From: Halobacterium hubeiense
GTDB taxonomy: Archaea; Halobacteriota; Halobacteria; Halobacteriales; Halobacteriaceae
Reading direction: 5' to 3'
DNA: 64,000 nt
Assembly: GCF_001488575.1 (NCBI RefSeq)
Contig: NZ_LN831302.1
Coordinates: forward strand, 1,674,001 to 1,738,000
The notes under the pieces are model-generated. The model worked only from the letters and a program-made list of their open reading frames with translations, was not told where the DNA came from and ran no database searches. The position numbers were made by a program, and so were the translations under genes. Below are positions 1-64,000 of the stretch, in pieces. How positions within the stretch are numbered: position 1 is the stretch's first letter; each line of letters starts with the position of its first letter.

Positions 1-1
1 G

Positions 2-439
2 GAGGTGCTCGGACTCGCCGCGCTCCCCACCGTCGGCCGCGCGCTCGCGGCCCCCGGACTGACCAACGACCTCTCGACCTACCTCGGCGTCGCGGCGCTC
101 GCGCTCGTCGTCGCCGTCGAACTCGACGTGTTCACGCGCGTCCGGCTCACGAACTGGTTCTCGGTCGCCTTCGTCGTCGTCGCGACGATGGCGACCGCGG
201 GCTTCCTCGCCGTGCTCGGCTGGCTCTCGGACCTGCTCGCGGGGACGGCGTTCGTCCTCCCCGCGGAGCCGCCGCTGACCGCCGCACAGGAGCGCGTCGC
301 CGTGACCGCGCTCGTGCAGGACTTCGTCGCGGCGACCGTCGCGGGCGTGCTCGCCGCGGCGGTGTTCGTCTGGTACTTCCGACGGCACGCAGACGCCCGC
401 CTCCGGCTCCCCGCGGAACTGGAGGTGGTCGTCGAGTGA
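2..439 (+). CDS. Membrane protein, 5'-partial
   Basis: The frame is open from the first bases and ends in a TGA shared with the next gene (GTGA overlap), so the true start probably lies before the window; a GTG at 5 is also possible. The visible 144 residues hold about four hydrophobic segments (around residues 5-15, 25-45, 50-75 and 105-125) and a short acidic tail ending in VVVE. I do not recognise a family. The overlap with the following membrane gene implies one operon and perhaps a joint role in the membrane. Confidence 0.6.
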   Translation, partial: EVLGLAALPTVGRALAAPGLTNDLSTYLGVAALALVVAVELDVFTRVRLTNWFSVAFVVVATMATAGFLAVLGWLSDLLAGTAFVLPAEPPLTAAQERVAVTALVQDFVAATVAGVLAAAVFVWYFRRHADARLRLPAELEVVVE

Positions 440-1101
440 AGCTCCGCGACCGCCTCGGCGTCTCCGAGCGCCGCCAGCGGCAGGCCACGCGCGGGATGCA
501 ACTCGCGCTCGTGGCGTTCACGGCCGTCGGCGTCCTCACGTGGAACGTCGCCGTCGCCGTCAACGCCGCCGCCGCACTCGCGGTCACGCACCTCCCCGCG
601 GTGCTGGAACGCGACTACAGCATTCCGATGGACGCCGGGCTCACGCTGTGGATTACGACCGCGGTGTTCCTACACGTGCTCGGCACGCTCGGCGTCCCCG
701 GCGTCACGCAGAAGTTCTACGGCCCGAACCCGCCAATCTGGTGGGACCACCTCACGCACTTCCTCTCCTCGACGGTGGTCGCCGCAGCCGGCTACGCCAC
801 CGTGCGCGCGCTCGACGAACACCACGACGACGTCGCGTTCCCGCCGAAGTTCACGTTCGTGTTCGTCGTCCTGTTCGTGATGGCGCTGGGGGTGCTCTGG
901 GAGATACTGGAGTACGCCGCGTGGACGCTCGGCGACGCCGTCGGCGCGACCGTGCTCACCATCTACGGTGTCGACGACGTGGCGCTTGACCTCGTGTTCA
1001 ACACCGTCGGTGCGGTCGTCGTCGGCGTCTGGGGGACCGCGTACCTCGGCGACGTCACCGACGCCGTCCGCGCCAACATCGAGGCCGCCGCCGACGAGTG
1101 A
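436..1101 (+). CDS. DUF2238-like integral membrane protein
   Basis: The 221-residue protein starts with GTG inside the stop of the preceding gene. After a basic N-terminus it has roughly six hydrophobic segments. A central [11 protein letters not shown] segment and a later [12 protein letters not shown] segment followed by [14 protein letters not shown] resemble the DUF2238 (YjdF-type) pattern, in which an Asp-His motif and an Asp/Asn-rich helix are conserved. The function of that family is unknown. The family call comes from motif resemblance only. Confidence 0.6.
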
Positions 1102-1118
1102 CCTGTAGCCGGCGAGTA

Positions 1119-1128
1119 ACTTTATCCG
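1119..1128 (+). promoter_or_regulatory. TATA element of the dodecin gene
   Basis: AACTTTATCC lies 24-33 bases before the dodecin ATG. This is the spacing expected for a haloarchaeal TATA box driving a leaderless transcript, and it supports the ATG at 1152 over upstream in-frame starts. Confidence 0.6.
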
Positions 1129-1151
1129 GGTCGCCGGCGAACTGTCAGGCG

Positions 1152-1352
1152 ATGGTATTCAAGAAGATTCGACTCATCGGGACCAGCGAGGAGAGCTTCG
1201 ACGCCGCCGCCGACGACGCAATCGACCGCGCGGAGGACACCCTGGACAACGTGAAGTGGGCGGAAGTACTCGAACAGGGCGTCGAAATCGCGGGCGTCGA
1301 GGGGCGACAGTATCAGGTCGAGGTCGAGGTCGCCTTCGAGCTGGAGAACTAG
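1152..1352 (+). CDS. Dodecin (flavin-binding dodecamer)
   Basis: This 66-residue protein starts [16 protein letters not shown] and contains [18 protein letters not shown]. It closely follows the dodecin of Halobacterium salinarum, which stores riboflavin, lumichrome and other flavins in a twelve-subunit cage. The single Trp in VKWAEV matches the residue that stacks on flavin in that protein, and the C-terminal [11 protein letters not shown] strand is typical. The start is set by the TATA element and by family length (about 68 residues). Its stop shares the bases CTAG with the convergent IscA-like gene. Confidence 0.95.
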
Positions 1353-1714
1353 GTCCGGAAGGACTCGCCGCAGCCGCACTCGCTCTCGACGTTCGGGTTC
1401 TGGACGTGGAAGCCGGCGCCCTGCAGCCCGCCCTCGAAGGCGAGCTGGCTGCCGCCGACGTAGTTCAGGCTGGACTGGTCGACGAACAGTCGGATGCCGT
1501 TGCTCTCGAAAATCTGGTCCTCGGGCTCGGGCTCGGGTTCGAAGCGCATCCCGTAGGAGAGGCCCGCGCAGCCGCCCTGCTGGACGTACAGCCGCAGGCC
1601 CGCCTCCGAGACGTCCATGTCTTCGCCCTCCATGAGGTCGCGGGCCTGCTCGGCCGCGGCCTCCGTGGCGGTGACCACCGTGTCTCCGTCCCCGTTCTCG
1701 ACGGTCGCGCTCAT
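1349..1714 (-). CDS. HesB/IscA-family iron-sulfur carrier
   Basis: The 121-residue protein carries the A-type carrier signature: a conserved Cys in [12 protein letters not shown] (around residue 48) and the paired C-terminal cysteines in SECGCGESF. Such proteins hold and deliver iron-sulfur clusters or iron to apoproteins in the cytoplasm. The middle is acidic (EPEPEPED), as in halophiles. A run predicting [17 protein letters not shown] near the N-terminus is the usual first helix. It is convergent with dodecin with overlapping stop codons, so transcription of the two must terminate in each other's ends. Confidence 0.9.
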
Positions 1715-1778
1715 GTCGAATACGTTCGGGTCCCGCAGTCATAAGCGTGGTGCCACCCGACAGGGCCGCCGCGACCGG

Positions 1779-3059
1779 CTACGAGTCGTCCTCGAAGCGC
1801 GCGTCCACGCTGGCCGCGTGGGCGTCCAGCCCCTCGGCGTCAGCGAGCGTCGTCACTGTCTCCCGGAGGTCGCCGAGCGCGTCCTCGTCGAGGCGCTGGA
1901 CGGTCGTCGAGCGCAGGAACGTGTCCACGGAGAGCCCGCCAGCGACCTTCGCCTTGCCGTTCGTCGGGAGCACGTGGTTCGTGCCGGTGGCGTAGTCGCC
2001 CGCTGCGACGGGCGCGTACGGCCCGAGGAACACCGAGCCAGCGGAGTCGATGCGGTCCAGCAGTTCCTCGTCGTTGTCGGCCTGAATCGAGAGGTGCTCT
2101 GCGGCGTACTCCTCGGCGAACAGCACGCCCTCGCTCATCGAGCGCGCGACGAACACGCCGCTGGCGTCGTTGTCGAGGGCCGCCCGAATCGTCTCCGCGC
2201 GCTCGCGGTCTTCGATGCGGGCCTCGACTTCCGCGCAGACCGCGTCGGCGGTCGCCTCGTCGTCGGTGACGACGACGACGCTGGATTCGGGGTCGTGTTC
2301 GGCCTGCGCGAGCACGTCTGCCGCGACGTAGCCGGGGTCGGCGGTCTCGTCGGCGACCACCAGCAGCTCGGAGGGACCGGCGAGGAAGTCGATGTCCACG
2401 TCGCCCCGGACCTCCGCTTTCGCCGCGGTGACGAACTTGTTGCCCGGGCCGACAATCTTCTGCACGCGGTCCACCGTCTCGGTGCCGTACGCCAGCGCCG
2501 CGACGGCCTGCGCGCCGCCGGAGGCGTACACGCGGTCCGCGCCCGCGACGTGCATCGCCGCCAGCGTCACCGGGTTCAGTTCCTCCGCGGGCGGCGTCGC
2601 GACCGCGACCTGCTCGACGCCCGCGACCTTCGCGGGAATCACGCCCATCAACACCGAAGAGGGGTACGCCGCGGTGCCACCGGGCGCGTACACGCCGACC
2701 CGCTCGATGGGGCGAAACCGCCGCCCGAGTTCGCGGCCCGCCGAGAACTCCCGGCGCCAGTCCTCGGGCACCTGCGCCTCGTGGAACTCGCGGACGTTCG
2801 CGGCGGCGTCCTCGATGGCCTCGCGGGTCTCGTCGTCGAGGTCCTCGTAGGCGCGCTCGGCCTCGTCGGTGACGTCGACGTTGCCCAGTTCGACGTCGTC
2901 GAACTCGCTCGCGTACTGTCGGAGCGCCACGTCGCCCTCCTCGCGCACGCGCTCGACGATGTCCCGGACCGTCGAACGGACCGACTCCACGCCGGCCGTG
3001 CGCTCGAACAGCGCGCGGCGGCGGTCCGGCCCGAGGTCCGCGACGGCTTCGTAGTCCAT
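1779..3059 (-). CDS. hisD: Histidinol dehydrogenase
   Basis: The 426-residue protein, close to the usual 430, catalyses the last two oxidations of histidine synthesis (histidinol to histidine, NAD and zinc dependent). Seen are GVYAPGGTAAYPSSVLM, the GPGNKFVTAAK signature, DFLAGPSELLVVAD and AEHLSIQ, which carries the active-site Glu/His. The start was placed at MDYEAV because translation further upstream is Arg/Pro-rich and unlike haloarchaeal protein. It appears monocistronic; no other his gene is nearby. Confidence 0.96.
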   Translation of the reverse strand: MDYEAVADLGPDRRRALFERTAGVESVRSTVRDIVERVREEGDVALRQYASEFDDVELGNVDVTDEAERAYEDLDDETREAIEDAAANVREFHEAQVPEDWRREFSAGRELGRRFRPIERVGVYAPGGTAAYPSSVLMGVIPAKVAGVEQVAVATPPAEELNPVTLAAMHVAGADRVYASGGAQAVAALAYGTETVDRVQKIVGPGNKFVTAAKAEVRGDVDIDFLAGPSELLVVADETADPGYVAADVLAQAEHDPESSVVVVTDDEATADAVCAEVEARIEDRERAETIRAALDNDASGVFVARSMSEGVLFAEEYAAEHLSIQADNDEELLDRIDSAGSVFLGPYAPVAAGDYATGTNHVLPTNGKAKVAGGLSVDTFLRSTTVQRLDEDALGDLRETVTTLADAEGLDAHAASVDARFEDDS

Positions 3060-3199
3060 ACCCGTCGTAGGGACGGCCGGCGAAAAGGCGTTTCCATCCG
3101 TGCGACCGCCCCGCACGTGAAACGCTACTGACTAGTTAGCGCGCCGGAGCGTCGAAAATTACCGGAGCAACTTTGAGTCGGGTCCACCGAGACGGGCGT

Positions 3200-4486
3200 A
3201 TGAACATCGATACCCTGCTTGCGGACGCCGGCGGCGCCGCGTGGCAGCCGCTCACAGAGCAGTTCTTCGCTGACTACCCCGAGCCGCTGTTCGTCGTCGA
3301 CGACGACGGCACCATCGTGCTGTGGAACGACGCCGTCGCGGAGATGACCGGCCTCCCGCGGGAGGAGGCGGTGGGCCTGCCGGCCATCGAAGTGTTCGGG
3401 ACCGAGGGACAGACCGAGACGCTCGCGGACGCGGTGATGAACTCCGGAGAAGCCGTCCGGGAGGACACCATCCGCTCCGCGGAGATGGGCGGCCAGCAGC
3501 TGCACGCGCAGGCATCGGCGACGCCGCTACAGGGGTCGGACGGCGAAATCGTCGGCGCGGTCGAAGTGCTGACGCTCGTGACCGACGTGGTCGAGCAGCG
3601 CGAGCGCGTCGAACGCGTCCAGGAGACGCTCTCCGAGGAAGTGGAGGTCGCCGTCGAGGAGCTGCGGGAGGCGAGCGAGGACGTCGCCGAGTCCAGCGAG
3701 GAGATTCACGACCTCGCGGAGGGGCAGGCCGACGACCTCGGCGAGGTCTCCGGGGAGGTCTCGACGTTCAGCGCGACCGTCGAGGAGGTCGCCGCCAGCA
3801 CCGACGAGGTCCGCCAGCAGAGCAACGAGGCGATGGAGCGCGCCCGCGAGTCCCGGGAGGCCGCCGAGCGCGTGCTCGACGCCATCGACGCGTTCGCGGA
3901 GACCGCCGACACCGTCGAGGGCAACACCGAAGAGCTCCGCGACCGCCTCGACGAAATCGACCGCGTGGTCGACGTCATCACGGACATCGCCGACCAGACG
4001 AACCTGCTGGCGCTGAACGCGAACATCGAAGCGGCGCGCGCCGGCGAAGCCGGCAGTGGGTTCGCGGTGGTCGCCGACGAGGTGAAGGAGCTCGCCGAGC
4101 AGTCCCAGTCCGAGGTCGGGGAAATCGAGGGGCTGGTCGCGGACATCAAGGCCGACAGCCGGGAGACCGCCGACAGCGTCGCCGAGGCCACCGACCTCGT
4201 CGCGGACGCCCGCGAGGCCGCCGAAGCGCTCGTGGAGAACCAGCGGGAGATCGAGACGCTCGTCCGGGAGACCGCCGAGGGGATGGACGAAATCGCGAAC
4301 GCGACCGACGACCAGGCCGCGAGCGCTGAGGAAATCGCGACCGTCGTCGACGACGTCGCCGACCGCGCCGAGCACGTCGCCGAGGAGACCGCGGACCTCG
4401 CGAGCGCCCACCAGCAACAGACCGCGATGCTGGCGAACATCGAGAACGCCATCCGGGACGCCGAGCGCGAACTCGACGACCAGTAG
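3200..4486 (+). CDS. Soluble PAS-domain taxis transducer (methyl-accepting type)
   Basis: The 428-residue protein lacks any membrane segment. Residues about 20-130 form a PAS fold ([24 protein letters not shown]). A long coiled coil follows, with the highly conserved hairpin tip [19 protein letters not shown] near residues 265-290 that contacts CheA and CheW. Glu-rich stretches on either side are likely methylation regions. It should sense a cytoplasmic cue through PAS, perhaps redox or a bound ligand, and signal to the flagellar motor. Haloarchaea have several such cytoplasmic Htr proteins; which one this is cannot be told from sequence. Confidence 0.93.
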
Positions 4487-5977
4487 TCAGTCGCCGCGGC
4501 GCGCGAACGGGTCGCCGAGCAGCGCCAGCCGCGCGTACTCCCAGCCGGCGACGAACACCGCGAACCCGAGCAGGAAGACGCCGCCGCCGAGTGCGAACGT
4601 CCTCACGGCGGGGAGCGCGTCCGAGGCGGTGACACCGCCCACGGCTGCCGCCGCCGCTGCCACTCCTGCGACCGTGGCGACCGACCCGAGGCCGACGCCA
4701 CTTCCGAACAGCCGCTTCCCGGCGAATGCGGCGAACGCGGCGCCGGCGGCCGCCGCGAGCCCGAGCGAAATTGTCGCCGCCGACACGACGAACCCGGCGA
4801 CGGCGGTGGCGAACCCGCCGACGGCGAACCCGTTGGAGAGCCGAGCGGCCGTCCGAACGGCACCGAGTCCGCCTGCAGACGTCGGGTCCTCGTTCGAGGC
4901 CGCGTCGTCGCGCTGCGGCGGCTCGCCGTCGGGGGCGTGCGTGACTCGCTGGCCGACGTGGACGGAGCGGCCCGCGCCGTCGTCGGGGTCGTCCCAGTCG
5001 GCGGCGACGTCAACGCCCGGCGTCTCGACGGCCACGTCGTCGAACCGGACGGGCAGCCCCGCGGCGACCTCGAAGGCGGGGTGGTCCTGCAGCTGGACGT
5101 GGAGGTGTGGCTCCGAGGAGTTCCCGGAGTGCCCGCACCGGGCGACGCGCTGGCCGCGCGAGACGCGCTCGCCGGGCTCGACTTCGACGCTCCCCGGGAC
5201 AAGGTGGACGAGGCTGGTGTACTCGCCCGGCGCGTGCCGAATCGTGACGGCGTTCCCCGTGACGGTGCGCTTGAACGGGTGGGAGAAGCCGCCGGCGCGC
5301 CCGAGCTGCGGGTCGCCGTCGTGGACGTCCACGACGACGCCGTCCGCGGGCGCGAGCACGGGCCGGTCGTAGCAGTAGTAGTTCTCGACGCTCGCGTCGG
5401 CGTCCGCGGGCCGAGTGCGTCCCTCGTCGTCGGTGACCACGAGGTCGTAGGCGTACCGCTGGGTCGCCGGGAACCACGAGTGGGAGTGCTCTCGCATCGG
5501 GCTGCCGTTGACGACCGTCCACGTCCCGTCCACGGGGAGCCGGTACCGCGCTGACTGTGCGAACGTCTCCGGGCCGGGGAGCGAGCCGCCGTACCGGGCC
5601 GCGGCGACGCCGCTGCCCAGCAACTGCATCACGTCCTGTCGCCCCAACAGGGGGTTCACTATCGACAGCGGGACGCCCAGCAGGAACGCCGCGACGCCGC
5701 GCCACCCATCGCTCATCGCCAGCCAGTCCCGCGGCCCCGGCTCGGGCGCCTCGCCGCGGCGCCACCGTCGGAGCCCGCCGACGACCGCGGCGGCGAACGG
5801 CCACAGCAGGAACAGCCAGAAGGCGTGGAACAACTGGAGAAGCTCCAGCCCGGGGACGCGGTCGCCGAGCACGCCGAGGAGACCGAGTGCCGCCAACCAG
5901 AACGGGTCCGCGGATTTCAGCCGCTCGCGGAGCCGCGACCGCACCGACCCGGAGTCGCCGGGGGACGAGGAGGACAT
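4487..5977 (-). CDS. Membrane-anchored M23 (LytM-like) peptidase-domain protein
   Basis: The 496 residues begin with hydrophobic helices (about 28-75 and 90-120) and end with four or more hydrophobic helices (about 375-485). Between lies an M23-like beta domain: QRYAYDLV (around 170), a biotinyl/lipoyl-like ADGVVVDVHDG, and PHLHVQ near 290, the HxH zinc ligands. The usual first-ligand HxxxD motif reads RYAYD here, so a His in the preceding HSHSW stretch may serve instead, or the enzyme is inactive. Archaea lack murein, so the substrate is unknown. Its stop abuts the stop of the transducer gene. Confidence 0.75.
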   Translation of the reverse strand: MSSSSPGDSGSVRSRLRERLKSADPFWLAALGLLGVLGDRVPGLELLQLFHAFWLFLLWPFAAAVVGGLRRWRRGEAPEPGPRDWLAMSDGWRGVAAFLLGVPLSIVNPLLGRQDVMQLLGSGVAAARYGGSLPGPETFAQSARYRLPVDGTWTVVNGSPMREHSHSWFPATQRYAYDLVVTDDEGRTRPADADASVENYYCYDRPVLAPADGVVVDVHDGDPQLGRAGGFSHPFKRTVTGNAVTIRHAPGEYTSLVHLVPGSVEVEPGERVSRGQRVARCGHSGNSSEPHLHVQLQDHPAFEVAAGLPVRFDDVAVETPGVDVAADWDDPDDGAGRSVHVGQRVTHAPDGEPPQRDDAASNEDPTSAGGLGAVRTAARLSNGFAVGGFATAVAGFVVSAATISLGLAAAAGAAFAAFAGKRLFGSGVGLGSVATVAGVAAAAAAVGGVTASDALPAVRTFALGGGVFLLGFAVFVAGWEYARLALLGDPFARRGD

Positions 5978-6067
5978 TACGCGGGTAGTCGTCCGCTCGC
6001 GACGTAAACGTTCCGTGCACCCGGGTTCGCGCGCTGACGGGGCAGTGGCGGCGCGCTGGAGTGCGGG

Positions 6068-6176
6068 GTGCTCTTGGCCGAGCGTGTACCGCGCGCTGAC
6101 TCTGCCAGCGCGCAGCGTAAAAGGTCGAAATGTACGCCCGCGACACTACCGAGCGACAATCCACGAGTGGGCTCGG
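6068..6176. repeat. Boxed hairpin repeat, copy 1, with left 45-base direct repeat
   Basis: Box 1 (GTGCTCTTGGCCGAGC, 6068-6083) is followed by a perfect 8-bp hairpin (6091-6098 with 6106-6113) and box 2 starting AAAAGGTCG at 6119. The block 6132-6176 recurs at 13775-13819 with two mismatches in 45. Boxes 1 and 2 recur at 14016-14155 around different hairpins. It marks the left edge of a lower-G+C island. The rest of the stretch 5978-6202 shows no credible gene. Confidence 0.8.
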
Positions 6177-6202
6177 TGGCAGTGAATTCGGAGGTTCGAT
6201 GG

Positions 6203-6862
6203 TTAGTGTTCGATGGTCGCCACGGTGAACAGCGAGTCATCCGAGAGGACACTCTGGACACGTCCGTGCCACACGTCCGCGAACAGTTCGCGCTCGGCTT
6301 CGCTCGCGGTCCCCTCGATGATCTGTTGGAGGGTGCCGAGCGCCGGTCCGCCGTCCGGAACGTCGCCGACGTGGTAGACCACCTCGACGGTTTCGACAGT
6401 GTCGGTCCGTCGGAAGCGGAACGTCGGGGCAGCACTATCGGGGTCGAACGCGTCGAACGTCAGCGTGTTTCGGCGACCACCGTAGCCGCCGGCGAGTCCA
6501 CCGAAGCCGTCTGCCTGGGCCGCGCCGGTCACGTACGAGATGAGACGCCCCATGACCCCGTACGTGGCGTCGTCACGCGGTCCCGCAGCGAGGACCTCGA
6601 CCTCGCTCCGAACCGGGAGTTCGTCGGGATACAGCGCGTCGAGGCCGACCTGAGCGATGCGGTAGGCTCCCGACGCGGTCGGACACGAGTGTCCCGCCGC
6701 CTTCACCACGTCCTCGTAGGTGACGACGAACGGGTCGCCGGGGTCGAGGACGGCGAGTGCTTCCGCGACGGGGTCGCGGATTCGAATCGGTTCGGCGTCG
6801 TATTCGACGGCCCAGTTCTCCTCGGAGCGGGTCGCGTCGGCCGGAGTCGTGCTCTCTTCCAT
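6203..6862 (-). CDS. FmdE-like (GHxCP) protein
   Basis: The 219-residue protein contains FVVTYEDVVKAAGHSCP followed by an alanine-rich helix and PVRSEVEVLA. The GHxCP motif and the following helix resemble the FmdE/FwdE family, first found beside formylmethanofuran dehydrogenase but widespread as metal-binding single-domain proteins. The Cys and His are candidate metal ligands. It lies 40 bases downstream of the metal ATPase on the same strand, suggesting a role in metal handling; the substrate is not inferable. Haloarchaea do not make methane, so the original role does not apply. Confidence 0.5.
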   Translation of the reverse strand: MEESTTPADATRSEENWAVEYDAEPIRIRDPVAEALAVLDPGDPFVVTYEDVVKAAGHSCPTASGAYRIAQVGLDALYPDELPVRSEVEVLAAGPRDDATYGVMGRLISYVTGAAQADGFGGLAGGYGGRRNTLTFDAFDPDSAAPTFRFRRTDTVETVEVVYHVGDVPDGGPALGTLQQIIEGTASEAERELFADVWHGRVQSVLSDDSLFTVATIEH

Positions 6863-6902
6863 CGTGAGTTATGTGTAGTCGCTGGTTCGTGATTCGATGC
6901 TG

Positions 6903-8828
6903 TCAGTAGCGCAGCAGCCGCATCCCGTTGCCGATGACCGCGAGGACGCTGGCCTCGTGGACGAGCATCCCGAGCGCGAGCGTGACGTAGCTCGTCAGGA
7001 CCCCTGCCAGCAGGAGCGTCACCGTCAGCACCGCGAGGCCGACGTTCTCGAAGATGTTCCACCGGGTGGCCTTGCTGAGTTCGACGGCGTAGGGGATGCG
7101 GTCGAGGTCGTCCGCCATCAGCGCCATGTCCGCCGTCTCGATGGCGGTGTCGGTCCCGGCGGCGCCCATGGCGATGCCCACGTCGGCGGTCGCCAGCGAC
7201 GGCGCGTCGTTGATGCCGTCGCCGACCATCGCCACGACGCGGCCGTCCTCGCGGTACTCCTCGATGACCGCCTGCTTGTCCTCGGGGAGCAGTTCCGCGC
7301 GGTAGTCGTCGATGCCGACCGCCTCGGCCACCGCGGCCGCGACGCGCTCGTTGTCGCCGGTCAGCATCACCGTCTCGATACCGGCGTCCTGGATCTTCTG
7401 GACGACGCCGGGCGCCGCCTCGCGGAGTTCGTCGCGCATGGCGATGGCGCCGACGACGACGCCGTCACGGACGACGTGGACGACAGTCTCGCCGCGCTCC
7501 TCGCGCTCACGGACGTAGTCGCCGACTTCCCCGGGGACCTCGACGTCGCGCTCGTCGAGCAACGAGCGGTTCCCGACGACGATTTCGCGGCCGTCGTGGC
7601 GTGCGACGACACCTTTGCCGGCGACGACGTCGAAGCTCTCGGGGTCGGGGACCGAACGTGCGTCCGCGGGTGCTGATTCGGTGTCTGCCTGGACGGCTTC
7701 TGTCCCGCCATCGGTGACTTCGACCGGGCGGTCCTGGGCCGCTTCGAGGATGGCGTCACCGAGGTGGTGTTCGCTCTTCTTCTCGGCGATGGCCGCGATT
7801 TCCAGCACCTCGCCGGTTCCGGCGTCGAACCCCGCGGCGTCGGCCACAGTCGTTTCGCCCTTGGTGAGCGTGCCGGTCTTGTCGAAGGCGACGAGGTCGA
7901 TCTTGCCGGCCTGTTCGAGGTGCTCGCCGCCCTTCATGAGGACGCCCGAACGCGCTGCGTTGCCGATAGCCGAGACGATGCTGACCGGCGGCCCGATCAC
8001 CAGCGCGCCCGGACAGCCGATGACCAGCAGCGTCAGTGACAGAATCGCGTTCTGTGTGACTGCGTAGGCGCCGACAGCCAGCGCGAGCACACCGGGCGTG
8101 TAGTACTTCGCGAAGCGGTCGATCAGGTTCTCGGTCGGCGACTGGGCCTCCTGTGCCTCCTCGACCCGCCGGATGATCCGCTGGAGCGTGGTGTCGGTGC
8201 CGGAGCCGGTCGTCTCGACCTCCAGCGAGCCCTCCTGATTGATCGTCCCGGCGTAGACCTCGTCGCCGTCGGCCTTGTGGACGGGCGCGCTCTCCCCGGT
8301 CACCGGCGCCTGGTTGACGGCGCTCTCGCCCTCGACGACGGCGCCGTCCACGGGAATCTTCTCGCCGGGTTTGACGACCACGACCTCGCCCGCTTCGACC
8401 TCGCGGGCCGGCACCTCTTGTTGCTCGCCGTCGCGGCGCACGGTGGCCGTGTCGGGCGTCATCTCCAGCAGTTCTTCGAGGGCGTTGCGCGTCTTCCGCA
8501 TCGTCCGGCCTTCGAGGTACGACCCCAGCGCGAACAGGAAGACCACCGCGGCGGCCTCCCAGTACGAGCCGATTACGATTGCGCCGACGGCCGCCAGCGT
8601 CACGAGCGTCTTGATGCCGAGGGTCCGGCTCTTAACCTCGTGGTAGGCGGTCTTGGCGATGTCGTAGCCGCCGACGACCGCCGCGAGGACGAGGATCGCG
8701 GTGCTCGCGGTATCGAGGGTGGTGAGGTAGCCGAGGGTCCAGCCGCCGGCGTACAGCAGGCCGCTCACCGCGACGACGATGGCCTTCCGACGTTTGCGGT
8801 AGTACTGTTTGATTGATTGCGTATCCAT
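6903..8828 (-). CDS. P1B-type heavy-metal translocating ATPase (atypical CPG motif)
   Basis: The 641-residue transporter has six to eight membrane helices, the phosphorylation motif DKTGTLTKGE (around 315), MLTGDN, and GDGINDAPSLA (around 537). It exports a soft or transition metal ion using ATP. Two signature positions are unusual: the transmembrane metal site reads CPG (about 271) instead of CPC, SPC or CPH, and the nucleotide-domain HP motif reads SEHHLG. There is no N-terminal HMA domain; that domain is the separate gene just upstream. The divergent ArsR-like regulator probably controls both. Zn, Cd, Pb or Cu are all possible substrates. Confidence 0.93.
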   Translation of the reverse strand: MDTQSIKQYYRKRRKAIVVAVSGLLYAGGWTLGYLTTLDTASTAILVLAAVVGGYDIAKTAYHEVKSRTLGIKTLVTLAAVGAIVIGSYWEAAAVVFLFALGSYLEGRTMRKTRNALEELLEMTPDTATVRRDGEQQEVPAREVEAGEVVVVKPGEKIPVDGAVVEGESAVNQAPVTGESAPVHKADGDEVYAGTINQEGSLEVETTGSGTDTTLQRIIRRVEEAQEAQSPTENLIDRFAKYYTPGVLALAVGAYAVTQNAILSLTLLVIGCPGALVIGPPVSIVSAIGNAARSGVLMKGGEHLEQAGKIDLVAFDKTGTLTKGETTVADAAGFDAGTGEVLEIAAIAEKKSEHHLGDAILEAAQDRPVEVTDGGTEAVQADTESAPADARSVPDPESFDVVAGKGVVARHDGREIVVGNRSLLDERDVEVPGEVGDYVREREERGETVVHVVRDGVVVGAIAMRDELREAAPGVVQKIQDAGIETVMLTGDNERVAAAVAEAVGIDDYRAELLPEDKQAVIEEYREDGRVVAMVGDGINDAPSLATADVGIAMGAAGTDTAIETADMALMADDLDRIPYAVELSKATRWNIFENVGLAVLTVTLLLAGVLTSYVTLALGMLVHEASVLAVIGNGMRLLRY

Positions 8829-8839
8829 GACCGTCCTCC

Positions 8840-9052
8840 TCAGGCGGGCTGGGGCGTGTAGCCCTGGTTCTCGATGGTCTGTTCGAACGTGGCGGGGTCG
8901 GCGACGCTGTCGTCGTAGTCGATTTCGACGCGACCAGTCGAGTAGTGGACCTCGACGTCTTCGACGCCCGCGACGTTCGAGAGGGCGCGTTCGACGGTGC
9001 TCGCACAGCTCGGGCAGTCGAAGTCCAGCACGCGGAGTTGGGTTTCGCTCAT
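8840..9052 (-). CDS. Free-standing heavy-metal-associated (HMA) domain protein
   Basis: The 70-residue protein has the ferredoxin-like HMA fold with the metal site DFDCPSCAS near the N-terminus and VEVHYSTGRVEIDYDD in the middle strands. It ends 11 bases before the ATPase start on the same strand, so the two are one operon. It likely acts as the metallochaperone that hands metal to the ATPase, replacing the N-terminal domains normally fused to such pumps. The start ATG at 9052 gives the family length; an upstream in-frame Met adds only six residues. Confidence 0.9.
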   Translation of the reverse strand: MSETQLRVLDFDCPSCASTVERALSNVAGVEDVEVHYSTGRVEIDYDDSVADPATFEQTIENQGYTPQPA

Positions 9053-9238
9053 TACAGTTCTACGTAGCACCCATACACACTAAAGTATTTTTTAGATGAT
9101 ATGTTTGAATGGCTATACGGGGTGTTTGAGCGGACAGACGAGTCGTCTAGCGCTTCCACTGAATCGGCCGAGGGGGTGTCAAACAGGGTCTATGCAACTG
9201 TCGTTACTACTTAACGTACACGCGGCGTCGGTTCACGC
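9053..9238. promoter_or_regulatory. Divergent promoter region of metal operon and its regulator
   Basis: This 186-base AT-rich gap separates the HMA/ATPase operon from the divergent winged-helix gene. A TTTTTTA-type element at about 9089-9096 suits the leftward operon, and TACTTAAC (about 9206-9213) lies about 26-33 bases before the rightward ATG. A perfect dyad GACGA-G-TCGTC at 9137-9147 sits between and is a candidate operator. Confidence 0.5.
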
Positions 9239-9763
9239 ATGAGCACGCCCGATACCGGGAACGACCTCGAAGACATCGCCGTTCGAGATACGCGGGTGTC
9301 GGATGCCATCGACGAACCGATGCGGGCGATGATTCTCGACATACTCGCCGACGAGACGCTGACAGCGAGCGACGTCCACGCCCGCCTCGCCGACAGGGGT
9401 ATCGACCGGACGGAGAACACGGTGCGCCACCACATCAACGAACTTCGGGACGCCGGACTCGTAGACGTCGTCCGCTTCGAGGAAGGCCGTGGCGGGACGA
9501 CGAAGTACTACGGGGCGAACACGACCGTCCTCTCGTACTCGCTTCCCGAGTCGGCCGACCCGGCTGTCGAGGAGATGGTTGATTCCGTCCAGCCGCAAGT
9601 CGAGGCTGCGCTCGCCACGCTGACTGACGAGTACGACGACGTGATCGACGACATCACGGCGGAGATGGAACCCTGCGAGCACTGCCGAACCCAGAAATAC
9701 GAGACGTACGTGATGTTGACAGTCCTCCGACGGGCCTTCGTTCGAGCACAGCAAGACGGATAG
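9239..9763 (+). CDS. ArsR-like winged-helix regulator
   Basis: The 174-residue protein has an N-terminal winged helix (about 25-95) with the pattern LTASDVHARLADRGIDRTENTVRHH (split here from a longer helix-turn-helix), a wing rich in Gly (EEGRGGTTKYY), and a C-terminal helical part ending in MEPCEHCRTQKYETY. The CEHC pair is a plausible metal sensor site. Divergent placement from the metal ATPase operon and a leaderless-type promoter suggest it represses that operon when metal is scarce. The metal specificity is unknown. Confidence 0.8.
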   Translation: MSTPDTGNDLEDIAVRDTRVSDAIDEPMRAMILDILADETLTASDVHARLADRGIDRTENTVRHHINELRDAGLVDVVRFEEGRGGTTKYYGANTTVLSYSLPESADPAVEEMVDSVQPQVEAALATLTDEYDDVIDDITAEMEPCEHCRTQKYETYVMLTVLRRAFVRAQQDG

Positions 9764-9924
9764 CCCAGTCCGACCGGCCTCGCGTCTCGGCCGCACAGAG
9801 ACCGTTCCTGCACCCCACCGCGTCGATTCGACGATTGGACGCCAATCGTTTTCCAGCATCCGCTCGTCGATTCAGCCATGTCGAGGACGATTCGGTCCCT
9901 GGCGACCACGATGTACCCCGAGAT

Positions 9925-10212
9925 ATGACAGTCGCGATGCTCCTCGAACAGTACGTCAGTCTGGGCATCTTTCTCATCGCGGGCGTGCTCAGCGGGCTGA
10001 GTTATCTGGCGTGGTATCGGGAACGGGACCGCCGAATGCGTGTCGTCACCGCCGGGTACGCGATGTTCGCCCTCTACGGGCTGGTCGTCTTCCTCGAATA
10101 CCCCCTGCTCCCGTATCTCGGCGCGAGAACCGTCGAACTGCTCGAACACGGGAGTGCACTCCTCGTCCTCGCGGGCCTGTTGACGTTCTTCGTCGCGCTG
10201 ACGAGAGACTGA
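9925..10212 (+). CDS. Small three-helix membrane protein
   Basis: Starting at MTVAMLLEQYVSLG, the 95-residue product has three hydrophobic helices (about 5-28, 42-62 and 72-92) joined by a basic loop WYRERDRRMR. A longer in-frame version from 9835 would add a polar stretch unlike a signal sequence, so the inner ATG is preferred. It ends three bases before a winged-helix gene, forming a two-gene unit. No family recognised; haloarchaea often pair such membrane proteins with wHTH regulators. Confidence 0.65.
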   Translation: MTVAMLLEQYVSLGIFLIAGVLSGLSYLAWYRERDRRMRVVTAGYAMFALYGLVVFLEYPLLPYLGARTVELLEHGSALLVLAGLLTFFVALTRD

Positions 10213-10215
10213 GCA

Positions 10216-10737
10216 ATGAACGAGGGAGACATCGAGGTGGAGTCTCGGCGAGCGATCTACCAGGAGATTGCCGACTCGCCCGGGATTCACTTCCGGGCGC
10301 TTCTGGACACGCTCCCGTACGCACAGGGGACGCTCCAGTACCACCTTCGCCAGCTCGCCGACGAGGACCTGATCGACGTCTCCGACGACGGCAAGTACAC
10401 GCGCTACTACCCTGCTGCGGACTTCGACGAGGCGGAGCAGACGGTGATGAACGCGCTACGCCGCGAGTACAGCCGCCGCATTCTCGCGCACCTGCTCGCG
10501 GACGGCCCGCTCTCGACGACCGACCTGAGCGACCGCCTCGACAAAGCCCAATCGACGGTCTCCTGGCATCTCTCGAAACTGGCCGACGCTGACCTCGTCA
10601 CCAAAGAACGGGACGGGCGACGCGTCGTCTACGACGTGGAGAACCCGGACCGCGTCAAGTATCTCTACACGATCCATCAGCAATCCTTCACCGACCGTGT
10701 CGTCGACCGGCTCCTCGGCCTCTGGGAGGGCTACTGA
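10216..10737 (+). CDS. Tandem winged-helix (ArsR/MarR-like) regulator
   Basis: The 173-residue protein contains two winged-helix domains. The first, about residues 5-70, has FRALLDTLPYAQGTLQYHLRQL and a wing DDGKYTRYYP. The second, about 80-150, has STTDLSDRLDKAQSTVSWHL and a wing RDGRRVVYD. The pair should bind DNA as a monomer or dimer. It shares a transcription unit with the three-helix membrane protein and is convergent, with a 7-base overlap, with the redox module, which could be its target. No ligand pocket is evident. Confidence 0.82.
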   Translation: MNEGDIEVESRRAIYQEIADSPGIHFRALLDTLPYAQGTLQYHLRQLADEDLIDVSDDGKYTRYYPAADFDEAEQTVMNALRREYSRRILAHLLADGPLSTTDLSDRLDKAQSTVSWHLSKLADADLVTKERDGRRVVYDVENPDRVKYLYTIHQQSFTDRVVDRLLGLWEGY

Positions 10738-11276
10738 CCAGCCGGCGCTACCAGCCCGTTCCCCCGGAGCACGAAGAGCCGCATCAGGAGCACGTACGCG
10801 AGAAACATCATCGAGGGACCGAGCAGCGGAACGACGAGGCCCGAGAGGTCAGTACCGATAGCGGCCGCGTGGATCGTCCCGAACGTGAAACCGCCGTAGG
10901 CGAAACTATGTACGACGCGGGGCCCCCACGGTCGGTCGAACCGCCCGGCGTCTGTGAACCCGAGTACGGCCACGACGAGCAGAAAGAGAGCGCCGACGCC
11001 GACCACGACGCCACCGAGGAAGTACGACGTCGAGTACGCCGGTGGGGGCGCCTGACCGGAAAGGACGAACCACGCGTCCAGGATTCCGAGGCCAGCGTGG
11101 AGGAGAGTGACGAGCGTCGCAAACACCGACACTTCGATGTGAACCCGACGGGCGGCCTCGTGGAGCGTGCCGAACGCCTCCGTGTTGTAGAAGATTCCTG
11201 TGAGGACCGACAGGTACAGCGCCGGGTAGGCGACGAGCGCCGCGCCCCGGTCCAAGAGCCAGACGAGTTGCGACAT
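10731..11276 (-). CDS. Ferric-reductase/cytochrome b-like transmembrane protein
   Basis: The 181-residue protein has five to six hydrophobic helices. Conserved-looking histidines sit in EAARRVHIEVSVFATLVTLL, in LLHAGLG, in VVHSFAYGG and in TIHAAAIG, spaced so that pairs could bind haem across the membrane as in ferric-reductase-like or b561-type domains. Its start overlaps the stop of the type-3-repeat gene (ATGA), and ApbE is upstream, so it is the last gene of a redox operon. Likely role: passing electrons across the membrane. Confidence 0.65.
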   Translation of the reverse strand: MSQLVWLLDRGAALVAYPALYLSVLTGIFYNTEAFGTLHEAARRVHIEVSVFATLVTLLHAGLGILDAWFVLSGQAPPPAYSTSYFLGGVVVGVGALFLLVVAVLGFTDAGRFDRPWGPRVVHSFAYGGFTFGTIHAAAIGTDLSGLVVPLLGPSMMFLAYVLLMRLFVLRGNGLVAPAGQ

Positions 11277-11563
11277 CACGAGGCCCCCGTCGTAGCGACC
11301 ACGTCTGGACACCCGTCCGCATCCTGAAATCCGTTCTCGGTTTCCGGCCGCGTCGGGCACCTGTCGGTCGAATCAGCGACGCCATCGCCGTCGTAGTCGT
11401 TCGGCGCCTGCCGTGTCGCCACCGGCTGATTGACTACCTCCGTCTGTTTCTCCTCAGTCGCATAAGTCGCCCGAACGTTGCTGACCTGCCAGAGAACCGG
11501 CGTTGCTGCGACCAGAAGTACGACCGCGGCGACGGAGATGCGTTGCTTACGTGTCCAGGACAT
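11276..11563 (-). CDS. Exported protein with thrombospondin type-3 calcium repeats
   Basis: The 95-residue product begins MSWTRKQRISVAAVVLLVAA, a positively charged start and one hydrophobic helix that would act as signal or anchor. The outer part carries two type-3 repeats, DYDGDGVADSTDRCP and ENGFQDADGCP, with the Asp pattern and Cys pair that bind calcium. It ends in VVATTGAS, which loosely resembles the ApbE flavinylation site. Its first 17 bases overlap the end of apbE and its stop overlaps the next start, so all three are translationally coupled. Confidence 0.7.
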   Translation of the reverse strand: MSWTRKQRISVAAVVLLVAATPVLWQVSNVRATYATEEKQTEVVNQPVATRQAPNDYDGDGVADSTDRCPTRPETENGFQDADGCPDVVATTGAS

Positions 11564-12416
11564 GAGTTGTGAAATTCTCGGTCGCGTGGAAGACACCATC
11601 GTGGATGATGAGCGCTTCCAGGCCGGGCCAGTCCGCCGCGAGTGACTCGGCGTCGGCGAGCGGGAGAGCCGCCAGCGTCGTCGCGAGCGCGTCCGCTTCC
11701 ATGCAGTCACGTCGAGCGACGACAGTTACTGACTCGTGTCGGGAGCCGAGGCGTTCTGTCGCCGGGTCGTAGATGTGGTCCGTTCCGCGACGTTCACGCT
11801 GATAGCCGCCCGAAGTAGCGACGTTCCACTCGGTGTCCAATACTTTCAGCGGGGTGTCGTCACCGTACGGACTCTCGATAGCGACTGGACCCATCGGGGG
11901 AGACATATCACCGCCGCCACTGACGAATCCACGGCGGCCGAATCCGTCGAGTGCGCCAGCAGCCTGATCCACGATGTAGCCCTTGGCGAGACCATTCAAG
12001 TCGAGCGGAACGGTTGTCCGCACGTGGGTGTCGTCGACGGTGACAGCACCAGTATCGAATGCCTCGGGAGGCGACGCCCGGTCACCACGCAGGAATGCTT
12101 TGAGGTCGTGTTCGACCCGTCCCTGATGGATGTCGAAGACGTGGTCGGTGCGCTCGTAGTATTCGAGGCCACGACGCACGAGCCGAGCGACGTGCTCGTT
12201 GTCGACCGCCCCATCGTCGTTGAGGTGACTCACGGCACTCGTCTCGTCGAACGCGTTCAGTTGCTCTTCGAGGGCTTCCGCGGTCCGTCGGGCCACAGAT
12301 GCTGTACGACCGGCTCGCAGCCCGCTCGCTCGAATGCGGAACTCCGTATCACAGCAGCGGAACTCCCGGACTTCCTCGCCGAATCGCTCGTCTCCCGACA
12401 CGAGATGGGGCTTCAT
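11547..12416 (-). CDS. apbE: FAD:protein FMN transferase (ApbE family)
   Basis: The 289-residue protein shows the ApbE core: LDLNGLAKGYIVDQA (about 139), SGGGD (about 165), ATSGGYQRE and HIYDP, and MEADALATTLAALPL near the C-terminus with the Mg-binding acidic residues. The enzyme moves FMN from FAD onto a Thr or Ser of a partner protein. No Tat, Sec or lipobox signal is visible at MKPHLVSGDERF, whereas most family members work outside the membrane; either the protein is cytosolic or the annotated start hides an unusual signal. Its operon partners are a candidate substrate and a membrane electron carrier. Confidence 0.93.
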   Translation of the reverse strand: MKPHLVSGDERFGEEVREFRCCDTEFRIRASGLRAGRTASVARRTAEALEEQLNAFDETSAVSHLNDDGAVDNEHVARLVRRGLEYYERTDHVFDIHQGRVEHDLKAFLRGDRASPPEAFDTGAVTVDDTHVRTTVPLDLNGLAKGYIVDQAAGALDGFGRRGFVSGGGDMSPPMGPVAIESPYGDDTPLKVLDTEWNVATSGGYQRERRGTDHIYDPATERLGSRHESVTVVARRDCMEADALATTLAALPLADAESLAADWPGLEALIIHDGVFHATENFTTHVLDT

Positions 12417-12422
12417 CGTGAT

Positions 12423-12767
12423 TTATTCCTCCCCCTCTTCAGCCGCTTCGGCCTCTTCGTGTTCCTCTTCCGCCTCTTCGTGTTCGTCGCCGCCTTCACC
12501 CTCTTCGTGTTCCGCTTCCTCGTGTTCGCCTTCTTCGTAGCCAGATTGGGTTTGGACAGCAGGGGTGAAGTTCTGGTTTGGAGCGGGGGCGTCACCGGCC
12601 AACTGCTGTGAGGTGGACGCATCCGCGTCGGAGACCGCGTTGCCCGTGTCTCCTGTAGTGGCGAATCCGAGACCGGGGAACGCGAGGCCGGCAGCGACGA
12701 CGGTCGTCAACAGCGCCCCCGCGAGTGTGAACGCGACGAGTCGATTGTTGGGGACTGGAATGTTCAT
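12423..12767 (-). CDS. Membrane-anchored Glu/His-rich protein
   Basis: From ATG 12767 the 114-residue product starts MNIPVPNNRLVAFTLAG, a single hydrophobic helix, followed by a spacer and a tail of about 45 residues that is almost only Glu with regularly placed His and Ala (EEGEHEEAEHEEGEGG, EHEEAEEEHEEAEAAEEGEE). The tail could bind divalent metal or a cationic partner. The frame is open up to an ATG at 12929, giving a Cys-containing acidic N-terminus; the inner start is preferred because it places the helix at the N-terminus. It precedes apbE by six bases, so it is the first gene of that operon. Confidence 0.6.
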   Translation of the reverse strand: MNIPVPNNRLVAFTLAGALLTTVVAAGLAFPGLGFATTGDTGNAVSDADASTSQQLAGDAPAPNQNFTPAVQTQSGYEEGEHEEAEHEEGEGGDEHEEAEEEHEEAEAAEEGEE

Positions 12768-13053
12768 TGGTGTTGCTGGGGCGTCCGTGTCGTAGCGGGG
12801 GTGCTCGTCTTCGCTGTCCGTGCCTTCGCCGGGGCCGCCATCGGTCCCGTCCTCAGTTGGAGTCGCGGGATTATCTTCGTCATTACAACCGAACCCACCT
12901 CCTGACAGAGAAAGTGTATTCGCGTCCAACTATCGAATTGTCGTACAATCGTCGAATCCCCGGCCACCGCTCGCAAGCACCAGCACGACATCGAGAGTCG
13001 GGCAATTGCTAGAGGATGCGCTTCTCCGGACTTGTCGTTCTCCTCTGAGCGAG
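12768..13053. other. Intergenic stretch with alternative upstream start
   Basis: These 286 bases hold the possible N-terminal extension of the Glu/His-rich protein (to 12929) and then an AT-richer part that should contain the promoter of the apbE operon. No other credible gene was seen. Confidence 0.4.
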
Positions 13054-13665
13054 TCAGGTGACAGCCCCCCGAATCCGGGAGCCGCCGTAGAAGCCGAGCA
13101 GCACGGCTACTCGACTTCCCACGTACGCGAGTGCATAAATCATCCCAGCCACCGGATGATAGACTAACAGCACGAAGTACGTGCCAAACGTCAGAAACGG
13201 GCCGAGGGTACGGGCCGCCGGAGTGTCGTTCAGCCGCCTCACTGAGTCGAACCGCTGGATGAAATACGGAAGCCCCGCACCGAGCGCTACGGCTGGGACA
13301 ACACCACTGAATGCGAGGAACGCCGACTGCGGATCTGCGTTCACAGCGGCGTCAGTCACGATTCCGAGCGCGGAAGCGAACCAGAGGAGCAGAACGAATT
13401 GAACGACAGCCATCCCGACCTGAACGAAACCAAGAGCGAACGTCCGGCTCGTCGTGAAATCTACGTCGTCATCTACGAGCCGTGTGTACGCCTCCCAGTA
13501 TCGACCGAATCCCCAGTACATCGCCGCTCCAGCGAGCGTCGTTAACACTCCGAGACTGACCCAGACGATGTCCCCTTGCGCTACGCTGAATCCCGCAAGA
13601 ACAAGCCCGAGCGGAACGAGTGCGGCGGAAAGCATCTGAAGAATTCGCTGTCTGTTCACGGACAT
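13054..13665 (-). CDS. Multi-pass membrane protein of unknown family
   Basis: From MSVNRQRIL the 203-residue product has five to six hydrophobic helices (about 10-28, 33-52, 82-105, 115-135, 150-172 and 175-195). The G+C of the gene is clearly lower than that of flanking core genes, in line with its place at the right end of the island. No motif identifies a function. An in-frame ATG at 13692 would add nine residues; the inner one gives a better membrane-protein start. Confidence 0.65.
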   Translation of the reverse strand: MSVNRQRILQMLSAALVPLGLVLAGFSVAQGDIVWVSLGVLTTLAGAAMYWGFGRYWEAYTRLVDDDVDFTTSRTFALGFVQVGMAVVQFVLLLWFASALGIVTDAAVNADPQSAFLAFSGVVPAVALGAGLPYFIQRFDSVRRLNDTPAARTLGPFLTFGTYFVLLVYHPVAGMIYALAYVGSRVAVLLGFYGGSRIRGAVT

Positions 13666-13774
13666 GGAGTCGAACGTTCGGTAAAAATACATTGGGGGAT
13701 CGTGGCTGAGCTCGGTCAGCGACGAGATGTCAGCGAATCTGGATGGAAATACGGCGGTTACGCAGTCCAGAAAC

Positions 13775-13819
13775 GTACGCCTGCGACACTACCGGGCGAC
13801 AATCCACGAGTGGGCTCGG
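13775..13819 (+). repeat. Right copy of the 45-base island-flanking direct repeat
   Basis: It matches 6132-6176 in the same orientation at 43 of 45 positions, the differences being at the eighth and twentieth bases. The 7.6 kb between the copies has distinct composition. No integrase or transposase lies between them. Confidence 0.8.
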
Positions 13820-13952
13820 CGAAACTGAAATCGACAGTTGTTCGGCGACCGAGCGGTCCGAAGGACCCGGTAGGTCGCCGATTCACTCGCGCGAGCGGAT
13901 GTGAGCGCGAGGCCGACGAGCGACTAAGCGTCGAAGGCGCGCTGGAGTGGTT

Positions 13953-14104
13953 CGAAAGGCGCGAAGCGCCTTTCGTCATCACGAAAGACGGCTCTGCCGT
14001 CTTTCGAACGATGAGGAGTGCTTTTGGCCGAGCTTTTGCAAGCGAGCAACGCGGGACGCTTAGCGTCCCGCGGGCGGTACGGGCGACTCGCGGGTCGCCC
14101 GTAC
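13953..14104. repeat. Cluster of four perfect hairpins
   Basis: Perfect inverted repeats: 13953-13962 with 13966-13975 (10 bp, GAA loop); 13982-13992 with 13996-14006 (11 bp, TCT loop); 14050-14059 with 14063-14072 (10 bp, TTA loop); 14077-14087 with 14094-14104 (11 bp). The first two both begin CGAAAG. They resemble mobile palindromic elements and lie next to and inside the boxed repeat copy 3. A minus-strand frame stays open through them, but its composition is not protein-like. Confidence 0.85.
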
Positions 14105-14155
14105 AACGAAGCGAGCGCTGCAAAAGGTCGTAATGTACGCCCGCGACACTAACGA
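14016..14155. repeat. Boxed hairpin repeat, copy 3
   Basis: GTGCTTTTGGCCGAGC (14018-14033) and CAAAAGGTCGTAATGTACGC (from 14121) match the two boxes of copy 1 but enclose different, longer hairpins. CTTTTGCA at 14033-14040 is complementary to TGCAAAAG at 14119-14126, so the boxes can close a larger helix around the inserted hairpins. Confidence 0.75.
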
Positions 14156-14417
14156 CCGACCTCATCCGTGGGCGGCGTGCCCCGTCGGCCGGGAAACCCT
14201 CGTGGCGGGCGGGGGCTTCCATAGGAAGCCCCAGATGCCGAGCCGGTGTGAACCGGCGAGGCGGGAGTGCTCGAAGAGCACTCCGAATGCCGAAGCGGCG
14301 ATAGCCGCTGAGGCGGGCGGTTCGGTAGAACCACCAGATGCCGAGGCGGTGAGACCGCCTCGCTGCGTGGTGTGTGACGCCACCAGCCGGGCAGCCGTCG
14401 GGCTGCCGGAGTGTCGC
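14143..14417 (+). ncRNA. Candidate structured RNA: tandem 52-base double-hairpin units
   Basis: Three head-to-tail units start at 14212, 14264 and 14316, exactly 52 bases apart. Each has a strong hairpin A (9, 9 and 8 bp, loops of 3-4), the linker AGATGCCGA or GAATGCCGA, and hairpin B (6 bp). In units 1 and 2 hairpin B is enclosed by GCC/GGC with symmetrical GA/GA, as expected for tandem sheared G-A pairs. Linkers are nearly constant while stem sequences differ but stay paired. A last hairpin (14390-14396 with 14401-14407) is followed at once by AGTGTCGC (14410-14417), complementary to GCGACACT at 14143-14150, which could close the whole structure. The GA pairs favour the plus strand. No known RNA family was recognised. 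Confidence 0.65.
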
Positions 14418-14516
14418 ACGCCGGGGTTCTCCGAGCGGTCATCGCGTCCGCGTGGACAGACTCGGCCGGGGACAAACGGCGCGCGTAGCGTCGTAGGCGG
14501 CCGCGTAGAAAGAGGG

Positions 14517-14744
14517 TTACGCCTCTGCGCGCTCGGTGAGCGCGTACACCTGTTCTTTGGTCTCGCAGAGCCCGCAGACGCACTCGGCGAGGCCGGCGTC
14601 GTCGAGTTCCGCGAGCGCGTCCGCGGCGTCGGCTTCCGAGAGGCGCGCCTCCTCGGCCACTTCGGCCGGGGAGAGCGGACCGCAGTTGTCGAGCACGACG
14701 CGCGCGAGTTTCGCCGCGCACGACAGTGCTTCGGACTCACTCAT
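14517..14744 (-). CDS. Small winged-helix-like protein with CxCxxC
   Basis: The 75-residue product from MSESEALSCAAKL is mostly helical: LSPAEVAEEARLSEADAADALAELDDAGL reads as a compact helix-turn-helix, split here across a turn, followed by ECVCGLCETKEQVYALTERAEA. The three cysteines CVCGLC could bind zinc at the wing. It may be a DNA-binding regulator. It is divergent from the hydroxyacid dehydrogenase gene, and its 3' end faces the candidate RNA. Confidence 0.65.
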   Translation of the reverse strand: MSESEALSCAAKLARVVLDNCGPLSPAEVAEEARLSEADAADALAELDDAGLAECVCGLCETKEQVYALTERAEA

Positions 14745-14845
14745 CACTTCGGCGTAATCGACACGCGTCAAAAACCCTTCGTAAAGCGGCGAGTAGGGCG
14801 CCTGTCGCGCAACGCTTACTGTCGTCGGCGCCGACCGGCGAGGCG

Positions 14846-15793
14846 ATGCCAGACATCACAGTCCTGCGGACGGGCGCGCACGGCACGCCGATGTCGGAGT
14901 ACGCCGCGGCGCTGCGCGAACGCCTCCCCGAGTGCGACGTCGCGCTCGCGCGGACGCCCGCCGACGAGCGCGACCTCGTCGCGGACGCTCGCGTGGTGAC
15001 GGGCGTGGACATCGACGAGGCCCTGCTCTCGGAAGCCGACGAACTGGAGCTGTTCGCGGGCGCGTACGCCGGCTACGAGCACCTCCCGCTGGACGCGCTC
15101 CGCGAGCGCGGCGTCGCCGTGACGAACGCCGCGGGCGTCCACGCGCCCAGCGCCGGCGAGCAGGTCCTGGGCTACCTGCTGACGTTTGCGCGACGCCTCC
15201 ACGAGGGGTGGCGGCGCCAGCAGCACCGCGAGTTCCGCCACTACCGCGCGGGCGAGCTGAAGGGCTCGACGGTGACCGTCGTCGGTCTCGGCGCCATCGG
15301 GCAGGGCGTCGTCCAGCGCCTGCAGGGGTTCGACGTGGACACAATCGGCGTGCGGTACACGCCCGAGAAGGGCGGTCCGACCGACGAGGTCGTCGGTTTC
15401 GACGACGAGGCGCTCCACGACGCGTTCGCGCGCACCGACTACCTCGTGCTGGCGTGCCCGCTGACGGACACCACCCGCCACCTCGTGGACCGCGCGGCGC
15501 TGAACACGCTGCCGCCGGAGAGCGTGCTGGTGAACGTCGCGCGCGGCGGCGTCGTGGACACGGACGCGCTCGTCTCGGCGCTCCGCCGGGAGGACCTGCG
15601 GGGCGCCGCGCTGGACGTCACCGACCCCGAGCCACTCCCCGAGGACCACCCGCTGTGGAACTTCGAGAACGTCGTCGTGACCCCGCACACGGCGGGGCAG
15701 ACGCCCGAGTACTGGAACCGGCTCGCCGACATCCTCGCGACGAACGTCCCGCGGCTGGATGCCGACGAGGAACTGCAGAACCGCGTCGCCTAG
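14846..15793 (+). CDS. D-2-hydroxyacid dehydrogenase (NAD-dependent)
   Basis: The 315-residue protein has the Rossmann signature VGLGAIGQGV (about 150-160) and the catalytic triad of the family: Arg in NVARGGVVD, Glu in DVTDPEPLPEDHPLW, and His in VVTPHTAG. It interconverts a 2-keto acid and a D-2-hydroxy acid. Haloarchaeal homologues reduce pyruvate, 2-ketobutyrate or similar; the exact substrate is not evident. The start is fixed by MPDITVLRTG and the family length of about 310. Its stop overlaps that of the convergent membrane gene. Confidence 0.93.
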   Translation: MPDITVLRTGAHGTPMSEYAAALRERLPECDVALARTPADERDLVADARVVTGVDIDEALLSEADELELFAGAYAGYEHLPLDALRERGVAVTNAAGVHAPSAGEQVLGYLLTFARRLHEGWRRQQHREFRHYRAGELKGSTVTVVGLGAIGQGVVQRLQGFDVDTIGVRYTPEKGGPTDEVVGFDDEALHDAFARTDYLVLACPLTDTTRHLVDRAALNTLPPESVLVNVARGGVVDTDALVSALRREDLRGAALDVTDPEPLPEDHPLWNFENVVVTPHTAGQTPEYWNRLADILATNVPRLDADEELQNRVA

Positions 15794-16602
15794 CCCTCGA
15801 CGTAGCCGAGCCACGCGAACAGCCCACCGAACACGCACGCGAAGGCGGCGACGTAGACGCCGATGCCGACGGCGTCGCCGGACTCGTTGGCCGCGAAGTA
15901 CAGGAACGCCGCGGCGAGCGCGAACGACCCGACCGCGAACGCGTACAGCGTCCGCGCAATCGTCGGGTTCCGGTCGCTCTCCGGCGGCTCGGCGTCGCTG
16001 GATTCGAGCGCGGTGCGGATGCGGCCGGCGTCCCCGCGGGGGACCGAGACGATTCGCGGGTCGGACGCGCCGCCGGCGCCGTCGTGATAGCGAACGCGCA
16101 ACACGGCGACTGGTCCGAGGTCGTAGCGGTTCACGCGCTCGACAGCTGCGAGAGACGCCTCGCGGTTGTTCACCTCGAAGCGGCTGTCCTCCGTGTCCAC
16201 GGAGCCCTCGCTGCGGAGCGCGGCGGCGACCGGGAGGGCAACGAGGACGGCAAGGAACATGCTCGCGAAGACGACCCACACGGGGGCATCGAGTACGACC
16301 GCGGCGGCGAAGACGACCGCCCACGCGACGCTCGGACCGACGAGTTCGCGCGCCGAGAAGAACCCACTCTCGACCTGCGCGAGGGCGGCGTGCGTCGCGA
16401 GCCGGCGCGCGCCGAGCAGCCCGAACCCCAACAAGAGCGCGAGGATGGCGAACTCGCCGGCGAGCAGGGAGCCGGCGACGACGAACAGCGCGAGCGCCGC
16501 GAACACGACGAACAGCCCGCCGATGGCGCCGAAGGCGACGAGCGCGAGCGTGCGCAGCAGCCGGCTCGTCTCGGCGGTGAACGTCCACTCGACGCGAGTC
16601 AC
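15790..16602 (-). CDS. Membrane protein with central soluble domain
   Basis: The 270-residue protein has four N-terminal hydrophobic helices (about 15-60, then 88-130), a soluble middle part with Arg/Glu pairs (RFEVNNREASLAAVERVNRY, about 140-160) and two C-terminal helices (about 210-265). The middle resembles a small sensor-like beta domain but no family was recognised. It sits 45 bases downstream of the asd gene on the same strand and may be co-transcribed with it. Confidence 0.65.
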   Translation of the reverse strand: MTRVEWTFTAETSRLLRTLALVAFGAIGGLFVVFAALALFVVAGSLLAGEFAILALLLGFGLLGARRLATHAALAQVESGFFSARELVGPSVAWAVVFAAAVVLDAPVWVVFASMFLAVLVALPVAAALRSEGSVDTEDSRFEVNNREASLAAVERVNRYDLGPVAVLRVRYHDGAGGASDPRIVSVPRGDAGRIRTALESSDAEPPESDRNPTIARTLYAFAVGSFALAAAFLYFAANESGDAVGIGVYVAAFACVFGGLFAWLGYVEG

Positions 16603-16647
16603 GGCAGAGGGTTCGCGGAACCGACAGTTAAAACGAGCGGGGGCGTC

Positions 16648-17679
16648 TCAGACCCAGCCCTCGCTGGCGAGCAGTTCGCCGTTGAGGAGGCTGGCGCCGG
16701 CGGCGCCGCGGATGGTGTTGTGCGCGAGGCAGTTGTACTGGATGCCCGTGTCCGTCTCCTGGATGCCGCCGGCGGCGACGGCCATCCCGCCGCCGAGCAT
16801 CCGGTCGAGGCGCGGCTGCGGGCGGTCGGGCTCCTCGAAGACGTGGACGAGCTGGTTGGGCGCGCTCGGCAGGTCCAGCGTCGGCGCGTCCTCGAAGGCT
16901 TCGGCGACCTCCTCGGGCGTCGGCTCCTCGCGGGTCTCCACGAAGACGTTCTCCAGGTGGCCGTCCAGCGTCGGGATACGGTTGCAGGAGGCGGAGACGC
17001 TGGCGTCGTGCCACGACACTTCCGAATCCGCGAACTCCCCGAGGAGCTTGCGGGACTCGGTCTCCATCTTCGCTTCCTCGCCGCCGATGTGCGGGACGGC
17101 GTTGTCGATGATTTCCATCGACGTCACGCCCGAGTAGCCCGCGCCCGAGACCGCCTGGAGCGTGGAGACGTGGACGCGTTCGAGGCCGAACTGCCGGAGC
17201 GCCGCGAGCGTCGGCACCATCGTAATCGTCGAGCAGTTCGGGTTCTTCACGAGCGCGCCGTCCCAGCCGCGCTCGTCGCGCTGCACGTCGATGAGGTCGA
17301 GGTGGTCGGCGTTCACCTCGGGAATCACGAGCGGCACGTCGTCGGCCGCCCGGTCGTTACTGGAGTTCGAGGAGACGACGAACCCCGCCTCGCAGAGCGC
17401 GGGTTCGACGCGCTCGCCGACGCTGGACGGCAGCGCGGAGAACAGGAGGTCGGTGTCGTCGGGAATCTCGTCGGGGTCGGTGTCGCGCACCTCGACCTCG
17501 GCCACGTCCTCGGGAATCGGCGTGTCGAGGCGCCACTTCGCCGCCTCGCGGTACCGCTTCCCCGCGCTCTCCGGGCTCGCAGTCAGCACTGAGAGTTCGA
17601 ACTCCGGGTGGCCGTCCAGCAACTGGATGAATCGCTGGCCGACCGCGCCAGTCGCTCCGAGTACGCCGACAGATGTCAT
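16648..17679 (-). CDS. asd: Aspartate-semialdehyde dehydrogenase
   Basis: The 343-residue protein starts with the NADP-binding GATGAVGQRF and contains the active-site Cys in VKNPNCSTITMVP (about 150) and the His/Arg-containing SASCNRIPTLDGH. It reduces aspartyl phosphate to the semialdehyde used for lysine, threonine and methionine. The pattern LFSALPSSVGE and GGIQETDTGIQ are of the archaeal/fungal-type subfamily. It follows rps17e by 81 bases on the same strand. Confidence 0.96.
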   Translation of the reverse strand: MTSVGVLGATGAVGQRFIQLLDGHPEFELSVLTASPESAGKRYREAAKWRLDTPIPEDVAEVEVRDTDPDEIPDDTDLLFSALPSSVGERVEPALCEAGFVVSSNSSNDRAADDVPLVIPEVNADHLDLIDVQRDERGWDGALVKNPNCSTITMVPTLAALRQFGLERVHVSTLQAVSGAGYSGVTSMEIIDNAVPHIGGEEAKMETESRKLLGEFADSEVSWHDASVSASCNRIPTLDGHLENVFVETREEPTPEEVAEAFEDAPTLDLPSAPNQLVHVFEEPDRPQPRLDRMLGGGMAVAAGGIQETDTGIQYNCLAHNTIRGAAGASLLNGELLASEGWV

Positions 17680-17760
17680 ACCACCCTCTCAGAACCGGGT
17701 AGTGAAACCCCTTCGGGTGGTGGAAAATTCAGCACGTTCCCCGGCGGGCGCCGCGGGAAT

Positions 17761-17940
17761 CTACTCGCGCTTGTGCGTGATGTAGCCCGCGATACGGTTG
17801 CGGACCGGCTTCGACTCGACGTTCGTGAGCTCGGTGACGGCTTCCTTGTTGTGCTCGAAGTCTTCGCGGCTGAACGCGTCGGGGTATCGCTCCATGAGGA
17901 TGTTCCCCGTCTTCTTGACGTAGTCGGGCTTGATGGCCAT
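17761..17940 (-). CDS. rps17e: 30S ribosomal protein S17e
   Basis: The 59-residue protein starts [13 protein letters not shown], continues [19 protein letters not shown] and ends [13 protein letters not shown], the complete archaeal S17e, a small-subunit protein shared with eukaryotes but absent from bacteria. A TATA-like TTTTAAC at about 17964-17970 sits some 25-30 bases before the ATG, fitting a leaderless mRNA. Composition is basic, unlike most neighbours, as expected for an rRNA-binding protein. Confidence 0.97.
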
Positions 17941-18040
17941 ACGGTCTGGTTCATTCGCCGCGCGTTAAAAGGATTCGTTTCGCGAGCACGACCCGGTTTC
18001 TGGAAGGGAATCTGAGTGAGCGACGTTAACGACGTCAACA

Positions 18041-18145
18041 CCTCGAAAGCCCCCGTGCTGCCGACTCCCGGGACTCGCTGTGCTCCTCGGCCTAGGGCCT
18101 GCGGTGCTTGCGTCGTCCGGGTTCGTCGGCAGCACGGCCCCTTTC
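18041..18145 (-). ncRNA. Inverted covarying element, copy A
   Basis: The element is flanked by CCTCGAAAGCCCC and GCCCCTTTC, with a perfect 12-bp stem (18054-18065 with 18125-18136) around a 59-base interior. Read on the minus strand it matches copy B (18249-18349): same flanks, same GCACCGCAG and CGAGGAGC-CAGCGAG cores, but stem bases differ at five positions, each with a compensating change. The strand is assigned only by analogy to copy B. It could be a structured RNA or a transposon-derived palindrome. Sequence 17941-18040 holds the rps17e promoter. Confidence 0.6.
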
Positions 18146-18248
18146 TGTCCACCCAGTTACCGGCTGACCAACCGGCTACGGGTAGGACTGAGCGAACGCT
18201 ACGCGTTCGCGAGGGTCGGAAGACGAACGTAGTGAGTCTTCCGGGACT

Positions 18249-18349
18249 GAAAGGGGCGAGGCTGTAGACGAAGGCAGGCGAAGTAAGCACCGCAGCGTAG
18301 CGAGGAGCGCAGCGAGCCTCCCGAGTCTACAGCCTCGGGGCTTTCGAGG
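18249..18349 (+). ncRNA. Inverted covarying element, copy B
   Basis: GAAAGGGGC (18249-18257) and GGGGCTTTCGAGG (18337-18349) flank a perfect 12-bp stem (18258-18269 with 18325-18336) around a 55-base interior with AAGCACCGCAG and GAGGAGCGCAGCGAG. Between A and B lie two more hairpins (18192-18211 region and 18217-18241). No credible protein is encoded in 17941-18380. Confidence 0.6.
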
Positions 18350-18380
18350 AGAACGAGCCGAAGAAATCAGTTACGGCGCG

Positions 18381-19364
18381 CTACTCCGAGTCGCGCTCGA
18401 ACGCGCCGGCGACCAGCAGCGGGAAGACGAGCGTGGCTTCGGCCTCGATCTGGGTGTAGTTGGTCTCGGTCTCGTCCTTGATTTTCCCCCACGAGACGGC
18501 TTCCTCGGGCGGCGCGCCCGAGAGGGAGCCGTCGCCCTCCATGCCGGTGGAGATGTAGACGGCGTACTCGGCGCCGCCGCGGAAGAGGTTCGTCATGATA
18601 GCGTGGTGCTTGGGGACGCCGTCGCCGACCGCGATGAGGCCCGTGGTGTCCGCGAGCAGCCCTTCCTCGATGAGCGTGTCGTAGTCGTCGACGATTTCGA
18701 TGCCGACGTCGGAGTCGTAGCCCTGCCGGTAGTAGTAGAGGAAGTTCCCGATTTCGGCGTCCGTGAGCGCCGGGCAGAACACGGGGACGTCCTGGTCGGC
18801 GGCGTTCTTGAGGACGGAGTCCTCGTCGTCTAAGGTTTCGCCGAGTTCCTTTGCGAACTCGGTGGGCGTGCGGACCTTCTCCTCGGCGAAGAAATCCTCG
18901 AAGAAGTCGTAGAGGTACTCCTCCAGCCAGACGTAGCGGTCCGAGGGCACGAAGATGTTGCCGAGGCGGTTGATGCCCTCCTCGCGGAGCGCGGCCTCGT
19001 CGGCGTCCCACTCGCCCATCTTGAACGGCTTCGCGGTCTTGATGACGTCCTCGGTCAGGGAGCCGGAGGTGGTGATGATGACGTCGACGTGGCCCTCGCG
19101 GACGAGGTGCGCGACGACCTCCCGGAGCCCCGAGGAGATGATGTTCGACGTGAACGTCAGGTAGACGGTGGCGTCGTCGTCCTGCATATCCCGCACGATG
19201 TCGACGCCCTCCGCGAGATGCGTCGCCTGGAAGCCCGTGGTCGCGTACGCGTCCAGCATCTCGAAGAAGTCGAAGTCGCCGCGGAAGTCGTAGCCGCGGA
19301 CGTCCTCGGTGCCCAGCTCGCCGTCCGAGCCCGGGAGGACGTTCTCGCGTGTCTCGTCGGTCAT
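18381..19364 (-). CDS. dys: Deoxyhypusine synthase
   Basis: The 327-residue enzyme transfers a butylamine group from spermidine (or agmatine in some archaea) to a Lys of initiation factor aIF5A. Seen are SNIISSGLREVV, ITTSGSLTEDVIK, the PALTDAEIG and VGDGVPKHH blocks, and EEAVSWGKIK, which carries the catalytic Lys. The start at MTDETREN was chosen because the upstream extension is Arg/Ser-rich and a TATA-like TTCAAATTCG lies 24-33 bases before this ATG. Deoxyhypusine synthase is essential in archaea studied so far. Confidence 0.95.
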   Translation of the reverse strand: MTDETRENVLPGSDGELGTEDVRGYDFRGDFDFFEMLDAYATTGFQATHLAEGVDIVRDMQDDDATVYLTFTSNIISSGLREVVAHLVREGHVDVIITTSGSLTEDVIKTAKPFKMGEWDADEAALREEGINRLGNIFVPSDRYVWLEEYLYDFFEDFFAEEKVRTPTEFAKELGETLDDEDSVLKNAADQDVPVFCPALTDAEIGNFLYYYRQGYDSDVGIEIVDDYDTLIEEGLLADTTGLIAVGDGVPKHHAIMTNLFRGGAEYAVYISTGMEGDGSLSGAPPEEAVSWGKIKDETETNYTQIEAEATLVFPLLVAGAFERDSE

Positions 19365-19443
19365 GCCACCGACTAGTGGCCGCGCGAATTTGAACGTCCC
19401 GACATGCGACCGGCTACGAACGTGGTGACCCCTCAAAACAGAA

Positions 19444-19695
19444 CTACGCGTTGCGGTCGATCCACTCACAGAACGCGTCGAATTCACGGGCGCCAGCACT
19501 CTCCGCGATACCGCGGAGCGTTCCCGTTCGCAGTTCGTCGTGCAGCGGAACGGTCACCTGTCGCTGGTCGTCGTCGTTCGTCGGATGCTCGTAGTACAGC
19601 TGCGCGTGGTCGCCGGTCGTTCGACGCCACTCGAAGCCGCCGTGGTTGACGAGAACGCGCACGACTTCGGCGCCGGAGAACGTTCGCCGCCCCAT
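19444..19695 (-). CDS. hicA: HicA-like mRNA interferase toxin
   Basis: The 83-residue protein has the HicA double-stranded-RNA-binding-like fold: FSGAEVVRVLVNHGGFEWRR, then GDHAQLYYEHP with the catalytic-type His, then VTVPLHDELRTGTLRGI. HicA cleaves mRNA when free of HicB. It begins one base after the stop of the antitoxin gene, giving the antitoxin-first order. A C-terminal WIDRNA tail is present. The GDH motif replaces the commoner GSH; activity is likely but not certain. Confidence 0.88.
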   Translation of the reverse strand: MGRRTFSGAEVVRVLVNHGGFEWRRTTGDHAQLYYEHPTNDDDQRQVTVPLHDELRTGTLRGIAESAGAREFDAFCEWIDRNA

Positions 19696-19696
19696 C

Positions 19697-19969
19697 TCAG
19701 TCGAGCACGTCCGGCGGTTCGTCGTCGGCGGTCTCGTTGTCCGCGGGGTCGACGCCGAGTTCTCGGAGTTCCTCGGGAGTCGGCTCCCGACCAGCGTCGC
19801 CCTCGTGGAGCGAAACGGCGTCGTCGAGGTTCGCCAGCGCGTCCTCCCGAGTCTCGCCCTGCGTCGTGACGCCGGTTTCGACGTCCTCCGCGACCCACCA
19901 GCCGTCCTCGCGCCAGAGGCGGATTTCGTCCTCGTGGGCCTCGCCGTTCCGCGTGGAACTCGCCATCAC
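19697..19969 (-). CDS. hicB: HicB-like antitoxin
   Basis: The 90-residue acidic protein has the partial RNase H-like HicB fold: DEIRLWREDGWWVAEDVETGVTTQGETREDALANL (shown here as two runs, DEIRLWREDGWWVAE and GVTTQGETREDALANL), the usual strand-strand-helix. The C-terminal part is acidic and lacks an obvious DNA-binding helix, so autoregulation may use another protein or none. It should neutralise HicA by covering its active site. Two adjacent ATGs (19969, 19966) are possible starts. Confidence 0.85.
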   Translation of the reverse strand: MMASSTRNGEAHEDEIRLWREDGWWVAEDVETGVTTQGETREDALANLDDAVSLHEGDAGREPTPEELRELGVDPADNETADDEPPDVLD

Positions 19970-20039
19970 GACACGGTTGGTCGACCAACCGTATAAGGAT
20001 TCGGCGGGGAGGCGGCGCGGTGCGCAGTTCTACCGGTAG

Positions 20040-20729
20040 CTACCACTCGCCGTCGACGTACTCGCGCACTCGCTGGATGGCTTCGCGTTCGCGCTCGCCG
20101 CCGCACTTGCGCGCGACGCCCGCGAAGAATCGCAGGCGTTCGCGCAACGTCTCGGTGTCGTAGGCGGGCACGTCCAGCCGCGACGCGGCGACCGTCGCCT
20201 CCACGACCGCGTTGAAGCCGCGGTTTATCGTCGCCGGCGACGCCCGCACGACCTCGCTCTCGACGGGGCGGAGTTCCCAGTGCTCGCGCCGCGTGCCGTC
20301 GTCCTCGTCCGTCCCGACGTGTTCGACCTCCACCTCGGCCCACGCGTCCGCCGCGTCCAGCACGCGCTCGCGCTCCTCGCGAATCGAGAGCGCGGCGTCC
20401 GCGAACACGACGGGATCGGAGACGAACTGGACGTAGCCGCCGCCCTCGCGGTGGAAGTTCCGGCGCGTGCGCGTGTTCCCCCACGTCGTCGCGGTCGCCG
20501 TTTCCCCGTCCTCGGGAGCTGCTCGCGGCTCGCTGCGCTCACGGCTCGCTACGCTCGCCGTTCGTCGTTCCGTGCTCTCCCTGCGGTCGAGCACGCTCTC
20601 GCCGCTCGCTCGTTCGGCGCCTGCGGGCGCCCGTACCCCCAGCGCTGCGACGTTCCACAGGTCGTTCGGCCCGCGCGTCGTCACGACCGTCTCCGTCGTC
20701 CCGCGGAGCGAGACCGGCCACTCAGCCAC
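20040..20729 (-). CDS. DUF447 (split-barrel flavin-binding-like) protein with palindromic insert
   Basis: The 229-residue product starts with GTG (VAEWPVSLRG) overlapping the citG-like stop by 8 bases. SLRGTTETVVTTRGPNDLWNVAALGV is a DUF447 start (split here), and GYVQFVSDPVVFADAAL and RASPATINRGFNAVVEATVAASRL are the core. DUF447 proteins resemble flavin-reductase split barrels and cluster with pterin or F420 genes in archaea. Residues about 28-68 (AGAERASGESVLDRRES and on) are Arg/Ser/Glu-rich, coded by inverted-repeat DNA, and probably an insertion that keeps the frame. Confidence 0.8.
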   Translation of the reverse strand: MAEWPVSLRGTTETVVTTRGPNDLWNVAALGVRAPAGAERASGESVLDRRESTERRTASVASRERSEPRAAPEDGETATATTWGNTRTRRNFHREGGGYVQFVSDPVVFADAALSIREERERVLDAADAWAEVEVEHVGTDEDDGTRREHWELRPVESEVVRASPATINRGFNAVVEATVAASRLDVPAYDTETLRERLRFFAGVARKCGGEREREAIQRVREYVDGEW

Positions 20730-21558
20730 GGACGGACACCCCGCGTTCGAGCGCGACGAACACCGCGGCGGCGGTGAGGTCCGCGGTCGTCCCGGGGTTG
20801 ATGCCGCGCTCCACGAGGTCGTCGGCGAACTCTCGAACTTCGTCGGCGTCGGCGCGCTGCAGGGAGAGCGCGCGCTCCTGGACCTCGCGGGCGACGCCCT
20901 CGCCGTGCTCGGTGACGACGAGCGTATCGAATTCCTCGGCGAGCAGCGTGAGGAACGCCGACGCTGCGCGGTCGGCGAGCGGCCCACGTCCCGCCTCGAT
21001 GCGGGCGGCTGCGCGGAACACGCGCGGGAAGCCCTGGAGCCACTCGCGGGCGTTGGCGTCGTGGTCGGTGCTGAGGTCCATCACGTCTTCGAGCGTGAGG
21101 CCGCGCTCGCGGAGCGCGGGAATCGCGGCCGCGCCGCGGCGCGCGTCGAGCGCGTCGATACCCTCGGGCGGGTCGGGGACTGCGACTTCGGCGTGCTCGA
21201 ACGCGCGGTAGAACGCTTCGGCGTCCGCGACGGTCGTCGCCTCGACGACCTCGGTGACACCTTCGGGCGAGAGGTCGCCACGAGACGCGGCGCGCACGAG
21301 CGGCGTCAACAACAGCAGGCAGCCGAACTGCGTGTTCGTCCCGCTACCGTCGGCCATCCCCGCGACGGCTGTCTCGAAGGCGTCCCCGACCGGGCCGTCC
21401 TCGGCGGCTTCGAGGCCGTCGCGCGCGCCCACGGCGCCGGCGAGGAACTGCTCGAAGTGGAGGTCCGCGAGGTCGCGCTCGCGGTCGACGTTCCCCGGCT
21501 TGGGCGTGCCCGCGACCTCCACGAGCAGCGCGAGTTCGGCGTGCTCGGCGGGCGTCAC
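20722..21558 (-). CDS. CitG/MdcB-family (triphosphoribosyl-dephospho-CoA synthase-like) protein
   Basis: The 278-residue product starts at a GTG that overlaps the previous stop (GTGA). The family pattern is clear: EVAGTPKPGNVDRERD near residue 15-30, GTNTQFGCLLLLTPLV (about 105) and GINPGTTADLTAAAVFVAL at the end. CitG joins a phosphoribosyl unit of ATP to dephospho-CoA in citrate lyase cofactor synthesis, but no citrate lyase is near. In archaea, relatives occur with cofD and DUF447, so a role in a pterin or F420-like cofactor is more plausible (inference). Confidence 0.82.
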   Translation of the reverse strand: MTPAEHAELALLVEVAGTPKPGNVDRERDLADLHFEQFLAGAVGARDGLEAAEDGPVGDAFETAVAGMADGSGTNTQFGCLLLLTPLVRAASRGDLSPEGVTEVVEATTVADAEAFYRAFEHAEVAVPDPPEGIDALDARRGAAAIPALRERGLTLEDVMDLSTDHDANAREWLQGFPRVFRAAARIEAGRGPLADRAASAFLTLLAEEFDTLVVTEHGEGVAREVQERALSLQRADADEVREFADDLVERGINPGTTADLTAAAVFVALERGVSVRG

Positions 21559-22286
21559 AGGAACCACTCCTTGACCGCGGCGTACACCGACTGCACCTTC
21601 TCGGGGTCGCGGCTCGGCCGGCCGACGCTGACCGCGTCCGCGCCGTACGCGAGGTACTCGAAGACGTCCTCGCGGTCGCGGACGCCGTTGTTCGCGACGA
21701 CGAAGCAGTCCGTGGCTTCGGCGACGTCGCGGACGACGCGCCGGGAGTCCATCGCGTCCACGTGAATCGCGTCGGCGCCGGCGCGCTCGATGGCTTTCGC
21801 GAGCGTCGGCAAGTGGACGCCCTCGACTTCCGCGCGCACCTTCACGGAGACCGCAGCGCCCGCGTCGCTGGCCGTCTCGACCTGCTCGCAGAGCCGCTCG
21901 GTGTCTCGGAGGAGGGTTTCGCCGGCGCCGGCGTCGCACATCTCGTCCTGCCGGCAATGCGCGTTCACCTCGAGCATCGCGTCGTGGTCGGCGCAGACCA
22001 CTGCGACCTCCCGGAGCGGGTCGAGTTCGACCGCGCGGACGTTCATGCCCGCGCGGAGGAACGCGTCGTCGAGTTCGGCGAGCTGGTCGTCGACGAACAC
22101 GATTGGGTCGTCGGGGAGGAACTCCTCGCGGTCGCGTTCGACCATCTCACGGGCGGCGTCGCGGGTCGGTTCGTCGATGGCGATGCCGCCGAGAAACGCC
22201 GCTCCGGCGGGGCGCGCGCAGGCCTCCGCCCACTCGGCGTCGGACTCGCCGCTGAGGCTCGCGAGCGCGACGCGCGGCGCGAACAT
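21555..22286 (-). CDS. Dihydrouridine synthase / dihydroorotate dehydrogenase-like TIM-barrel protein
   Basis: The 243-residue product begins [16 protein letters not shown] and has the flavin TIM-barrel features: EVNAHCRQDEMCDAGAGETLL (around 120-140, split EVNAHCRQDEM and CDAGAG), VSVKVRAEV, DAIHVDAMDS and FVVANNGVRDREDV, then ADAVSVGRPS that holds FMN phosphate. NAHC matches the active-site Cys region of Dus enzymes. Because it is coupled on both sides to cofD and citG-like genes, a role in cofactor synthesis rather than tRNA modification is possible. Confidence 0.75.
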   Translation of the reverse strand: MFAPRVALASLSGESDAEWAEACARPAGAAFLGGIAIDEPTRDAAREMVERDREEFLPDDPIVFVDDQLAELDDAFLRAGMNVRAVELDPLREVAVVCADHDAMLEVNAHCRQDEMCDAGAGETLLRDTERLCEQVETASDAGAAVSVKVRAEVEGVHLPTLAKAIERAGADAIHVDAMDSRRVVRDVAEATDCFVVANNGVRDREDVFEYLAYGADAVSVGRPSRDPEKVQSVYAAVKEWFL

Positions 22287-23293
22287 CAGGCCACCTCCCC
22301 GCTGGCGCGCTCGACGGCCTGCTGGCACGCGCGAGCGACGCGCTCGGCGTCCGCGTCGTCGTTCATCTCGGTGTCCGTGCGGACGACGGGCCGGTCGAGG
22401 CTCGTGTTGTCGGCGTCGTCGAGCACGAACGCGTCCGCGAACGGGTAGGCGTCCGCGACGCCCGCCGTCGACGGCTCGTAGCCCACTGCGTCCATCAGTT
22501 TCGCCGCTGGCCCCGAGAACACTTCGTCCTCGACGAACGGCGAGACGGCGACCACGGTGGTCTCGCGGAGCGCCTCGCGAACGCCGTCGAGCGCGAGCAT
22601 CGGGCCGATACTCGTGACGGGGTTCGACGGGCCGATGACCACGGGGCCGTCCCGGAGCGCCTCGAGGGCGGCGTCGCTCGGGGCGGCTCGGTCGGCGCCG
22701 CGGAATTCCACGTCCTCGACCGCGGGCTCGCCGTCCTCGGCGACCCAGAACTCCTGGAAGTGGACGGGGCCGTCGGGCGTGTGGACGATGGTCGCGACGG
22801 GGTCGTCGCTCATCGGCACCACGTCGGCGGTGACGTCGAAGGCGTCCGCGAGCGTCCGCGTGACCTCGGTGAGAGAGTTGCCCTCGTCGAGGAGGCTGGT
22901 GCGGAGGACGTGGACCGCGCGGTCGCGGTCCCCGATGAACATGAACTCCGACGCCGCCGAGAAGCGCCGCCAGCGCGCGAGGTCGCGGCCCGCGGTCTGT
23001 CGGTCGTCGGGGAGGTAGCGCGGACCCGGTTCGATGCCCGCCTCCCGGGAGAGGTCCGTGAGGTAGTCGTGGGTCGTCGCGTCGTCGCCCTCGATGCCCC
23101 ACCACGTCTCGCGGTCCAGCACGCCGCCGCCCTCGAACAGCACGGTGTCGACGTCGGGACAGACGAACAGGCCACCGAGCTCCACGTCGTCGCCGGTGTT
23201 CGCGACGACCGTGGCGTCGGCGGGGTCGAAGACCTCGCGGCCGCCCGCGAGGAGCTTGGGGGTACCCGTCCCCCCGGCGAGGAACGTCGTCAT
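22286..23293 (-). CDS. cofD: 2-phospho-L-lactate transferase (coenzyme F420 synthesis)
   Basis: The 335-residue protein starts [15 protein letters not shown], the nucleotide-binding loop of CofD, and contains [27 protein letters not shown], and [13 protein letters not shown] (about 220), the substrate site. It joins a phospholactyl-type unit to 7,8-didemethyl-8-hydroxy-5-deazariboflavin, forming F420-0. It is the first gene of a four-gene string in which every stop overlaps the next start. Haloarchaea use F420 in photolyase and oxidoreductases. Confidence 0.95.
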
Positions 23294-23351
23294 GGCTCGT
23301 CGTCGGTGCGCGGTCGGGTAAACCCTTGCGTCACCGAAGCGAGCGGGAGAA

Positions 23352-24113
23352 TCAGGCGGAAGTGTTCGCGCGCGCCTCGTCGAGCCACGCGGGCTCGGAG
23401 ACCTCCGTCGAGCCCACGTCGAGGTACTGCTGGTTCAGGGACGCCGACGCTTCGCCGTCGCCCGTATCGATGGACAGCGAGTACCCGAACTCGGTCACGA
23501 GCCCGTCGTCGGTGACGCGGACCTCCGAGCTGACGTTCGTGAGGTTACTCGTGTCGAGGTTGGCGAAGCCGGGCGCTGACTCGTTGATTGCATCGACGCC
23601 GTTGGCCTCGTAGACGTGAACCGTCGTTCCGTCGGCGCTCTCAGTGCCGTTGTAGGAGAACGCGAACAGGCCGACGAACGACGCCAGCTGGTCGCCCGCG
23701 AGCTGGGTGGTGTTCGGGGTCTGCTGGGGGACCGCGTACTGCGTCTGGTTACCCACAGTGACGCGCTGGAACGCCGTCCCGTTGCCGTAGCCGTACTGCA
23801 GGACGTTCTGACCGCGGACCGTCCGGTTGGAGAGGTACGCGCCGGAGTCGAGGTCGACCGCCGTCGAGCCCTCGCGGGTGAACGACTGGCCGGCCTGCGT
23901 CTGCGTCGACGTGGAGACGAGCGTGAACGACCCGGCCTCGCGGACCACGGCCTCGTGGTTCTGTGCGACCGTCGTTCCGTTCAGCGGCGACTCGTACACT
24001 GCGTCGGCGCCGGTCGCGGTCCCGGGCGCCGTCGTCCCGGCGCCCCCGCCGGCGCTACAGCCGGCGAGCACGAGGAGAGCGGCGACCGCGACAGCCGCAA
24101 TCTGTTTTCGCAT
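23352..24113 (-). CDS. Secreted lipoprotein, LppX/LolA-like beta fold
   Basis: The 253-residue product starts [20 protein letters not shown], a signal peptide with lipobox LAGC, so it should be lipid-anchored outside. The mature part is Thr/Gln/Asn-rich with alternating short strands ([21 protein letters not shown], split here) and a C-terminal [15 protein letters not shown]. Similar haloarchaeal lipoproteins with a one-sided beta sheet are thought to bind lipids, but no activity is known. It lies 58 bases upstream of cofD on the same strand. Confidence 0.75.
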
Positions 24114-24234
24114 GCTCGCGATTCGAGGGGCGCGCGGAAAACCCCTCCGAACGCCGCCAGCGGGCCGCGTCCGACCGACGGCCCGTAGACGGCCGGCCAC
24201 GGCTTTTTACGCGAGAACGCCGAACGCACGCCCG

Positions 24235-25461
24235 ATGACGACCATCAAGGACAGCGTCCACGACCACATCGAGGTCGAGGGCGTCGCCGCCGACTTGCTG
24301 GATACGCCGCCCGTCCAGCGGCTCCGCCGCATCAAGCAGCTGGGCACCGTCGCGCTCGTCTACCCCTCCGCGAACCACACGCGCTTCGAGCACTCCCTGG
24401 GCGTCTTCCACCTCGCCGACCGCGCGCTCGACCACCTCGGCATCGCCGGCCAGCGCGCCGACCGCGTGCGCGCCGCGGCGGTCCTCCACGACGTCGGCCA
24501 CAGCCCGTACAGCCACAACGTCGAGGGCGTCGTCGCCCGCCGCACCGGCAAGGAACACGACGACGTGGACGAACTCGTCACCGAGGGCCGCGTCGCCGCC
24601 GTCCTCGACGACCACGACATCGACCCCGAGGAGGTCGCGGCGCTGATTCGCGGCGACGGCGAACTCGCCCAGTTGGTCGCGGGCGAACTGGACGTGGACC
24701 GGATGGACTATCTCGTGCGGGACGCCCACCACACCGGCGTCCCCTACGGCACCATCGACCACGGCCGCCTCGTCCGCGAACTGACGTTCATCGACGGCGA
24801 CCTCGTGCTCGACGAGGGGAACGTCCAGACTGCCGAGTCCCTCCTGCTGGCGCGCGCGCTGATGAACCCGACCGTCTACAGCCACCACGTCGCCCGCATC
24901 AGCAAGTCGATGCTCCGCCGCGGCACCGAAGCCCTCCTGAACACCACGGAAATCGACGCCGAGCAGCTCCGCCGCATGGACGACCACGAGCTCTCCGTCG
25001 CCCTGCGAACTCACGACGCGAGCCGCGAGTTCGGCCGCCGGCTCGCCGAGCGCGACCTCTACAAGCGCGCCGTCTGGGCGGAGATGGGCGACGTCAGCGA
25101 CGCCCTCCTCGACGCCGACCACGACGAAATCCGCGAGTTCGAGCGCGAGGTCGCCGAGGACGCGGGCGTCGATTCGGACGCCGTAATCTTGGACGTCCCC
25201 GGGAAGCCGTCGATGCGCGAGTCCACGACCGGCGTGCTGGTCGGCGGGGAGGTCCGCCGGCTGGACGAACAATCCACGCTCGTGCGCGCGCTCCAGGTCG
25301 CCCAGCGCGAGCAGTGGCGCCTCGGCGTCTACGCGCCCGAACCGCACCTCGAAGCCGTCGGCCACGCCGCCGAGCGCGTGCTCGGCCTCGAAACCGACGG
25401 TGCGCTCATCAGCGACGTGAACACGCCCGGGCGGTACGCGTCGCTGACAGAGTTCGAGTAG
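24235..25461 (+). CDS. HD-domain phosphohydrolase (SAMHD1/dGTPase-like)
   Basis: The 408-residue enzyme has DSVHDHIEVEGVAADLLDTP, the first His in HTRFEHSLGV, the HD pair in VLHDVGHSPYSHNVEGV and the final Asp in LDVDRMDYLVRDAHHTG, which together bind the two-metal centre. The order and the YLVRDAHHTG block place it with deoxynucleotide triphosphohydrolases. The start was chosen from MTTIKDSVHDH and a TATA-like CTTTTTAC 27 bases upstream. Specificity could be dNTPs or another nucleotide. Confidence 0.92.
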   Translation: MTTIKDSVHDHIEVEGVAADLLDTPPVQRLRRIKQLGTVALVYPSANHTRFEHSLGVFHLADRALDHLGIAGQRADRVRAAAVLHDVGHSPYSHNVEGVVARRTGKEHDDVDELVTEGRVAAVLDDHDIDPEEVAALIRGDGELAQLVAGELDVDRMDYLVRDAHHTGVPYGTIDHGRLVRELTFIDGDLVLDEGNVQTAESLLLARALMNPTVYSHHVARISKSMLRRGTEALLNTTEIDAEQLRRMDDHELSVALRTHDASREFGRRLAERDLYKRAVWAEMGDVSDALLDADHDEIREFEREVAEDAGVDSDAVILDVPGKPSMRESTTGVLVGGEVRRLDEQSTLVRALQVAQREQWRLGVYAPEPHLEAVGHAAERVLGLETDGALISDVNTPGRYASLTEFE

Positions 25462-25486
25462 CGTGACCGACTGGAAGGAGGTCACG
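25462..25486. terminator. Hairpin directly after the HD gene
   Basis: CGTGACC (25462-25468) pairs perfectly with GGTCACG (25480-25486) immediately after the stop codon. There is no following T tract, so a terminator role is only suggested by position. Confidence 0.3.
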
Positions 25487-25578
25487 TTACGGCGAGCGCG
25501 GAGCGCGTGCTCGAACGCATTGAGAGCACGCCCACCGCGTCGAGTAACCTTGACGGTGCCGCGGGCGCACCTCCCGGT

Positions 25579-26610
25579 ATGGAACTCTCCGGAACCGTCC
25601 TCTGGGGCGAGGAGTACGAGCCCGTGGAGGGCACGCTCGTCGTCGAGGACGGCGAGGTCGTCCGACTGGACGAGGAACTGACCGACTCCGAGGACGTCGT
25701 GTTGCCGGCGTTCGTGAACGCGCACACCCACCTCGGGGACTCCATCGCGAAGGAGGCGGGCCGCGGGCTCACGCTCGAAGAACTCGTCGCACCGCCGGAC
25801 GGCCTGAAACACCGATTGCTCCGCGAGGCGAGCCGCGAGGAGCTCGTCGAGGGGATGCGACGCAGCCTCCAGTTCATGCACCAGACGGGCACGACGCGCA
25901 CGCTGGAGTTCCGGGAGGGCGGCGTCGAGGGCGTGCACGCGCTCCGCGAGGCCGCCGAGGGCACGGGCGTAGACCCGTTCATCTTCGGGCGGGAGACGAC
26001 GGACGTGCTCGGCGTCGCGGACGGGTTCGGCGCGAGCGGCGCGGCCGACGGCGAGTTCGGCAAGGAGCGCAACGCCGCCCGTGACGCCGGGAAGCCGTTC
26101 GCCATCCACGCCGGCGAGGTGGACTCGCGGGACATCAACCCCGCCATCGACCTCGACCCGGACTTGCTCGTGCACATGGTCCACGCCGAGGGCCTGCACC
26201 TCGACCGCGTCGAGGACAACGGGATTCCGGTCGCGGTGTGTCCGCGGTCGAACCTCGTGACGGACGTCGGGACGCCGCCGGTCAGCGAGCTGTTAGACCG
26301 CACGACGGTCGCGCTCGGCACGGACAACGTGATGACGAACAGCCCGTCGATGTTCCGCGAGATGGCGTTCGCGTCGAAGCTCTTCGACGTCTCCGCGCCC
26401 GAGGTGCTGCGGATGGCGACCCGCGCGGGCGCCGAGATTCTGGGCGAGGACCACGGCGTCCTCGAAGCCGGCCGCGAAGCCCGCGTGCTCGTGCTCGACG
26501 GCGATTCGGACAACCTGACTGGCGTCCGCGACCCCGTGCGCGCGGTCGTGCGCCGCGCCGGCGCCAGCGACGTGAAGCGGGTCGTCACGCCCGAGTCGCT
26601 GGCGGAGTAG
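25579..26610 (+). CDS. Amidohydrolase (TrzN / cytosine-deaminase superfamily)
   Basis: The 343-residue protein shows the metal-dependent hydrolase pattern: HTHLGD near residue 50, HAGEVD (about 175), HMVHAEGLHLD with a further His (about 200), and GTDNVMTNSP with the catalytic Asp (about 252). It should remove an amino or chlorine group from a ring or hydrolyse an amide; the substrate is not evident. The start MELSGTVLWG gives the usual N-terminal beta sandwich. Confidence 0.88.
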   Translation: MELSGTVLWGEEYEPVEGTLVVEDGEVVRLDEELTDSEDVVLPAFVNAHTHLGDSIAKEAGRGLTLEELVAPPDGLKHRLLREASREELVEGMRRSLQFMHQTGTTRTLEFREGGVEGVHALREAAEGTGVDPFIFGRETTDVLGVADGFGASGAADGEFGKERNAARDAGKPFAIHAGEVDSRDINPAIDLDPDLLVHMVHAEGLHLDRVEDNGIPVAVCPRSNLVTDVGTPPVSELLDRTTVALGTDNVMTNSPSMFREMAFASKLFDVSAPEVLRMATRAGAEILGEDHGVLEAGREARVLVLDGDSDNLTGVRDPVRAVVRRAGASDVKRVVTPESLAE

Positions 26611-26668
26611 CCGCCGACCGGGAATCCGCCCCGAAAGTTAAGCCGCTCCCCGACAATCGGTCACACAC

Positions 26669-27109
26669 ATGGGCCGCTACGAGCGCATCCTCGTGCCGAC
26701 CGACGGCAGCGAGGAGACACGGGAGGCGGTCGAACACGCCATCGACCTCGCCGCCGAACACGACGCGACCGTCCACGCGCTGTACGTCGTCAACTCCGCG
26801 AGCTTCTCCGGGCTCCCGATGGAGTCCTCGTGGGAGAGCGTCGCCGCGATGATGAACGAGGAGGGCGCCGCCGCGCTCGACGACGTCGAGGCGCTGGCGG
26901 ACGACCGCGGCGTCCCCGTCGAGCGCGCGCTCGTCGACGGCAACCCCAGCCGGGAGATTGTCCGGTACGCCGAGGACTGTGACCTCGTCGTGATGGGCAC
27001 GCACGGCCGCGGCGGCATCGACCGGCTGCTGCTCGGGAGCGTCGCGGAGAAAGTCGTCCGGTCGTCGTCGGTGCCGGTGTTGACGGTGCGCGTCGACGAC
27101 GAGAGCTAG
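26669..27109 (+). CDS. Universal stress protein (UspA family)
   Basis: The 146-residue protein has the family start YERILVPTDGSEETREAVEHA, split here after DGSEE, and the ATP-binding VVMGTHGRGGIDRLLLGSVA (about 110-130) with VPVLTVRVD at the end. The GxxGxx9G(S) motif indicates an ATP-binding type. A TATA-like AAAGTTAAG at about 26634 lies roughly 28-35 bases before the ATG, matching a leaderless mRNA. Its stop overlaps that of birA. Confidence 0.95.
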   Translation: MGRYERILVPTDGSEETREAVEHAIDLAAEHDATVHALYVVNSASFSGLPMESSWESVAAMMNEEGAAALDDVEALADDRGVPVERALVDGNPSREIVRYAEDCDLVVMGTHGRGGIDRLLLGSVAEKVVRSSSVPVLTVRVDDES

Positions 27110-28056
27110 GCGCCGTCCGCCGGCCGGAGGTGCTGGCAGTCCCCCGCGTGGACGACCGTTCTGCCGTCTTCCGTTTCCACGACGAGCGCGCCGTGCTCGG
27201 TGACGTCCACGGCGTCGCCGACCACGTCCCCGTCGGCGGTTTCGACGCGGACGCGCTGTCCGAGCGTCGCGGCGCGGTCCCGCCACGCGTCGAGCACGGC
27301 GTCGGGGTCTTCGCGGAGTTCGTGGAACCGTTCGAGGAACCGCTGGACGAACGCGCGGCGCTCGACGTCCCCCGCTTCCGCGCGCACGCTCGTCGCGTCC
27401 CCGGCCAGTTCCTCGGGCTCGACGTTGGCGTTCACGCCGACCCCGACGACCACCCACGAGACCCGGCTCGCCTCGCCCTCCATCTCCGTGAGCACGCCCG
27501 CGAGCTTGTCGCCGCCACGCTCGGCCCCCTCGCGGGGGACGATGCAGTCGTTGGGCCACTTGATGGCGGCGTCCACGCCGGCCTCCCGAGCGGCGTCGGT
27601 GACTGCTACTGCGGCCGCGAGCGTCACCAGCGGGACGCGCGCCGGCGGGACGTCCGGCCGCAACACGAGGCTCATCCAGACGCCGCCGGACGGCGACGAC
27701 CACTCGCGGCCGCGCCGCCCGCGCCCGCCGGTCTGACGGTCCGCGAGCACCACCACGTCACTGGCACCGTCGGCGGCGAGTTCCCGCGCGCGGTCGTTCG
27801 TGCTCGGGAGCGCGTCGTGGTACTCTACGTCGAACGGCGCGTCCAGCCCGAAATCGACGGCTTCGGCGCCGTACTCGGGAACCCCCGCGAGCGCGTACCC
27901 GTCGCTCGTGCTCTCGACGGCGAACCCGGCCTCGCGGAGCGCTTCGACGTGCTTCCAGACCGCGGTCCGCGAGATGCCGAGGTCGTCGGCGAGCGCGGGA
28001 CCGGCCACGGGCCCGTCGGCGAGCGCGTCCAAGACCGCGCGGCGCGTCTCGTTCAT
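27106..28056 (-). CDS. birA: Biotin-protein ligase / biotin operon regulator
   Basis: The 316-residue protein has an N-terminal winged helix (VAGPALADDLGISRTAVWKHV, split after LADDLG, residues 15-40) and a catalytic domain with [18 protein letters not shown] (about 118), KWPNDCIV (about 175) and a C-terminal SH3-like part. It makes biotinyl-AMP and attaches biotin to acceptor lysine. The acceptor is probably PccA about 4 kb away, whose C-terminus carries the EAMKM motif. The DNA-binding domain suggests it also represses biotin genes. Confidence 0.95.
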   Translation of the reverse strand: MNETRRAVLDALADGPVAGPALADDLGISRTAVWKHVEALREAGFAVESTSDGYALAGVPEYGAEAVDFGLDAPFDVEYHDALPSTNDRARELAADGASDVVVLADRQTGGRGRRGREWSSPSGGVWMSLVLRPDVPPARVPLVTLAAAVAVTDAAREAGVDAAIKWPNDCIVPREGAERGGDKLAGVLTEMEGEASRVSWVVVGVGVNANVEPEELAGDATSVRAEAGDVERRAFVQRFLERFHELREDPDAVLDAWRDRAATLGQRVRVETADGDVVGDAVDVTEHGALVVETEDGRTVVHAGDCQHLRPADGA

Positions 28057-28159
28057 CGCTGGGAGCTACCCGCTACGCCAGCAAAAGTCCCCGCTTTCGC
28101 GGGAAAGGCTGAAGAACCGCGCCGCCGAACCCCGAGACGAGCGGTTCGGGCCGGTTCTG

Positions 28160-28257
28160 TCCCCCGAACTACTTTCATACGAGTAATTTCGATATATTTT
28201 ATCTCGGGTATCTTCAAATAGATTGAATATCCCGGCGGGATATGGTGTGGGTAGACG
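28160..28257 (+). promoter_or_regulatory. AT-rich promoter with palindromes before the 44-residue membrane protein
   Basis: TATATTTTAT (about 28192-28201) is a strong TATA candidate. Two dyads follow: TTCAA-ATAGA-TTGAA (28213-28227) and ATATCCC-GGC-GGGATAT (28227-28243). The second is a perfect 17-base palindrome ending 14 bases before the ATG, suitable as an operator. The rest of 28057-28160 shows nothing. Confidence 0.5.
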
Positions 28258-28392
28258 ATGTCAGACAGCAAGTTCACGCAGTTCCTCGAGGACAACCCCC
28301 GGATGATCGGCGTGCTGTTCAGCCTGATGGTGTTCCTGTCGAGTACAGGTGCCGCGGCAGCGAGTCTCGGCACCACGACGAGTGGCCCCTAA
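28258..28392 (+). CDS. 44-residue membrane peptide (NPRMIGVLF type)
   Basis: The product starts MSDSKFTQFLEDNPRMIGV and has one hydrophobic helix (about residues 16-38), ending in GTTTSGP. Small haloarchaeal proteins sharing the xLxENPRMIGVLF pattern are widespread and of unknown function. Its own strong AT-rich promoter with palindromes suggests tight control. The stop overlaps the stop of the convergent CHAT-like gene, so the two transcripts are antisense at their ends. Confidence 0.75.
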   Translation: MSDSKFTQFLEDNPRMIGVLFSLMVFLSSTGAAAASLGTTTSGP

Positions 28393-30470
28393 CTAAGTTC
28401 GTTCTGCAGTAGTTCGTCACTCCACGTGAGTCCGCCGTCGTACAGCACCGGCGCCACACCGCGGTTGAAGAACTCGCGCAGGTCGCTCACTGTCACCTCG
28501 AAGGTGTCGATAATACCGGAGTTCAGGTACTGACTAGTGTTTTCTTTGATGTGAGGTTGATACATCGAGCCGATGGACGACCGTGGCGTCGGATACCCCC
28601 GTATCGTGAGTTTGTAGCCGCCGGTGGTCTCCGTGAGTTCGGTCGCGACCGGCGTCCCGTTCTTGCTCTGGACTAACTGGAGCGTGCCGTCGCCGATAGT
28701 GATGTACTTGTTTCCGAACAGCGTCACGTGGCGCGCGACCGACAGCCCCGCCTGCAGCGTGAAGCCGTTGTTCAGCAGTCGGGCGAGCGCGCGACCGATG
28801 CGGACTGCGGGGTCGTTGCTGATGTTCGCGAGCGTGACGATGCCGCCGTAGCTCCCGCGCTCGACGAGCGCGTCCCCCTGCTCGTAGGACTTGCAGGCGT
28901 TCAACAGGAACGCGTCGACGTTGACCTCCTCCAGCGTCCGCGCGTCGAACATCCCGTCCGCGCACTGGAAGCCGCGCTCGTCGACGTGGCCGATGTAGTG
29001 CAGGAAGTCGGTGTCCTTGCGCAGGACGTCGGCGAGCTCGTCGCCGGTGAGGTCGTAGTGGACCGCGATGTCGAACTCGAAGACGTCCCGCGTCCCGTAG
29101 AACTGTTCGACGATGTCCTCCTCGCTCATCTCGTCCTCGTTGCAGACGATGTCGATGCTGATGGAGTCCTGGTCGCGGGCGGGCCGGTCGAGCCGCCGGA
29201 GGTACGACTCCACGCGGGTCTTGCTCGCGCCCAGCGGGAACCCCTCCGCAATCCACGCGTGCTCGATGGCGTCCGTCTCGTCGGGCTTGACGACGTTCGA
29301 CCAGTCGGCGGCCGCCTCCTCGCCGGCGGTGCTGCGGACGGTCGCGCCGTCGGTCCGGTAGAACTCCGTCAGCGCCTCGGGCTCGTCGTGGACGTCGGGG
29401 TCCTCGTCGTCCTCGGGAATCCTGACCGTCGCGAGCTCGTTCGCGACGAACGGAATCGCCTCGACGTGGTCGGGGTCGGGTTCGATGTCCGCGGTGAGCT
29501 TCCACTGCGGGAGGTGTGGCGCGGTGACCTCGTAGGAGACGTCGAGGTACGCGCGCAGGCGTTCGGCCGGCGTCGCGTCGTAGACGGCCGCCGAGTCGAA
29601 CGGGAGGTCGGGCTCGACGACGTTCCGCTCGTGGAGGTTCACCGGGTAGAACCCCTCCGTGCGGGTGACACAATCGAGGAAGAAGACGTGCTTGAGCAGG
29701 TTCGACACCTCCGCTTCGAAGCCGCGGTCGGTGTCGAGGTCGTAGCGCTCGCCCGCGACGTCGAGTACGCGGTCGTCGCCGGGGACGACGTCCGCGCCGA
29801 GGTAGTACGCCAGCGAACTCACGCGGAAGAGGTCGCCGTAGTCGCGGGGAATCTCGATGGCGACGTCGGTCTCGGGGCGCTCGAAGGCGTCCGGCGCGTC
29901 GAAGCCGTCGGCGCGCTCGATGAGCGGCGGGTGGCCGCGCAGGGACGGGAACGACCGCTCCGGGGACGTCGTCTTCAGCGCGGAGCCACTGAGCGCGACG
30001 GCGCGCATCGCGTCCTCGACGTCGTCGCCGATGGTGATGGTGCCGGCGGGGGACTCGTGGAGCGACCGGACGCCGAGCAACAGCGGCGTCTCGCCGGCGA
30101 ACTCCACCTGCGTCGCGTTCTCCGAGCGGCGAACCGTCAGCCCGCTCTCCGCCACAATCTGGAGTTTCATCGGGCCGAGCGGCAGGTCCAGCGAGTACCA
30201 CCCGCTGGCGTGCTCGGTGTGTTGCTGGTTGACGGACTCGCCGACCATCGTCCCGTCGTCGTCCCACAGGAAGACGTTCACGAGCCGCGGAATCTCCAGT
30301 CTCCCGGCCTCGATGGCGACGGCGCTGTCCACCGGGAGGACGAACTGGTCGGTGTCGGTCTCGACGGGGTCGACGACGCGGTCGGTGTACAGTTCGAACT
30401 GCGCGTTCTCGATGGGGGCGCGCACGAGGACGCCGTCCGGGTCGACCAGCGGCTCGAACTCCGGCCTCAT
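28389..30470 (-). CDS. CHAT/caspase-like protease domain protein
   Basis: The 693-residue protein has a beta-rich N-terminal half (about 1-170), a mixed middle (about 170-430) and a C-terminal caspase-like segment. TDFLHYIGHVDERGF (about 487-500) offers the catalytic His and VDAFLLNACKSYEQGDALV (about 520-540) the catalytic Cys, followed by RGSYGGIVTLANISND, the usual order HxxGH then (S/N)AC of CHAT proteases. No signal peptide. CHAT enzymes cut specific partners, often in defence or cell-death circuits; none is proven here. The fold call rests on motifs and should be checked by structure prediction. Confidence 0.6.
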   Translation of the reverse strand: MRPEFEPLVDPDGVLVRAPIENAQFELYTDRVVDPVETDTDQFVLPVDSAVAIEAGRLEIPRLVNVFLWDDDGTMVGESVNQQHTEHASGWYSLDLPLGPMKLQIVAESGLTVRRSENATQVEFAGETPLLLGVRSLHESPAGTITIGDDVEDAMRAVALSGSALKTTSPERSFPSLRGHPPLIERADGFDAPDAFERPETDVAIEIPRDYGDLFRVSSLAYYLGADVVPGDDRVLDVAGERYDLDTDRGFEAEVSNLLKHVFFLDCVTRTEGFYPVNLHERNVVEPDLPFDSAAVYDATPAERLRAYLDVSYEVTAPHLPQWKLTADIEPDPDHVEAIPFVANELATVRIPEDDEDPDVHDEPEALTEFYRTDGATVRSTAGEEAAADWSNVVKPDETDAIEHAWIAEGFPLGASKTRVESYLRRLDRPARDQDSISIDIVCNEDEMSEEDIVEQFYGTRDVFEFDIAVHYDLTGDELADVLRKDTDFLHYIGHVDERGFQCADGMFDARTLEEVNVDAFLLNACKSYEQGDALVERGSYGGIVTLANISNDPAVRIGRALARLLNNGFTLQAGLSVARHVTLFGNKYITIGDGTLQLVQSKNGTPVATELTETTGGYKLTIRGYPTPRSSIGSMYQPHIKENTSQYLNSGIIDTFEVTVSDLREFFNRGVAPVLYDGGLTWSDELLQNELS

Positions 30471-30748
30471 CGCTGCACCCGCGCGTCTCGTCGGTGAGTC
30501 GGCTCGCTGCTGGTGTCGCCACCCATGGTGCGTCGGTGCTCCAGCCTAGCGGGGCCGCTACGGTTACACTGCTCGGTGCCTCTCGGCCGCGGCGCGGCGT
30601 CGAGTGGCGGCGCGGCCCCGCGACAGCCAGCGCTGTAGACGGCTGACAGGTCAACGAGCGCCCACGGGTCGTCGCACGACGACGCCGCCACCCCCGGCAT
30701 TATGTCACAGAGGGATAGTACAGGTAATAAAAATTCGGGCGTCGGCGC
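30471..30748. other. Intergenic stretch upstream of the CHAT-like gene
   Basis: The right end (about 30722-30735) has a TATA-like run of A/T suited to leftward transcription. A minus-strand frame from 30700 into the CHAT start is Arg/Pro/Ala-rich and not convincing as protein. Nothing else seen. Confidence 0.35.
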
Positions 30749-32584
<1,836 letters not shown>

Positions 32585-32675
32585 TCTTGGGAGACCGTTC
32601 TGCGGACGCCCTACTCATACTGTCGGTTCGAATCCGGCCGACAAACGGTCGCACTTCGAGAACGAGCGTCGTCGC

Positions 32676-32933
32676 TCAGAACCGGTCGCTGCGGCCGGCC
32701 GCTGTCCACGGGTCCGTCGGCGCGCCGTCGGGAACGCGGTCCGCGCGCCCGTCCACGGCTTCGAGGCGGCCCGCGAACGTCCACTTCTCGTCGTCCCACG
32801 ATTCTTCGTCGCCTTCGGCGGCCGCGGCTTCGGCTTCGAGGCGCGCGAGGTGCGCGCTCACCGCGGCCGCGATGGCAGCGGCCTCCGCCTCGGTCGCGTC
32901 GTCGGGAACGGAGATGTCGTAGTCGGTGGCCAT
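32676..32933 (-). CDS. pccX: Small acyl-CoA carboxylase subunit (PccX type)
   Basis: The 85-residue acidic protein has a helical alanine-rich stretch ([21 protein letters not shown], here split by reading) then [15 protein letters not shown] and ends GRSDRF. A third small subunit of this kind was shown to be needed by the propionyl-CoA carboxylase of Haloferax mediterranei. Start ATG overlaps the pccB stop (ATGA). It probably stabilises the alpha/beta complex, like the epsilon subunit of actinobacterial carboxylases. Confidence 0.88.
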
Positions 32934-34483
32934 CACAGCGGGATGTTGCCGTGTTTCTTGTCCGGCGAGTCCTCGCGCTTGCTCGCCAGCATCTCGAGGT
33001 CCTGAATCAGGCGCGGGCGCGTCTCCGTCGGTTCGATGACTGCGTCGAGGTAACCACGGTCCGCGGCCGTGTAGGGGTTCGCGAACTCCTCGCGGTACTC
33101 GTCGATGAGCTGGTCGCGGAGCTCGTCGGGGTTCTCGGCGTCTTCGAGCTCCTCCCGGTAGAGGACGTTCACCGCGCCCTTCGGCCCCATCACGGCGATT
33201 TCGGCGGTCGGCCACGCGTAGTTGACGTCCGCGCCGAGGTGCTTGGAGGCCATCACGTCGTAGGCGCCGCCGTAGGCCTTCCGCGTGATGACCGTCAGCA
33301 GGGGGACGCTGGCCTCCGAGTAGGCGTACAGCAGCTTCGCACCGTGGCGGATGATGCCGTTGTGCTCCTGGTCGGTCCCCGGCATGAACCCGGGGACGTC
33401 CACGAACGTGACGATGGGGACGTTGAACGAGTCACAGAACCGGACGAACCGGCTGGCCTTCTCGGAGGCCTCGATGTCGAGGGTGCCCGCGCTCACGCGG
33501 GGCTGGTTGGCGACCACGCCGACCGAGCGGCCGTCGAGGCGCGCGAACCCGACGACCATGTTCTTCGCGTAGTTCTCCTGCACCTCGAAGAAGGAGTTCT
33601 CGTCGACGACGCTGCCCACCACGTCGGTCATGTCGTAGGGCTTGCGGGGTTCGTCGGGGACGATGGTTTCGAGGGCGTCGTCGCGGCGCTCGGGGTCGTC
33701 GTAGGGTTCGACCCGGGGCGGGTCCTCGACGTTGTTCTGGGGGAGATAGGAGAGCAGGCGCTTGATCTGGTCGAGGGCTTCCTCCTCGCTGTCGCAGGCG
33801 AAGTGCGCAACGCCGGACTCGGAGGAGTGAGTGGTCGCGCCGCCCAGCTCCTCGAAGCCGACCTGTTCACCGGTGACCGTCTCGATGACGTCGGGGCCGG
33901 TGATGAACATGTGGCTGGTGTCTTTCACCATGAAGATGAAGTCCGTGATGGCGGGCGAGTAGACCGCGCCGCCCGCGCACGGCCCCATGATGGCCGAAAT
34001 CTGGGGAACCACACCCGAAGCCTTCTCGTTGCGCGTGAAGATTTCCGCGAACCCGCCGAGGGCGTCCACGCCCTCCTGGATGCGGGCGCCCGCGGAGTCG
34101 TTGAGCCCGATGACGGGCGCGCCGACCTCCACGGCCTTGTCCATGACCTTCGTGACCTTCTCGGCGAACACCTCGCCGAGACTGCCGCCGAAGACCGTGA
34201 AGTCGTGGGCGAACACGAAGACGGTGCGGCCGTTCACCTCGCCGTAGCCCGTGACCACGCCGTCCCCGGGGAGCTGTTTCTCCTCCATCCCGAAGTTGTG
34301 GCTGCGGTGGGTGCGCAGCTGGTCGAACTCGTTGAACGTGCCGTCGTCGAGGAAGTAGTCGATGCGCTCCCGGGCGGTCATCTTCCCCTTGTCGTGTTGG
34401 GACTCGATTCGGTCCTCGCCGCCGCCGAGGAGTGCGCGCTCGGTCTTCTCGCGCAGTTCCTCGATGCGCTCTTCCATCGTCAT
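32933..34483 (-). CDS. pccB: Acyl-CoA carboxylase carboxyltransferase subunit
   Basis: The 516-residue protein has the two-domain crotonase-like carboxyltransferase fold: [16 protein letters not shown] near the start, [14 protein letters not shown] (about 125) for acyl-Co[17 protein letters not shown], and in the second half [26 protein letters not shown] (split). It ends KKHGNIPL, the conserved tail. It moves carboxyl from biotin on PccA to propionyl- or acetyl-CoA. Two Met starts lie close together (34483 and 34477). Confidence 0.96.
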
Positions 34484-34549
34484 CTGATTGTGACACCGTT
34501 CCCCCACCGGCGGCAAAAGGATTCCGAGACGGCCGCACGCGACGGTAGC

Positions 34550-35983
34550 TTACAGGACCGACCGGGAGCGGCGCAGCCCGAGGAACGACGCGACGGCGAC
34601 CGCGACGGTGACCGCGAGGAACACGCGAGTCTGGTCGAAGGTGACGCCGAGCAGCGACAGCGGGCCGACGGCGACGCCGAGCGCGCCCGCGAGCCCGGAG
34701 ACGAACGTGAAGATGAGGAACACGGGGATGACGACGCCGACGGCGTACAGCCACGGCGTCGCCACGGACTGCGCGAACGAGCCGGCGCCGCGACGGAGTT
34801 CCTCGACGGCGGCCGTGCCGAGCACCCAGCCCGCGAACAGCAGGAAGCCGACGAGCCCGCCGGTCAGCAGGAGGTCCACGAGCGGGCCGGCGACGACGCC
34901 GAAGACGCCGGCGTCGAGCGCGCAGACGCTGCCAGTAACGGCGAATACGCCGAGCAGACCGGCGACGGCGCGGCGCCGCGAGACGCCGTACTCGTCGACG
35001 AGGAACGACACCGGAATCTCCAGCATCGAGATCGAGGAGGAGAGCGCGGCCAGCAACACGACGCCGAAGAACACGACGCCGACGACCTCCCCGTAGGGAA
35101 GCGCGGCGAACGCGCCCGCGAGGCTGACGAACAGCGCGCCCGGGCCGCCGGCGCCCGCGCCGGACCCGAGCGCGAACAGGATGGGGAAGACGACGACGCC
35201 CGCGAGCACGCCGACGAGCGTGTTGAGCACGGCGATGGCGGTGCCGTCAGCGACCAGCGAGCGGTCCTCGCCGAGGTAGGAGGCGTACGTCAGCATCGTG
35301 CCGGCGCCAAGCGACAGCGTGAACAGCGCCTGCCCGGCGGCCTGCGGGAGGATGTCGAAGAAGTTCGCGCGCAGGAAGCCGACGTCCGGCGAGAGGAAGA
35401 ACGCGACGCCCTCGGCCGCGCCGTCGAGGGTGAGCCCCCACGCCGCGAGCGCGACGAGCAACGCGACGATGGCGGGCATCATCAGTTTCGTCGCCTTCTC
35501 GATGCCGCGGCGGACGCCGCGGAGGACGACGAGCGCGGTGACGCCGAGGAAGAGGAGGTGGAAGCCGACGGCGTCGAGCCCGTAGCTGACGGCGTCGAAG
35601 TGCGCGCCGGGGTTGGCGAAGTACGCGCCCGTGAAGCTCTCCGCGAAGTAGCGCAGAATCCACCCGCCGACGACGCTGTAGAAGGAGAGGAGGACCACGC
35701 CGGTGACGACGAAGACGTGGCCGAACGCCGACCAGTACTTCGAGTTCGAGAGGTCCGAGAGCGCGCCCACGGGGTTGCGTCGGGAGCGTCGCCCGATGAC
35801 GAACTCCGCGAGCAGGCCGGGGACGCCGACGAGCAACACGACGCCGAGGTAGACCAAGAGGAAGGCCGCACCGCCGTTCTCGCTTGTCATCCACGGGAAC
35901 CGCCAGAGGTTCCCGAGCCCCACGGCCGACCCGACGGCCGCGAGGATGAACCCGATTCGCGTCTGCCAGGACTCGCGTGTCAT
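34550..35983 (-). CDS. Sodium-dependent transporter (NSS/SNF family)
   Basis: The 477-residue protein starts MTRESWQTRIGFILAAVGSA and has about 11-12 membrane helices. The first helix motif GSAVGLGNLWRFPW is the NSS sodium and substrate site of LeuT-type carriers, and SLGAGTMLTYASYL in helix 6 is also typical. It imports an amino acid or related solute with sodium. Substrate unknown. The paralogue follows on the same strand, separated by 139 bases. Confidence 0.93.
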   Translation of the reverse strand: MTRESWQTRIGFILAAVGSAVGLGNLWRFPWMTSENGGAAFLLVYLGVVLLVGVPGLLAEFVIGRRSRRNPVGALSDLSNSKYWSAFGHVFVVTGVVLLSFYSVVGGWILRYFAESFTGAYFANPGAHFDAVSYGLDAVGFHLLFLGVTALVVLRGVRRGIEKATKLMMPAIVALLVALAAWGLTLDGAAEGVAFFLSPDVGFLRANFFDILPQAAGQALFTLSLGAGTMLTYASYLGEDRSLVADGTAIAVLNTLVGVLAGVVVFPILFALGSGAGAGGPGALFVSLAGAFAALPYGEVVGVVFFGVVLLAALSSSISMLEIPVSFLVDEYGVSRRRAVAGLLGVFAVTGSVCALDAGVFGVVAGPLVDLLLTGGLVGFLLFAGWVLGTAAVEELRRGAGSFAQSVATPWLYAVGVVIPVFLIFTFVSGLAGALGVAVGPLSLLGVTFDQTRVFLAVTVAVAVASFLGLRRSRSVL

Positions 35984-36122
35984 TGTCACGGCGTAGCAAC
36001 CCCCCGCATTTGAGGGTTGCGACTGACGAACCGTCAAACCGCAGAAAGCACGGCGGAACGACGCTAAAAGACCGTTATAGAACTATGGGTCGGCGCCAAA
36101 ATCGCGGCGCCGGTGACGGTTC

Positions 36123-37466
36123 CTAGAGTCCCGGAATCGGCGGCGCGGCGTAGATGTCGGTGACGCCGAGGTACAGCGTCACGAACACGCCGACGAGCAC
36201 GTACGTCCGAATCGACCACAGCCACGCGGTGGCGAACGTCTCGCCGCCGCTGGTGCCCTTCTTGATCTCGTCGACGGCCTGCGGGCCGTACACCCAGCCG
36301 ACGAAGACGACGCCGAGCAGCACCGACAGCGGCAGCAGGACGCTGTACGCGAGCGTGTCGAACCACGTCAGCCACGCGGTGTTCCACGCCGCCAGCGTCC
36401 CGAGCACGAACAGACTGCCGGCGAACCCGAACGCGGTCGCGGGGCGGCTGTAGCCGTAGTTGTCCACGACGTAGGAGGTGACGACCTCCAGCAGGCTAAT
36501 CGCGGAGGAGAGCGCGGCGATGAGCACGACGGCGAAGAACACCGCGCCGAGAGCCTGTCCGGCGGTGCCGAGGTCGGCGAACACCTGCGCGACGGAGACG
36601 AACAGCGCGCCCGCGCCGCCGCCGGCCGCGGCGTCCGGGACGCCGCCGAACTGGACGAACAGCAGCGGGATGACGACGAGGCCAGCGAGCAGGCCGACCG
36701 CGGTGTTGAGGACGACGACGAGGCTGCCGTCCGCGGGGAGGCTGTCGTCGTCGCCGAGGTAGGACGCGTACGTTATCATCGCGCCCATCCCCAGCGACAG
36801 CGAGAAGAACGCCTGACTCACGGCGAACGGGACGACGCTGCCGAGGTTGTTCGCGAGGTACTCGAAGTCCGGGGAGAGGTAGTAGCTGTACGCGGCCGTG
36901 GAGCCGTCGAGGGTGAACGCGTAGATGGCGAGGCCGACGAGCATGACGACGATGGACGGCACCATCAGCTTCGTCGCCTTCTCGATGCCGTCCTCGACGC
37001 CGAACGCGACGATGCCGGCGGTGACGGCCATGAAGACGGCGTGGAGGCCGATGGCCTCCCAGCCGGCGGAGACGGACGCGAAGTAGCCGGCGGCGTCACC
37101 GAAGTACGCGCCGGTCGCGCTCCCGAAGATGTACCGGATGACCCAGCCGCCGACGACGCTGTAGTAGGAGAGAATCCACAGTCCGGTGAGGAGGCCGAGC
37201 GCGCCGACGACCGTCCAAGCGGGGTGTTTCAGCCGCTCGAACGCTTCGACGGCGTTGATGTTCGCGCGCCGCCCGACGACGAACTCCCCGAGGATGGCGG
37301 GGAGGCCGATGAGCAGCGCGGCCAGCAGGTAGACGAAGACGAACGCCGCGCCGCCGTTCGTTCCGGTCTTGAACGGGAACTGCCAGATGTTCCCGAGGCC
37401 GACGGCCGACCCGACTGCCGCGAGGATGAATCCGAGTCTCGTCGCCCAGGTTTCTCGTTCTGTCAT
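36123..37466 (-). CDS. Sodium-dependent transporter (NSS/SNF family), second copy
   Basis: The 447-residue protein, MTERETWATRLGFILAAVGS, has the same NSS signature GSAVGLGNIWQFPFKTGTNG, split here after QFPF, and helix 6 SLGMGAMITYASYLGDD. Identity to the neighbouring copy is evident in many helices but the binding-site region differs (NLWRFPW versus NIWQFPF), suggesting distinct substrates after gene duplication. The start was placed at the inner Met that matches the paralogue. Confidence 0.93.
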   Translation of the reverse strand: MTERETWATRLGFILAAVGSAVGLGNIWQFPFKTGTNGGAAFVFVYLLAALLIGLPAILGEFVVGRRANINAVEAFERLKHPAWTVVGALGLLTGLWILSYYSVVGGWVIRYIFGSATGAYFGDAAGYFASVSAGWEAIGLHAVFMAVTAGIVAFGVEDGIEKATKLMVPSIVVMLVGLAIYAFTLDGSTAAYSYYLSPDFEYLANNLGSVVPFAVSQAFFSLSLGMGAMITYASYLGDDDSLPADGSLVVVLNTAVGLLAGLVVIPLLFVQFGGVPDAAAGGGAGALFVSVAQVFADLGTAGQALGAVFFAVVLIAALSSAISLLEVVTSYVVDNYGYSRPATAFGFAGSLFVLGTLAAWNTAWLTWFDTLAYSVLLPLSVLLGVVFVGWVYGPQAVDEIKKGTSGGETFATAWLWSIRTYVLVGVFVTLYLGVTDIYAAPPIPGL

Positions 37467-37736
37467 GGTGTACCACGGCGTACCCACGCCGCCATTTAAA
37501 AAGCGTACGGTTTTCGAGCGCGGCCCACGGCACTCCCGGCCGGCGAGCGCCGCACGCCGTCGTCGTTCTCGTTCGCTCGCTCACGCGCGAGCGGACGCCA
37601 CAGGCCGGGAACGGCGCTTAAATCGGCCGACAGCGGCGACCTCGAATCGTGTCACAGAGCCAACCGCAGGAAAGCGGCAGGGGTGAGTGAGAAGGGTTGG
37701 CTTTATGCGAACCCGCGACAGCCTTCCGAGTGCAAA
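37467..37736. promoter_or_regulatory. Intergenic region with sucC promoter
   Basis: GGCTTTATGCG (about 37699-37709) lies about 28-35 bases before the sucC ATG and serves as its TATA box. A TTAAA element at about 37491-37499 suits the leftward transporter. A palindrome-like stretch of GCTCGCTCAC repeats lies at 37560-37590. CTTAAATC at 37617-37624 could start another short transcript. Confidence 0.45.
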
Positions 37737-38885
37737 ATGAAGCTCCACGAGTATCAGGCGAAGCAGGTCTTCGCCGAGGCGGGCATCCCGACCCCCGGGT
37801 CGACGCTCGCCACGTCCGTCGACGAGGTCGTCGAGGCCGCGAGTGACCTCGGCTACCCCGTCGCGGTGAAGGCCCAGGTACACGTCGGCGGCCGCGGGAA
37901 GGCCGGCGGCATCAAGCTCGTCGAGAACGACGACGAAGCCCGCGAGGCCGCCGAGGCGATTCTCGGCATGGACCTCAAGGGGTACACCGTCGATAGAGTT
38001 CTCGTCGAGGAAGCAGTCGACTTCACGAACGAACTGTACGTCGGCGTCACGATGGACCGCGGCGAGGGCAAGCCCGTCGTGATGGTCTCCGAGAAGGGCG
38101 GCGTCAACATCGAGGAGGTCGCCGAGGAAGACCCCGAGGCCATCGCCCGGGAGCACGTCGACCCCGCGTTCGGCCTCCACCCCTTCCAGGCGCGGAAGGT
38201 CGTCTACGACGCGGGCATCCCCCGCGAGGTCGCGGGCGACGTCGCGAGCATCCTCACGACGCTGTACGACCTCTTCGAGGACCGCGACGGCAGCGACGTC
38301 GAAATCAACCCGCTGATGGTCACGGCCGACGACGAGGTCATCGCCGCGGACGCCGTGATGAACATCGACGAGGACGCGCTGTTCCGCCAGCCCGAACTCG
38401 CGGAGATGGAGGACGAGGCCGCCGAGGACGACCTCGAAGCCAAGGCCAACGAGTACGGCTTCGACTACGTGCGCCTCGACGGCAACGTCGGCATCATCGG
38501 CAACGGCGCCGGGCTCGTGATGACGACGCTGGACCTCGTGGACTACTACGGCGGCAAGCCCGCGAACTTCCTGGACATCGGCGGCGGCGCGAAGGCCGAG
38601 CGCGTCGCGAACGCCCTCGACATGGTGTTCAGCGACGAGAACGTCGACAGCGTCGTGTTCAACATCTTCGGGGGCATCACCCGGGGCGACGAGGTCGCGA
38701 AGGGCATCAACGCCGCGCTCGAACAGTTCGACGAGATTCCCAAGCGCGTCGTCGTCCGGCTCGCCGGCACGAACGCCGAGGAGGGCCGCGAGATTCTCAA
38801 CGACGAGCTGGTGACCGTCGAGGAAACGCTCGAAGGCGCCGTGCAGCGCGCCGTCGAATACGCTGACACGGAGGCAGAACAATGA
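37737..38885 (+). CDS. sucC: Succinyl-CoA synthetase beta subunit (ADP/GDP-forming)
   Basis: The 382-residue protein starts [16 protein letters not shown] and has the ATP-grasp domain with [18 protein letters not shown], split at GGRGK, and the C-terminal [19 protein letters not shown] and [17 protein letters not shown] blocks that contact CoA and phosphate. It couples succinyl-CoA cleavage to nucleotide phosphorylation in the TCA cycle. The next gene overlaps it by 4 bases. Confidence 0.97.
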
Positions 38886-39751
38886 GCATTCTAGTCGACG
38901 ACGACACCCGCGTCGTGGTACAGGGCATCACCGGCGGGGAAGGGAAGTTCCACGCCGAACAGATGATTGACTACGGCACGAACGTCGTCGCGGGCGCGGT
39001 GCCGGGCAAGGGCGGCCAGGAGGTCGCCGGCGTCCCGGTCTACGACACCGTCCACGACGCCGTCGAGGAGGAGGACGCCGACGCCTCCGTCATCTTCGTG
39101 CCGCCGGCGTTCGCCGGGGACGCCATCTTCGAGGCCCTCGACACGGACCTCGACCTCGCGGTCGCCATCACCGAGGGCATCCCCACGCAGGACATGGCGA
39201 AGGTGAACAAGCGTCTGCAGGAGACGGACACGCGCCTGCAGGGGCCGAACTGCCCGGGCATCATCACGCCCGGCGAGGCGAAGCTCGGCATCCTCCCCGG
39301 GAACATCTTCTCGGAGGGGAAGGTCGGGCTCGTCTCCCGCTCCGGCACGCTGACCTACCAGGTCGTTGACTCGCTCACCCAGCGCGGCATCGGGCAGACC
39401 ACCGCCATCGGCATCGGCGGCGACCCCATCATCGGGACGGACTTCATCGACGCCCTCGAACTGTTCGAACAGGACGAGGAGACCGAGGCCGTCGTGATGT
39501 GCGGCGAAATCGGCGGCGAGGACGAGGAGGAGGCCGCCGAGTACATCGCGCAGAACATGGACACGCCGGTCGCCGGCTTCATCGCGGGCCGCACCGCGCC
39601 GCCGGGCAAGCGCATGGGCCACGCGGGCGCCATCGTCTCCGGCTCCGGCACCGGCACCGCCGAATCGAAAATCAACGCGCTCAACGAGGCGGGCGTCCCT
39701 GTCGGCGACACCCCCGAGGAAGTCGCGGACAACATCGAAGAGCTGCTGTAG
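38882..39751 (+). CDS. sucD: Succinyl-CoA synthetase alpha subunit
   Basis: The 289-residue protein has the CoA-binding Rossmann domain ([19 protein letters not shown]), the [17 protein letters not shown] loop and the phospho-His region [20 protein letters not shown], with the catalytic His in GHAG. It pairs with SucC. The operon ends in a GC-rich palindrome followed by a T-rich run. Confidence 0.97.
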
Positions 39752-39752
39752 T

Positions 39753-39773
39753 CGGCGCGCGCCGCTTTTCTTT
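39753..39773 (+). terminator. Terminator after sucCD
   Basis: The palindrome GGCGCGCGCC (39754-39763) is followed by GCTTTTCTTT. It begins two bases after the sucD stop. The remainder up to 40040 (about 267 bases) holds the promoter of the small zinc-ribbon gene and nothing else I can support. Confidence 0.6.
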
Positions 39774-40040
39774 CGGAGCCGAGCGGCCGGGAGCCGCGGC
39801 TACCCGGTGAGAAACGTGAGGACGGAGCAGGTCGCTGCGGGCTCGGACACCCCTCGCCGAGCCACGCGACCGGCGTGTGAACGCACACCACGCGAGAAGT
39901 TAGGTCCAACGGCCGCGGCCAGCAGTTCTGGTTCCGCGGCGAACCGCGTCGGTAAACTGTGCTAACTCGCGTTAAACGGCGTGAAACGACGGCCACGGTT
40001 TCCCCGGTTTATGTGGCGGGCGGTCGAGGGAGCGAGTACG

Positions 40041-40238
40041 ATGACCACCACCGCACCCGACCCGACGCTCCGGGAGTTCTGCCCAGACTGCGACCGACCG
40101 ACCCGCCACGCGGTCCGCATCGAACTCCGCGTCGAGAACCCGGCCGCGGACAACCCCGGCTGCTCGCGGGAGCCCTACCGCGTGAGCCGGTGTCTGGTCT
40201 GCGAGACGACCGACGCGCGCCGCATGAGCGACGCCTGA
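40041..40238 (+). CDS. Small zinc-ribbon protein
   Basis: The 65-residue protein has two CxxC knuckles, EFCPDCDRPTRHAV and RCLVCETTDARR, about 40 residues apart. This is a four-cysteine zinc ribbon of the type common in haloarchaeal small proteins. It may bind nucleic acid or protein. The function is unknown. It precedes the methyltransferase gene by 44 bases on the same strand. Confidence 0.8.
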   Translation: MTTTAPDPTLREFCPDCDRPTRHAVRIELRVENPAADNPGCSREPYRVSRCLVCETTDARRMSDA

Positions 40239-40282
40239 CGCCAGCGAAACGCCTACGTGTCGGCGCCCGGACGACTGAGTGA

Positions 40283-41308
40283 ATGGAGACCACCCACCGC
40301 GTCCGCGTCGGCGACGCGCGCGACCTCCCGCTCGCCGACGACTCCGTGGACCTCGTGGTCACGTCGCCGCCGTACCCCATGATAGAGATGTGGGACGACG
40401 TCTTCGCCGCCCTCGACCCCGCTATCGGCGACGCGCTCGACGCCGGCGACGGCGACCGCGCCCACGACCTGATGCTCTCCGTGCTGGACGAGGCGTGGGC
40501 GGAAGTCGCGCGCGTGCTCGCTCCGGGCGGCATCGCCGTCGTCAACGTCGGCGACGCCACCCGCAACCTCGGTCGGTTCCGCGTCTACGACAACCACGCG
40601 CGCGTCACCGACGCTTTCGAGTCGCTGGGTTTCGACCCGCTCCCGGGCGTGCTCTGGCGCAAGCCCACCAACTCCGCCGCGAAGTTCATGGGTAGCGGGA
40701 TGGTGCCGCCGAACGCGTACGTCACGCTCGAACGCGAACACCTGCTGGTGTTTCGGAACGGCCAACGCCGCGAGTTCGAGCCGCGCGCGGAGCGCCGCTA
40801 CGAGGCCGCGTACTTCTGGGAGGAGCGCAACCGCTGGTTCTCCGACGTCTGGGACGACCTCAACGGCGAGCACCAGACGCTCGCCGACCCCGAACTGCGC
40901 GAGCGCTCCGCGGCGTTCCCGCTGGAGCTCCCGTACCGCCTCGTGAACATGTACTCCGTCTACGGCGACACCGTCCTCGACCCGTTCTGGGGGACCGGCA
41001 CCACGAGCCTCGCCGCCGCAATTTCTGGTCGTCACTCCGTCGGCGTCGAACGCGACGACGGCCTCGCGGACGCCTTCGACGACCGCATCCGCGACGCCCC
41101 CGCGCTCTCCCGCGACTTCGCCGCCAGCCGCCTCGACGACCACCGCACGTTCGTCGGCGAATCCGACGACGACTTCGAGTACGCCGCCGACCACTACGAC
41201 ACGCGCGTCCGCACGAAACAGGAGCAGGGGATTCGCCTCTACGAAGTCACGGACGTCGAACCGACGCTCGACGGCTGGGAAGCGACGCACGAACCGTACG
41301 AGGAGTAG
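40283..41308 (+). CDS. Orphan DNA methyltransferase (SPPY type)
   Basis: The 341-residue enzyme is of the beta-class arrangement: the catalytic SPPYP motif at about residues 33-37 comes first and the AdoMet motif DPFWGTGTTSLAA (about 232) last. SPPY is typical of N4-cytosine methyltransferases, sometimes N6-adenine. No restriction endonuclease is adjacent. Haloarchaea carry a conserved orphan enzyme that methylates CTAG; length and layout fit that possibility, but this is unproven. Confidence 0.88.
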   Translation: METTHRVRVGDARDLPLADDSVDLVVTSPPYPMIEMWDDVFAALDPAIGDALDAGDGDRAHDLMLSVLDEAWAEVARVLAPGGIAVVNVGDATRNLGRFRVYDNHARVTDAFESLGFDPLPGVLWRKPTNSAAKFMGSGMVPPNAYVTLEREHLLVFRNGQRREFEPRAERRYEAAYFWEERNRWFSDVWDDLNGEHQTLADPELRERSAAFPLELPYRLVNMYSVYGDTVLDPFWGTGTTSLAAAISGRHSVGVERDDGLADAFDDRIRDAPALSRDFAASRLDDHRTFVGESDDDFEYAADHYDTRVRTKQEQGIRLYEVTDVEPTLDGWEATHEPYEE

Positions 41309-41318
41309 GCGGATTCGA

Positions 41319-41338
41319 GTCGGGGCGGAGTTGAACCG
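41319..41338 (-). repeat. Partial copy of the tRNA-Val 3' end
   Basis: Twenty bases (41319-41338) are identical to 41462-41481 within tRNA-Val: part of the acceptor strand and the T arm. The copy lies 140 bases beyond the tRNA 3' end in the same orientation, as an attachment-site remnant would. A further inverted piece GGTTCAACTCC occurs at about 41378-41388. Confidence 0.75.
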
Positions 41339-41408
41339 AAGCAAGACGTGCTCGCGACGCTGCGCGCGACTTGCAGGGTTCAACTCCTTCCGACCGCACA
41401 CACCCTCG

Positions 41409-41445
41409 AACGACGCGAGCGACACGCTGGTCGCTCGCGGTCGTT
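41409..41445. repeat. Long hairpin between methyltransferase gene and tRNA-Val
   Basis: AACGAC-GCGAGCGAC (41409-41423) pairs with GTCGCTCGC-G-GTCGTT (41430-41445), 15 pairs with one bulged G and a 6-base loop. It lies between the two tRNA-derived repeats and could end the methyltransferase or tRNA transcript. Confidence 0.6.
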
Positions 41446-41458
41446 GCTTCGGTAGAAG

Positions 41459-41533
41459 TGGGTCGGGGCGGAGTTGAACCGCCGACCTGCTCCGTGTGAA
41501 GGAGCCGTCATAACCGGACTAGACCACCGACCC
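41459..41533 (-). tRNA. tRNA-Val (CAC)
   Basis: On the minus strand the acceptor GGGTCGG pairs with CCGACCC; the anticodon stem GCTCC/GGAGC encloses loop TTCACAC with anticodon CAC, reading GUG; the T arm is GGCGG-TTCAACT-CCGCC. The discriminator base is A and CCA is not encoded. No intron. A TTAAT element on the minus strand about 35-40 bases upstream can serve as promoter. Confidence 0.95.
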
Positions 41534-41632
41534 GCGCACCAAGTAGTACCCGCAGGCCGCCATTAAGACTTGCGTTTAGTCGGCGGACGCGGCGACGCGC
41601 CGAACCCGGACCCGATGCCCGGCACCGATAGA

Positions 41633-41659
41633 TTTTAGTTGTTTTGGGCCAACCTAAAA
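41633..41659. promoter_or_regulatory. Imperfect palindrome TTTTAGTTG / CAACCTAAAA
   Basis: TTTTAGTTG (41633-41641) and CAACCTAAAA (41650-41659) form an imperfect dyad containing GTTG-N8-CAAC, the spacing also seen before cobN. It lies in the 240-base gap between tRNA-Val and the 3' end of the PduO gene; its role is unclear. The gap holds nothing else evident. Confidence 0.35.
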
Positions 41660-41773
41660 ATCGAGCGGCGGGCGCCGCCGGCCGTCCGACCGCGTCTGTC
41701 CCACCCTGTCACCCGTCGGCACCAACCGCGTCCCGCACCGGGACGAAGGCATCATCATCTCGTCCGCGCGCCG

Positions 41774-42310
41774 TCAGTACGACGGCGACTCCTCGCGGAC
41801 ACCCTCTCTCCGGTTCGCCAGCCGCGCGAACACGAACAACGCGTCCGAGAGCCGGTTCAGGTACGCGACTGCGGTCTCGTTGACCTCGTCCTCGTGGTCC
41901 GCGAGCGCGACCGCGCGGCGCTCCGCGCGCCGGCAGACCGTCCGCGCGTGGTGGAGGCTCGCGCCCGCGTCGCTGCCGCCCGGCAGGACGAACGACTCCA
42001 GCGGCTCCAGCTGTTCCTCGCAGGCGTCGATCCACGCCTCGACCTCGTCGACGTGGTCGTCGGTGACAACCGGGTCGCCCTCCTCGGGTTCGGGGTTGGC
42101 GAGGTCCGCCTGCACGACGTGGAGGTGGTTCTGCGCGGCCTCCAGGTACTCGTCGAGTTCGTCGACGCCGGTCGGGCGAATCGTCCCGAGCAGGGCGTTC
42201 ACCTCGTCGACAGTGCCGTACGCTTCGATGCGCGGGCTGGTCTTCGACACCCGCGTCATGTCCCGGAGGTCCGTCTTCCCGCTGTCGCCGCGGCGCGTGT
42301 AAATCTTCAT
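41774..42310 (-). CDS. Cob(I)alamin adenosyltransferase, PduO type
   Basis: The 178-residue protein starts MKIYTRRGDSGKTDL, the phosphate-binding N-terminus of PduO-type enzymes, and has RIEAYGTVDEVNALLG, FVLPGGSDAGASLHHARTVCRRAER (split) and YLNRLSDALFVFAR. It transfers adenosine from ATP to cob(I)alamin. A second, unrelated adenosyltransferase (CobO) lies at 62.9 kb; PduO may serve salvage or deliver to methylmalonyl-CoA mutase. Its start overlaps the glutaredoxin stop. Confidence 0.94.
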   Translation of the reverse strand: MKIYTRRGDSGKTDLRDMTRVSKTSPRIEAYGTVDEVNALLGTIRPTGVDELDEYLEAAQNHLHVVQADLANPEPEEGDPVVTDDHVDEVEAWIDACEEQLEPLESFVLPGGSDAGASLHHARTVCRRAERRAVALADHEDEVNETAVAYLNRLSDALFVFARLANRREGVREESPSY

Positions 42311-42546
42311 GCGAGCGTCCGCTCCACGTAGTCGAGAATGTTCTCGCTCTCCGCCATCGTCACGGCGTGGTCGTCGTCTACGAGCACGGGGACGCCGCGC
42401 TGGCCGCTCACGCGCTTGACCTCGTTGCGCTCGGAGTGCATCGCGTCCACCCACACCGTCTCGTAGTCGACGCCCGCGTCGTCGAGGGCGTCGGCGGCCT
42501 TCTCACAGTACGGGCAGCCGTCCAGTTCGTAGAGTGTCAGACCCAT
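42307..42546 (-). CDS. Glutaredoxin-like protein
   Basis: The 79-residue protein has the thioredoxin fold start MGLTLYELDGCPYCEKAADAL with the redox motif CPYC, the cis-Pro in RGVPVLVDDDH and a C-terminal helix ESENILDYVERTLA. It reduces disulfides or moves an iron-sulfur cluster. Being coupled to the PduO gene, it might help keep cobalamin or the enzyme reduced (inference). Haloarchaea lack glutathione and use gamma-glutamylcysteine. Confidence 0.92.
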   Translation of the reverse strand: MGLTLYELDGCPYCEKAADALDDAGVDYETVWVDAMHSERNEVKRVSGQRGVPVLVDDDHAVTMAESENILDYVERTLA

Positions 42547-42620
42547 ACCGTCCCTTGGCGCGGCGGCGGCAAAGTAGTTGGTCCCGAACCGTTTTGCCCC
42601 CGCACGCCGTCGCGTCGGGC

Positions 42621-42944
42621 GTGCCATCAGATCTCTTCGAGACGACGTTCGCCGTCGGCGAAGTCGTCGCCGCGGAACCGTTCCCGGAAGCCCGCAAACC
42701 AGAGCTCGCGAAGCTCGAAATCGACTTCGGCGACGAGGTCGTGCAGTCGGCCGCCCAGACCGGCTACAACTACGACCCCGAGGACCTCGTCGGGCGGCAG
42801 GTGCTGTGCGCGACGAACCTCGGCACCGTCAACATCGCGGGCTACGAGTCCGAGGTGCTCACCGTCGGCGTCCCCGACGAGGACGGAAATCCCGTGCTGG
42901 TCGGCCCGGACGAGGACGTGGCGCTGGGCGGCGAACTCTACTGA
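42621..42944 (+). CDS. Stand-alone tRNA-binding-domain (OB-fold) protein
   Basis: The 107-residue product begins with GTG (VPSDLFETTFAVGEVVAAEPFPEA, split) and is an OB fold: KPELAKLEIDFGDEVVQSAAQ, GRQVLCATNLGTVNIAGYESEVL (split) and VLVGPDEDVALGGELY. This pattern is shared by CsaA, Trbp111 and the C-terminal domain of methionyl-tRNA synthetase. It may bind tRNA or act as a chaperone. Confidence 0.85.
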   Translation: MPSDLFETTFAVGEVVAAEPFPEARKPELAKLEIDFGDEVVQSAAQTGYNYDPEDLVGRQVLCATNLGTVNIAGYESEVLTVGVPDEDGNPVLVGPDEDVALGGELY

Positions 42945-43754
42945 CTACTCGCCGGCCTCGACGACCTCGTAGCCGACGTTGCGCTCGCGCAGCGGGTCGG
43001 TGTGCTCGGAGAGCCGGTCGGTCGTCGCCACGAGCAACACGGAAAGCCCCTTGCTCGCGGCCTCCGGGACGGCCTCGGGAGTGCCGAAGCGGATGTCGGG
43101 CTCGACGCCGGCGTCCCGCACCGCGACGAGCGCTTCGACGCCCGCGGCGGCGACGCGGTCGTGGTCGCCGAGCCGGTCCTCGACGGCGTCGTCGGCGAGC
43201 GCGTGGCTCCCGCCGTCCCGGACGGTCGGGACCGAGAGCACGGTGACTTCACCGGGCTGGTAGTCAAGCATCCCCTCGAACTCCGCGGCGCCGACGTCCT
43301 GCCCGGGTTCGGCGGCCGTCACGGCAACCGCGGTGGCGCTCCCGACGTCGCCGGGTGTGGCGTGCATCACGCCGTCCCGCATCGCCAGCGAGACGCGCTC
43401 GCCCTCCTCGATTTCGGCGGTCGCGACGGCGGTGTCGACCTCGACCTCCTCGATGACGTTCTCGGAGACGTACTCCACGAACGACCGGAGGTCGTCGGTT
43501 TCGGAGATGAGCCAGTCCACGCCCTCCTTGGTGACCTCGTAGCGGCCGCGGCCGTGCTTGCGCACGTGGCCGTCCTCGACGAGGTCGCCGAGGTAGTCGC
43601 TGACCGCTTGCGCGGTGACGCCGATGGCTTCCGCGATTTCGCGCTGGCTGACCGCGGGCTGGCGCTCCGCGATTTCGACGAGTATCTGGTACCGCGTGGC
43701 GTTGCGCTTGCTCCGGAGGACCCCCAGCTCCCCGACGGTGCTCGAATCGCTCAT
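42945..43754 (-). CDS. Winged-helix regulator with C-terminal effector domain, likely cobalamin-locus regulator
   Basis: The 269-residue protein has a MarR/ArsR-type winged helix (about 15-85: VSQREIAEAIGVTAQAVSDYL and a wing RKHGRGRYEV), then about 170 residues with a Gly/Asp/Val-rich alternating pattern that may bind a ligand ([34 protein letters not shown]). It is divergent from the cbiT operon and has a 30-base perfect dyad at its own promoter, so autoregulation is likely. Control of cobalamin genes is inferred from position. Confidence 0.8.
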   Translation of the reverse strand: MSDSSTVGELGVLRSKRNATRYQILVEIAERQPAVSQREIAEAIGVTAQAVSDYLGDLVEDGHVRKHGRGRYEVTKEGVDWLISETDDLRSFVEYVSENVIEEVEVDTAVATAEIEEGERVSLAMRDGVMHATPGDVGSATAVAVTAAEPGQDVGAAEFEGMLDYQPGEVTVLSVPTVRDGGSHALADDAVEDRLGDHDRVAAAGVEALVAVRDAGVEPDIRFGTPEAVPEAASKGLSVLLVATTDRLSEHTDPLRERNVGYEVVEAGE

Positions 43755-43758
43755 TACC

Positions 43759-43788
43759 GATACTTGAGGTGTGCCGAGTTCAAGTATC
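43759..43788. promoter_or_regulatory. 30-base perfect inverted repeat at regulator promoter
   Basis: GATACTTGA (43759-43767) and TCAAGTATC (43780-43788) are perfect inverted arms separated by 12 bases, immediately upstream of the regulator ATG at 43754. The location overlaps the promoter and suggests binding by a dimer, most simply the regulator itself. Confidence 0.7.
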
Positions 43789-43851
43789 TTTGTCCAAATT
43801 CCGCTCTCGGTTGCGCTATCGCTCGTTCCGCCGCCCGTAACGAAAACGAGC

Positions 43852-43870
43852 TTTGGTTAATACAACCAAA
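43852..43870. promoter_or_regulatory. Perfect palindrome TTTGGTT-AATAC-AACCAAA at cbiT promoter
   Basis: Seven-base perfect arms with a 5-base centre, located 35-53 bases before the cbiT ATG (43905), where the TATA region is expected. The T/A-rich ATTGTTTTAG follows. It is a strong operator candidate for the cobalamin operon. Confidence 0.7.
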
Positions 43871-43904
43871 ATTGTTTTAGGCGCTACTGCTGTTGTGTTC
43901 GGTG

Positions 43905-44471
43905 ATGGCTCAGACCCGACTCCCCCACGACGCAAAGGCCGGACCGACCAAATCGGAGGTGCGAGCGGTCCTCCGGGACAAACTCGCGCTCGGCCCGGAC
44001 GACCACTTCGCGGAGGTCGGCTCCTGCACGGGCGCCGTCACCGCCGACGCCGCCCGGGACGCCGGCCGCGTCACCGCCGTCGAGCGCAAGCGCGAGCGCG
44101 TCGAGACGACCCGGCAGAACCTCGCGGCCAACGACCTCGCGGACGCCGTCGACGTCCGCCACGCCGAAGCCCCCGAGGGCCTCCCCGACGACGCCGACGC
44201 GCTGTTCCTCGGCGGCAGCCGCAACTACGAGGCGGTCCTCGACTACGCCGTCGAGACCGGCGTCGAGACGGTCGTGATGAACGTCTCCCGGCTGGAGGTC
44301 GCGGGCGCTGCCACCGAAGCGTTCCGCGACCGCGACCTCTTGGACGAAGTGGTCCAGTTCCAGGTGAGCCACGGCTACGAGCTCGCGGGCGCGACCTCCT
44401 TCGACTCCCAGAATCCCGTCTACATGCTCGTCGGCAGCGCCACCGGGAACGACGCGGAGGGCGACCGATGA
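43905..44471 (+). CDS. cbiT: Precorrin/cobalt-precorrin C15-methyltransferase (decarboxylating)
   Basis: The 188-residue protein has the Rossmann AdoMet motif FAEVGSCTGAVTADAARDAG (about 38-58) and ALFLGGSRNYEAVL, typical of CbiT, which methylates C15 and decarboxylates the C12 acetate side chain. Family enzymes are about 190 residues. It is the first gene of the cobalamin operon and is preceded by a perfect palindrome. Its end overlaps cbiL by 4 bases. Confidence 0.93.
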   Translation: MAQTRLPHDAKAGPTKSEVRAVLRDKLALGPDDHFAEVGSCTGAVTADAARDAGRVTAVERKRERVETTRQNLAANDLADAVDVRHAEAPEGLPDDADALFLGGSRNYEAVLDYAVETGVETVVMNVSRLEVAGAATEAFRDRDLLDEVVQFQVSHGYELAGATSFDSQNPVYMLVGSATGNDAEGDR

Positions 44472-45193
44472 CCCTCTACGGCGTCGGCCTCGGCCCCGGG
44501 GAAGCCGACCTCGTGACCGTGCGCGGCAAGCGCGTCCTCGAATCGGCGGACGTGGTCTACTCGCCGGGGCGGCTCTCCCGGACGGTCGCGACCGAGCACG
44601 TCCCCGAGTCGCGCATCGGCGACCTCGACTTCCCGATGACCCGCGACCCGCAGGAACTCCGCGACGCGTGGCGGGACGCCGCCGGCGAAGTCGCGCCGGA
44701 GGCCCGGGACGGCGACGCGGCGTTCGTGACGCTCGGCGACCCGAACGTCTACTCGACGTTCGGCCACCTCCGCCGCACGCTCGACGCCTTCCACCCGGAC
44801 GTGGACGTGGAGGTCGTCCCGGGCGTCAGCGCCGTCACCGCGTTCGCCACCGCGCTCGGCGTCGAAATCGACGCGGGCGCGGGACTGGCGCTCCGCGAGG
44901 CCGCACAGGGGAACTCCCCCACAGGTCCGGACCGCATGGTCCTGTTCAAGGTCACGGACGCGCCCGCGACCCACGAGGGGCTCGTGGACGCCGGCTACGA
45001 CGTGACCTATGGCCGCCGGCTGTTCATGGAGCAGGGCGACGAGCGCGTGACAACGGACCCCACCGAAATCGCCGAGCGGGACTACTACACGCTCGCGTAC
45101 GCCGAGCGCGCCGACTTGCAGAAGGACCGCCCGACGGCCTTCGAGGACGCCCGCGACGCGGACGGCACAGGCGGGGTGGTCGGGGATGACTGA
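44468..45193 (+). CDS. cbiL: Cobalt-factor II C20-methyltransferase
   Basis: The 241-residue protein starts MTLYGVGLGPGEADLVTVRG and carries LGDPNVYSTFGHL (about 93) and the conserved VVPGVSAVTAFATALG, the AdoMet-binding signatures of the tetrapyrrole methylase family. It adds a methyl at C20 of cobalt-factor II. The GDPNVYSTF pattern is specific to the CbiL/CobI branch. Overlaps the next gene by 8 bases. Confidence 0.92.
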   Translation: MTLYGVGLGPGEADLVTVRGKRVLESADVVYSPGRLSRTVATEHVPESRIGDLDFPMTRDPQELRDAWRDAAGEVAPEARDGDAAFVTLGDPNVYSTFGHLRRTLDAFHPDVDVEVVPGVSAVTAFATALGVEIDAGAGLALREAAQGNSPTGPDRMVLFKVTDAPATHEGLVDAGYDVTYGRRLFMEQGDERVTTDPTEIAERDYYTLAYAERADLQKDRPTAFEDARDADGTGGVVGDD

Positions 45194-46055
45194 CGACCCG
45201 CAGGCCGCCATCGACGCCGCCAGCGAACGACGCGAGCGGGGCCGCGATTCCCGCGTCTACGAGCACACCGCCGGCGACGTGCAGGACGGCATCCCGTTCA
45301 TCGGTGCGGGGCCGGGCGACCCCGGCCTGCTCACGGTCACGGGGAAGGAACTCGTCGAGGACGCCGACCTCGTGGTCCACGCCGGCTCGCTCGTGAACAG
45401 CGAGCTTCTGGAGGCGTACTGCGCGGACGCCGAGACCGTCTCTTCCGTGGGGAAAGACCTCGAAGAACTGATTCCCCTGATGCGGGACGCCCACGAGGAC
45501 GGCCGGACGGTCGTCCGCCTGCACAGCGGCGACCCCGCAATCTACGGCGCCGCGCTGGAGCAGATGGACGCCCTCGAACAGGAAGGCGTCCCGACGTACA
45601 TCGTCCCCGGCGTCACGTCCGCGTTCGCGGCGGCGGCGACGCTGCGGACGCAACTCACGCTGAACGGGACGGCGAACCACGTCGCGTTCACGCGCCCGCA
45701 GGGCCGCACGCTCGACCCCGAGGACGACCACGTCTCGGAGTTCGTGGCGATGGGCGACGTGACGACCTGCATCTACCTCGGCACGCACGCCATCCCGGAC
45801 GTGATGGACCGCCTCCGCGACGACGGCCACGACCCCGACACCCCGGTCACCGTGGTCTACCACGCGTCGTGGCCGGACGAGGACGTCATCGAAGGCACCG
45901 TCGAAACCATCGGCGAGAAGGTCGAGGACGCCGGCTACCGCGCCTCCGCCCTCGTCGTCATCGGCGACGCGGGCGCCGGCGCGAACTACGACCGGTCGTA
46001 CCTCTACGGCGACTGGGCGAACCGCGGCGGCAGCGAGAGCGAGGCAGACGACTAA
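45186..46055 (+). CDS. cbiF: Cobalt-precorrin-4 C11-methyltransferase
   Basis: The 289-residue enzyme has an acidic 35-residue N-terminal extension, then FIGAGPGDPGLLTVTGKEL, HAGSLVNSELL, RLHSGDPAIYGAALEQMDAL and PGVTSAFAAAATLRTQLTLN, all CbiF/CobM hallmarks. It methylates C11. The C-terminal tail is acidic and Ser-rich. It follows cbiL with an 8-base overlap; a two-base gap precedes cbiG. Confidence 0.95.
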   Translation: MTDDPQAAIDAASERRERGRDSRVYEHTAGDVQDGIPFIGAGPGDPGLLTVTGKELVEDADLVVHAGSLVNSELLEAYCADAETVSSVGKDLEELIPLMRDAHEDGRTVVRLHSGDPAIYGAALEQMDALEQEGVPTYIVPGVTSAFAAAATLRTQLTLNGTANHVAFTRPQGRTLDPEDDHVSEFVAMGDVTTCIYLGTHAIPDVMDRLRDDGHDPDTPVTVVYHASWPDEDVIEGTVETIGEKVEDAGYRASALVVIGDAGAGANYDRSYLYGDWANRGGSESEADD

Positions 46056-46057
46056 TC

Positions 46058-47032
46058 ATGAGCACCGACAGCAACGACACTGACGACTCCGGAGCGCACT
46101 GTTCGACGCCGGACTCCGACGGGGAGGTCGCCGAAGACATCGCCATCGTGGCGTTCGAGCGGAAGATGAGTACGGCGGAAGACATCGTGGCGGGCATCGG
46201 CGACCGCTACGACTCCATCGAGATTCTGGAGTACCACGGCGACGTGTTCGCCGAGCACTGGGGCGAGTACGACTGCTTCGTCGGCCTGATGGCCTCCGGC
46301 ATCGCGATGCGGAAGACCGCCGGCCTGCTCGACGACAAGTGGGACGACCCCGCGGTCGTCGTCGTGGACGAGGAGCTAACGTGGGCGATTCCGCTCACGG
46401 GCGGCCACCACGGCGCCAATCAGGTCGCGGACGACCTCGCGTCGATGGGCGCCGTTCCGGCGATGACCACGGCCAGCGAAGCCGCGGGCAAGCAGGGCGT
46501 CGAGGAGCGCGCGAAAGCCCTTGACGCGCACGTCGTGAACGGCGACTCCACGGTCGCGACGAACCTCGCGGTGCTCGACGAGAACCTCGGTCCGGTCGCG
46601 CGCCTCGACGGCCCTGCGGCCGTGCTCGCCGACGACGACGTCACCGTCCTCAAGCGCAACAAATCGGACGGCGTCGTCCTCGGCACGGGCAGCGTCTCCG
46701 GCGCGAAGAAAGAGCAGTTCCTCGACGCGTGGGCGGCCAGCCTCGAAGCCACGGACTACGACCTCGACGACGTGGAGTTCGTCGCCACGGGGACGCGAAA
46801 GGAAGAGGAGGACGGCCTGCTCGCCGCCGCTGAGGAACTCGACTTGGGCGTCGTCTCATTCGAGAAGGAGACGTTGGAGGACCACGAGGGCCCGACGCCC
46901 TCCCGGTCGAAGGAACTCATCGGCTGGCCGGGCATCGCGGAGGCGTCCGCGATTGCGGGCGGCCGCGACCACGAACTCCTCGTCGAGAAGGAGCGCTACG
47001 ACGAGGCGGTAACGGTGGCGGTGGGACGATGA
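46058..47032 (+). CDS. cbiG: Cobalt-precorrin-5A hydrolase
   Basis: The 324-residue protein shows the CbiG N-domain ([41 protein letters not shown], split) and the C-domain ([21 protein letters not shown]). CbiG opens the delta-lactone of cobalt-precorrin-5A and releases acetaldehyde, a step of the oxygen-independent route. The presence of cbiG argues for this route in the organism despite its aerobic life. The N-terminal 25 residues are acidic and Ser-rich. Overlaps cbiH by 4 bases. Confidence 0.94.
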
Positions 47033-47997
47033 GCAGCGAGGCCGAACGGAGTGAGGCCTCGGAAAGTGCGAGTAGCGAGGGACCGCGTCCCTCGGACCAT
47101 TCGAGCGGGCAGAGCCCGCGAGAAGACGGTGCAACCGCGAGCGAAGACACGTCCACCGACAGCGACGCCGCCACCGCCCCCGACACCAGCGAGTACGGCA
47201 CGCTCTACGTCGTCGGCATCGGCCCGGGCCTCCCGGGCGGGATGACCCAGCGCGCGAAGGACGTGGTCCGAACCGCGGACTGCGTGGTCGCGTCGAACCT
47301 CTACCAGGAGTTCCTGCGGCGGGACGGCACGCTCCCGCCCGAAGATTCGGGCGAGCGCCCCGAGCAGGAGGTCGTGCGCTCGACGATGGGCCGGCAGGTC
47401 GAACTCGCGCGCGAGGCGTTCGAGCGCGTCCGCGACGGCGAGGACGTCGCGCACGTCTCCGGCGGCGACCCGAACGTCTACGGGAAGTCCGATCTGGTCT
47501 ACCTGATGGCCGAGGAGGACGAGGCGTACGACGTCCCCATCGAAATCGTGCCGGGCGTGACGGCGGCGCTGGGCGGCGCGGCGAACCTCGGCGCGCCGCT
47601 GTCGAACGACTTCTGCACCATCTCGCTGTCGGAGAAGTGGCGCGGCTGGGACGAGATCGAGGAGAAGCTCCGCGCGGCCGCCATCAGCGGGTTCGTCGTC
47701 GTCCTCTACAACTGCTGGCGCGACTACGAGCGCGCCGTCCAGGTGCTCCGCGAGGAGCGCGCGGACGACGTGCCCGTCGCCATCATCAACGACGCCGGCC
47801 GCGGCGACGCTGGCCGGAACACCGACGGCGAGACGCACACCGTGACGATGCTCGGCGAGGTCGCCGACCACGACGAGAAGGTCGGCGGCATGGGCACCTC
47901 GATTCTCGTCGGGAACCACGAGACGGAGGTATGGGAAAACGACCACCGCGAACACCTCGTCACCCCGCGCGGCGGGCGTGACGTCGAGGACTTCTGA
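47029..47997 (+). CDS. cbiH: Cobalt-precorrin-3 C17-methyltransferase, copy 1
   Basis: The 322-residue enzyme has the core GTLYVVGIGPGLPGGMTQRA from about residue 60, HVSGGDPNVYGKSDLVYLM, PGVTAALGGAANLGAPLSNDF, and FVVVLYNCWRDYERAVQVL. It methylates C17 and contracts the ring. The first about 58 residues ([20 protein letters not shown] and on) are low complexity and encoded by three perfect hairpins in the DNA. This extension is absent from other methylases and likely arose by palindromic insertion. Confidence 0.9.
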   Translation: MSSEAERSEASESASSEGPRPSDHSSGQSPREDGATASEDTSTDSDAATAPDTSEYGTLYVVGIGPGLPGGMTQRAKDVVRTADCVVASNLYQEFLRRDGTLPPEDSGERPEQEVVRSTMGRQVELAREAFERVRDGEDVAHVSGGDPNVYGKSDLVYLMAEEDEAYDVPIEIVPGVTAALGGAANLGAPLSNDFCTISLSEKWRGWDEIEEKLRAAAISGFVVVLYNCWRDYERAVQVLREERADDVPVAIINDAGRGDAGRNTDGETHTVTMLGEVADHDEKVGGMGTSILVGNHETEVWENDHREHLVTPRGGRDVEDF

Positions 47998-49028
47998 TGA
48001 GCACTGACGACACCACCACCGAGACGGACGAATCGACCAGCAAGTGTGGCGCAGCAAGCACGACCGAGACGACCAGCGAGTCGAAGTGCGGCGCGTCGGC
48101 GTCCACGTCGACAGAGAGCGCGGAGCCGGCAGACTCGTCCAGCGAGTCCAAGTGCGGCGCGAGCAGTTCCGACTCGTCATCGTCCGGTTCGTCGTGCGGC
48201 GCCTCGTCGTCGACCGAGGAGAAGGTCGGCTCGACCGTCGAGGACTTCGACGCCGACCCCGGGAAGCTCACCGCCGTCGGGCTCGGCCCGGGCCAGCCCG
48301 AGGGGATGACCGACCGCGCGAAGGGCGCGCTGGCGGACGCCGAGCACATCGTCGGGTACACGACGTACATCGACCTCATCCCGGACGACATCACCGACGA
48401 CGCCGAGGACATCTACGACACGCCGATGTGCGGGGAAGTCTCCCGCACGGAGGAGGCCATCGACCGCGCGCTCGCGGGCAACGACGTCGCCATCGTCGGC
48501 AGCGGCGACCCGAACGTCTACGCGCTGGCGGGGCTCGCGCTCGAAATCGTGGAGTCGAAGGGCGCGACAGCCTCCGCGCTGGACTTCGAGGTCGTGCCGG
48601 GCGTTCCCGCGGCGCAGTCCTGTGGCGCGCGGCTCGGCGCACCGCTCGTGAACGACTCCGTGAGCGTCTCTCTGTCCGACCACCTCACGCCGATGCCGGA
48701 AATCGAGTCGCGGCTGCACGCGGTCGCCGGCGAAGGGTTCACCATCTCCATCTACAACCCGTGGAGCCGCAAGCGCCGCGAGAACTTCCAGAAGGCCTGC
48801 GAGATTCTGCTCGCACACCGCGACGCGAACACGCCCGTCGGCATCGTCCACGGTGCGGGCCGCGAGGACGAGGAAGTCGAGATCACGACGCTCGGCGAGC
48901 TGGAGTCGTACGGCGAGAGCGACCTCGTGGACATGACCACGACCGTCGTCGTCGGCAACGAGGACACGTACGTCTTCGACGACCGGATGGTCACGCCGCG
49001 GGGCTACGAGACGAAGTACGACTACTGA
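47997..49028 (+). CDS. cbiH: Second CbiH/CobJ-like methyltransferase with SKCGA-repeat N-terminus
   Basis: The 343-residue protein has the tetrapyrrole methylase core from about residue 88 (LTAVGLGPGQPEGMTDRAKG, VGSGDPNVYALAGLALEI, VPGVPAAQSCGARLGAPLVN, FTISIYNPWSRKRRENF). The N-terminus is Ser/Thr/Glu-rich with four spaced cysteines in SKCGAAS, SKCGASA, SKCGASS and SSCGASS. Such cysteine-repeat tails may bind metal. Both CbiH copies keep the core motifs, so one may do a different methylation or a CbiD/CbiJ-related step. Confidence 0.85.
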   Translation: MSTDDTTTETDESTSKCGAASTTETTSESKCGASASTSTESAEPADSSSESKCGASSSDSSSSGSSCGASSSTEEKVGSTVEDFDADPGKLTAVGLGPGQPEGMTDRAKGALADAEHIVGYTTYIDLIPDDITDDAEDIYDTPMCGEVSRTEEAIDRALAGNDVAIVGSGDPNVYALAGLALEIVESKGATASALDFEVVPGVPAAQSCGARLGAPLVNDSVSVSLSDHLTPMPEIESRLHAVAGEGFTISIYNPWSRKRRENFQKACEILLAHRDANTPVGIVHGAGREDEEVEITTLGELESYGESDLVDMTTTVVVGNEDTYVFDDRMVTPRGYETKYDY

Positions 49029-49273
49029 TGTACCGCGTCACTATCGACCGCGAGGCCTGCGACGGCGTGTTCGCGTGCCTGACGCGGGACCCGCGGTTCG
49101 TCGAGGACGACGACGGCCTCGCCACGTTCGACGCGGACGGCGGAAACGTCGAGCGGACTGACGAGACCGTCGTGGGAACGTTCGAGGACGAGCGCGTCGC
49201 GGACGCGGAGGACGCCGCGGCGGCGTGCCCGTTCGACGCCATCACCGTCGAAGCGGTGGAGGGAGAGCCGTGA
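49028..49273 (+). CDS. Single-cluster ferredoxin
   Basis: The 81-residue protein has cysteines in EACDGVFACLTRDP (C-x5-C) and AAAACPFDAI. The three-Cys pattern is that of a [3Fe-4S] ferredoxin. It probably gives electrons for reduction steps in corrin synthesis, such as reduction of cobalt or of the ring. The start overlaps the preceding TGA (TGATG), and its stop overlaps the next GTG. Acidic sequence between the clusters is typical of haloarchaea. Confidence 0.85.
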   Translation: MYRVTIDREACDGVFACLTRDPRFVEDDDGLATFDADGGNVERTDETVVGTFEDERVADAEDAAAACPFDAITVEAVEGEP

Positions 49274-49968
49274 GCGCCGACGGCACCGGCGTGGACCCGC
49301 CGGACTCCGCGCTCGCCGCGTACCCCGAGACGGCGTACTTCTGGGGACACGTCGCCGGCGCGGGCGAACTCAGCGAGTCCTGCGTGACCGTGGAGACGAG
49401 CGACGAGGCCGCCGCCGACAAGCTCGCGGCAATCGCGGGCGGTGAGCGCACCGGCCACCGCGTCGAGGAGCGCGAGTACGCCCACGACACGTCGGTGACA
49501 CGCCGCGAGGACGAGTACACGGTGCAGGTGTTCGGCGGGCTCGCGGAGCGCGCGGCGGCCGCGTTCGGCCTCCCTATCGCGGGCGACGCCGGCGGCTACC
49601 GGTTGGACGCACTCGCCGCCCACGACCGCCAGCTCCTCCGCGGAATCGTCGAAGCCTGTGGAACGGTCTGCTTCAAGTCCTCGTCGGGCACCGTGGGGCT
49701 CTCCGTCGTCCACGAGGACCGCGCGCTCCTCGAAACGGTGCAGACGCTCCTCGACGACGCGCCAGTGGACGCGCCGTACGGCGACCCCTCTGAGGCGTCC
49801 TCGGGCTACTACTTCAGCGTGGAGGACGACGCTGTCCCCGAACTCGGCGCGTGGCTCTACGAGGATAGTGGCAAGTCGGGGCTGTTCGCGCCGTCGCGGC
49901 GCCGGAAGCTCCGGCGGAGCCTCGAACAGGCCGACGACGTCACCGCCTCGCTGGAGGTCGAACCGTGA
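49270..49968 (+). CDS. Degenerate LAGLIDADG-like protein in the cobalamin operon
   Basis: The 232-residue product starts with GTG. Two internal repeats look like the LAGLIDADG homing-endonuclease fold: YFWGHVAGAGELSESCVTVE (about 15-35) and LLRGIVEACGTVCFKSSSGT (about 130-150), each followed by strands and helices (TSDEAAADKLAAI; EDRALLETVQTLLDD). The catalytic Asp of each motif is replaced (GAGE, EACG), so it should not cut DNA. Haloarchaea keep a gene of this kind in the same operon. Role unknown; it could be structural, DNA-binding or WhiA-like regulation. Confidence 0.7.
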   Translation: MSADGTGVDPPDSALAAYPETAYFWGHVAGAGELSESCVTVETSDEAAADKLAAIAGGERTGHRVEEREYAHDTSVTRREDEYTVQVFGGLAERAAAAFGLPIAGDAGGYRLDALAAHDRQLLRGIVEACGTVCFKSSSGTVGLSVVHEDRALLETVQTLLDDAPVDAPYGDPSEASSGYYFSVEDDAVPELGAWLYEDSGKSGLFAPSRRRKLRRSLEQADDVTASLEVEP

Positions 49969-51188
49969 GCCGCACCGACGAGCCCGCGGCGAGCCTGAAC
50001 GACGAGGCCGTGCTGCTGGTCGGTCACGGCTCGCGCCGCGAGGAGTCCAACGAGCAGGTGCGCACGCTCGCCGCGGACCTCGAAGCGCGGCTAGGCGTGC
50101 CGGTGGATGCGGGCTTCCTCGAACTCGCGGAGCCGTCGATAGAAGCCGCCATCGACGCGCTCGCGCCCGCCGTCTCCAGCATCTCCGTCGTCCACCTGTC
50201 GCTGTTCGCCGCCAGCCACGTCAAGAACGACGTGCCAGCGGCGCTCCGGCAGGCGCGCGCGGAGCACCCCGACGTGAGCTTCGACAACGGCTCGCACCTC
50301 GGCGTCCACCCCGCCATCGTGGACCTGCTTGACGACCACGCCGCCAGCGTGGAAGCCGACCTCGGCGTGGACCGCGAGGACGACGACGTGGCCGTGGTGC
50401 TGTGCGCCCGGGGGTCCAGCGACCCGGACGCGAACGCCGACGTCCACAAGCTCGCGCGCCTGCTCTACGAGGGACGGGAGTTCTCCCGGGTGGACGCGAC
50501 GTTCATCGGCGTCACGGAACCGACGCTGGACGAGACGCTCCACGACGTCGCCAAACACCGCCCGGACGCCGTCGTCGTCGTGCCGTACATGCTCGGCGAC
50601 GGCGTGCTCACGGGCCGCATCCGGGACGGCGCCGCGGAGTTCGACGACGAGTACCCGTACGTGGACGCCGCCTGCGGCGACCCGCTGGGCACGGACCCGC
50701 GACTGCTGGACGTGCTCGGTGACCGCTGGCAGGAAGCCCGCACGGGCAGCGTCGAGATGTCCTGCGACACCTGCAAGTACAAGGTGGAGTTGGACGGCTA
50801 CGAGGAGGACGTCGGCGGCGCGAAAGCGATGCTGCGCGCGCTCGACCACCGCGAAGCCCACGCCGACCGCGAGAACGTCGCCGACGACCCCCACGCCCAC
50901 GACGCGCCCGACAAGCACGTCGCCGTCTGCACGAACCAGACGTGCGCCGCGGACGGCGCGCCCGCCGTCCTCGAACGCCTCCGGCAGGCCGCCCGCGACA
51001 CCGACGACGGGAACGTGCGCGTCACGCGCTCGTCCTGCCTCGGCCAGTGCGGCGACGGCCCGAACGTCGCCGTCTACCCGGAGGGCGTCTGGTACCAGCG
51101 CGTCGAACCCGACGACGCCGACCGCATCGTCGCCTCGCACCTCGACAGCGAGCGCATCGTCTCCGACCTCGACTCCCAACTGCTATGA
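49965..51188 (+). CDS. cbiX: Sirohydrochlorin cobaltochelatase fused to a thioredoxin-like ferredoxin domain
   Basis: The 407-residue protein has two CbiX halves (LVGHGSRREESNEQVRTLAA near 17-36 with the metal-binding His; VVLCARGSSDPDANADVHKL near 145), then a Cys pair (CDTCKYKVELDGYE, about 266) and a C-terminal [2Fe-2S] domain with AVCTNQTCAADG and SSCLGQCGDGPNVAVYPEG. CbiX inserts cobalt in sirohydrochlorin, the early-insertion route. The redox domain may supply electrons or sense oxygen. It begins with GTG inside the previous stop. Confidence 0.93.
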   Translation: MSRTDEPAASLNDEAVLLVGHGSRREESNEQVRTLAADLEARLGVPVDAGFLELAEPSIEAAIDALAPAVSSISVVHLSLFAASHVKNDVPAALRQARAEHPDVSFDNGSHLGVHPAIVDLLDDHAASVEADLGVDREDDDVAVVLCARGSSDPDANADVHKLARLLYEGREFSRVDATFIGVTEPTLDETLHDVAKHRPDAVVVVPYMLGDGVLTGRIRDGAAEFDDEYPYVDAACGDPLGTDPRLLDVLGDRWQEARTGSVEMSCDTCKYKVELDGYEEDVGGAKAMLRALDHREAHADRENVADDPHAHDAPDKHVAVCTNQTCAADGAPAVLERLRQAARDTDDGNVRVTRSSCLGQCGDGPNVAVYPEGVWYQRVEPDDADRIVASHLDSERIVSDLDSQLL

Positions 51189-51556
51189 CCTGCCACGAAC
51201 TCGAAGCCCTGCGACTCGGCCTGATGAACGTCCTCGGCACCGACGACCGGAGCGCCCGCGAGCACGCCGAGAAGGAACTGGAAGGCGAACTGGACGGCCC
51301 CATCGAGGGGCTGGCGAACGCCGACTCGCTGTCGGAACTCCAGCGGCACCTCGACGCCGCGCTCGTCGACCTCGAAGAGGAGGTCGCCGCGACCGACGAG
51401 AGCGACCCCGCGTACGACTACCTCCGCGGCCGCCTCGTCGCGGTGCGGGACGCCGAGCGCTCGCTGGCGCGCGTCGCCGACCACGGCGACTCGCTGCTGG
51501 CGGACCTCGGAGAGACCCACCACTCGCTGCACGACGCGTTCCCCGCCGACGAGTAA
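51185..51556 (+). CDS. DUF3209 protein
   Basis: The 123-residue acidic, fully helical protein (MTCHELEALRLGLMNVLGTD; AREHAEKELEGEL; LADLGETHHSLHDAFPADE) matches DUF3209, a family seen beside cobalamin genes in haloarchaea and cyanobacteria. The His-rich ETHHSLHD end may bind cobalt. It is the last gene of the operon and overlaps CbiX by 4 bases. Suggested role: cobalt delivery or chelatase partner (inference). Confidence 0.8.
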   Translation: MTCHELEALRLGLMNVLGTDDRSAREHAEKELEGELDGPIEGLANADSLSELQRHLDAALVDLEEEVAATDESDPAYDYLRGRLVAVRDAERSLARVADHGDSLLADLGETHHSLHDAFPADE

Positions 51557-51566
51557 CTGTTCTCTC

Positions 51567-53627
51567 TCAGCGCTCGTCCCGCGCGGCGCGGACGGCGCCG
51601 TCGATTCGCTCCGTCGTCAGCGCGTCCAGCGGCACGCGCTCGCCCCCGGACGCCCGCACCACGTCGCCGACGAGGCCTGCGCGACCCCCCTTGCCGGCGT
51701 CCACGACGAGCACGTTCGCGCCGCGGTCGGCGAGCGCGCTCGCCGCCTCCCGGGTGTCCGCCGTCGGCTGGTCGGTACCCGCGTTCGCGCGGCCGTCCGT
51801 GACGACGACCACGACCGCGGCGTCCGGGTCCGCGCGCGCCAGCACGTCGTCGGCGGCGCGCAGGCCCGCGGGCAGCGGCGTGCGGTCGCCCGTCGGCAGC
51901 GACTTGAGGTGGCGGGCGGCCAGCGTCACGCTGTCCGTCGGCGGCAACACTACGTCGGCGTCCTCGCCCGCGAACGTCACGACGGCGACCTCGTCGCGGC
52001 GCTCGTAGGCGTCCCGCAGGACGTCCAGCGCGACGCCCTTCGCGGCGCGCATCGGCCCGCGCATCGACGCGCTGGCGTCCACCGCGAACACGACGAGCGC
52101 GGACGCCGACCCCGCGCGCACCGACTGCCGGAGGTCGCGTTTCTCGACGCCGTCGGCGCCGCGTGCCGCGGCCGCCCGCACCGACGCCGCGGCGTCCACG
52201 CTGTCCGTCGCGGACGCGCGCTCGGTCCGCACGCGCGCCCCGCGACCGCCCGCGCTCGGCGTCGCACTCGCGCCGCCAGTCCCGGAGGCGGTCTCCGCGT
52301 CGGGTGCGTCCGTCTCGGGCGCTCGCCCCGCCGCCGGGTCGGGCGTCTCCGAGCGCGACTGGCCGGGAACCAGCGGCGCCGCTTCCTCAGAATCCTCGCT
52401 CTCGTCCCCGCGCTCGGAGTCGTCGCCGTGGTCGGCCTGCCCGCTATCGCCCTCGCGGTCCTCGCCGGCGCCGTCCGGCTGTGGGGCTGGCGACGACTCG
52501 TCGCTGTCCTCGTCCGGTTCGGAGTCCGCGCCCGAGTCGTCGGCGTCGTCGCCCGCGTCGGCGTCCGAGTCGTCGCTGTCGGTGCTCTCCCCGCCGTCCT
52601 CGCCGTCGTCGAAGTGGTCGTCTACTACGTCCTCGGGGTCGGGCGCGTCCTCGAAGGGACGGGACTGGAGGCGGTGCGGGAGCGCGAACTCGGCGGCGCG
52701 CTGGACGTCGGCCTCTGTGACGGTGGGCCGGCCGTCGAGCGCGGCGAGCGTGCGCGCGGCGCGAGCGGTGGCGACGTCGGCGCGGTGGCCGTCTACGCCC
52801 GCGTCCCGGCAGAGCTCGGTAATCTCGCGGACGAGCGAATCCGGGAGGTCCACGTCGGGGAGCAAGTCGCGGGCGTCGAGCAGGCGCTCGCGGACGGCCT
52901 GCGTCTGGTCGGCGTAGTCGCCGTCGAAACCGTCGAGCGCCCGTTCGACGATTTCGGCGCGGTCGTCGAGGTCATCGCTGCCCGCGACCCCCACTCGGAG
53001 CGCGAAGCGGTCGCGGAACTGCGGGCGCAGCTCGCCCTCCTCGGGGTTCATCGTCCCAATCAGGGTGAACTCGGCGGGGTGGGCGGCGCTGACGCCGTCG
53101 CGCTCGACGCGGTTGACGCCAGCGGCGGCGGCGTCGAGGAGGACGTCCACGAGGTGGTCGTCGAGGAGGTTCACCTCGTCCACGTAGAGGAACCCCCGGT
53201 TGGCGGCCGCGAGTAAACCGGGGTTGAACTCGGCATCGCCGTCGAGGGCGTCCGGCACGGACAGCGACCCGACGACGCGGTCCCGGGACGCGCCCAGCGG
53301 GAGCGTGACGAACGGCACGGGCCGAGTCTCGACGGGCGGGTCCGCTCGCGTCCGGCAGTCGGCGCACTGGCTCTCGGGGTCGTCGGGCGGACAGCCGTAG
53401 GGACAGTCGGCGACGGCGCGCTGGTCGGGGAGCAGGTCGGCGAGCGCGCGGGCGGCCGTGGACTTCGCGGTGCCCTTCTCGCCGGTCGCGAGGAGGCCGT
53501 CGAGGTCGTCGTTGGCGGCGACCGCGAGCAGCGCGTCCTTGAGGTCGCGCTGGCCGACGACGGCCGGGAACGGCGTCCGAGCACGCCCCGCCTGCGATAG
53601 CTTTTTCCCGCTTCCTAGTTCAACCAT
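51567..53627 (-). CDS. Mg/cobalt-chelatase-type AAA+ and VWA protein (ChlI-ChlD fusion)
   Basis: The 686-residue protein begins MVELGSGKKLSQ. An AAA+ domain (ATGEKGTAKSTAARALADLL Walker A near 45; DEVNLLDDHLVDVLLDAAAAG; GTMNPEEGELRPQFRDRFAL, in separate runs) is followed by a very acidic linker (about 330-480) and a VWA domain with MIDAS DASASMRG (about 517). Together with CobN it forms the ATP-driven cobaltochelatase; it takes the place of CobS and CobT of aerobic bacteria. It is divergent from cobN across 34 bases. Confidence 0.93.
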   Translation of the reverse strand: MVELGSGKKLSQAGRARTPFPAVVGQRDLKDALLAVAANDDLDGLLATGEKGTAKSTAARALADLLPDQRAVADCPYGCPPDDPESQCADCRTRADPPVETRPVPFVTLPLGASRDRVVGSLSVPDALDGDAEFNPGLLAAANRGFLYVDEVNLLDDHLVDVLLDAAAAGVNRVERDGVSAAHPAEFTLIGTMNPEEGELRPQFRDRFALRVGVAGSDDLDDRAEIVERALDGFDGDYADQTQAVRERLLDARDLLPDVDLPDSLVREITELCRDAGVDGHRADVATARAARTLAALDGRPTVTEADVQRAAEFALPHRLQSRPFEDAPDPEDVVDDHFDDGEDGGESTDSDDSDADAGDDADDSGADSEPDEDSDESSPAPQPDGAGEDREGDSGQADHGDDSERGDESEDSEEAAPLVPGQSRSETPDPAAGRAPETDAPDAETASGTGGASATPSAGGRGARVRTERASATDSVDAAASVRAAAARGADGVEKRDLRQSVRAGSASALVVFAVDASASMRGPMRAAKGVALDVLRDAYERRDEVAVVTFAGEDADVVLPPTDSVTLAARHLKSLPTGDRTPLPAGLRAADDVLARADPDAAVVVVVTDGRANAGTDQPTADTREAASALADRGANVLVVDAGKGGRAGLVGDVVRASGGERVPLDALTTERIDGAVRAARDER

Positions 53628-53628
53628 A

Positions 53629-53644
53629 GTTGTAATACCGCAAC
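53629..53644. promoter_or_regulatory. GTTG-N8-CAAC dyad in the ChlID/cobN divergent promoter
   Basis: GTTG (53629-53632) and CAAC (53641-53644) flank TAATACCG. The central AATAC also occurs in the cbiT palindrome. The dyad overlaps both start regions. TTTAACATACTT (about 53650-53661) just before the cobN ATG is AT-rich. Confidence 0.45.
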
Positions 53645-53661
53645 CGGAGTTTAACATACTT

Positions 53662-56600
53662 ATGCCTGAGATTGCACTCTACACCGCGACCGAGAACGAA
53701 CTCGGCTCGATTCAGGCGGCCGCCGAGCGCGTGGACGCCGACCTCCTCGCGCGCTCGGAGAGCGACCTCGACGACGACGCCGACGTCGAGGCGTTCCTCG
53801 ACGCCGCCGAAGACGCCGACGCCGCCGTGTTCTGGCTGCACGGCGCCGAGGACAGCATGCCCGGCTACGACCGCGCGACCCGCCGGCTCGCCGACGCGGG
53901 CGTCCCGCTCGTCGTGAAGTCCACGGGCGACGCGTACGCCGTCGAGGACACCACCGTCGCCGCCGAGGACCGCAACACGGTCTACGAGTACCTCGACCGC
54001 GGCGGCACGGCGAACGTCGCCAACTGCGTGCGCTTCCTCGCGGACCGCTACTCGGCGGCCGATCTCGCGTACGACGACCCCGTCGCGCTCCCCACGGAGG
54101 GCGTCTACCACCCCGACCACCCGGGAGCGAGCTACGAGGAACTCCGCGCGACCTTCGACCCCGACGCGCCGACGGTCGCGGTCTGGTTCTACGAGTCCCA
54201 CTGGACCCACGAGAACACCCGCTACGTGGACGCGCAGGTGCGCGCGCTCGAAGCGCAGGGCGCGAACGCGCTCCCCGTCTTCTGCAATCCCGCGACGGAC
54301 ACAGACGAACAGGAGGACGCGGAGTGGGTGACGGACGAGTGGCTCATAGAGGATGGCGAGCCGGTCGTGGACGCCGTGCTCTCGTCGTTCATGTTCTCGC
54401 TGTCGATGGACGAGCGCGGGCGCTCGGCGTCCGACGAGGGCGACGCCGCGGAGGACGTGTTCCTCGACCGCCTCGGCGTCCCCGTCCTCCAGACCGTCAC
54501 GACGATGCGCTCGCGCTCACGGTACGACGCCGCGGACACGGGCGTGATGGGCTTCGAACTCGCGCTCTCGGTGGCGCTCCCGGAGTTCGACGGCAACGTC
54601 ATCACCCACCCCATCTCGGGGAAGGAGCGCACCGACGACGAGGCCGGCATCGGCTCCGCGCCGAAACAGCACTTCCCCATCGAGGACCGCGTCGAGCACG
54701 CCGCGAGCCTTGCGGTGAACTGGGCGCGCCTGCGCCACCTCGACAACGACGAGAAGCAGGTCGCCGTCGTCCTCCACAACTACCCGCCGAGTGACGACGG
54801 CATCGGCACCGCGTTCGGCCTCGACACGCCCGAGAGCACCGTGAATCTGCTGGACGAACTGGACGCGCGCGGGTACGACTTAGGCGGACAGACGCCGCCG
54901 GAGGGACAGGCGCTCATCGAGCGACTGACCAGTCAGCTCACGCTGGACGACCGCTGGGTCGCGCCCGAGGACGTGCGCGAGCACAGCGTCGACGTGGTCT
55001 CGACCGACGAGTACGCCGAGTGGTGGGCGGACGCCGACCCGGACTTCCGCGAGAACGTCCTCGCGGAGTGGGGCGACCCGCCCGAGCGCCCGTTCGCGAT
55101 TCCGGGCGTCGAGTACGGGAACGTGCTCGTCACCGTCCAGCCGCCGCGCGGGTTCGGGATGGACCCGGAGAAAGTCTACCACGACAGCGACCTCCAGCCG
55201 CCACACGACTACTACGCGTTCTACGCGTGGCTCCGCGAGGACTTCGACGCGGACGCCGTCGTCCACCTCGGCACGCACGGCAGTCTGGAGTGGCTACCCG
55301 GGAAGACGGTCGGCCTCGATTCGGCGAGCGCGCCGGACGCGCTGCTCGGCGACCTACCGAACGTCTACCCGTACATCGTCAACAACCCCGGCGAGGGCAC
55401 GCAGGCCAAGCGCCGGTCGTACGCCGCAGTCGTGGACTACCTCACGCCCGTGATGAGCAACGCGGGCACGTACGACGAGCTCGCCGAACTCGAAGAACTG
55501 GCGTCGCGCTACCGGGAAGCCGGTACTGGCTCCGGGGCAGATAGCGAGGAACACCTCGCGGAGCGCATCCACGGACTCGTGGATGAACTCGACCTCGCGG
55601 TCGAACTCGGGGTCGAGGGAGAAATCGAGGAGAAGGCGGACGTGCGCGGCCCCGAGGAAGCAGGCACGTCGCTCGCGGAGGGCGACGTGTCTGGTGACGA
55701 CGTGGGCATCGAGGAGCTGGTCGAGCGCGTCCACGAGTACGTGACCGACGTGAAGACGACCCAGATTCGGCTGGGGCTCCACACGATGGGCGAACCGCCG
55801 GCGGGCGACCGGCTCGTAGAGTACCTCGTGGCGCTCACGCGCCTCGAAAATCCGGGCGCGCCGTCGCTCCGGGAGAGCGTCGCGGGCGTACTCGGTGTCG
55901 ATTACGAGACGATGCTGGACTCCCCGGGAACGTACAGCGAAGAGCTGAGGATGGCGTACGCGGAGGCCGCCGACGAGGTGTACGAGACGAGTGTGGACCT
56001 CGTGGAGACGCTCGCCGCCGAGGGCTTCGACGTGCCGGCGTCGAACGTCGAAGCCGGCGCGGACGACGAGGTGAACATGAACCTCCTCGTCGTGGACATC
56101 GACACGCTCGGGGACGCTCGGGCGAAGTCCGGCGCGCACGACGACCTCCGCGACGTTCTCGCATTCATCTGCGAGGAGGCCGCGCCGCGGGTGTTCGGCG
56201 CCGAATCGGAGATCCCGCAGACCGCGGACGCGCTGAACGGCGAGTACGTCGAACCGGGCGGGAGCGGCGCGCCGACGCGCGGCGGCGTGGACCTCCTGCC
56301 CACTGGACGGAACTTCTACACGCTGGACCCGCGGAAGGTGCCCGCGAAGACGGCGTGGGACGTGGGGAAGGAAGTCGCGGACGGCATCGCCGAGCGCCAC
56401 CACGACGAGGAGGGCGAGTACCCCGAGGAGGTCGGAGTGGTCGCGTGGGGGACGCCGACCGTCCGCACGCGCGGGGAGACCATCGCGCAGGCGCTCGGTC
56501 TCATGGGCGTCCGGCCCGTGTGGACCGACGCCGGCCGCGTGGACAGCGTGGAGCCGATTCCCCTGGACGAACTCGGGCGGCCGCGAATCGACGTGACGAC

Positions 56601-57546
56601 GCGCGTCTCGGGGCTGTTCCGGGACGCGTTCCCGCAGGCGGCTGGCGTGATTCACGACGCCGTGGAGGCGGTCGCGGACCTCGACGAGTCCCACGAGCAG
56701 AACTACGTGAAGAAGCACGTCGAGGAGGACGCCGAAGAGCTCGAAGCACAGGGCGTCGAGAACCCCGAGAAAGCCGCCAAGCACCGCGTGTTCACGACCC
56801 GGCCGGGCGGCTACGGCGCGGGAACGAACAAGGCCGTCGACGAGGGCGAGTGGGACGACCGCTCGGACCTCGCCGAGGTGTACGTCCAGTGGGGCGGCTA
56901 CGCGATGGGGTCCCGCGGGAAGGTCTCCGAGGCCCACGACGCCTTCGAGCGCCGCCTCGGGAGCGTAGAGGCGACCGCGAAAATCGAGGACACGATGGAG
57001 CAAGACGAGTTCGACTCCTCGGACTGGTACGCGTTCCACGGCGGCTTCATCACCGCGGTCGCCGAGGAGTCCGGCGAGGAGCCCGCGTCGTACGTCGGGG
57101 ACTCCAGCGACCCGGACAACGTGGCCGTGTACACGAACGAGGAGAAGGTCCGGAAGGCGATGCGCGCGCGCGTACTGAACCCCGAGTGGCTGGACTCGAT
57201 GGAGGAGCACGGCTACAAGGGCGCCGGCGACCTCTCCTCGACGGTGGACGTGACGCTCGGCTGGGACGCCACCACGGGCGTCGTCTCGGACAGTCTCTGG
57301 GAGGAAGTCGCCGAGCAGTACGCCTTCGACGAGGAGCGCCAGGAGTGGATGCGGGACGTTAATCCGTGGGCGCTGGACTCCATCACGGACACCCTGCTGG
57401 AGGCCGTCGAGCGCGGGCTCTGGGACGCCGACGACGAAACGGCAGAGCGCCTGCGCGACCTGAATCTGCAGGTGGAGGGCGACTTGGAGGCCAGGGCTAG
57501 CGACTCCCCGGCCGTGACTCAGGAGGTGTCCTCGGATGACGACTGA
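53662..57546 (+). CDS. cobN: Cobaltochelatase large subunit / magnesium-chelatase H-like
   Basis: The 1294-residue protein contains the hallmark HLGTHGSLEWLPGKTVGL (about 533), FRDAFPQAAGVIHDAV, FTTRPGGYGAGTNKAVDEG and WGGYAMGSRG near the C-terminal half. CobN binds hydrogenobyrinic acid a,c-diamide and inserts cobalt late, driven by the AAA+ subunit encoded divergently. Family length is about 1200-1300. It precedes cbiC with an 11-base overlap. Confidence 0.96.
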   Translation: MPEIALYTATENELGSIQAAAERVDADLLARSESDLDDDADVEAFLDAAEDADAAVFWLHGAEDSMPGYDRATRRLADAGVPLVVKSTGDAYAVEDTTVAAEDRNTVYEYLDRGGTANVANCVRFLADRYSAADLAYDDPVALPTEGVYHPDHPGASYEELRATFDPDAPTVAVWFYESHWTHENTRYVDAQVRALEAQGANALPVFCNPATDTDEQEDAEWVTDEWLIEDGEPVVDAVLSSFMFSLSMDERGRSASDEGDAAEDVFLDRLGVPVLQTVTTMRSRSRYDAADTGVMGFELALSVALPEFDGNVITHPISGKERTDDEAGIGSAPKQHFPIEDRVEHAASLAVNWARLRHLDNDEKQVAVVLHNYPPSDDGIGTAFGLDTPESTVNLLDELDARGYDLGGQTPPEGQALIERLTSQLTLDDRWVAPEDVREHSVDVVSTDEYAEWWADADPDFRENVLAEWGDPPERPFAIPGVEYGNVLVTVQPPRGFGMDPEKVYHDSDLQPPHDYYAFYAWLREDFDADAVVHLGTHGSLEWLPGKTVGLDSASAPDALLGDLPNVYPYIVNNPGEGTQAKRRSYAAVVDYLTPVMSNAGTYDELAELEELASRYREAGTGSGADSEEHLAERIHGLVDELDLAVELGVEGEIEEKADVRGPEEAGTSLAEGDVSGDDVGIEELVERVHEYVTDVKTTQIRLGLHTMGEPPAGDRLVEYLVALTRLENPGAPSLRESVAGVLGVDYETMLDSPGTYSEELRMAYAEAADEVYETSVDLVETLAAEGFDVPASNVEAGADDEVNMNLLVVDIDTLGDARAKSGAHDDLRDVLAFICEEAAPRVFGAESEIPQTADALNGEYVEPGGSGAPTRGGVDLLPTGRNFYTLDPRKVPAKTAWDVGKEVADGIAERHHDEEGEYPEEVGVVAWGTPTVRTRGETIAQALGLMGVRPVWTDAGRVDSVEPIPLDELGRPRIDVTTRVSGLFRDAFPQAAGVIHDAVEAVADLDESHEQNYVKKHVEEDAEELEAQGVENPEKAAKHRVFTTRPGGYGAGTNKAVDEGEWDDRSDLAEVYVQWGGYAMGSRGKVSEAHDAFERRLGSVEATAKIEDTMEQDEFDSSDWYAFHGGFITAVAEESGEEPASYVGDSSDPDNVAVYTNEEKVRKAMRARVLNPEWLDSMEEHGYKGAGDLSSTVDVTLGWDATTGVVSDSLWEEVAEQYAFDEERQEWMRDVNPWALDSITDTLLEAVERGLWDADDETAERLRDLNLQVEGDLEARASDSPAVTQEVSSDDD

Positions 57547-58231
57547 CGGCGACTTCGAGGCGTACGCGGACCTCGGCGCGACCACGGAGAACGCGATGGA
57601 CATCGCGGAGACGAGCATGGACCGCGTGCGCGAGCTCGTGCCCGACGAGACGCTCGCGGACCGCGTGCGACAGAAGTCCGTCCACGCGACCGGCGACCCC
57701 GAGTTCCAGCACCTCGTGCGGTTCACGGGCGGCGACGACTCCGAGCCCGTCCGCGCGGGCGCCCGAGCGGTCCTCGACGAGGCGCCCATCGTGACGGACA
57801 TCACGATGGTCAAAGCCGGAATCACGGGCCGCGGCCACGACTGCGAGGTGCGGAAGGCCATCGGCAACGGCGCCGACCTCGCCGCGGAGACGGGGATGAC
57901 CCGCACGGCCGCGTCCGTGCTCGAACTCGACAAGGAGGGCGTCTACGACGGCGCGATAGCGGTGGTCGGGAACGCGCCGACGGCGGCGCTCGCTCTCGCA
58001 GACTGCATCGAGGACGGAACGCGGCCCGCGGTCGTCGTCGCGACGCCCGTCGGCTTCGTGAAGGCCGCCGAGAGCCGCAAGCGGCTCCGCGAGGTCGCCG
58101 CGGAACACGGCGTCCCCGCCATCACGAACGTCGGGCGGCGCGGCGGCAGCGGGCTCGCCGCCGGGCTGACGAACGAGCTGATTCACGTCGCCAGCGACGC
58201 CCGCGACGGCGACGCCTCCCTCGAATCGTGA
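57536..58231 (+). CDS. cbiC: Precorrin-8X / cobalt-precorrin-8 methylmutase
   Basis: The 231-residue protein has the active-site KSVHATGDPEFQHLVRF with the catalytic His (about 46), ITDITMVKAGIT and VVGNAPTAALALADCI. It moves the methyl group from C11 to C12, giving (hydrogeno)cobyrinic acid. It overlaps cobN by 11 bases and cbiE by 4. Fully compatible with an active enzyme. Confidence 0.96.
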   Translation: MTTDGDFEAYADLGATTENAMDIAETSMDRVRELVPDETLADRVRQKSVHATGDPEFQHLVRFTGGDDSEPVRAGARAVLDEAPIVTDITMVKAGITGRGHDCEVRKAIGNGADLAAETGMTRTAASVLELDKEGVYDGAIAVVGNAPTAALALADCIEDGTRPAVVVATPVGFVKAAESRKRLREVAAEHGVPAITNVGRRGGSGLAAGLTNELIHVASDARDGDASLES

Positions 58232-58983
58232 GCGACGACTACGACCTCGATTCGGGGCCGGACCCGGCGGCGTTCGCGGCCAGCGAGCCGGAACCCGACT
58301 TCGGGACCGAGGCGGTCGTCCACGCGGTCGGCGTCGGCCCCGGCAATCCGGAGTTCCTGACGCCGCGCGGCGAGCGCGCGATACGCGAGGCCGACGTCGT
58401 CGTCGGCTTCGAGACGGTCGTGGACTTCGTCGCGGACCACACGGACGCCGACCTACTGACGTGTGGCTACCGCGACGAGGGCGAGACGCTGGCGGCGTTC
58501 GCGGAGCGCGTCGCGGCCGGCGAGCGCGGGACGGCGGTGCTGATGGGCGACCCGAACCACTCGGGCTACCAGTTCCTCGGGAAGGTCGAGCGCGCGGTCG
58601 AGGCGCCCGTGCGCGTGGTCCCGGGCATCTCGTCGCTCCAGGTGGCGGCGAGTCGGGCGCGCACGCCGATGGAGGACGCGGAGTTCGTCACGCTCCACAA
58701 GAGCGGTGACCTCGCGCCCGACCTCGCTCGGCTCCGCGAGGCCGCGGGCGAGCGCCACCTGCTCGTGCTGCCGCGGCCGTTCGACCTGATGCCCGGGGAC
58801 GTCGCCGCTGACCTGCTCGAAGCGGGCGCCGACCCGGACCTGTCGGCGCTCGTGCTGGAGAAACTGACCCACGACGACGAAGCGATTACGCGGACGACGC
58901 TCGGCGACCTCGCCGCGCACGCCGGCGAGGAGACGCCGTTCTCGGACCTGTCGGTGCTGGCGGTGCGGCGGGGCGGCGACTAG
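58228..58983 (+). CDS. cbiE: Cobalt-precorrin-7 C5-methyltransferase
   Basis: The 251-residue product starts with GTG. After 30 acidic residues comes VVHAVGVGPGNPEFLTPRGE, VLMGDPNHSGYQFLGKVERA, and VVPGISSLQVAASRARTPMED, the CbiE pattern. CbiT, encoded 14 kb upstream, is the companion that in bacteria is often fused as CobL. The C-terminal LSVLAVRRGGD is usual. Its end overlaps a convergent small membrane gene. Confidence 0.94.
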   Translation: MSDDYDLDSGPDPAAFAASEPEPDFGTEAVVHAVGVGPGNPEFLTPRGERAIREADVVVGFETVVDFVADHTDADLLTCGYRDEGETLAAFAERVAAGERGTAVLMGDPNHSGYQFLGKVERAVEAPVRVVPGISSLQVAASRARTPMEDAEFVTLHKSGDLAPDLARLREAAGERHLLVLPRPFDLMPGDVAADLLEAGADPDLSALVLEKLTHDDEAITRTTLGDLAAHAGEETPFSDLSVLAVRRGGD

Positions 58984-59177
58984 ACGCCGGCCGCAATCGC
59001 TTCGAGCGCGGCGAGCAGCCGCCACGCGTAGTAGCCGATTCCGACCAGGAGCGCCGGCAGGACGCCGAGCAGCGGCTGGTGAGCGATTACCAGCGAGTAC
59101 GCGAACACGGCCACAAGGAGGGCGACGATGGCGACGGTCCACGAGCGGGGGAGGGACGGGGGCGAGTAGTCGGACAC
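58980..59177 (-). CDS. Small two-helix membrane protein
   Basis: The 65-residue product (MSDYSPPSLPRSWTVAIVAL) has two hydrophobic helices (about 14-32 and 36-60) and a short polar N-terminus. No family recognised. It converges on cbiE with overlapping stops. Its position inside the cobalamin region may hint at cobalt transport but is not evidence. Confidence 0.6.
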   Translation of the reverse strand: MSDYSPPSLPRSWTVAIVALLVAVFAYSLVIAHQPLLGVLPALLVGIGYYAWRLLAALEAIAAGV

Positions 59178-59248
59178 ACGCGCAGTTCCGCGAGAAGTGA
59201 CGTAATGGTTACGCGTATTTGCAGTGCGCGTGACGTCCGGTCAGCGCC

Positions 59249-59578
59249 TCACGCGAAGAGCGCGACGCCGACCACGCCCGCGAGCGCGAGCGCCAGCGAG
59301 AAGCAAATGAACAGCAGGCGGCGCGGCCCGCCGGCCTCGGTGGGTGCGGACAGAATCTGGTCGTCGCTGGCCACGACCTCGGGCGTCTCGGAGTTCTCGT
59401 TGATGCTGGTGGTGCCGGCGAGCAGCGCGACGGCGGTGAGCCCGCCGAACGCGTAGACGAACGCGGGCATCGTGAGCGGGAGCGACTGCGAGGCGGCGAC
59501 GGCATACCCGAGCGCGGCGACGACGGCGGCCGCGGCGCCGCCGTAGAGGGCGGGCGAGAGCAGGGCGCGGAGGTCCAT
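59249..59578 (-). CDS. Membrane protein of unknown function
   Basis: The 109-residue product starts MDLRALLSPALYGGAAAAVV and has three hydrophobic helices (about 10-30, 36-56 and 88-108) with a polar loop SINENSETPEVVASDDQ. No family recognised. It is on the same strand as the preceding CbiX paralogue, 79 bases downstream of it. Confidence 0.6.
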   Translation of the reverse strand: MDLRALLSPALYGGAAAAVVAALGYAVAASQSLPLTMPAFVYAFGGLTAVALLAGTTSINENSETPEVVASDDQILSAPTEAGGPRRLLFICFSLALALAGVVGVALFA

Positions 59579-59657
59579 ATTTCCGCGTAGAAACGTCAGA
59601 GCAAAAAGAATTGTGTGGGGGTTCGGCCCACGGCGTTCCCGCACCGGCCGGCGACCG

Positions 59658-60431
59658 CTAGCGGCCGTCGCCGTCGGCGGCGAACGCGGCGGCGTCGGCG
59701 GTCAGCGACGCCTCGAAGGTCGCGGCGCCGTCGCGGTCGGCGAGCACGCGCCGCTGGGCGAGCTGGGCTTCGACGGCGTCCGTGAGGCGGGGGTGGGCGC
59801 CGAGCGGGTCGGCGTACGCGAGGCCGCCGCGGTCGAGTTCGAGGCGGTCGGGGATATCGCGGTCGGTGGCGTCGCCGCCCGCGACGAACAGCGGGACGGC
59901 GACGGCGTCGTCGGCGTCGAGGTTGTAGCGCAGGCACTCCGCGGCGGGGTTCTGGACGAGGTAGCTGGTGGCGACGTCGTCGTAGTCGCCGTTCGCGCGG
60001 AGGCGCGCGGCGTGGTACTCCGCGACCTGTCGGTGGTAGGGGCGGGAGCTGGCGCCGAGCGCGACGAGGCCGAGCGCCTCGGGGGTGCCGTCGGCGGCTT
60101 CCGTAGCGCGGTCGCGGAGCGCGTCGGTCACGGCGGGACTGCGACAGACGGGCTCGCAGTAGTGGACGGCCGCGTCGAGGCGGTCGAGCGCGGCGGGGAC
60201 GCCGACCGTGGTCTCGCGGCCGTGGGCGGCGGTCATCGGGACGGCGAACGCGCGGTCGGCGTCGACGGCCGCGAGCTGGTCGCGGAGGTCCCGCCGGGGC
60301 TCGTGGCGGAAGTGGCAGGCGTGGACCGCGTCCGCGACGCCGCGGTCGCGCAGGCGGCTGGCGTGGGTGGCGAGCGTTTCGCGGGCGTGGGGCGTGTCCC
60401 GGCCGAGCAGGACGAGAGCGTCGCGTGTCAT
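59658..60431 (-). CDS. CbiX-like protein lacking the usual metal His
   Basis: The 257-residue protein aligns in outline with the two-lobed CbiX fold: ALVLLGRDTPHARETLATHA at the start where active CbiX has GHGS, and LVALGASSRPYHRQVAEYHA at about residue 145. The metal-binding His of the first lobe is replaced by Arg or Asp. A central HGRETTVGV and CEPVCRSPAV may hold other ligands. It lies next to the CobT-like gene and is probably a non-catalytic or re-purposed cobalt-binding partner. Confidence 0.65.
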   Translation of the reverse strand: MTRDALVLLGRDTPHARETLATHASRLRDRGVADAVHACHFRHEPRRDLRDQLAAVDADRAFAVPMTAAHGRETTVGVPAALDRLDAAVHYCEPVCRSPAVTDALRDRATEAADGTPEALGLVALGASSRPYHRQVAEYHAARLRANGDYDDVATSYLVQNPAAECLRYNLDADDAVAVPLFVAGGDATDRDIPDRLELDRGGLAYADPLGAHPRLTDAVEAQLAQRRVLADRDGAATFEASLTADAAAFAADGDGR

Positions 60432-60439
60432 GGTAGTAA

Positions 60440-60462
60440 AGTTGGATTGTTCTAACCCAACT
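60440..60462. promoter_or_regulatory. AGTTGG-N11-CCAACT dyad before the CbiX-like gene
   Basis: A perfect 6-bp dyad (60440-60445 with 60457-60462), nine bases upstream of the CbiX-like start codon and 120 bases before the CobT-like gene. It has the same GTTGG/CCAAC character as the palindromes near cbiT and cobN. Confidence 0.5.
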
Positions 60463-60581
60463 CGGTTTGCATAACGTCGCGGGCCGCCTCCCCTAATAGC
60501 TTGCGCTGGCCGCGCCGAACGAAGCCACCACTGACGAACCCGACCGCTGAATTAAAGTTCGCTTGTGCTTTCTCGGAGAAC

Positions 60582-61598
60582 GTGTCCGACACGCAGACGC
60601 TGTTCGCGCTCGTCGCCGGCGCCACCGAGACGGCGGCCATCGACGGCATCAGTGCCGCCGGCGCCGACCCCGCGCTGATGGCGCACACGCCCAGCGCGGA
60701 CGCCGAAATCCTCGCGTACGGCCGGCCCGTGCGAGCGCCGGTCGTCCCCGTCAGTCCCTCCGGCTGCCCGACGCCCGCAGTCGTCACGCGCGCCGCCCGC
60801 GAGCGCGTGGACTTCGAGAGCGTCGTCGTCGATGCCGGCCTCGCAGAGCCCACCGGCGCGCCCACTGTCGACGTCGGTGCGGCGCCCGGCGGGGACGTCC
60901 GCGACCCCGAACCCGTTCCCGACGCCGGAGGCATCTTCGCCGACGCGCGCCGCTTCGGCGCCGACCTCCCCGCCGAGAGGCTCGTCCTCGCGGAGACGAT
61001 TCCCGGCGGCACCACCACCGCGATGGGCGTCCTCGCCGCGCTCGGCGAGCGGCGCGCCGTCTCCTCGTCGCTCCCCGAGAACCCCCTCGAACTCAAGCGC
61101 GAGGTCGTTGACGAGGGCCTCGACGCCAGCGGCCTCGCGCGCGGTGGCCTCGCCGGCCAGCCCACCGACGCGGTCCGGCAGATGGGCGACCCCGTGCTCG
61201 CCGCCGTCTCGGGGCTCGCGGTCGGCGCGCTCGAAGCCGGCACGGACGTACTGCTCGCGGGCGGCACCCAGCTCGCCACCGCGGGCGCGCTCGTCCGCCA
61301 CGCCGGCCTCACCGCGGACCTCGAACTCGCGACCACGTCGTTCGTCGCGGCCGACGACTCCGCGGACGTGCGCGCGCTCGCCTCGGAAAACGACCTCGCG
61401 CTCACCGTCACCGACCCCGGATTCGACGCCCGCGACGACCACCCGGCGATGGCCGCGTACCTCGCCGGCGAAGCCAAGGAGGGCGTCGGGATGGGCGGCG
61501 CGCTCGCGCTCGCCGACGAGGCCGGCGTCGGAATGGACTCCATTCGGGACGCAATCACAGCGGTCTACGACCGGGTGACCGGGGAGGCCGCGCCGTGA
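60582..61598 (+). CDS. CobT-like nicotinate-nucleotide phosphoribosyltransferase family (UPF0284)
   Basis: The 338-residue product starts with GTG ([13 protein letters not shown]). [40 protein letters not shown] and [19 protein letters not shown] are typical of the archaeal branch. CobT activates the lower-ligand base for cobalamin; archaeal members of this branch have an uncertain base substrate. It heads an overlapping string with cbiA, cobO and cbiP. Confidence 0.85.
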
Positions 61599-62893
61599 AG
61601 GGCATTGTCCTCGGCGGCACGGCCTCCGGCGTCGGGAAGACCGTCGCGACGCTGGCGACCCAGCGCGCGCTCGAATCGGCGGGCTACGACCCCCAGCCGG
61701 CGAAGGCCGGCCCGGACTTCATCGACCCGAGCCACCACGAGCCCGTCGCCGGGAAGCCCTCGCGCTCGCTGGACCCGTGGCTGGCCGGTGACGAGGGCGT
61801 GCGCCGGAACTACTACCGCGGCGACGGCGACGTCTGCGTCGTCGAGGGGATGATGGGGCTGTACGACGGAAGCGTCGCCAGCACCGCGGGCGTCGCCGAA
61901 GCGCTGGACCTCCCGGTCGTGCTCGTCGTGGACGCGAGCGCGGGGATGCAGAGCGTCGGCGCGACCGCGCTGGGCTTCCGCGAGTACGCCGCGGAAGCCG
62001 GCTACGACGTGGACGTGGTCGGCGTGCTCGCCCAGCGCGCGCACGGCGGCCGCCACGCCGACGGCGTCCGCGACGCGCTCCCCGACGGCGTCGCGTACCT
62101 CGGCCGGATTCCGCCCAGCGACGGCCTCGACGTCCCGGACCGCCACCTCGGCCTCCTGATGGGCGACGAGGCGTCCGTGGATGCGGCGGCCGTGGACGCG
62201 GCCGCCGAGCACGTCGATGCCGAACGGATAGTCGAACTCGCTCGCGAGCCGCCGCGACCAGACCCGGAACCGACGCGCGCCGAGACCGGCAAGCGCGTGG
62301 CGGTCGCCGCGGACGCGGCGTTCTGCTTCGAGTACCCGGCGACCCGGGAGCGCCTCCGCGAGCGCGCGGACGTGGTGCCGTTCTCGCCGGTCGCGGGTGA
62401 CGACCTGCCAGACTGCGACGGCGTCTACCTGCCCGGCGGCTACCCCGAACTGCACGCCCGCGCGCTCGCGGACTCCCCGGCGCTCGACTCGCTCGCGGAG
62501 CGGGCGGCCGACGGTCTGCCCGTGCTCGGCGAGTGCGGGGGATTCATCGCGCTCGCGGAGTCACTGACGACGACCGGCGGCGAGACGCACGAGATGGCGG
62601 GCGTGCTCCCGGCGGACGTGACGATGCGCGAGCGCTATCAGGCGCTCGCCCACGTGGAACTCCGGGCTCGCGGCGACGCGCTCACCGCGAGCGCGGGCGA
62701 AACGCTACGCGGGCACGAATTCCACTACTCCGAGGCCGAGGTCGCCGGCGACGCGCGGTTCGCGTTCGACGTCGAGCGCGGCAGCGGCATCACCGACGAG
62801 CGGGACGGACTGACCGAGTACCGAACGCTGGGCACGTACGCCCACGTCCACGCCGACAGCGGCGCCTTCGACGCATTCATCGAGAACCTATGA
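61595..62893 (+). CDS. cbiA: Cobyrinic acid a,c-diamide synthase
   Basis: The 432-residue enzyme has a P-loop [19 protein letters not shown] (about 9-27), [22 protein letters not shown] and a class I glutamine amidotransferase part with [13 protein letters not shown] (catalytic Cys about 312) and FHYSEAEV (His). It amidates the a and c side chains with glutamine and ATP. It starts with GTG overlapping the previous stop and ends in an ATGA overlap. Confidence 0.96.
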
Positions 62894-63585
62894 CCGACCA
62901 AACCGACGACAGCGACGAGCAGGCCGACCAGCACGCGCGAACACCCGGGAAGGGCCGGACGCCGACCGCGCGCGAGATTACGCCGACCGCGCCCGAGGAG
63001 TTCGGGCTCGTGCAGGTCTGGTGGGGCGACGGCAAGGGCAAGACCACCGCGGCGCTCGGGATGGGGTTCCGGGCGGCCGGCCACGGCCACCGCGTCCACC
63101 TCCTCCAGTTCATGAAGGGCGGCACCGCCAGCGTCGAGGACGTCCGCGGCGAGTACAACGCCATCGCCGAGATGCCCGGGTTCACGTACGAGAACTCCGG
63201 GCACTACGGCTGGCACGGCTTCCTCGACGGGAGCGACGACGACGAACACCGGGCTCGCGCGCAGGGCGGCCTCGCCCGTGCCCGCGACCTCGTCGACGCC
63301 GCCCACGACACCGACGGCGAACTGCCGCTGGACGGCCCCGCCAACGACGGCGTCCACATGCTGATTCTGGACGAAATCCTGTACGCCGCGAACCGCGGGC
63401 TCGTCGACCCCGAAGACGTGGTTTCGCTCGTCGAGGACAAGCCCGAGAACCTCGAACTCGTGCTGACGGGCGGCCACGACGAACCCGCGTTCGCGACCGA
63501 GCACGCGGACCTCGTGAGCGAGGTGCGCAAGCAGATCCACCCAATCGACGCGGGCCAGCGCGCCCGCAAGGGCACCGAGTACTGA
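62890..63585 (+). CDS. cobO: Corrinoid adenosyltransferase, CobO/CobA type
   Basis: The 231-residue protein has the P-loop [19 protein letters not shown] (about 45-63), [24 protein letters not shown] and ELVLTGG, the CobO/BtuR pattern. It adenosylates cob(I)yrinic acid diamide in the synthetic route. The first 35 residues are acidic and Thr-rich, a haloarchaeal extension. It overlaps cbiA by 4 bases; its final TGA overlaps the next ATG. Confidence 0.95.
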
Positions 63586-64000
63586 TGGCCGACGCCCGCA
63601 CGCTGCTGGTCGCGGGGACGGCCTCCCACGTCGGCAAGAGCACCGTCGCCGCGGGGCTCTGCCGCCACCTCGCGGATTCGGGGGTGTCGGTCGCACCGTT
63701 CAAGGCCCAGAACATGAGCAACAACGCGCGCGCCGTCCCCGCATCAGAGGCGGCGGACGCGCCGTGGGGCGAAATCGGCGTCTCCCAGTACGTGCAAGCG
63801 AGAGCGGCCCGCGTCCCCGCGACCACGGACCACAACCCCGCGCTCCTGAAGCCCCGCGGGGACGCCGAGAGCCAGCTCGTCCTCGACGGGCAGGCGGCCG
63901 GACACTATGCCGCCGGCGACTACTACGACCAACACTGGGACGACGCCCGCGAGACCGCGGAAGCCGCCCACCAGCGGCTCGCCGCCGACCACGACGTGAT
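63585..64000 (+). CDS. cbiP: Adenosylcobyric acid synthase, 3'-partial
   Basis: Only the first 138 residues are present. The start [20 protein letters not shown] is the P-loop, followed by [13 protein letters not shown] and [20 protein letters not shown] and [17 protein letters not shown]. These are CbiP/CobQ signatures. The enzyme amidates side chains b, d, e and g with glutamine. The reading frame is open to the end of the window. Confidence 0.95.

Follow-up and report, generated by a model that had tools for sequence, protein, structure and literature searches.

A tandem double-hairpin array in Halobacterium hubeiense is probably the spacer of a minus-strand H/ACA guide RNA whose gene end is an integration hotspot

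What is encoded by a short tandem array of hairpins in the genome of Halobacterium hubeiense, and on which strand, is the question raised by this locus. The array lies within a stretch of 64,000 nucleotides (assembly GCF_001488575.1, contig NZ_LN831302.1, positions 1,674,001 to 1,738,000 of the forward strand) that is called the window here, with coordinates counted from its first letter. An initial annotation had presented the array as an undescribed, stand-alone RNA of the plus strand. The repeat design that it reported holds: hairpins start exactly at 14212, 14264 and 14316, a step of 52 bases, and the almost fixed linkers AGATGCCGA/GAATGCCGA and GAGGCG give a pattern with 2 exact matches and 17 at two mismatches or fewer, against 4.8 expected. 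The GA/GA pair within GCC/GGC is likewise present in units 1 and 2. These double-hairpin units are real and above chance, but they are part of a spacer and not an independent plus-strand RNA. We conclude, with a probability of about 0.9, that the array forms the spacer in a known type of two-hairpin H/ACA guide sRNA on the minus strand, in which hairpin HP1 guides at U2617 and hairpin HP2 at U1954 of 23S rRNA (Table 1).

Table 1. Features of the guide RNA locus and its attachment sites, in window coordinates
Feature	Position	Strand	Details
TATA-like promoter element	14506..14514	-	TCTTTCTA; 22-29 nt upstream of the RNA
Putative -10 'TA'	14494-14495	-	minus-strand promoter
Two-hairpin H/ACA guide sRNA gene	14131..14485	-	HP1 - spacer - HP2; predicted ends
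HP1 guide hairpin	14412..14485	-	alignment and pair counts
HP1 lower stem	14477-14484 / 14416-14423	-	
HP1 5' guide	14471-14473	-	GUC
HP1 3' guide	14424-14428	-	AACCC
HP1 K-turn	14462-14465 with 14439-14443	-	CCGA with GAUGA
HP1 ACA box	14412-14414	-	
Variable spacer	about 14212..14411	-	holds the double-hairpin unit array
Repeat unit 1	14212..14263		hairpin 14212-14232, then GCC-GA-hairpin-GA-GGC; exact pattern match 14235-14263
Repeat unit 2	14264..14315		exact pattern match 14287-14315
Repeat unit 3	14316..14363		degenerate; first stem C.A on plus, G.U on minus
HP2 guide hairpin	14131..14211	-	alignment, pair counts and covariance model
HP2 lower stem	14205-14211 / 14138-14144	-	
HP2 5' guide	14196-14201	-	GAGGGU
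HP2 3' guide	14148-14151	-	UAGU
HP2 K-turn	14185-14188 with 14162-14166	-	CCGA with GAUGA
HP2 ACA box	14134-14136	-	
Attachment-site core	14135..14154		CGCCCGCGACACTAAC; the RNA gene 3' end, duplicated on this side only
Duplicated attachment core	13775..13794		left end of a 360-bp non-coding cassette
Duplicated attachment core	6132..6151		left end of a 7.6-kb cassette

That the locus is a structured non-coding RNA with covarying stems had been recognized correctly. Folding of 14100-14516 on the plus strand is better than chance (z -6.5 against shuffled sequences), with values of -5.9 for the minus strand of the same segment and -5.4 for the minus-strand gene alone. The stretch is present in 48 of the 59 relatives searched, about once per genome, and across these relatives only two blocks, 14132-14214 and 14409-14476, are conserved beyond the genus. 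Pattern scanning of named genomes, followed by extraction, gave 132 non-identical homologues from genera that include Halobacterium, Haloferax, Haloarcula, Natrinema, Halorubrum and Haloquadratum; that of Halobacterium salinarum is L015/L078. On the minus strand, each of the two blocks resolves into a lower stem, a pocket, an upper stem, a K-turn and an ACA box. Pairing is kept at 96.6% in HP2, where 9 pairs have changed on both sides, and at 94.1% in HP1, with 11 such pairs, levels that none of 500 shuffles reached for either hairpin; the alignments comprised 36 and 28 sequences and were controlled by column shuffling and by sliding. In the window an ACA box follows both lower stems on the 3' side (...GUGC-G-ACA for HP1, ...GGGCG-U-ACA for HP2), its middle position being variable among relatives, some of which carry AUA, and the predicted K-turn motif of CCGA and GAUGA is near-invariant in both hairpins. 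The genome also holds a gene for Cbf5 (TIGR00425 above cut-off, 284 bits).

The stretch had been said to belong to no RNA family, and this stands as far as Rfam is concerned, where no match reached the gathering score or a significant E-value; the flanking hairpins, on the other hand, are those of a published H/ACA sRNA. The gene call combines the conserved blocks, the promoter, the ACA boxes and the guide pairing with the description by Grosjean 2008 (PMC2584109). RNase P RNA and SRP RNA are out as identities, both being located elsewhere in the genome. The conserved blocks had also hinted at a long-range AACCC/GGGTT pseudoknot, which was set aside because both segments are guide sequences for 23S rRNA. 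The eight-base helix between 14143-14150 and 14410-14417, proposed to enclose the whole array, is fully paired in 4 of 132 homologues, a rate similar to that obtained with random partners (55 of 2000), and is attributed to chance.

Transcription had been placed on the plus strand, and here the conserved signals of a promoter and the wobble pairs of the core both point to the minus strand instead. An AT peak and conserved bases lie at the same distance from the gene in 124 homologues, on the side of a minus-strand promoter; the AT-rich box 22-29 nt out and a TA at -10 are placed as in a haloarchaeal promoter. At the plus-strand 5' end no promoter-like conservation was seen upstream in the homologues compared. 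Wobble cells in the core stems favour minus over plus by 126 to 29. Because promoter conservation and core wobbles agree, the RNA is taken to run from about 14485 to 14131. The rarity of wobbles had raised the suspicion that the core was purely a DNA element, which was given up after this core test and the promoter finding. Within the spacer stems the ratio of wobbles is 42 minus to 26 plus (p 0.07), a test that we judge weak because the same stem finder failed to tell the strand of SRP RNA used as a control. The statement that every stem in the array still pairs fails on the plus strand, where the stem at 14316 contains a C.A mismatch that becomes G.U on the minus strand. In the sequence and its minus-strand fold, the second hairpin of this third unit has merged with the GA/TC on either side to form a single longer stem. 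A small protein gene (14517-14771, minus strand) ends about 30 bp from the start of the RNA and is found at this position in most genomes of the genus and, elsewhere in the family, in some others; its product shows a CxCxxC motif and a weak winged-helix-like match (AlkZ-like, below cut-off).

A simple scan of the guide pockets against the genome's own 23S rRNA returned, as the best site for HP2, U1954 in helix 69, within GGGUAACUA[U]GACCCUC, with 4+6 bp and 15 nt to the ACA box. For HP1, the site U2617, within CUGGGUU[U]AGACC (5+3 bp, 14 nt to ACA), is joint best, tied with one other site, and the 5' guide contributes a pairing of 3 bp only. Both hairpins show bipartite complementarity to an rRNA uridine, at a distance from the ACA box within the 14-16 nt expected of such guides. 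U1954 and U2617 are the equivalents of Psi1958 and Psi2621, four positions off the Haloarcula numbering used by Grosjean et al. In the literature a guide of the HP2 type also serves Psi1956 (PMC2584109), and the simple 23S scan did not recover this second register. We infer that the gene is transcribed, and its targets pseudouridylated, in H. hubeiense.

A covariance model of HP2 finds a match in 239 of 242 Halobacteria genomes, nearly always a single one, and in 33 genomes outside the class but within the phylum Halobacteriota. In most of the 16 non-halobacterial loci that were read HP1 stands immediately before HP2, which makes the long spacer a trait of the Halobacteria. Across the 132 homologues, HP1 and HP2 lie on one strand with a spacer of 0-257 nt between them (median 47). 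Second copies of the gene or of HP2 occur at L130 and L133 (Haloquadratum walsbyi J07HQW1), L108, G219 and G249, and the gene is absent from GenBank phages.

Spacers of at least 40 nt fold better than their shuffles (mean z -3.0), and units of like design with differing stems are found in several families, with examples from Halobacterium, Haloarcula, Halorhabdus, Halosimplex, Halapricum and further haloarchaea, the number of units varying widely between species. The GA/GA motif, which the initial annotation had singled out as distinctive of the plus strand, proved to be so throughout the class: as a 2x2 loop it occurs 35 times on plus (25 loci) and never on minus, while any other 2x2 loop occurs at most once and the background holds 3 cases in 1.48 million strand-bases. 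Its outer stems are GCC/GGC, GGC/GCC, GAC/GTC, CGC/GCG, CAC/GTG and GCT/AGC, and in the guide RNA strand the motif reads UC/UC. Among 69 distinct hairpins with four-nucleotide loops, 39 have a GNNA loop on plus and 7 on minus, compared with about 4% in the surroundings. These plus-strand loops show no purine preference at position 3, unlike GNRA loops of RNA, and in this they resemble stable DNA hairpin loops as reported from Nakano 2002 in PMC8373063. Position 2 is T in 21 of the 39, so the RNA strand often reads UNAC, a loop that can mimic GNRA (PMC12550061). From sequence, the GA/GA and GNNA pattern appears better read on the plus strand, and it would fit sheared G.A pairing in the strand complementary to the guide RNA.

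The final 19-20 nt of the gene recur, in unchanged orientation, at 6132 and 13775 of the window, and the larger of the two cassettes so delimited carries a metal P-type ATPase, an HMA protein, ArsR-like regulators and ApbE. At homologous loci the left flank of the gene is different almost everywhere and the right flank is conserved, with recurrent families of FAD-dependent oxidoreductase-like protein, 2-hydroxyacid dehydrogenase and aspartate-semialdehyde dehydrogenase. Over the 132 loci, 29 extra core copies lie within 4 kb on the 3' side, all in the same orientation; none is in the opposite orientation or on the 5' side. The RNA 3' end is a one-sided integration hotspot for cassette arrays, including that at 6132-14135 in the window, with others at L050-L062, L109, L146, L161 and further loci. 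At its start each cassette carries a copy of the final 20 nt of the RNA and the CTACTAGTAG palindrome, and the arrays keep one orientation. The site reads CGCCCGG-AACACTA-CCGGGCG followed by CTACTAGTAG; with its inverted 7-bp arms around a 7-bp centre it looks like the core of a tyrosine-recombinase site. Cargo is often of the toxin-antitoxin kind (HicA, DUF3368 and Fic modules, and a PemK-like module called by eye, without a Pfam match), and no intI was seen in the cassette proteins scanned, a subset of all.

One IMG/VR contig (L197, 88.6 kb) starts within the guide RNA gene, close to HP2; at 1-1901, directly beside the RNA 3' end, it has a phage-integrase gene and a small coiled-coil or wHTH-like gene, which suggests a provirus inserted at the guide RNA gene. 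This integrase has no relatives in the 59 genomes, no integrase was found for the small cassettes, and the exact short-site pattern has no occurrence in IMG/VR. Just outside the attachment core, the ends of non-coding cassettes, CTTTTGGYCGAGCTTTTGC...GCAAAAGGTCGAAAT, recur as an inverted repeat beside many core copies (window 13930-14133; L005, L012, L016 and L039). Far from the guide RNA, contig 1 of genome G009 has two same-orientation attachment-like sites at 277736 and 285118 (L065) with a toxin-antitoxin-like pair between them, possibly a secondary insertion site.

If the minus-strand guide RNA is taken as the product, its transcript would start near 14485 and HP1 would fold first as the guide for 23S U2617, to be followed by about 200 nt of tandem hairpins and, at the end, by HP2 as the guide for U1954. 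From the H/ACA literature on other archaea, L7Ae would be expected on the K-turn of each guide hairpin and Cbf5-Nop10-Gar1 on the pocket and the ACA box. Copies of the spacer unit would be gained and lost, and every unit would have to stay folded, since otherwise it would invade the guide hairpins. The most likely role of the spacer, to which we attach moderate confidence, would be that of a self-folded, compact linker holding two RNPs apart on one RNA. It is also conceivable, though we consider it unlikely, that the hairpins are shaped at the level of DNA, with the single-stranded plus (template) strand folding and the RNA merely tolerating the result; tandem sheared G.A pairs and d(cGNNAg) loops would then drive gain and loss of units and the correction of stems by slippage or template switching. 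Both plus-strand motif biases speak for this, as do the DNA-like freedom at position 3 of the GNNA loops and the wide variation in unit number, whereas the frequent T at position 2, which yields the GNRA mimic UNAC in RNA, and the lean of spacer wobbles towards minus, weak test as it is, pull the other way. No DNA process is known at this site, and this also counts against it.

The plus strand as the source of an independent tandem-hairpin RNA has the same sheared G.A logic and the plus-strand fold in its favour, but it is highly improbable given core wobbles that favour minus, an enclosing helix that is not conserved, GNNA loops lacking the purine bias of GNRA, and flanking hairpins that are H/ACA guides on the opposite strand; on the plus side, moreover, promoter-like conservation is absent and the sequence differs with each inserted cassette. 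That the entire element is a DNA recombination site resembling attI, and not an RNA gene, is extremely improbable. Directional cassette arrays do stop exactly at its left end, and its left flank is hypervariable where the right one is conserved, but the guide pockets fit two conserved sites of 23S rRNA with the proper spacing to the ACA boxes, a minus-strand promoter is present, the element occurs in nearly all genomes, most of them without detected cassettes, and its homologues outside the class lack the spacer. A published transcriptome of Haloquadratum identified no H/ACA RNAs, which we counted against the guide RNA that we nevertheless prefer, along with the 3-bp 5' guide and the tied 23S site of HP1, the second register of HP2 that the scan did not recover, and the plus-strand reading of the spacer motifs.

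What had seemed a new RNA thus becomes a known guide RNA encoded by the opposite strand, and two things about that guide RNA appear to be new. One is a class-specific spacer built of repeats, with a strict motif and a strand logic opposite to the transcript, which makes it directly testable; were the spacer shaped as DNA, housekeeping guide RNAs throughout the Halobacteria would carry an insert that shapes itself. The other is that mobile gene cassettes insert at the gene's end. The 3' end serves haloarchaeal cassettes, many of which carry toxin-antitoxin modules, as a general point of entry and gives a concrete place to seek the recombinase.

Several known systems invite comparison. Integrative elements at the 3' ends of tRNA genes (PMC8371274) likewise duplicate a core at the end of an intact RNA gene, and here too a provirus-like contig has a phage integrase at the junction; what differs is that an H/ACA sRNA gene serves as the target and that the inserts form arrays of small cassettes in one orientation. 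Targets in sRNA, snoRNA or other non-coding RNA genes go unmentioned in the review of archaeal tyrosine recombinases (PMC8371274). Integrons, archaeal ones included, share same-orientation arrays rich in toxin-antitoxin genes and anchored at one site (Ghaly 2022, PMC9668308), in a paper that does not mention Halobacteria. They differ in that the sites here are short copies of the end of an RNA gene, with no intI seen in the proteins scanned.

The haloarchaeal HP1/HP2 sRNA goes by the name sR-h45. Its hairpins have been described as "separated by a long spacer" (Grosjean 2008, PMC2584109); Hvo1 and Hvo2 are the corresponding guides of Haloferax volcanii, and Halobacterium salinarum is listed among the species with HP1/HP2 guides (PMC4652768). 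The thermococcal Pf7/Pab40 and Archaeoglobus Afu-4 H/ACA sRNAs are homologous guides for the pseudouridine of H69 and have an HP1-like hairpin beside HP2 (PMC2584109), as do the non-halobacterial relatives found here, but their hairpins are adjacent, without a repeat spacer. The texts consulted on the HP1/HP2 sRNA, the sequence supplement of Grosjean 2008 aside, contain no description of tandem double-hairpin units in the spacer, nor of their G.A signature on the opposite strand. The H. hubeiense gene agrees with the haloarchaeal HP1/HP2 sRNA in the order HP1-HP2, in the long spacer and in targets equivalent to Psi2621 and Psi1956/1958, and differs in a spacer that consists of nearly 200 nt of tandem double-hairpin units.

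Follow-up and report, generated by a model that had tools for sequence, protein, structure and literature searches.

A haloarchaeal family of short intergenic repeats in which a fixed frame holds exchangeable hairpins of preserved pairing

Short intergenic palindromes are common in prokaryotes. In the attC sites of integrons, it is the folded strand that sets function, the stem sequence being variable and the extrahelical features conserved. REP sequences, with the related REPIN and BIME and the associated RAYT, are hairpin-forming palindromes of 20-40 bp with GTAG or CGTC tags, located between genes as singles or as head-to-head pairs (PMC3733652, PMC2817692). In haloarchaea, the PATEs are heterogeneous palindromes without target duplications, whose ends resemble IS605-type transposons, and SMR-A (HqIRS42/43/55) of Haloquadratum are small mobile repeats lacking a transposase, which insert within palindromes without target duplication, their inverted repeats targeting PATEs and IS605 ends (PMC3119063). 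The family described here was recognised from a locus of Halobacterium hubeiense; no account of it was found in the literature under open licence, and a description elsewhere is possible.

The locus lies in the window (the whole stretch of 64,000 nucleotides that was analysed) and consists of two units, A and B, which lie in the 440 bp that separate the start of rps17e (ribosomal protein S17e; 17761-17940, minus strand; Pfam PF00833, E 2e-11) from the end of dhs (deoxyhypusine synthase; 18381-19499, minus strand; Pfam PF01916, E 2e-99). The start of rps17e is 96 bp, and the stop of dhs about 31 bp, from the composite. The flanking genes code for aspartate-semialdehyde dehydrogenase, ribosomal protein S17e and deoxyhypusine synthase, in agreement with the earlier note that no transposase is near, and re-reading of the sequence gave the same positions for the two inverted copies: the A hairpin at 18045-18145 on the minus strand and the B hairpin at 18249-18345 on the plus strand. 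Written in folding orientation, the 12-bp arms are CGTGCTGCCGAC/GTCGGCAGCACG in A (minus strand) and GAGGCTGTAGAC/GTCTACAGCCTC in B (plus strand). They differ at five of the 12 positions with all 12 pairs intact in each copy, so that every stem difference is compensated, as had been claimed. Against dinucleotide shuffles, the purine-rich strands fold with z values of -6.3 (A) and -4.0 (B), none of the 200 shuffles being as good.

Unit A (18037-18145, minus strand; assigned from the sequence, the fold and an R1 match of 110.9 bits, E 4e-21, in the H. hubeiense genome) is composed of the outer end AACACCTC and a class I hairpin, which runs in minus-strand reading from GAAAG (18141-18145) to CTTTC (18045-18049). 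In the predicted fold, the 5' arm of the stem (18125-18137, minus strand) pairs with the 3' arm of 13 bp (18053-18065, minus strand; CCGTGCTGCCGAC on the plus strand), and the class I core between them, GACGCAAGCACCGCAG ... GAGGAGCACAGCGAG (18066-18124, minus strand; alignments A1/A2), carries purine internal loops. Unit B (18244-18349, plus strand; R1 match of 113.8 bits, E 9e-22, in the same genome, and fold) consists of GGACTGAAAGGGGC, a class I hairpin and GGGGCTTTCGAGG. Its predicted stem arms are located on the plus strand at 18257-18269 (5' arm, CGAGGCTGTAGAC) and 18325-18337 (3' arm), and its GGG/GGG internal loop (18254-18256 and 18338-18340, plus strand) belongs to positions that are each 93-97% conserved, and not paired, in 101 copies. 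The 5' arm of B, referred to as type 1, is the commonest arm found (12 of 92 copies).

The two units are separated by the composite centre, CTGTCC-ACCC..CCGGCTGACCAACCGG..GGGTAGGACT (18146-18187), and by an extra module within the 5' frame of B (18188-18248, plus strand), with GGACTGA direct repeats on either side; the spacing between units is normally 38-43 bp (38 composites). Read from the sequence, this module contains two plus-strand hairpins, GCGAACG-CTACG-CGTTCGC (18192-18210) and GGAAGAC-GA-AC-GTA-GT-GA-GTCTTCC (18218-18242). The extra-module tail of B recurs in other copies and in genome G004. Many single units carry, within the 5' frame, a two-hairpin module with GGACTGA direct repeats on either side (for instance L282:2150-2220), and in G004 this module adjoins an emptied hairpin slot. 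In other genera (L101, L104, L109, L110, L114, L115 and L117), GGCTGGGGAGGNGTGAGG recurs about 40-60 bp upstream of single units, with further small hairpins ahead of it.

The A/B pair is one composite locus of a family of short non-coding repeats of haloarchaea. The unit of about 125 bp reads GGGYGGGACT-GAAAG-GGG-[hairpin]-GGG-CTTTC-GAGGTGTT, with the fixed ends GGGYGGGACTGAAAGGGGC ... GGGGCTTTCGAGGTGTT around the hairpin. A blastn search with B detected about 20 relatives in the H. hubeiense genome, nearly all on the main chromosome, and a covariance model built from 13 copies detected 22 copies at E < 1. The search of haloarchaea with such a model, which the earlier note had proposed, gave positive results for 12 of 13 Halobacterium genomes, with up to 53 copies in members of the genus other than H. 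hubeiense (the genome without elements being G006), and for 99 of 146 genomes and 42 of 56 genera of the order Halobacteriales. In a phylum-wide sample, the matches listed were all inside this order. A frame-only pattern, in which 76-106 free bases separate the two frame sequences, matched at least 120 contigs of GTDB, and among the matches listed 80 of 80 were haloarchaeal; the 14 matching plasmid records were likewise all haloarchaeal, with no annotated feature listed beneath the matches. A viral or phage origin was rejected, because the frame pattern had no match among IMG/VR viral contigs and the B unit had no blastn match among phages. In our searches, the family is restricted to Halobacteriales, where the genera that carry it include Halobacterium and Haloarcula, of which laboratory strains exist.

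Two unrelated classes of hairpin, class I with the core AAGCAC..GCAGCGAG and class II with GGTCGTCTCG..GAGCGACC, sit in the same frame in several genera, and chimeras with a class II base and a class I tip are present in the H. hubeiense genome. Neighbouring units were arranged head-to-head, minus then plus, in 42 of 42 cases, most of them separated by 38-43 bp. Within a composite, one hairpin differed from the other in 38 of 38 cases (largest identity 0.71), a difference that is suggestive at most, random partners exceeding 0.75 in only 6%. In a few copies, the hairpin core is flipped relative to the frame, as if the arms had recombined (H. hubeiense C1:2350659-2350766; G008:C1:204347-204451). 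Modules are also nested, further hairpins being located in the tip of one hairpin (H. hubeiense C1:479415-479735; G008:C1:417091-417595) and, in G008, in one arm as well.

The pairing seen at the locus is a property of the whole family. In the 101 copies collected order-wide, 96.7% of the pair cells held standard pairs, a share that fell to 70.9% on shuffling and to 35-40% on sliding of the partner; two-sided changes were present in 28 of 32 pairs, and two-sided cells numbered 716 versus 217. Since this set came from a model that rewards pairing, the test was repeated on the frame-only GTDB set, comprising 88 distinct interiors with 75 distinct 5' arms. At least nine of the 12 arm pairs were formed in 76 of these 88 interiors, while arms drawn from different copies reached 10 pairs in only 3%. 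Among 92 frame-bounded segments, 88 had at least nine arm pairs, and two of the four low scorers were merely shifted by an indel in the frame. The arms of 12-13 bp are nearly free in sequence and mutually complementary. Outside the paired columns, the core shows mostly more than 90% conservation at AA, at GA/GA and at the single A positions in the 101 copies. The homologues are paired, and the frame is absent from the TnpB genes of H. hubeiense; mostly unpaired homologues, or exact remnants of one known insertion sequence, the two outcomes that the earlier note had named as speaking against its proposal, were thus not found.

The mismatches that do occur in paired columns are unequal, with G·T outnumbering A·C by 76 to 28, and the arms of the independent frame-only set gave 36 against 8 (p 3e-5). 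This excess is reversed on the opposite strand, and therefore it is the pairing of the purine-rich strand that is preserved; some of the asymmetry may come from strand-biased cytosine deamination. Variation that keeps pairs and asymmetry between strands, which together mark a conserved single-strand structure, were thus both found, and the order-wide pairing, the conserved unpaired loops and the excess of G·T over A·C altogether favour a single-strand fold, in line with the conserved structure in RNA or single-stranded DNA that had been proposed for the locus. Complementary arms would also arise, with the fold itself unselected, if replication switched templates and copied an arm from its partner (quasi-palindrome correction), a mutational mechanism that is known and is promoted by long inverted repeats, and the inversion of the core inside the frame in some copies fits it. 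Such correction, however, should erase internal mismatches, whereas GGG/GGG and most of the G·A-rich purine loop positions are 80-99% conserved in the 101 copies, and a symmetric correction does not predict more G·T than A·C, even if deamination could contribute. Passive palindromes of this kind are thus considered very unlikely.

The tips of the units are mini-hairpins such as GC-GA-AC-GTA-GT-GA-GC. The form NNNN-GA-NN-triloop-NN-GA-NNNN was found 146 times in 2 Mb of G008, of which 92 had a GNA loop, whereas a second-order Markov control yielded 12 and 0; for the H. hubeiense genome, the counts were 35 and, in control, 4. No such excess was found for loops of four or five. Mini-hairpins of the form NNNN-GA-NN-GNA-NN-GA-NNNN are dispersed genome-wide with many different stems and are often clustered (G008:C1:1-2,000,000; 464 kb of H. 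hubeiense), pointing to widespread mini-hairpins, of a kind known mainly from the chemistry of DNA oligonucleotides, as a neglected trait of haloarchaeal genomes. In DNA, d(GNA) loops on two G-C pairs yield mini-hairpins that are exceptionally stable, resist nucleases and contain a non-canonical G-A pair (PMC4686876). The apical structures of class I are poorly predicted by standard DNA energy parameters, which may handle tandem G·A motifs poorly. Being stable as DNA mini-hairpins, the GNA caps favour, without proving, a fold of DNA. On the indirect grounds of the cap sequence and the inconsistent orientation relative to genes, the folded single strand is probably DNA.

RNA hairpins usually carry GNRA or UUCG loops, and the GNA triloops of the caps belong to neither type. 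This bears on the alternative that the hairpin works in transcripts, in 3' UTRs or intergenic read-through, as a terminator or as an RNA-stabilising or protein-binding element, its pairing being selected in RNA. An RNA element accords with the pair-preserving variation, with the tolerance of G·T and with the location of many units about 30-60 bp past stop codons; in Haloferax, some sites of transcription termination have a hairpin upstream of them, and an in vivo test of one hairpin gave termination of 59% of transcripts (PMC7237163). Yet visual inspection of the 5' end revealed no A+T-rich promoter-like sequence, the head-to-head pairs put opposite strands at one locus, and the co-direction with the upstream gene in the first set (27 of 35) was gone in an independent second set (23 of 52, p = 1), so that an orientation with respect to 3' UTRs was dropped. 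Membership in a known RNA family was rejected, no Rfam covariance model matching at the gathering score and the only hits being at chance level (E 0.7-1.7). On this balance, an RNA element is rather unlikely, and a fold of DNA is preferred.

At the site between rps17e and dhs, related species share the frame and the centre, and the hairpins differ. Slot A of G008 holds the same hairpin as in H. hubeiense, and its slot B one of class II; in G010, the A hairpin is of class II and the B hairpin a relative of type 1; G011 and G003 have other hairpins; and in G009 this site is without an element. Between H. hubeiense and G008, the flanks of the slots are 80-96% identical, and among 10 slots, three hold the same hairpin (rps17e A, 1587 kb A and, if additional insertions are disregarded, 479 kb A), two belonging to one composite are inverted, and five hold a different module. 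The inverted composite, at 1490 kb, is turned as a whole with its centre included: B of H. hubeiense resembles A of G008 at an identity of 0.89, and the other hairpin has diverged or been replaced. At the slot at 69 kb, the locus-specific frame variant GAAAGGGCGAG is kept in both species and the hairpin is of class I in one and class II in the other, indicating replacement within an old frame and not fresh insertion in the same place. Judged by these sequence comparisons, the difference between A and B is that of two distinct hairpin modules in one frame, and not of five compensated substitutions. The statement of the earlier note that the stems have changed together therefore describes the outcome correctly but not the path, since whole hairpins are exchanged between related species in the same slots.

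Hairpins are also shared between loci. Within a single genome or genus, some unrelated loci contain interiors that are 95-99% identical, as do three loci of Natronococcus pandeyae. In such near-identical copies, the identity runs from GGGYGGGACT to ..CTTTCGNGGTG or ..GGGGCTTTCGNGGTG and then stops, and its stopping at both ends defines the unit boundaries. In G004, one slot consists of GAAAGGGGCTTTC only, a clean loss between GGGGC direct repeats. Only a handful of empty frames were matched in 195 genomes, and some of these matches are full units in which an arm happens to extend the pattern; because of this rarity, empty frames were rejected as insertion targets and are more likely products of deletion. 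Five species carry the element at G008:1912559, where nothing but a short gap is found in G002, G005 and G012. One H. hubeiense unit (C1:285705-285905) is at an inversion breakpoint relative to G008, where its flanks map about 57 kb from each other (C1, about 147,227 and 204,466) and in opposite orientation. The family, its structure, the folding strand and the exchange of hairpins are held with high confidence.

According to a simple gene finder of our own, which relies on codon composition, roughly nine in ten units fall outside any gene; the distance from the unit edge is about 75-115 bp to a start codon and 30-60 bp to a stop codon. These distances are tight, but the two flanks add up to lengths like those of ordinary intergenic regions, for which reason insertion at a fixed distance from promoters was rejected; the placement is read as avoidance of promoters and terminators. 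The same placement, almost strictly intergenic and at those distances upstream of starts and past stops, would suit elements of chromosomal architecture that the host maintains as supercoil sinks or as boundaries or barriers between transcription units, their exchange being gene conversion in a polyploid archaeon. Many sites are common to the genus, and one unit is at an inversion breakpoint, as a host function would allow. Against this, the position is already explained by avoidance, given flanks of ordinary intergenic length, and presence varies among related species, one Halobacterium genome having no element at all; a role in host architecture is regarded as quite improbable.

The reading towards which we lean is that the units are non-autonomous mobile or converting DNA modules that act via the folded strand. 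As such modules they would persist and spread, being recognised by the shape of the folded single strand, namely the fixed ends and a stable hairpin with a GNA-capped tip, and not by the arm sequence. An old frame could acquire a new hairpin when copies recombine via their conserved ends or, alternatively, when a hairpin is lost through the GGGGC direct repeats on either side and one then re-enters. The exchange may be explained by homologous recombination that converts one copy by another, and copying to unrelated loci would require either that units insert or that frames already in place be converted. Among very close strains, no case of fresh insertion was detected, and no target duplication of a whole unit was established. 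Orthologous sites are often occupied in several species, indicating that movement to new sites is infrequent. MITEs carry the terminal inverted repeats of an autonomous insertion sequence and duplicate their target; the composite, by comparison, has outer inverted ends, AACACC..GGTGTT, with no clear target duplication, and no autonomous partner was found among the TnpB and Y1 families searched.

Association with TnpB, which the earlier note had suggested for checking, was not borne out: in H. hubeiense, 20 of 20 TnpB loci are without the frame or a convincing hairpin match, and IS605/TnpB ends or omega RNA were rejected for this species. Genes for Y1 transposases are absent from the element-rich genomes G003, G009 and G010, two are present in the element-free G006, and those of H. 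hubeiense are away from all units; REPs driven by RAYT or IS200 were therefore rejected, the Y1 genes being uncorrelated with the elements. The TnpB and Y1 families searched yielded no candidate for the mover enzyme.

Among the described systems, the SMRs and PATEs of Haloquadratum and the bacterial REPs come closest to the family, which resembles them in size class, location and orphan status; it shows none of the testable features that define REP or PATE, and is distinguished from SMR by description. As with REP, REPIN and BIME, the units are intergenic hairpin-forming palindromes that occur singly and as head-to-head pairs, but they are about 125 bp long instead of 20-40 bp, and have neither a GTAG or CGTC tag nor an associated Y1 transposase. 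With PATEs and the near-terminal palindromes of IS605-type elements they share the haloarchaeal host, the heterogeneity of the palindromes and the lack of clear target duplications, but PATE ends resemble IS605-type transposons, whereas no TnpB locus of H. hubeiense carries the frame. SMR-A are alike in being haloarchaeal and non-coding, of about 110 bp, with prominent inverted repeats and no known transposase (PMC3119063); here, in contrast, the arms are free and only the frame and the loops are fixed, a distinction drawn from the description of SMR-A and not from its sequence. A fixed frame, arms that are free but paired, conserved mismatches and a swappable hairpin, all order-wide, provide an unusually clean natural experiment on selection of a folded strand. 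More tentatively, the family may represent clade-wide, shape-recognised modules of single-stranded DNA, in which fixed ends and interchangeable hairpins with tandem G·A and GNA caps would be copied between loci by a not-yet-known enzyme, the arm sequence being irrelevant and only the fold being transmitted. By analogy, the principle would be the same as that of attC sites, operating here with no integrase, gene cassettes or integrons.
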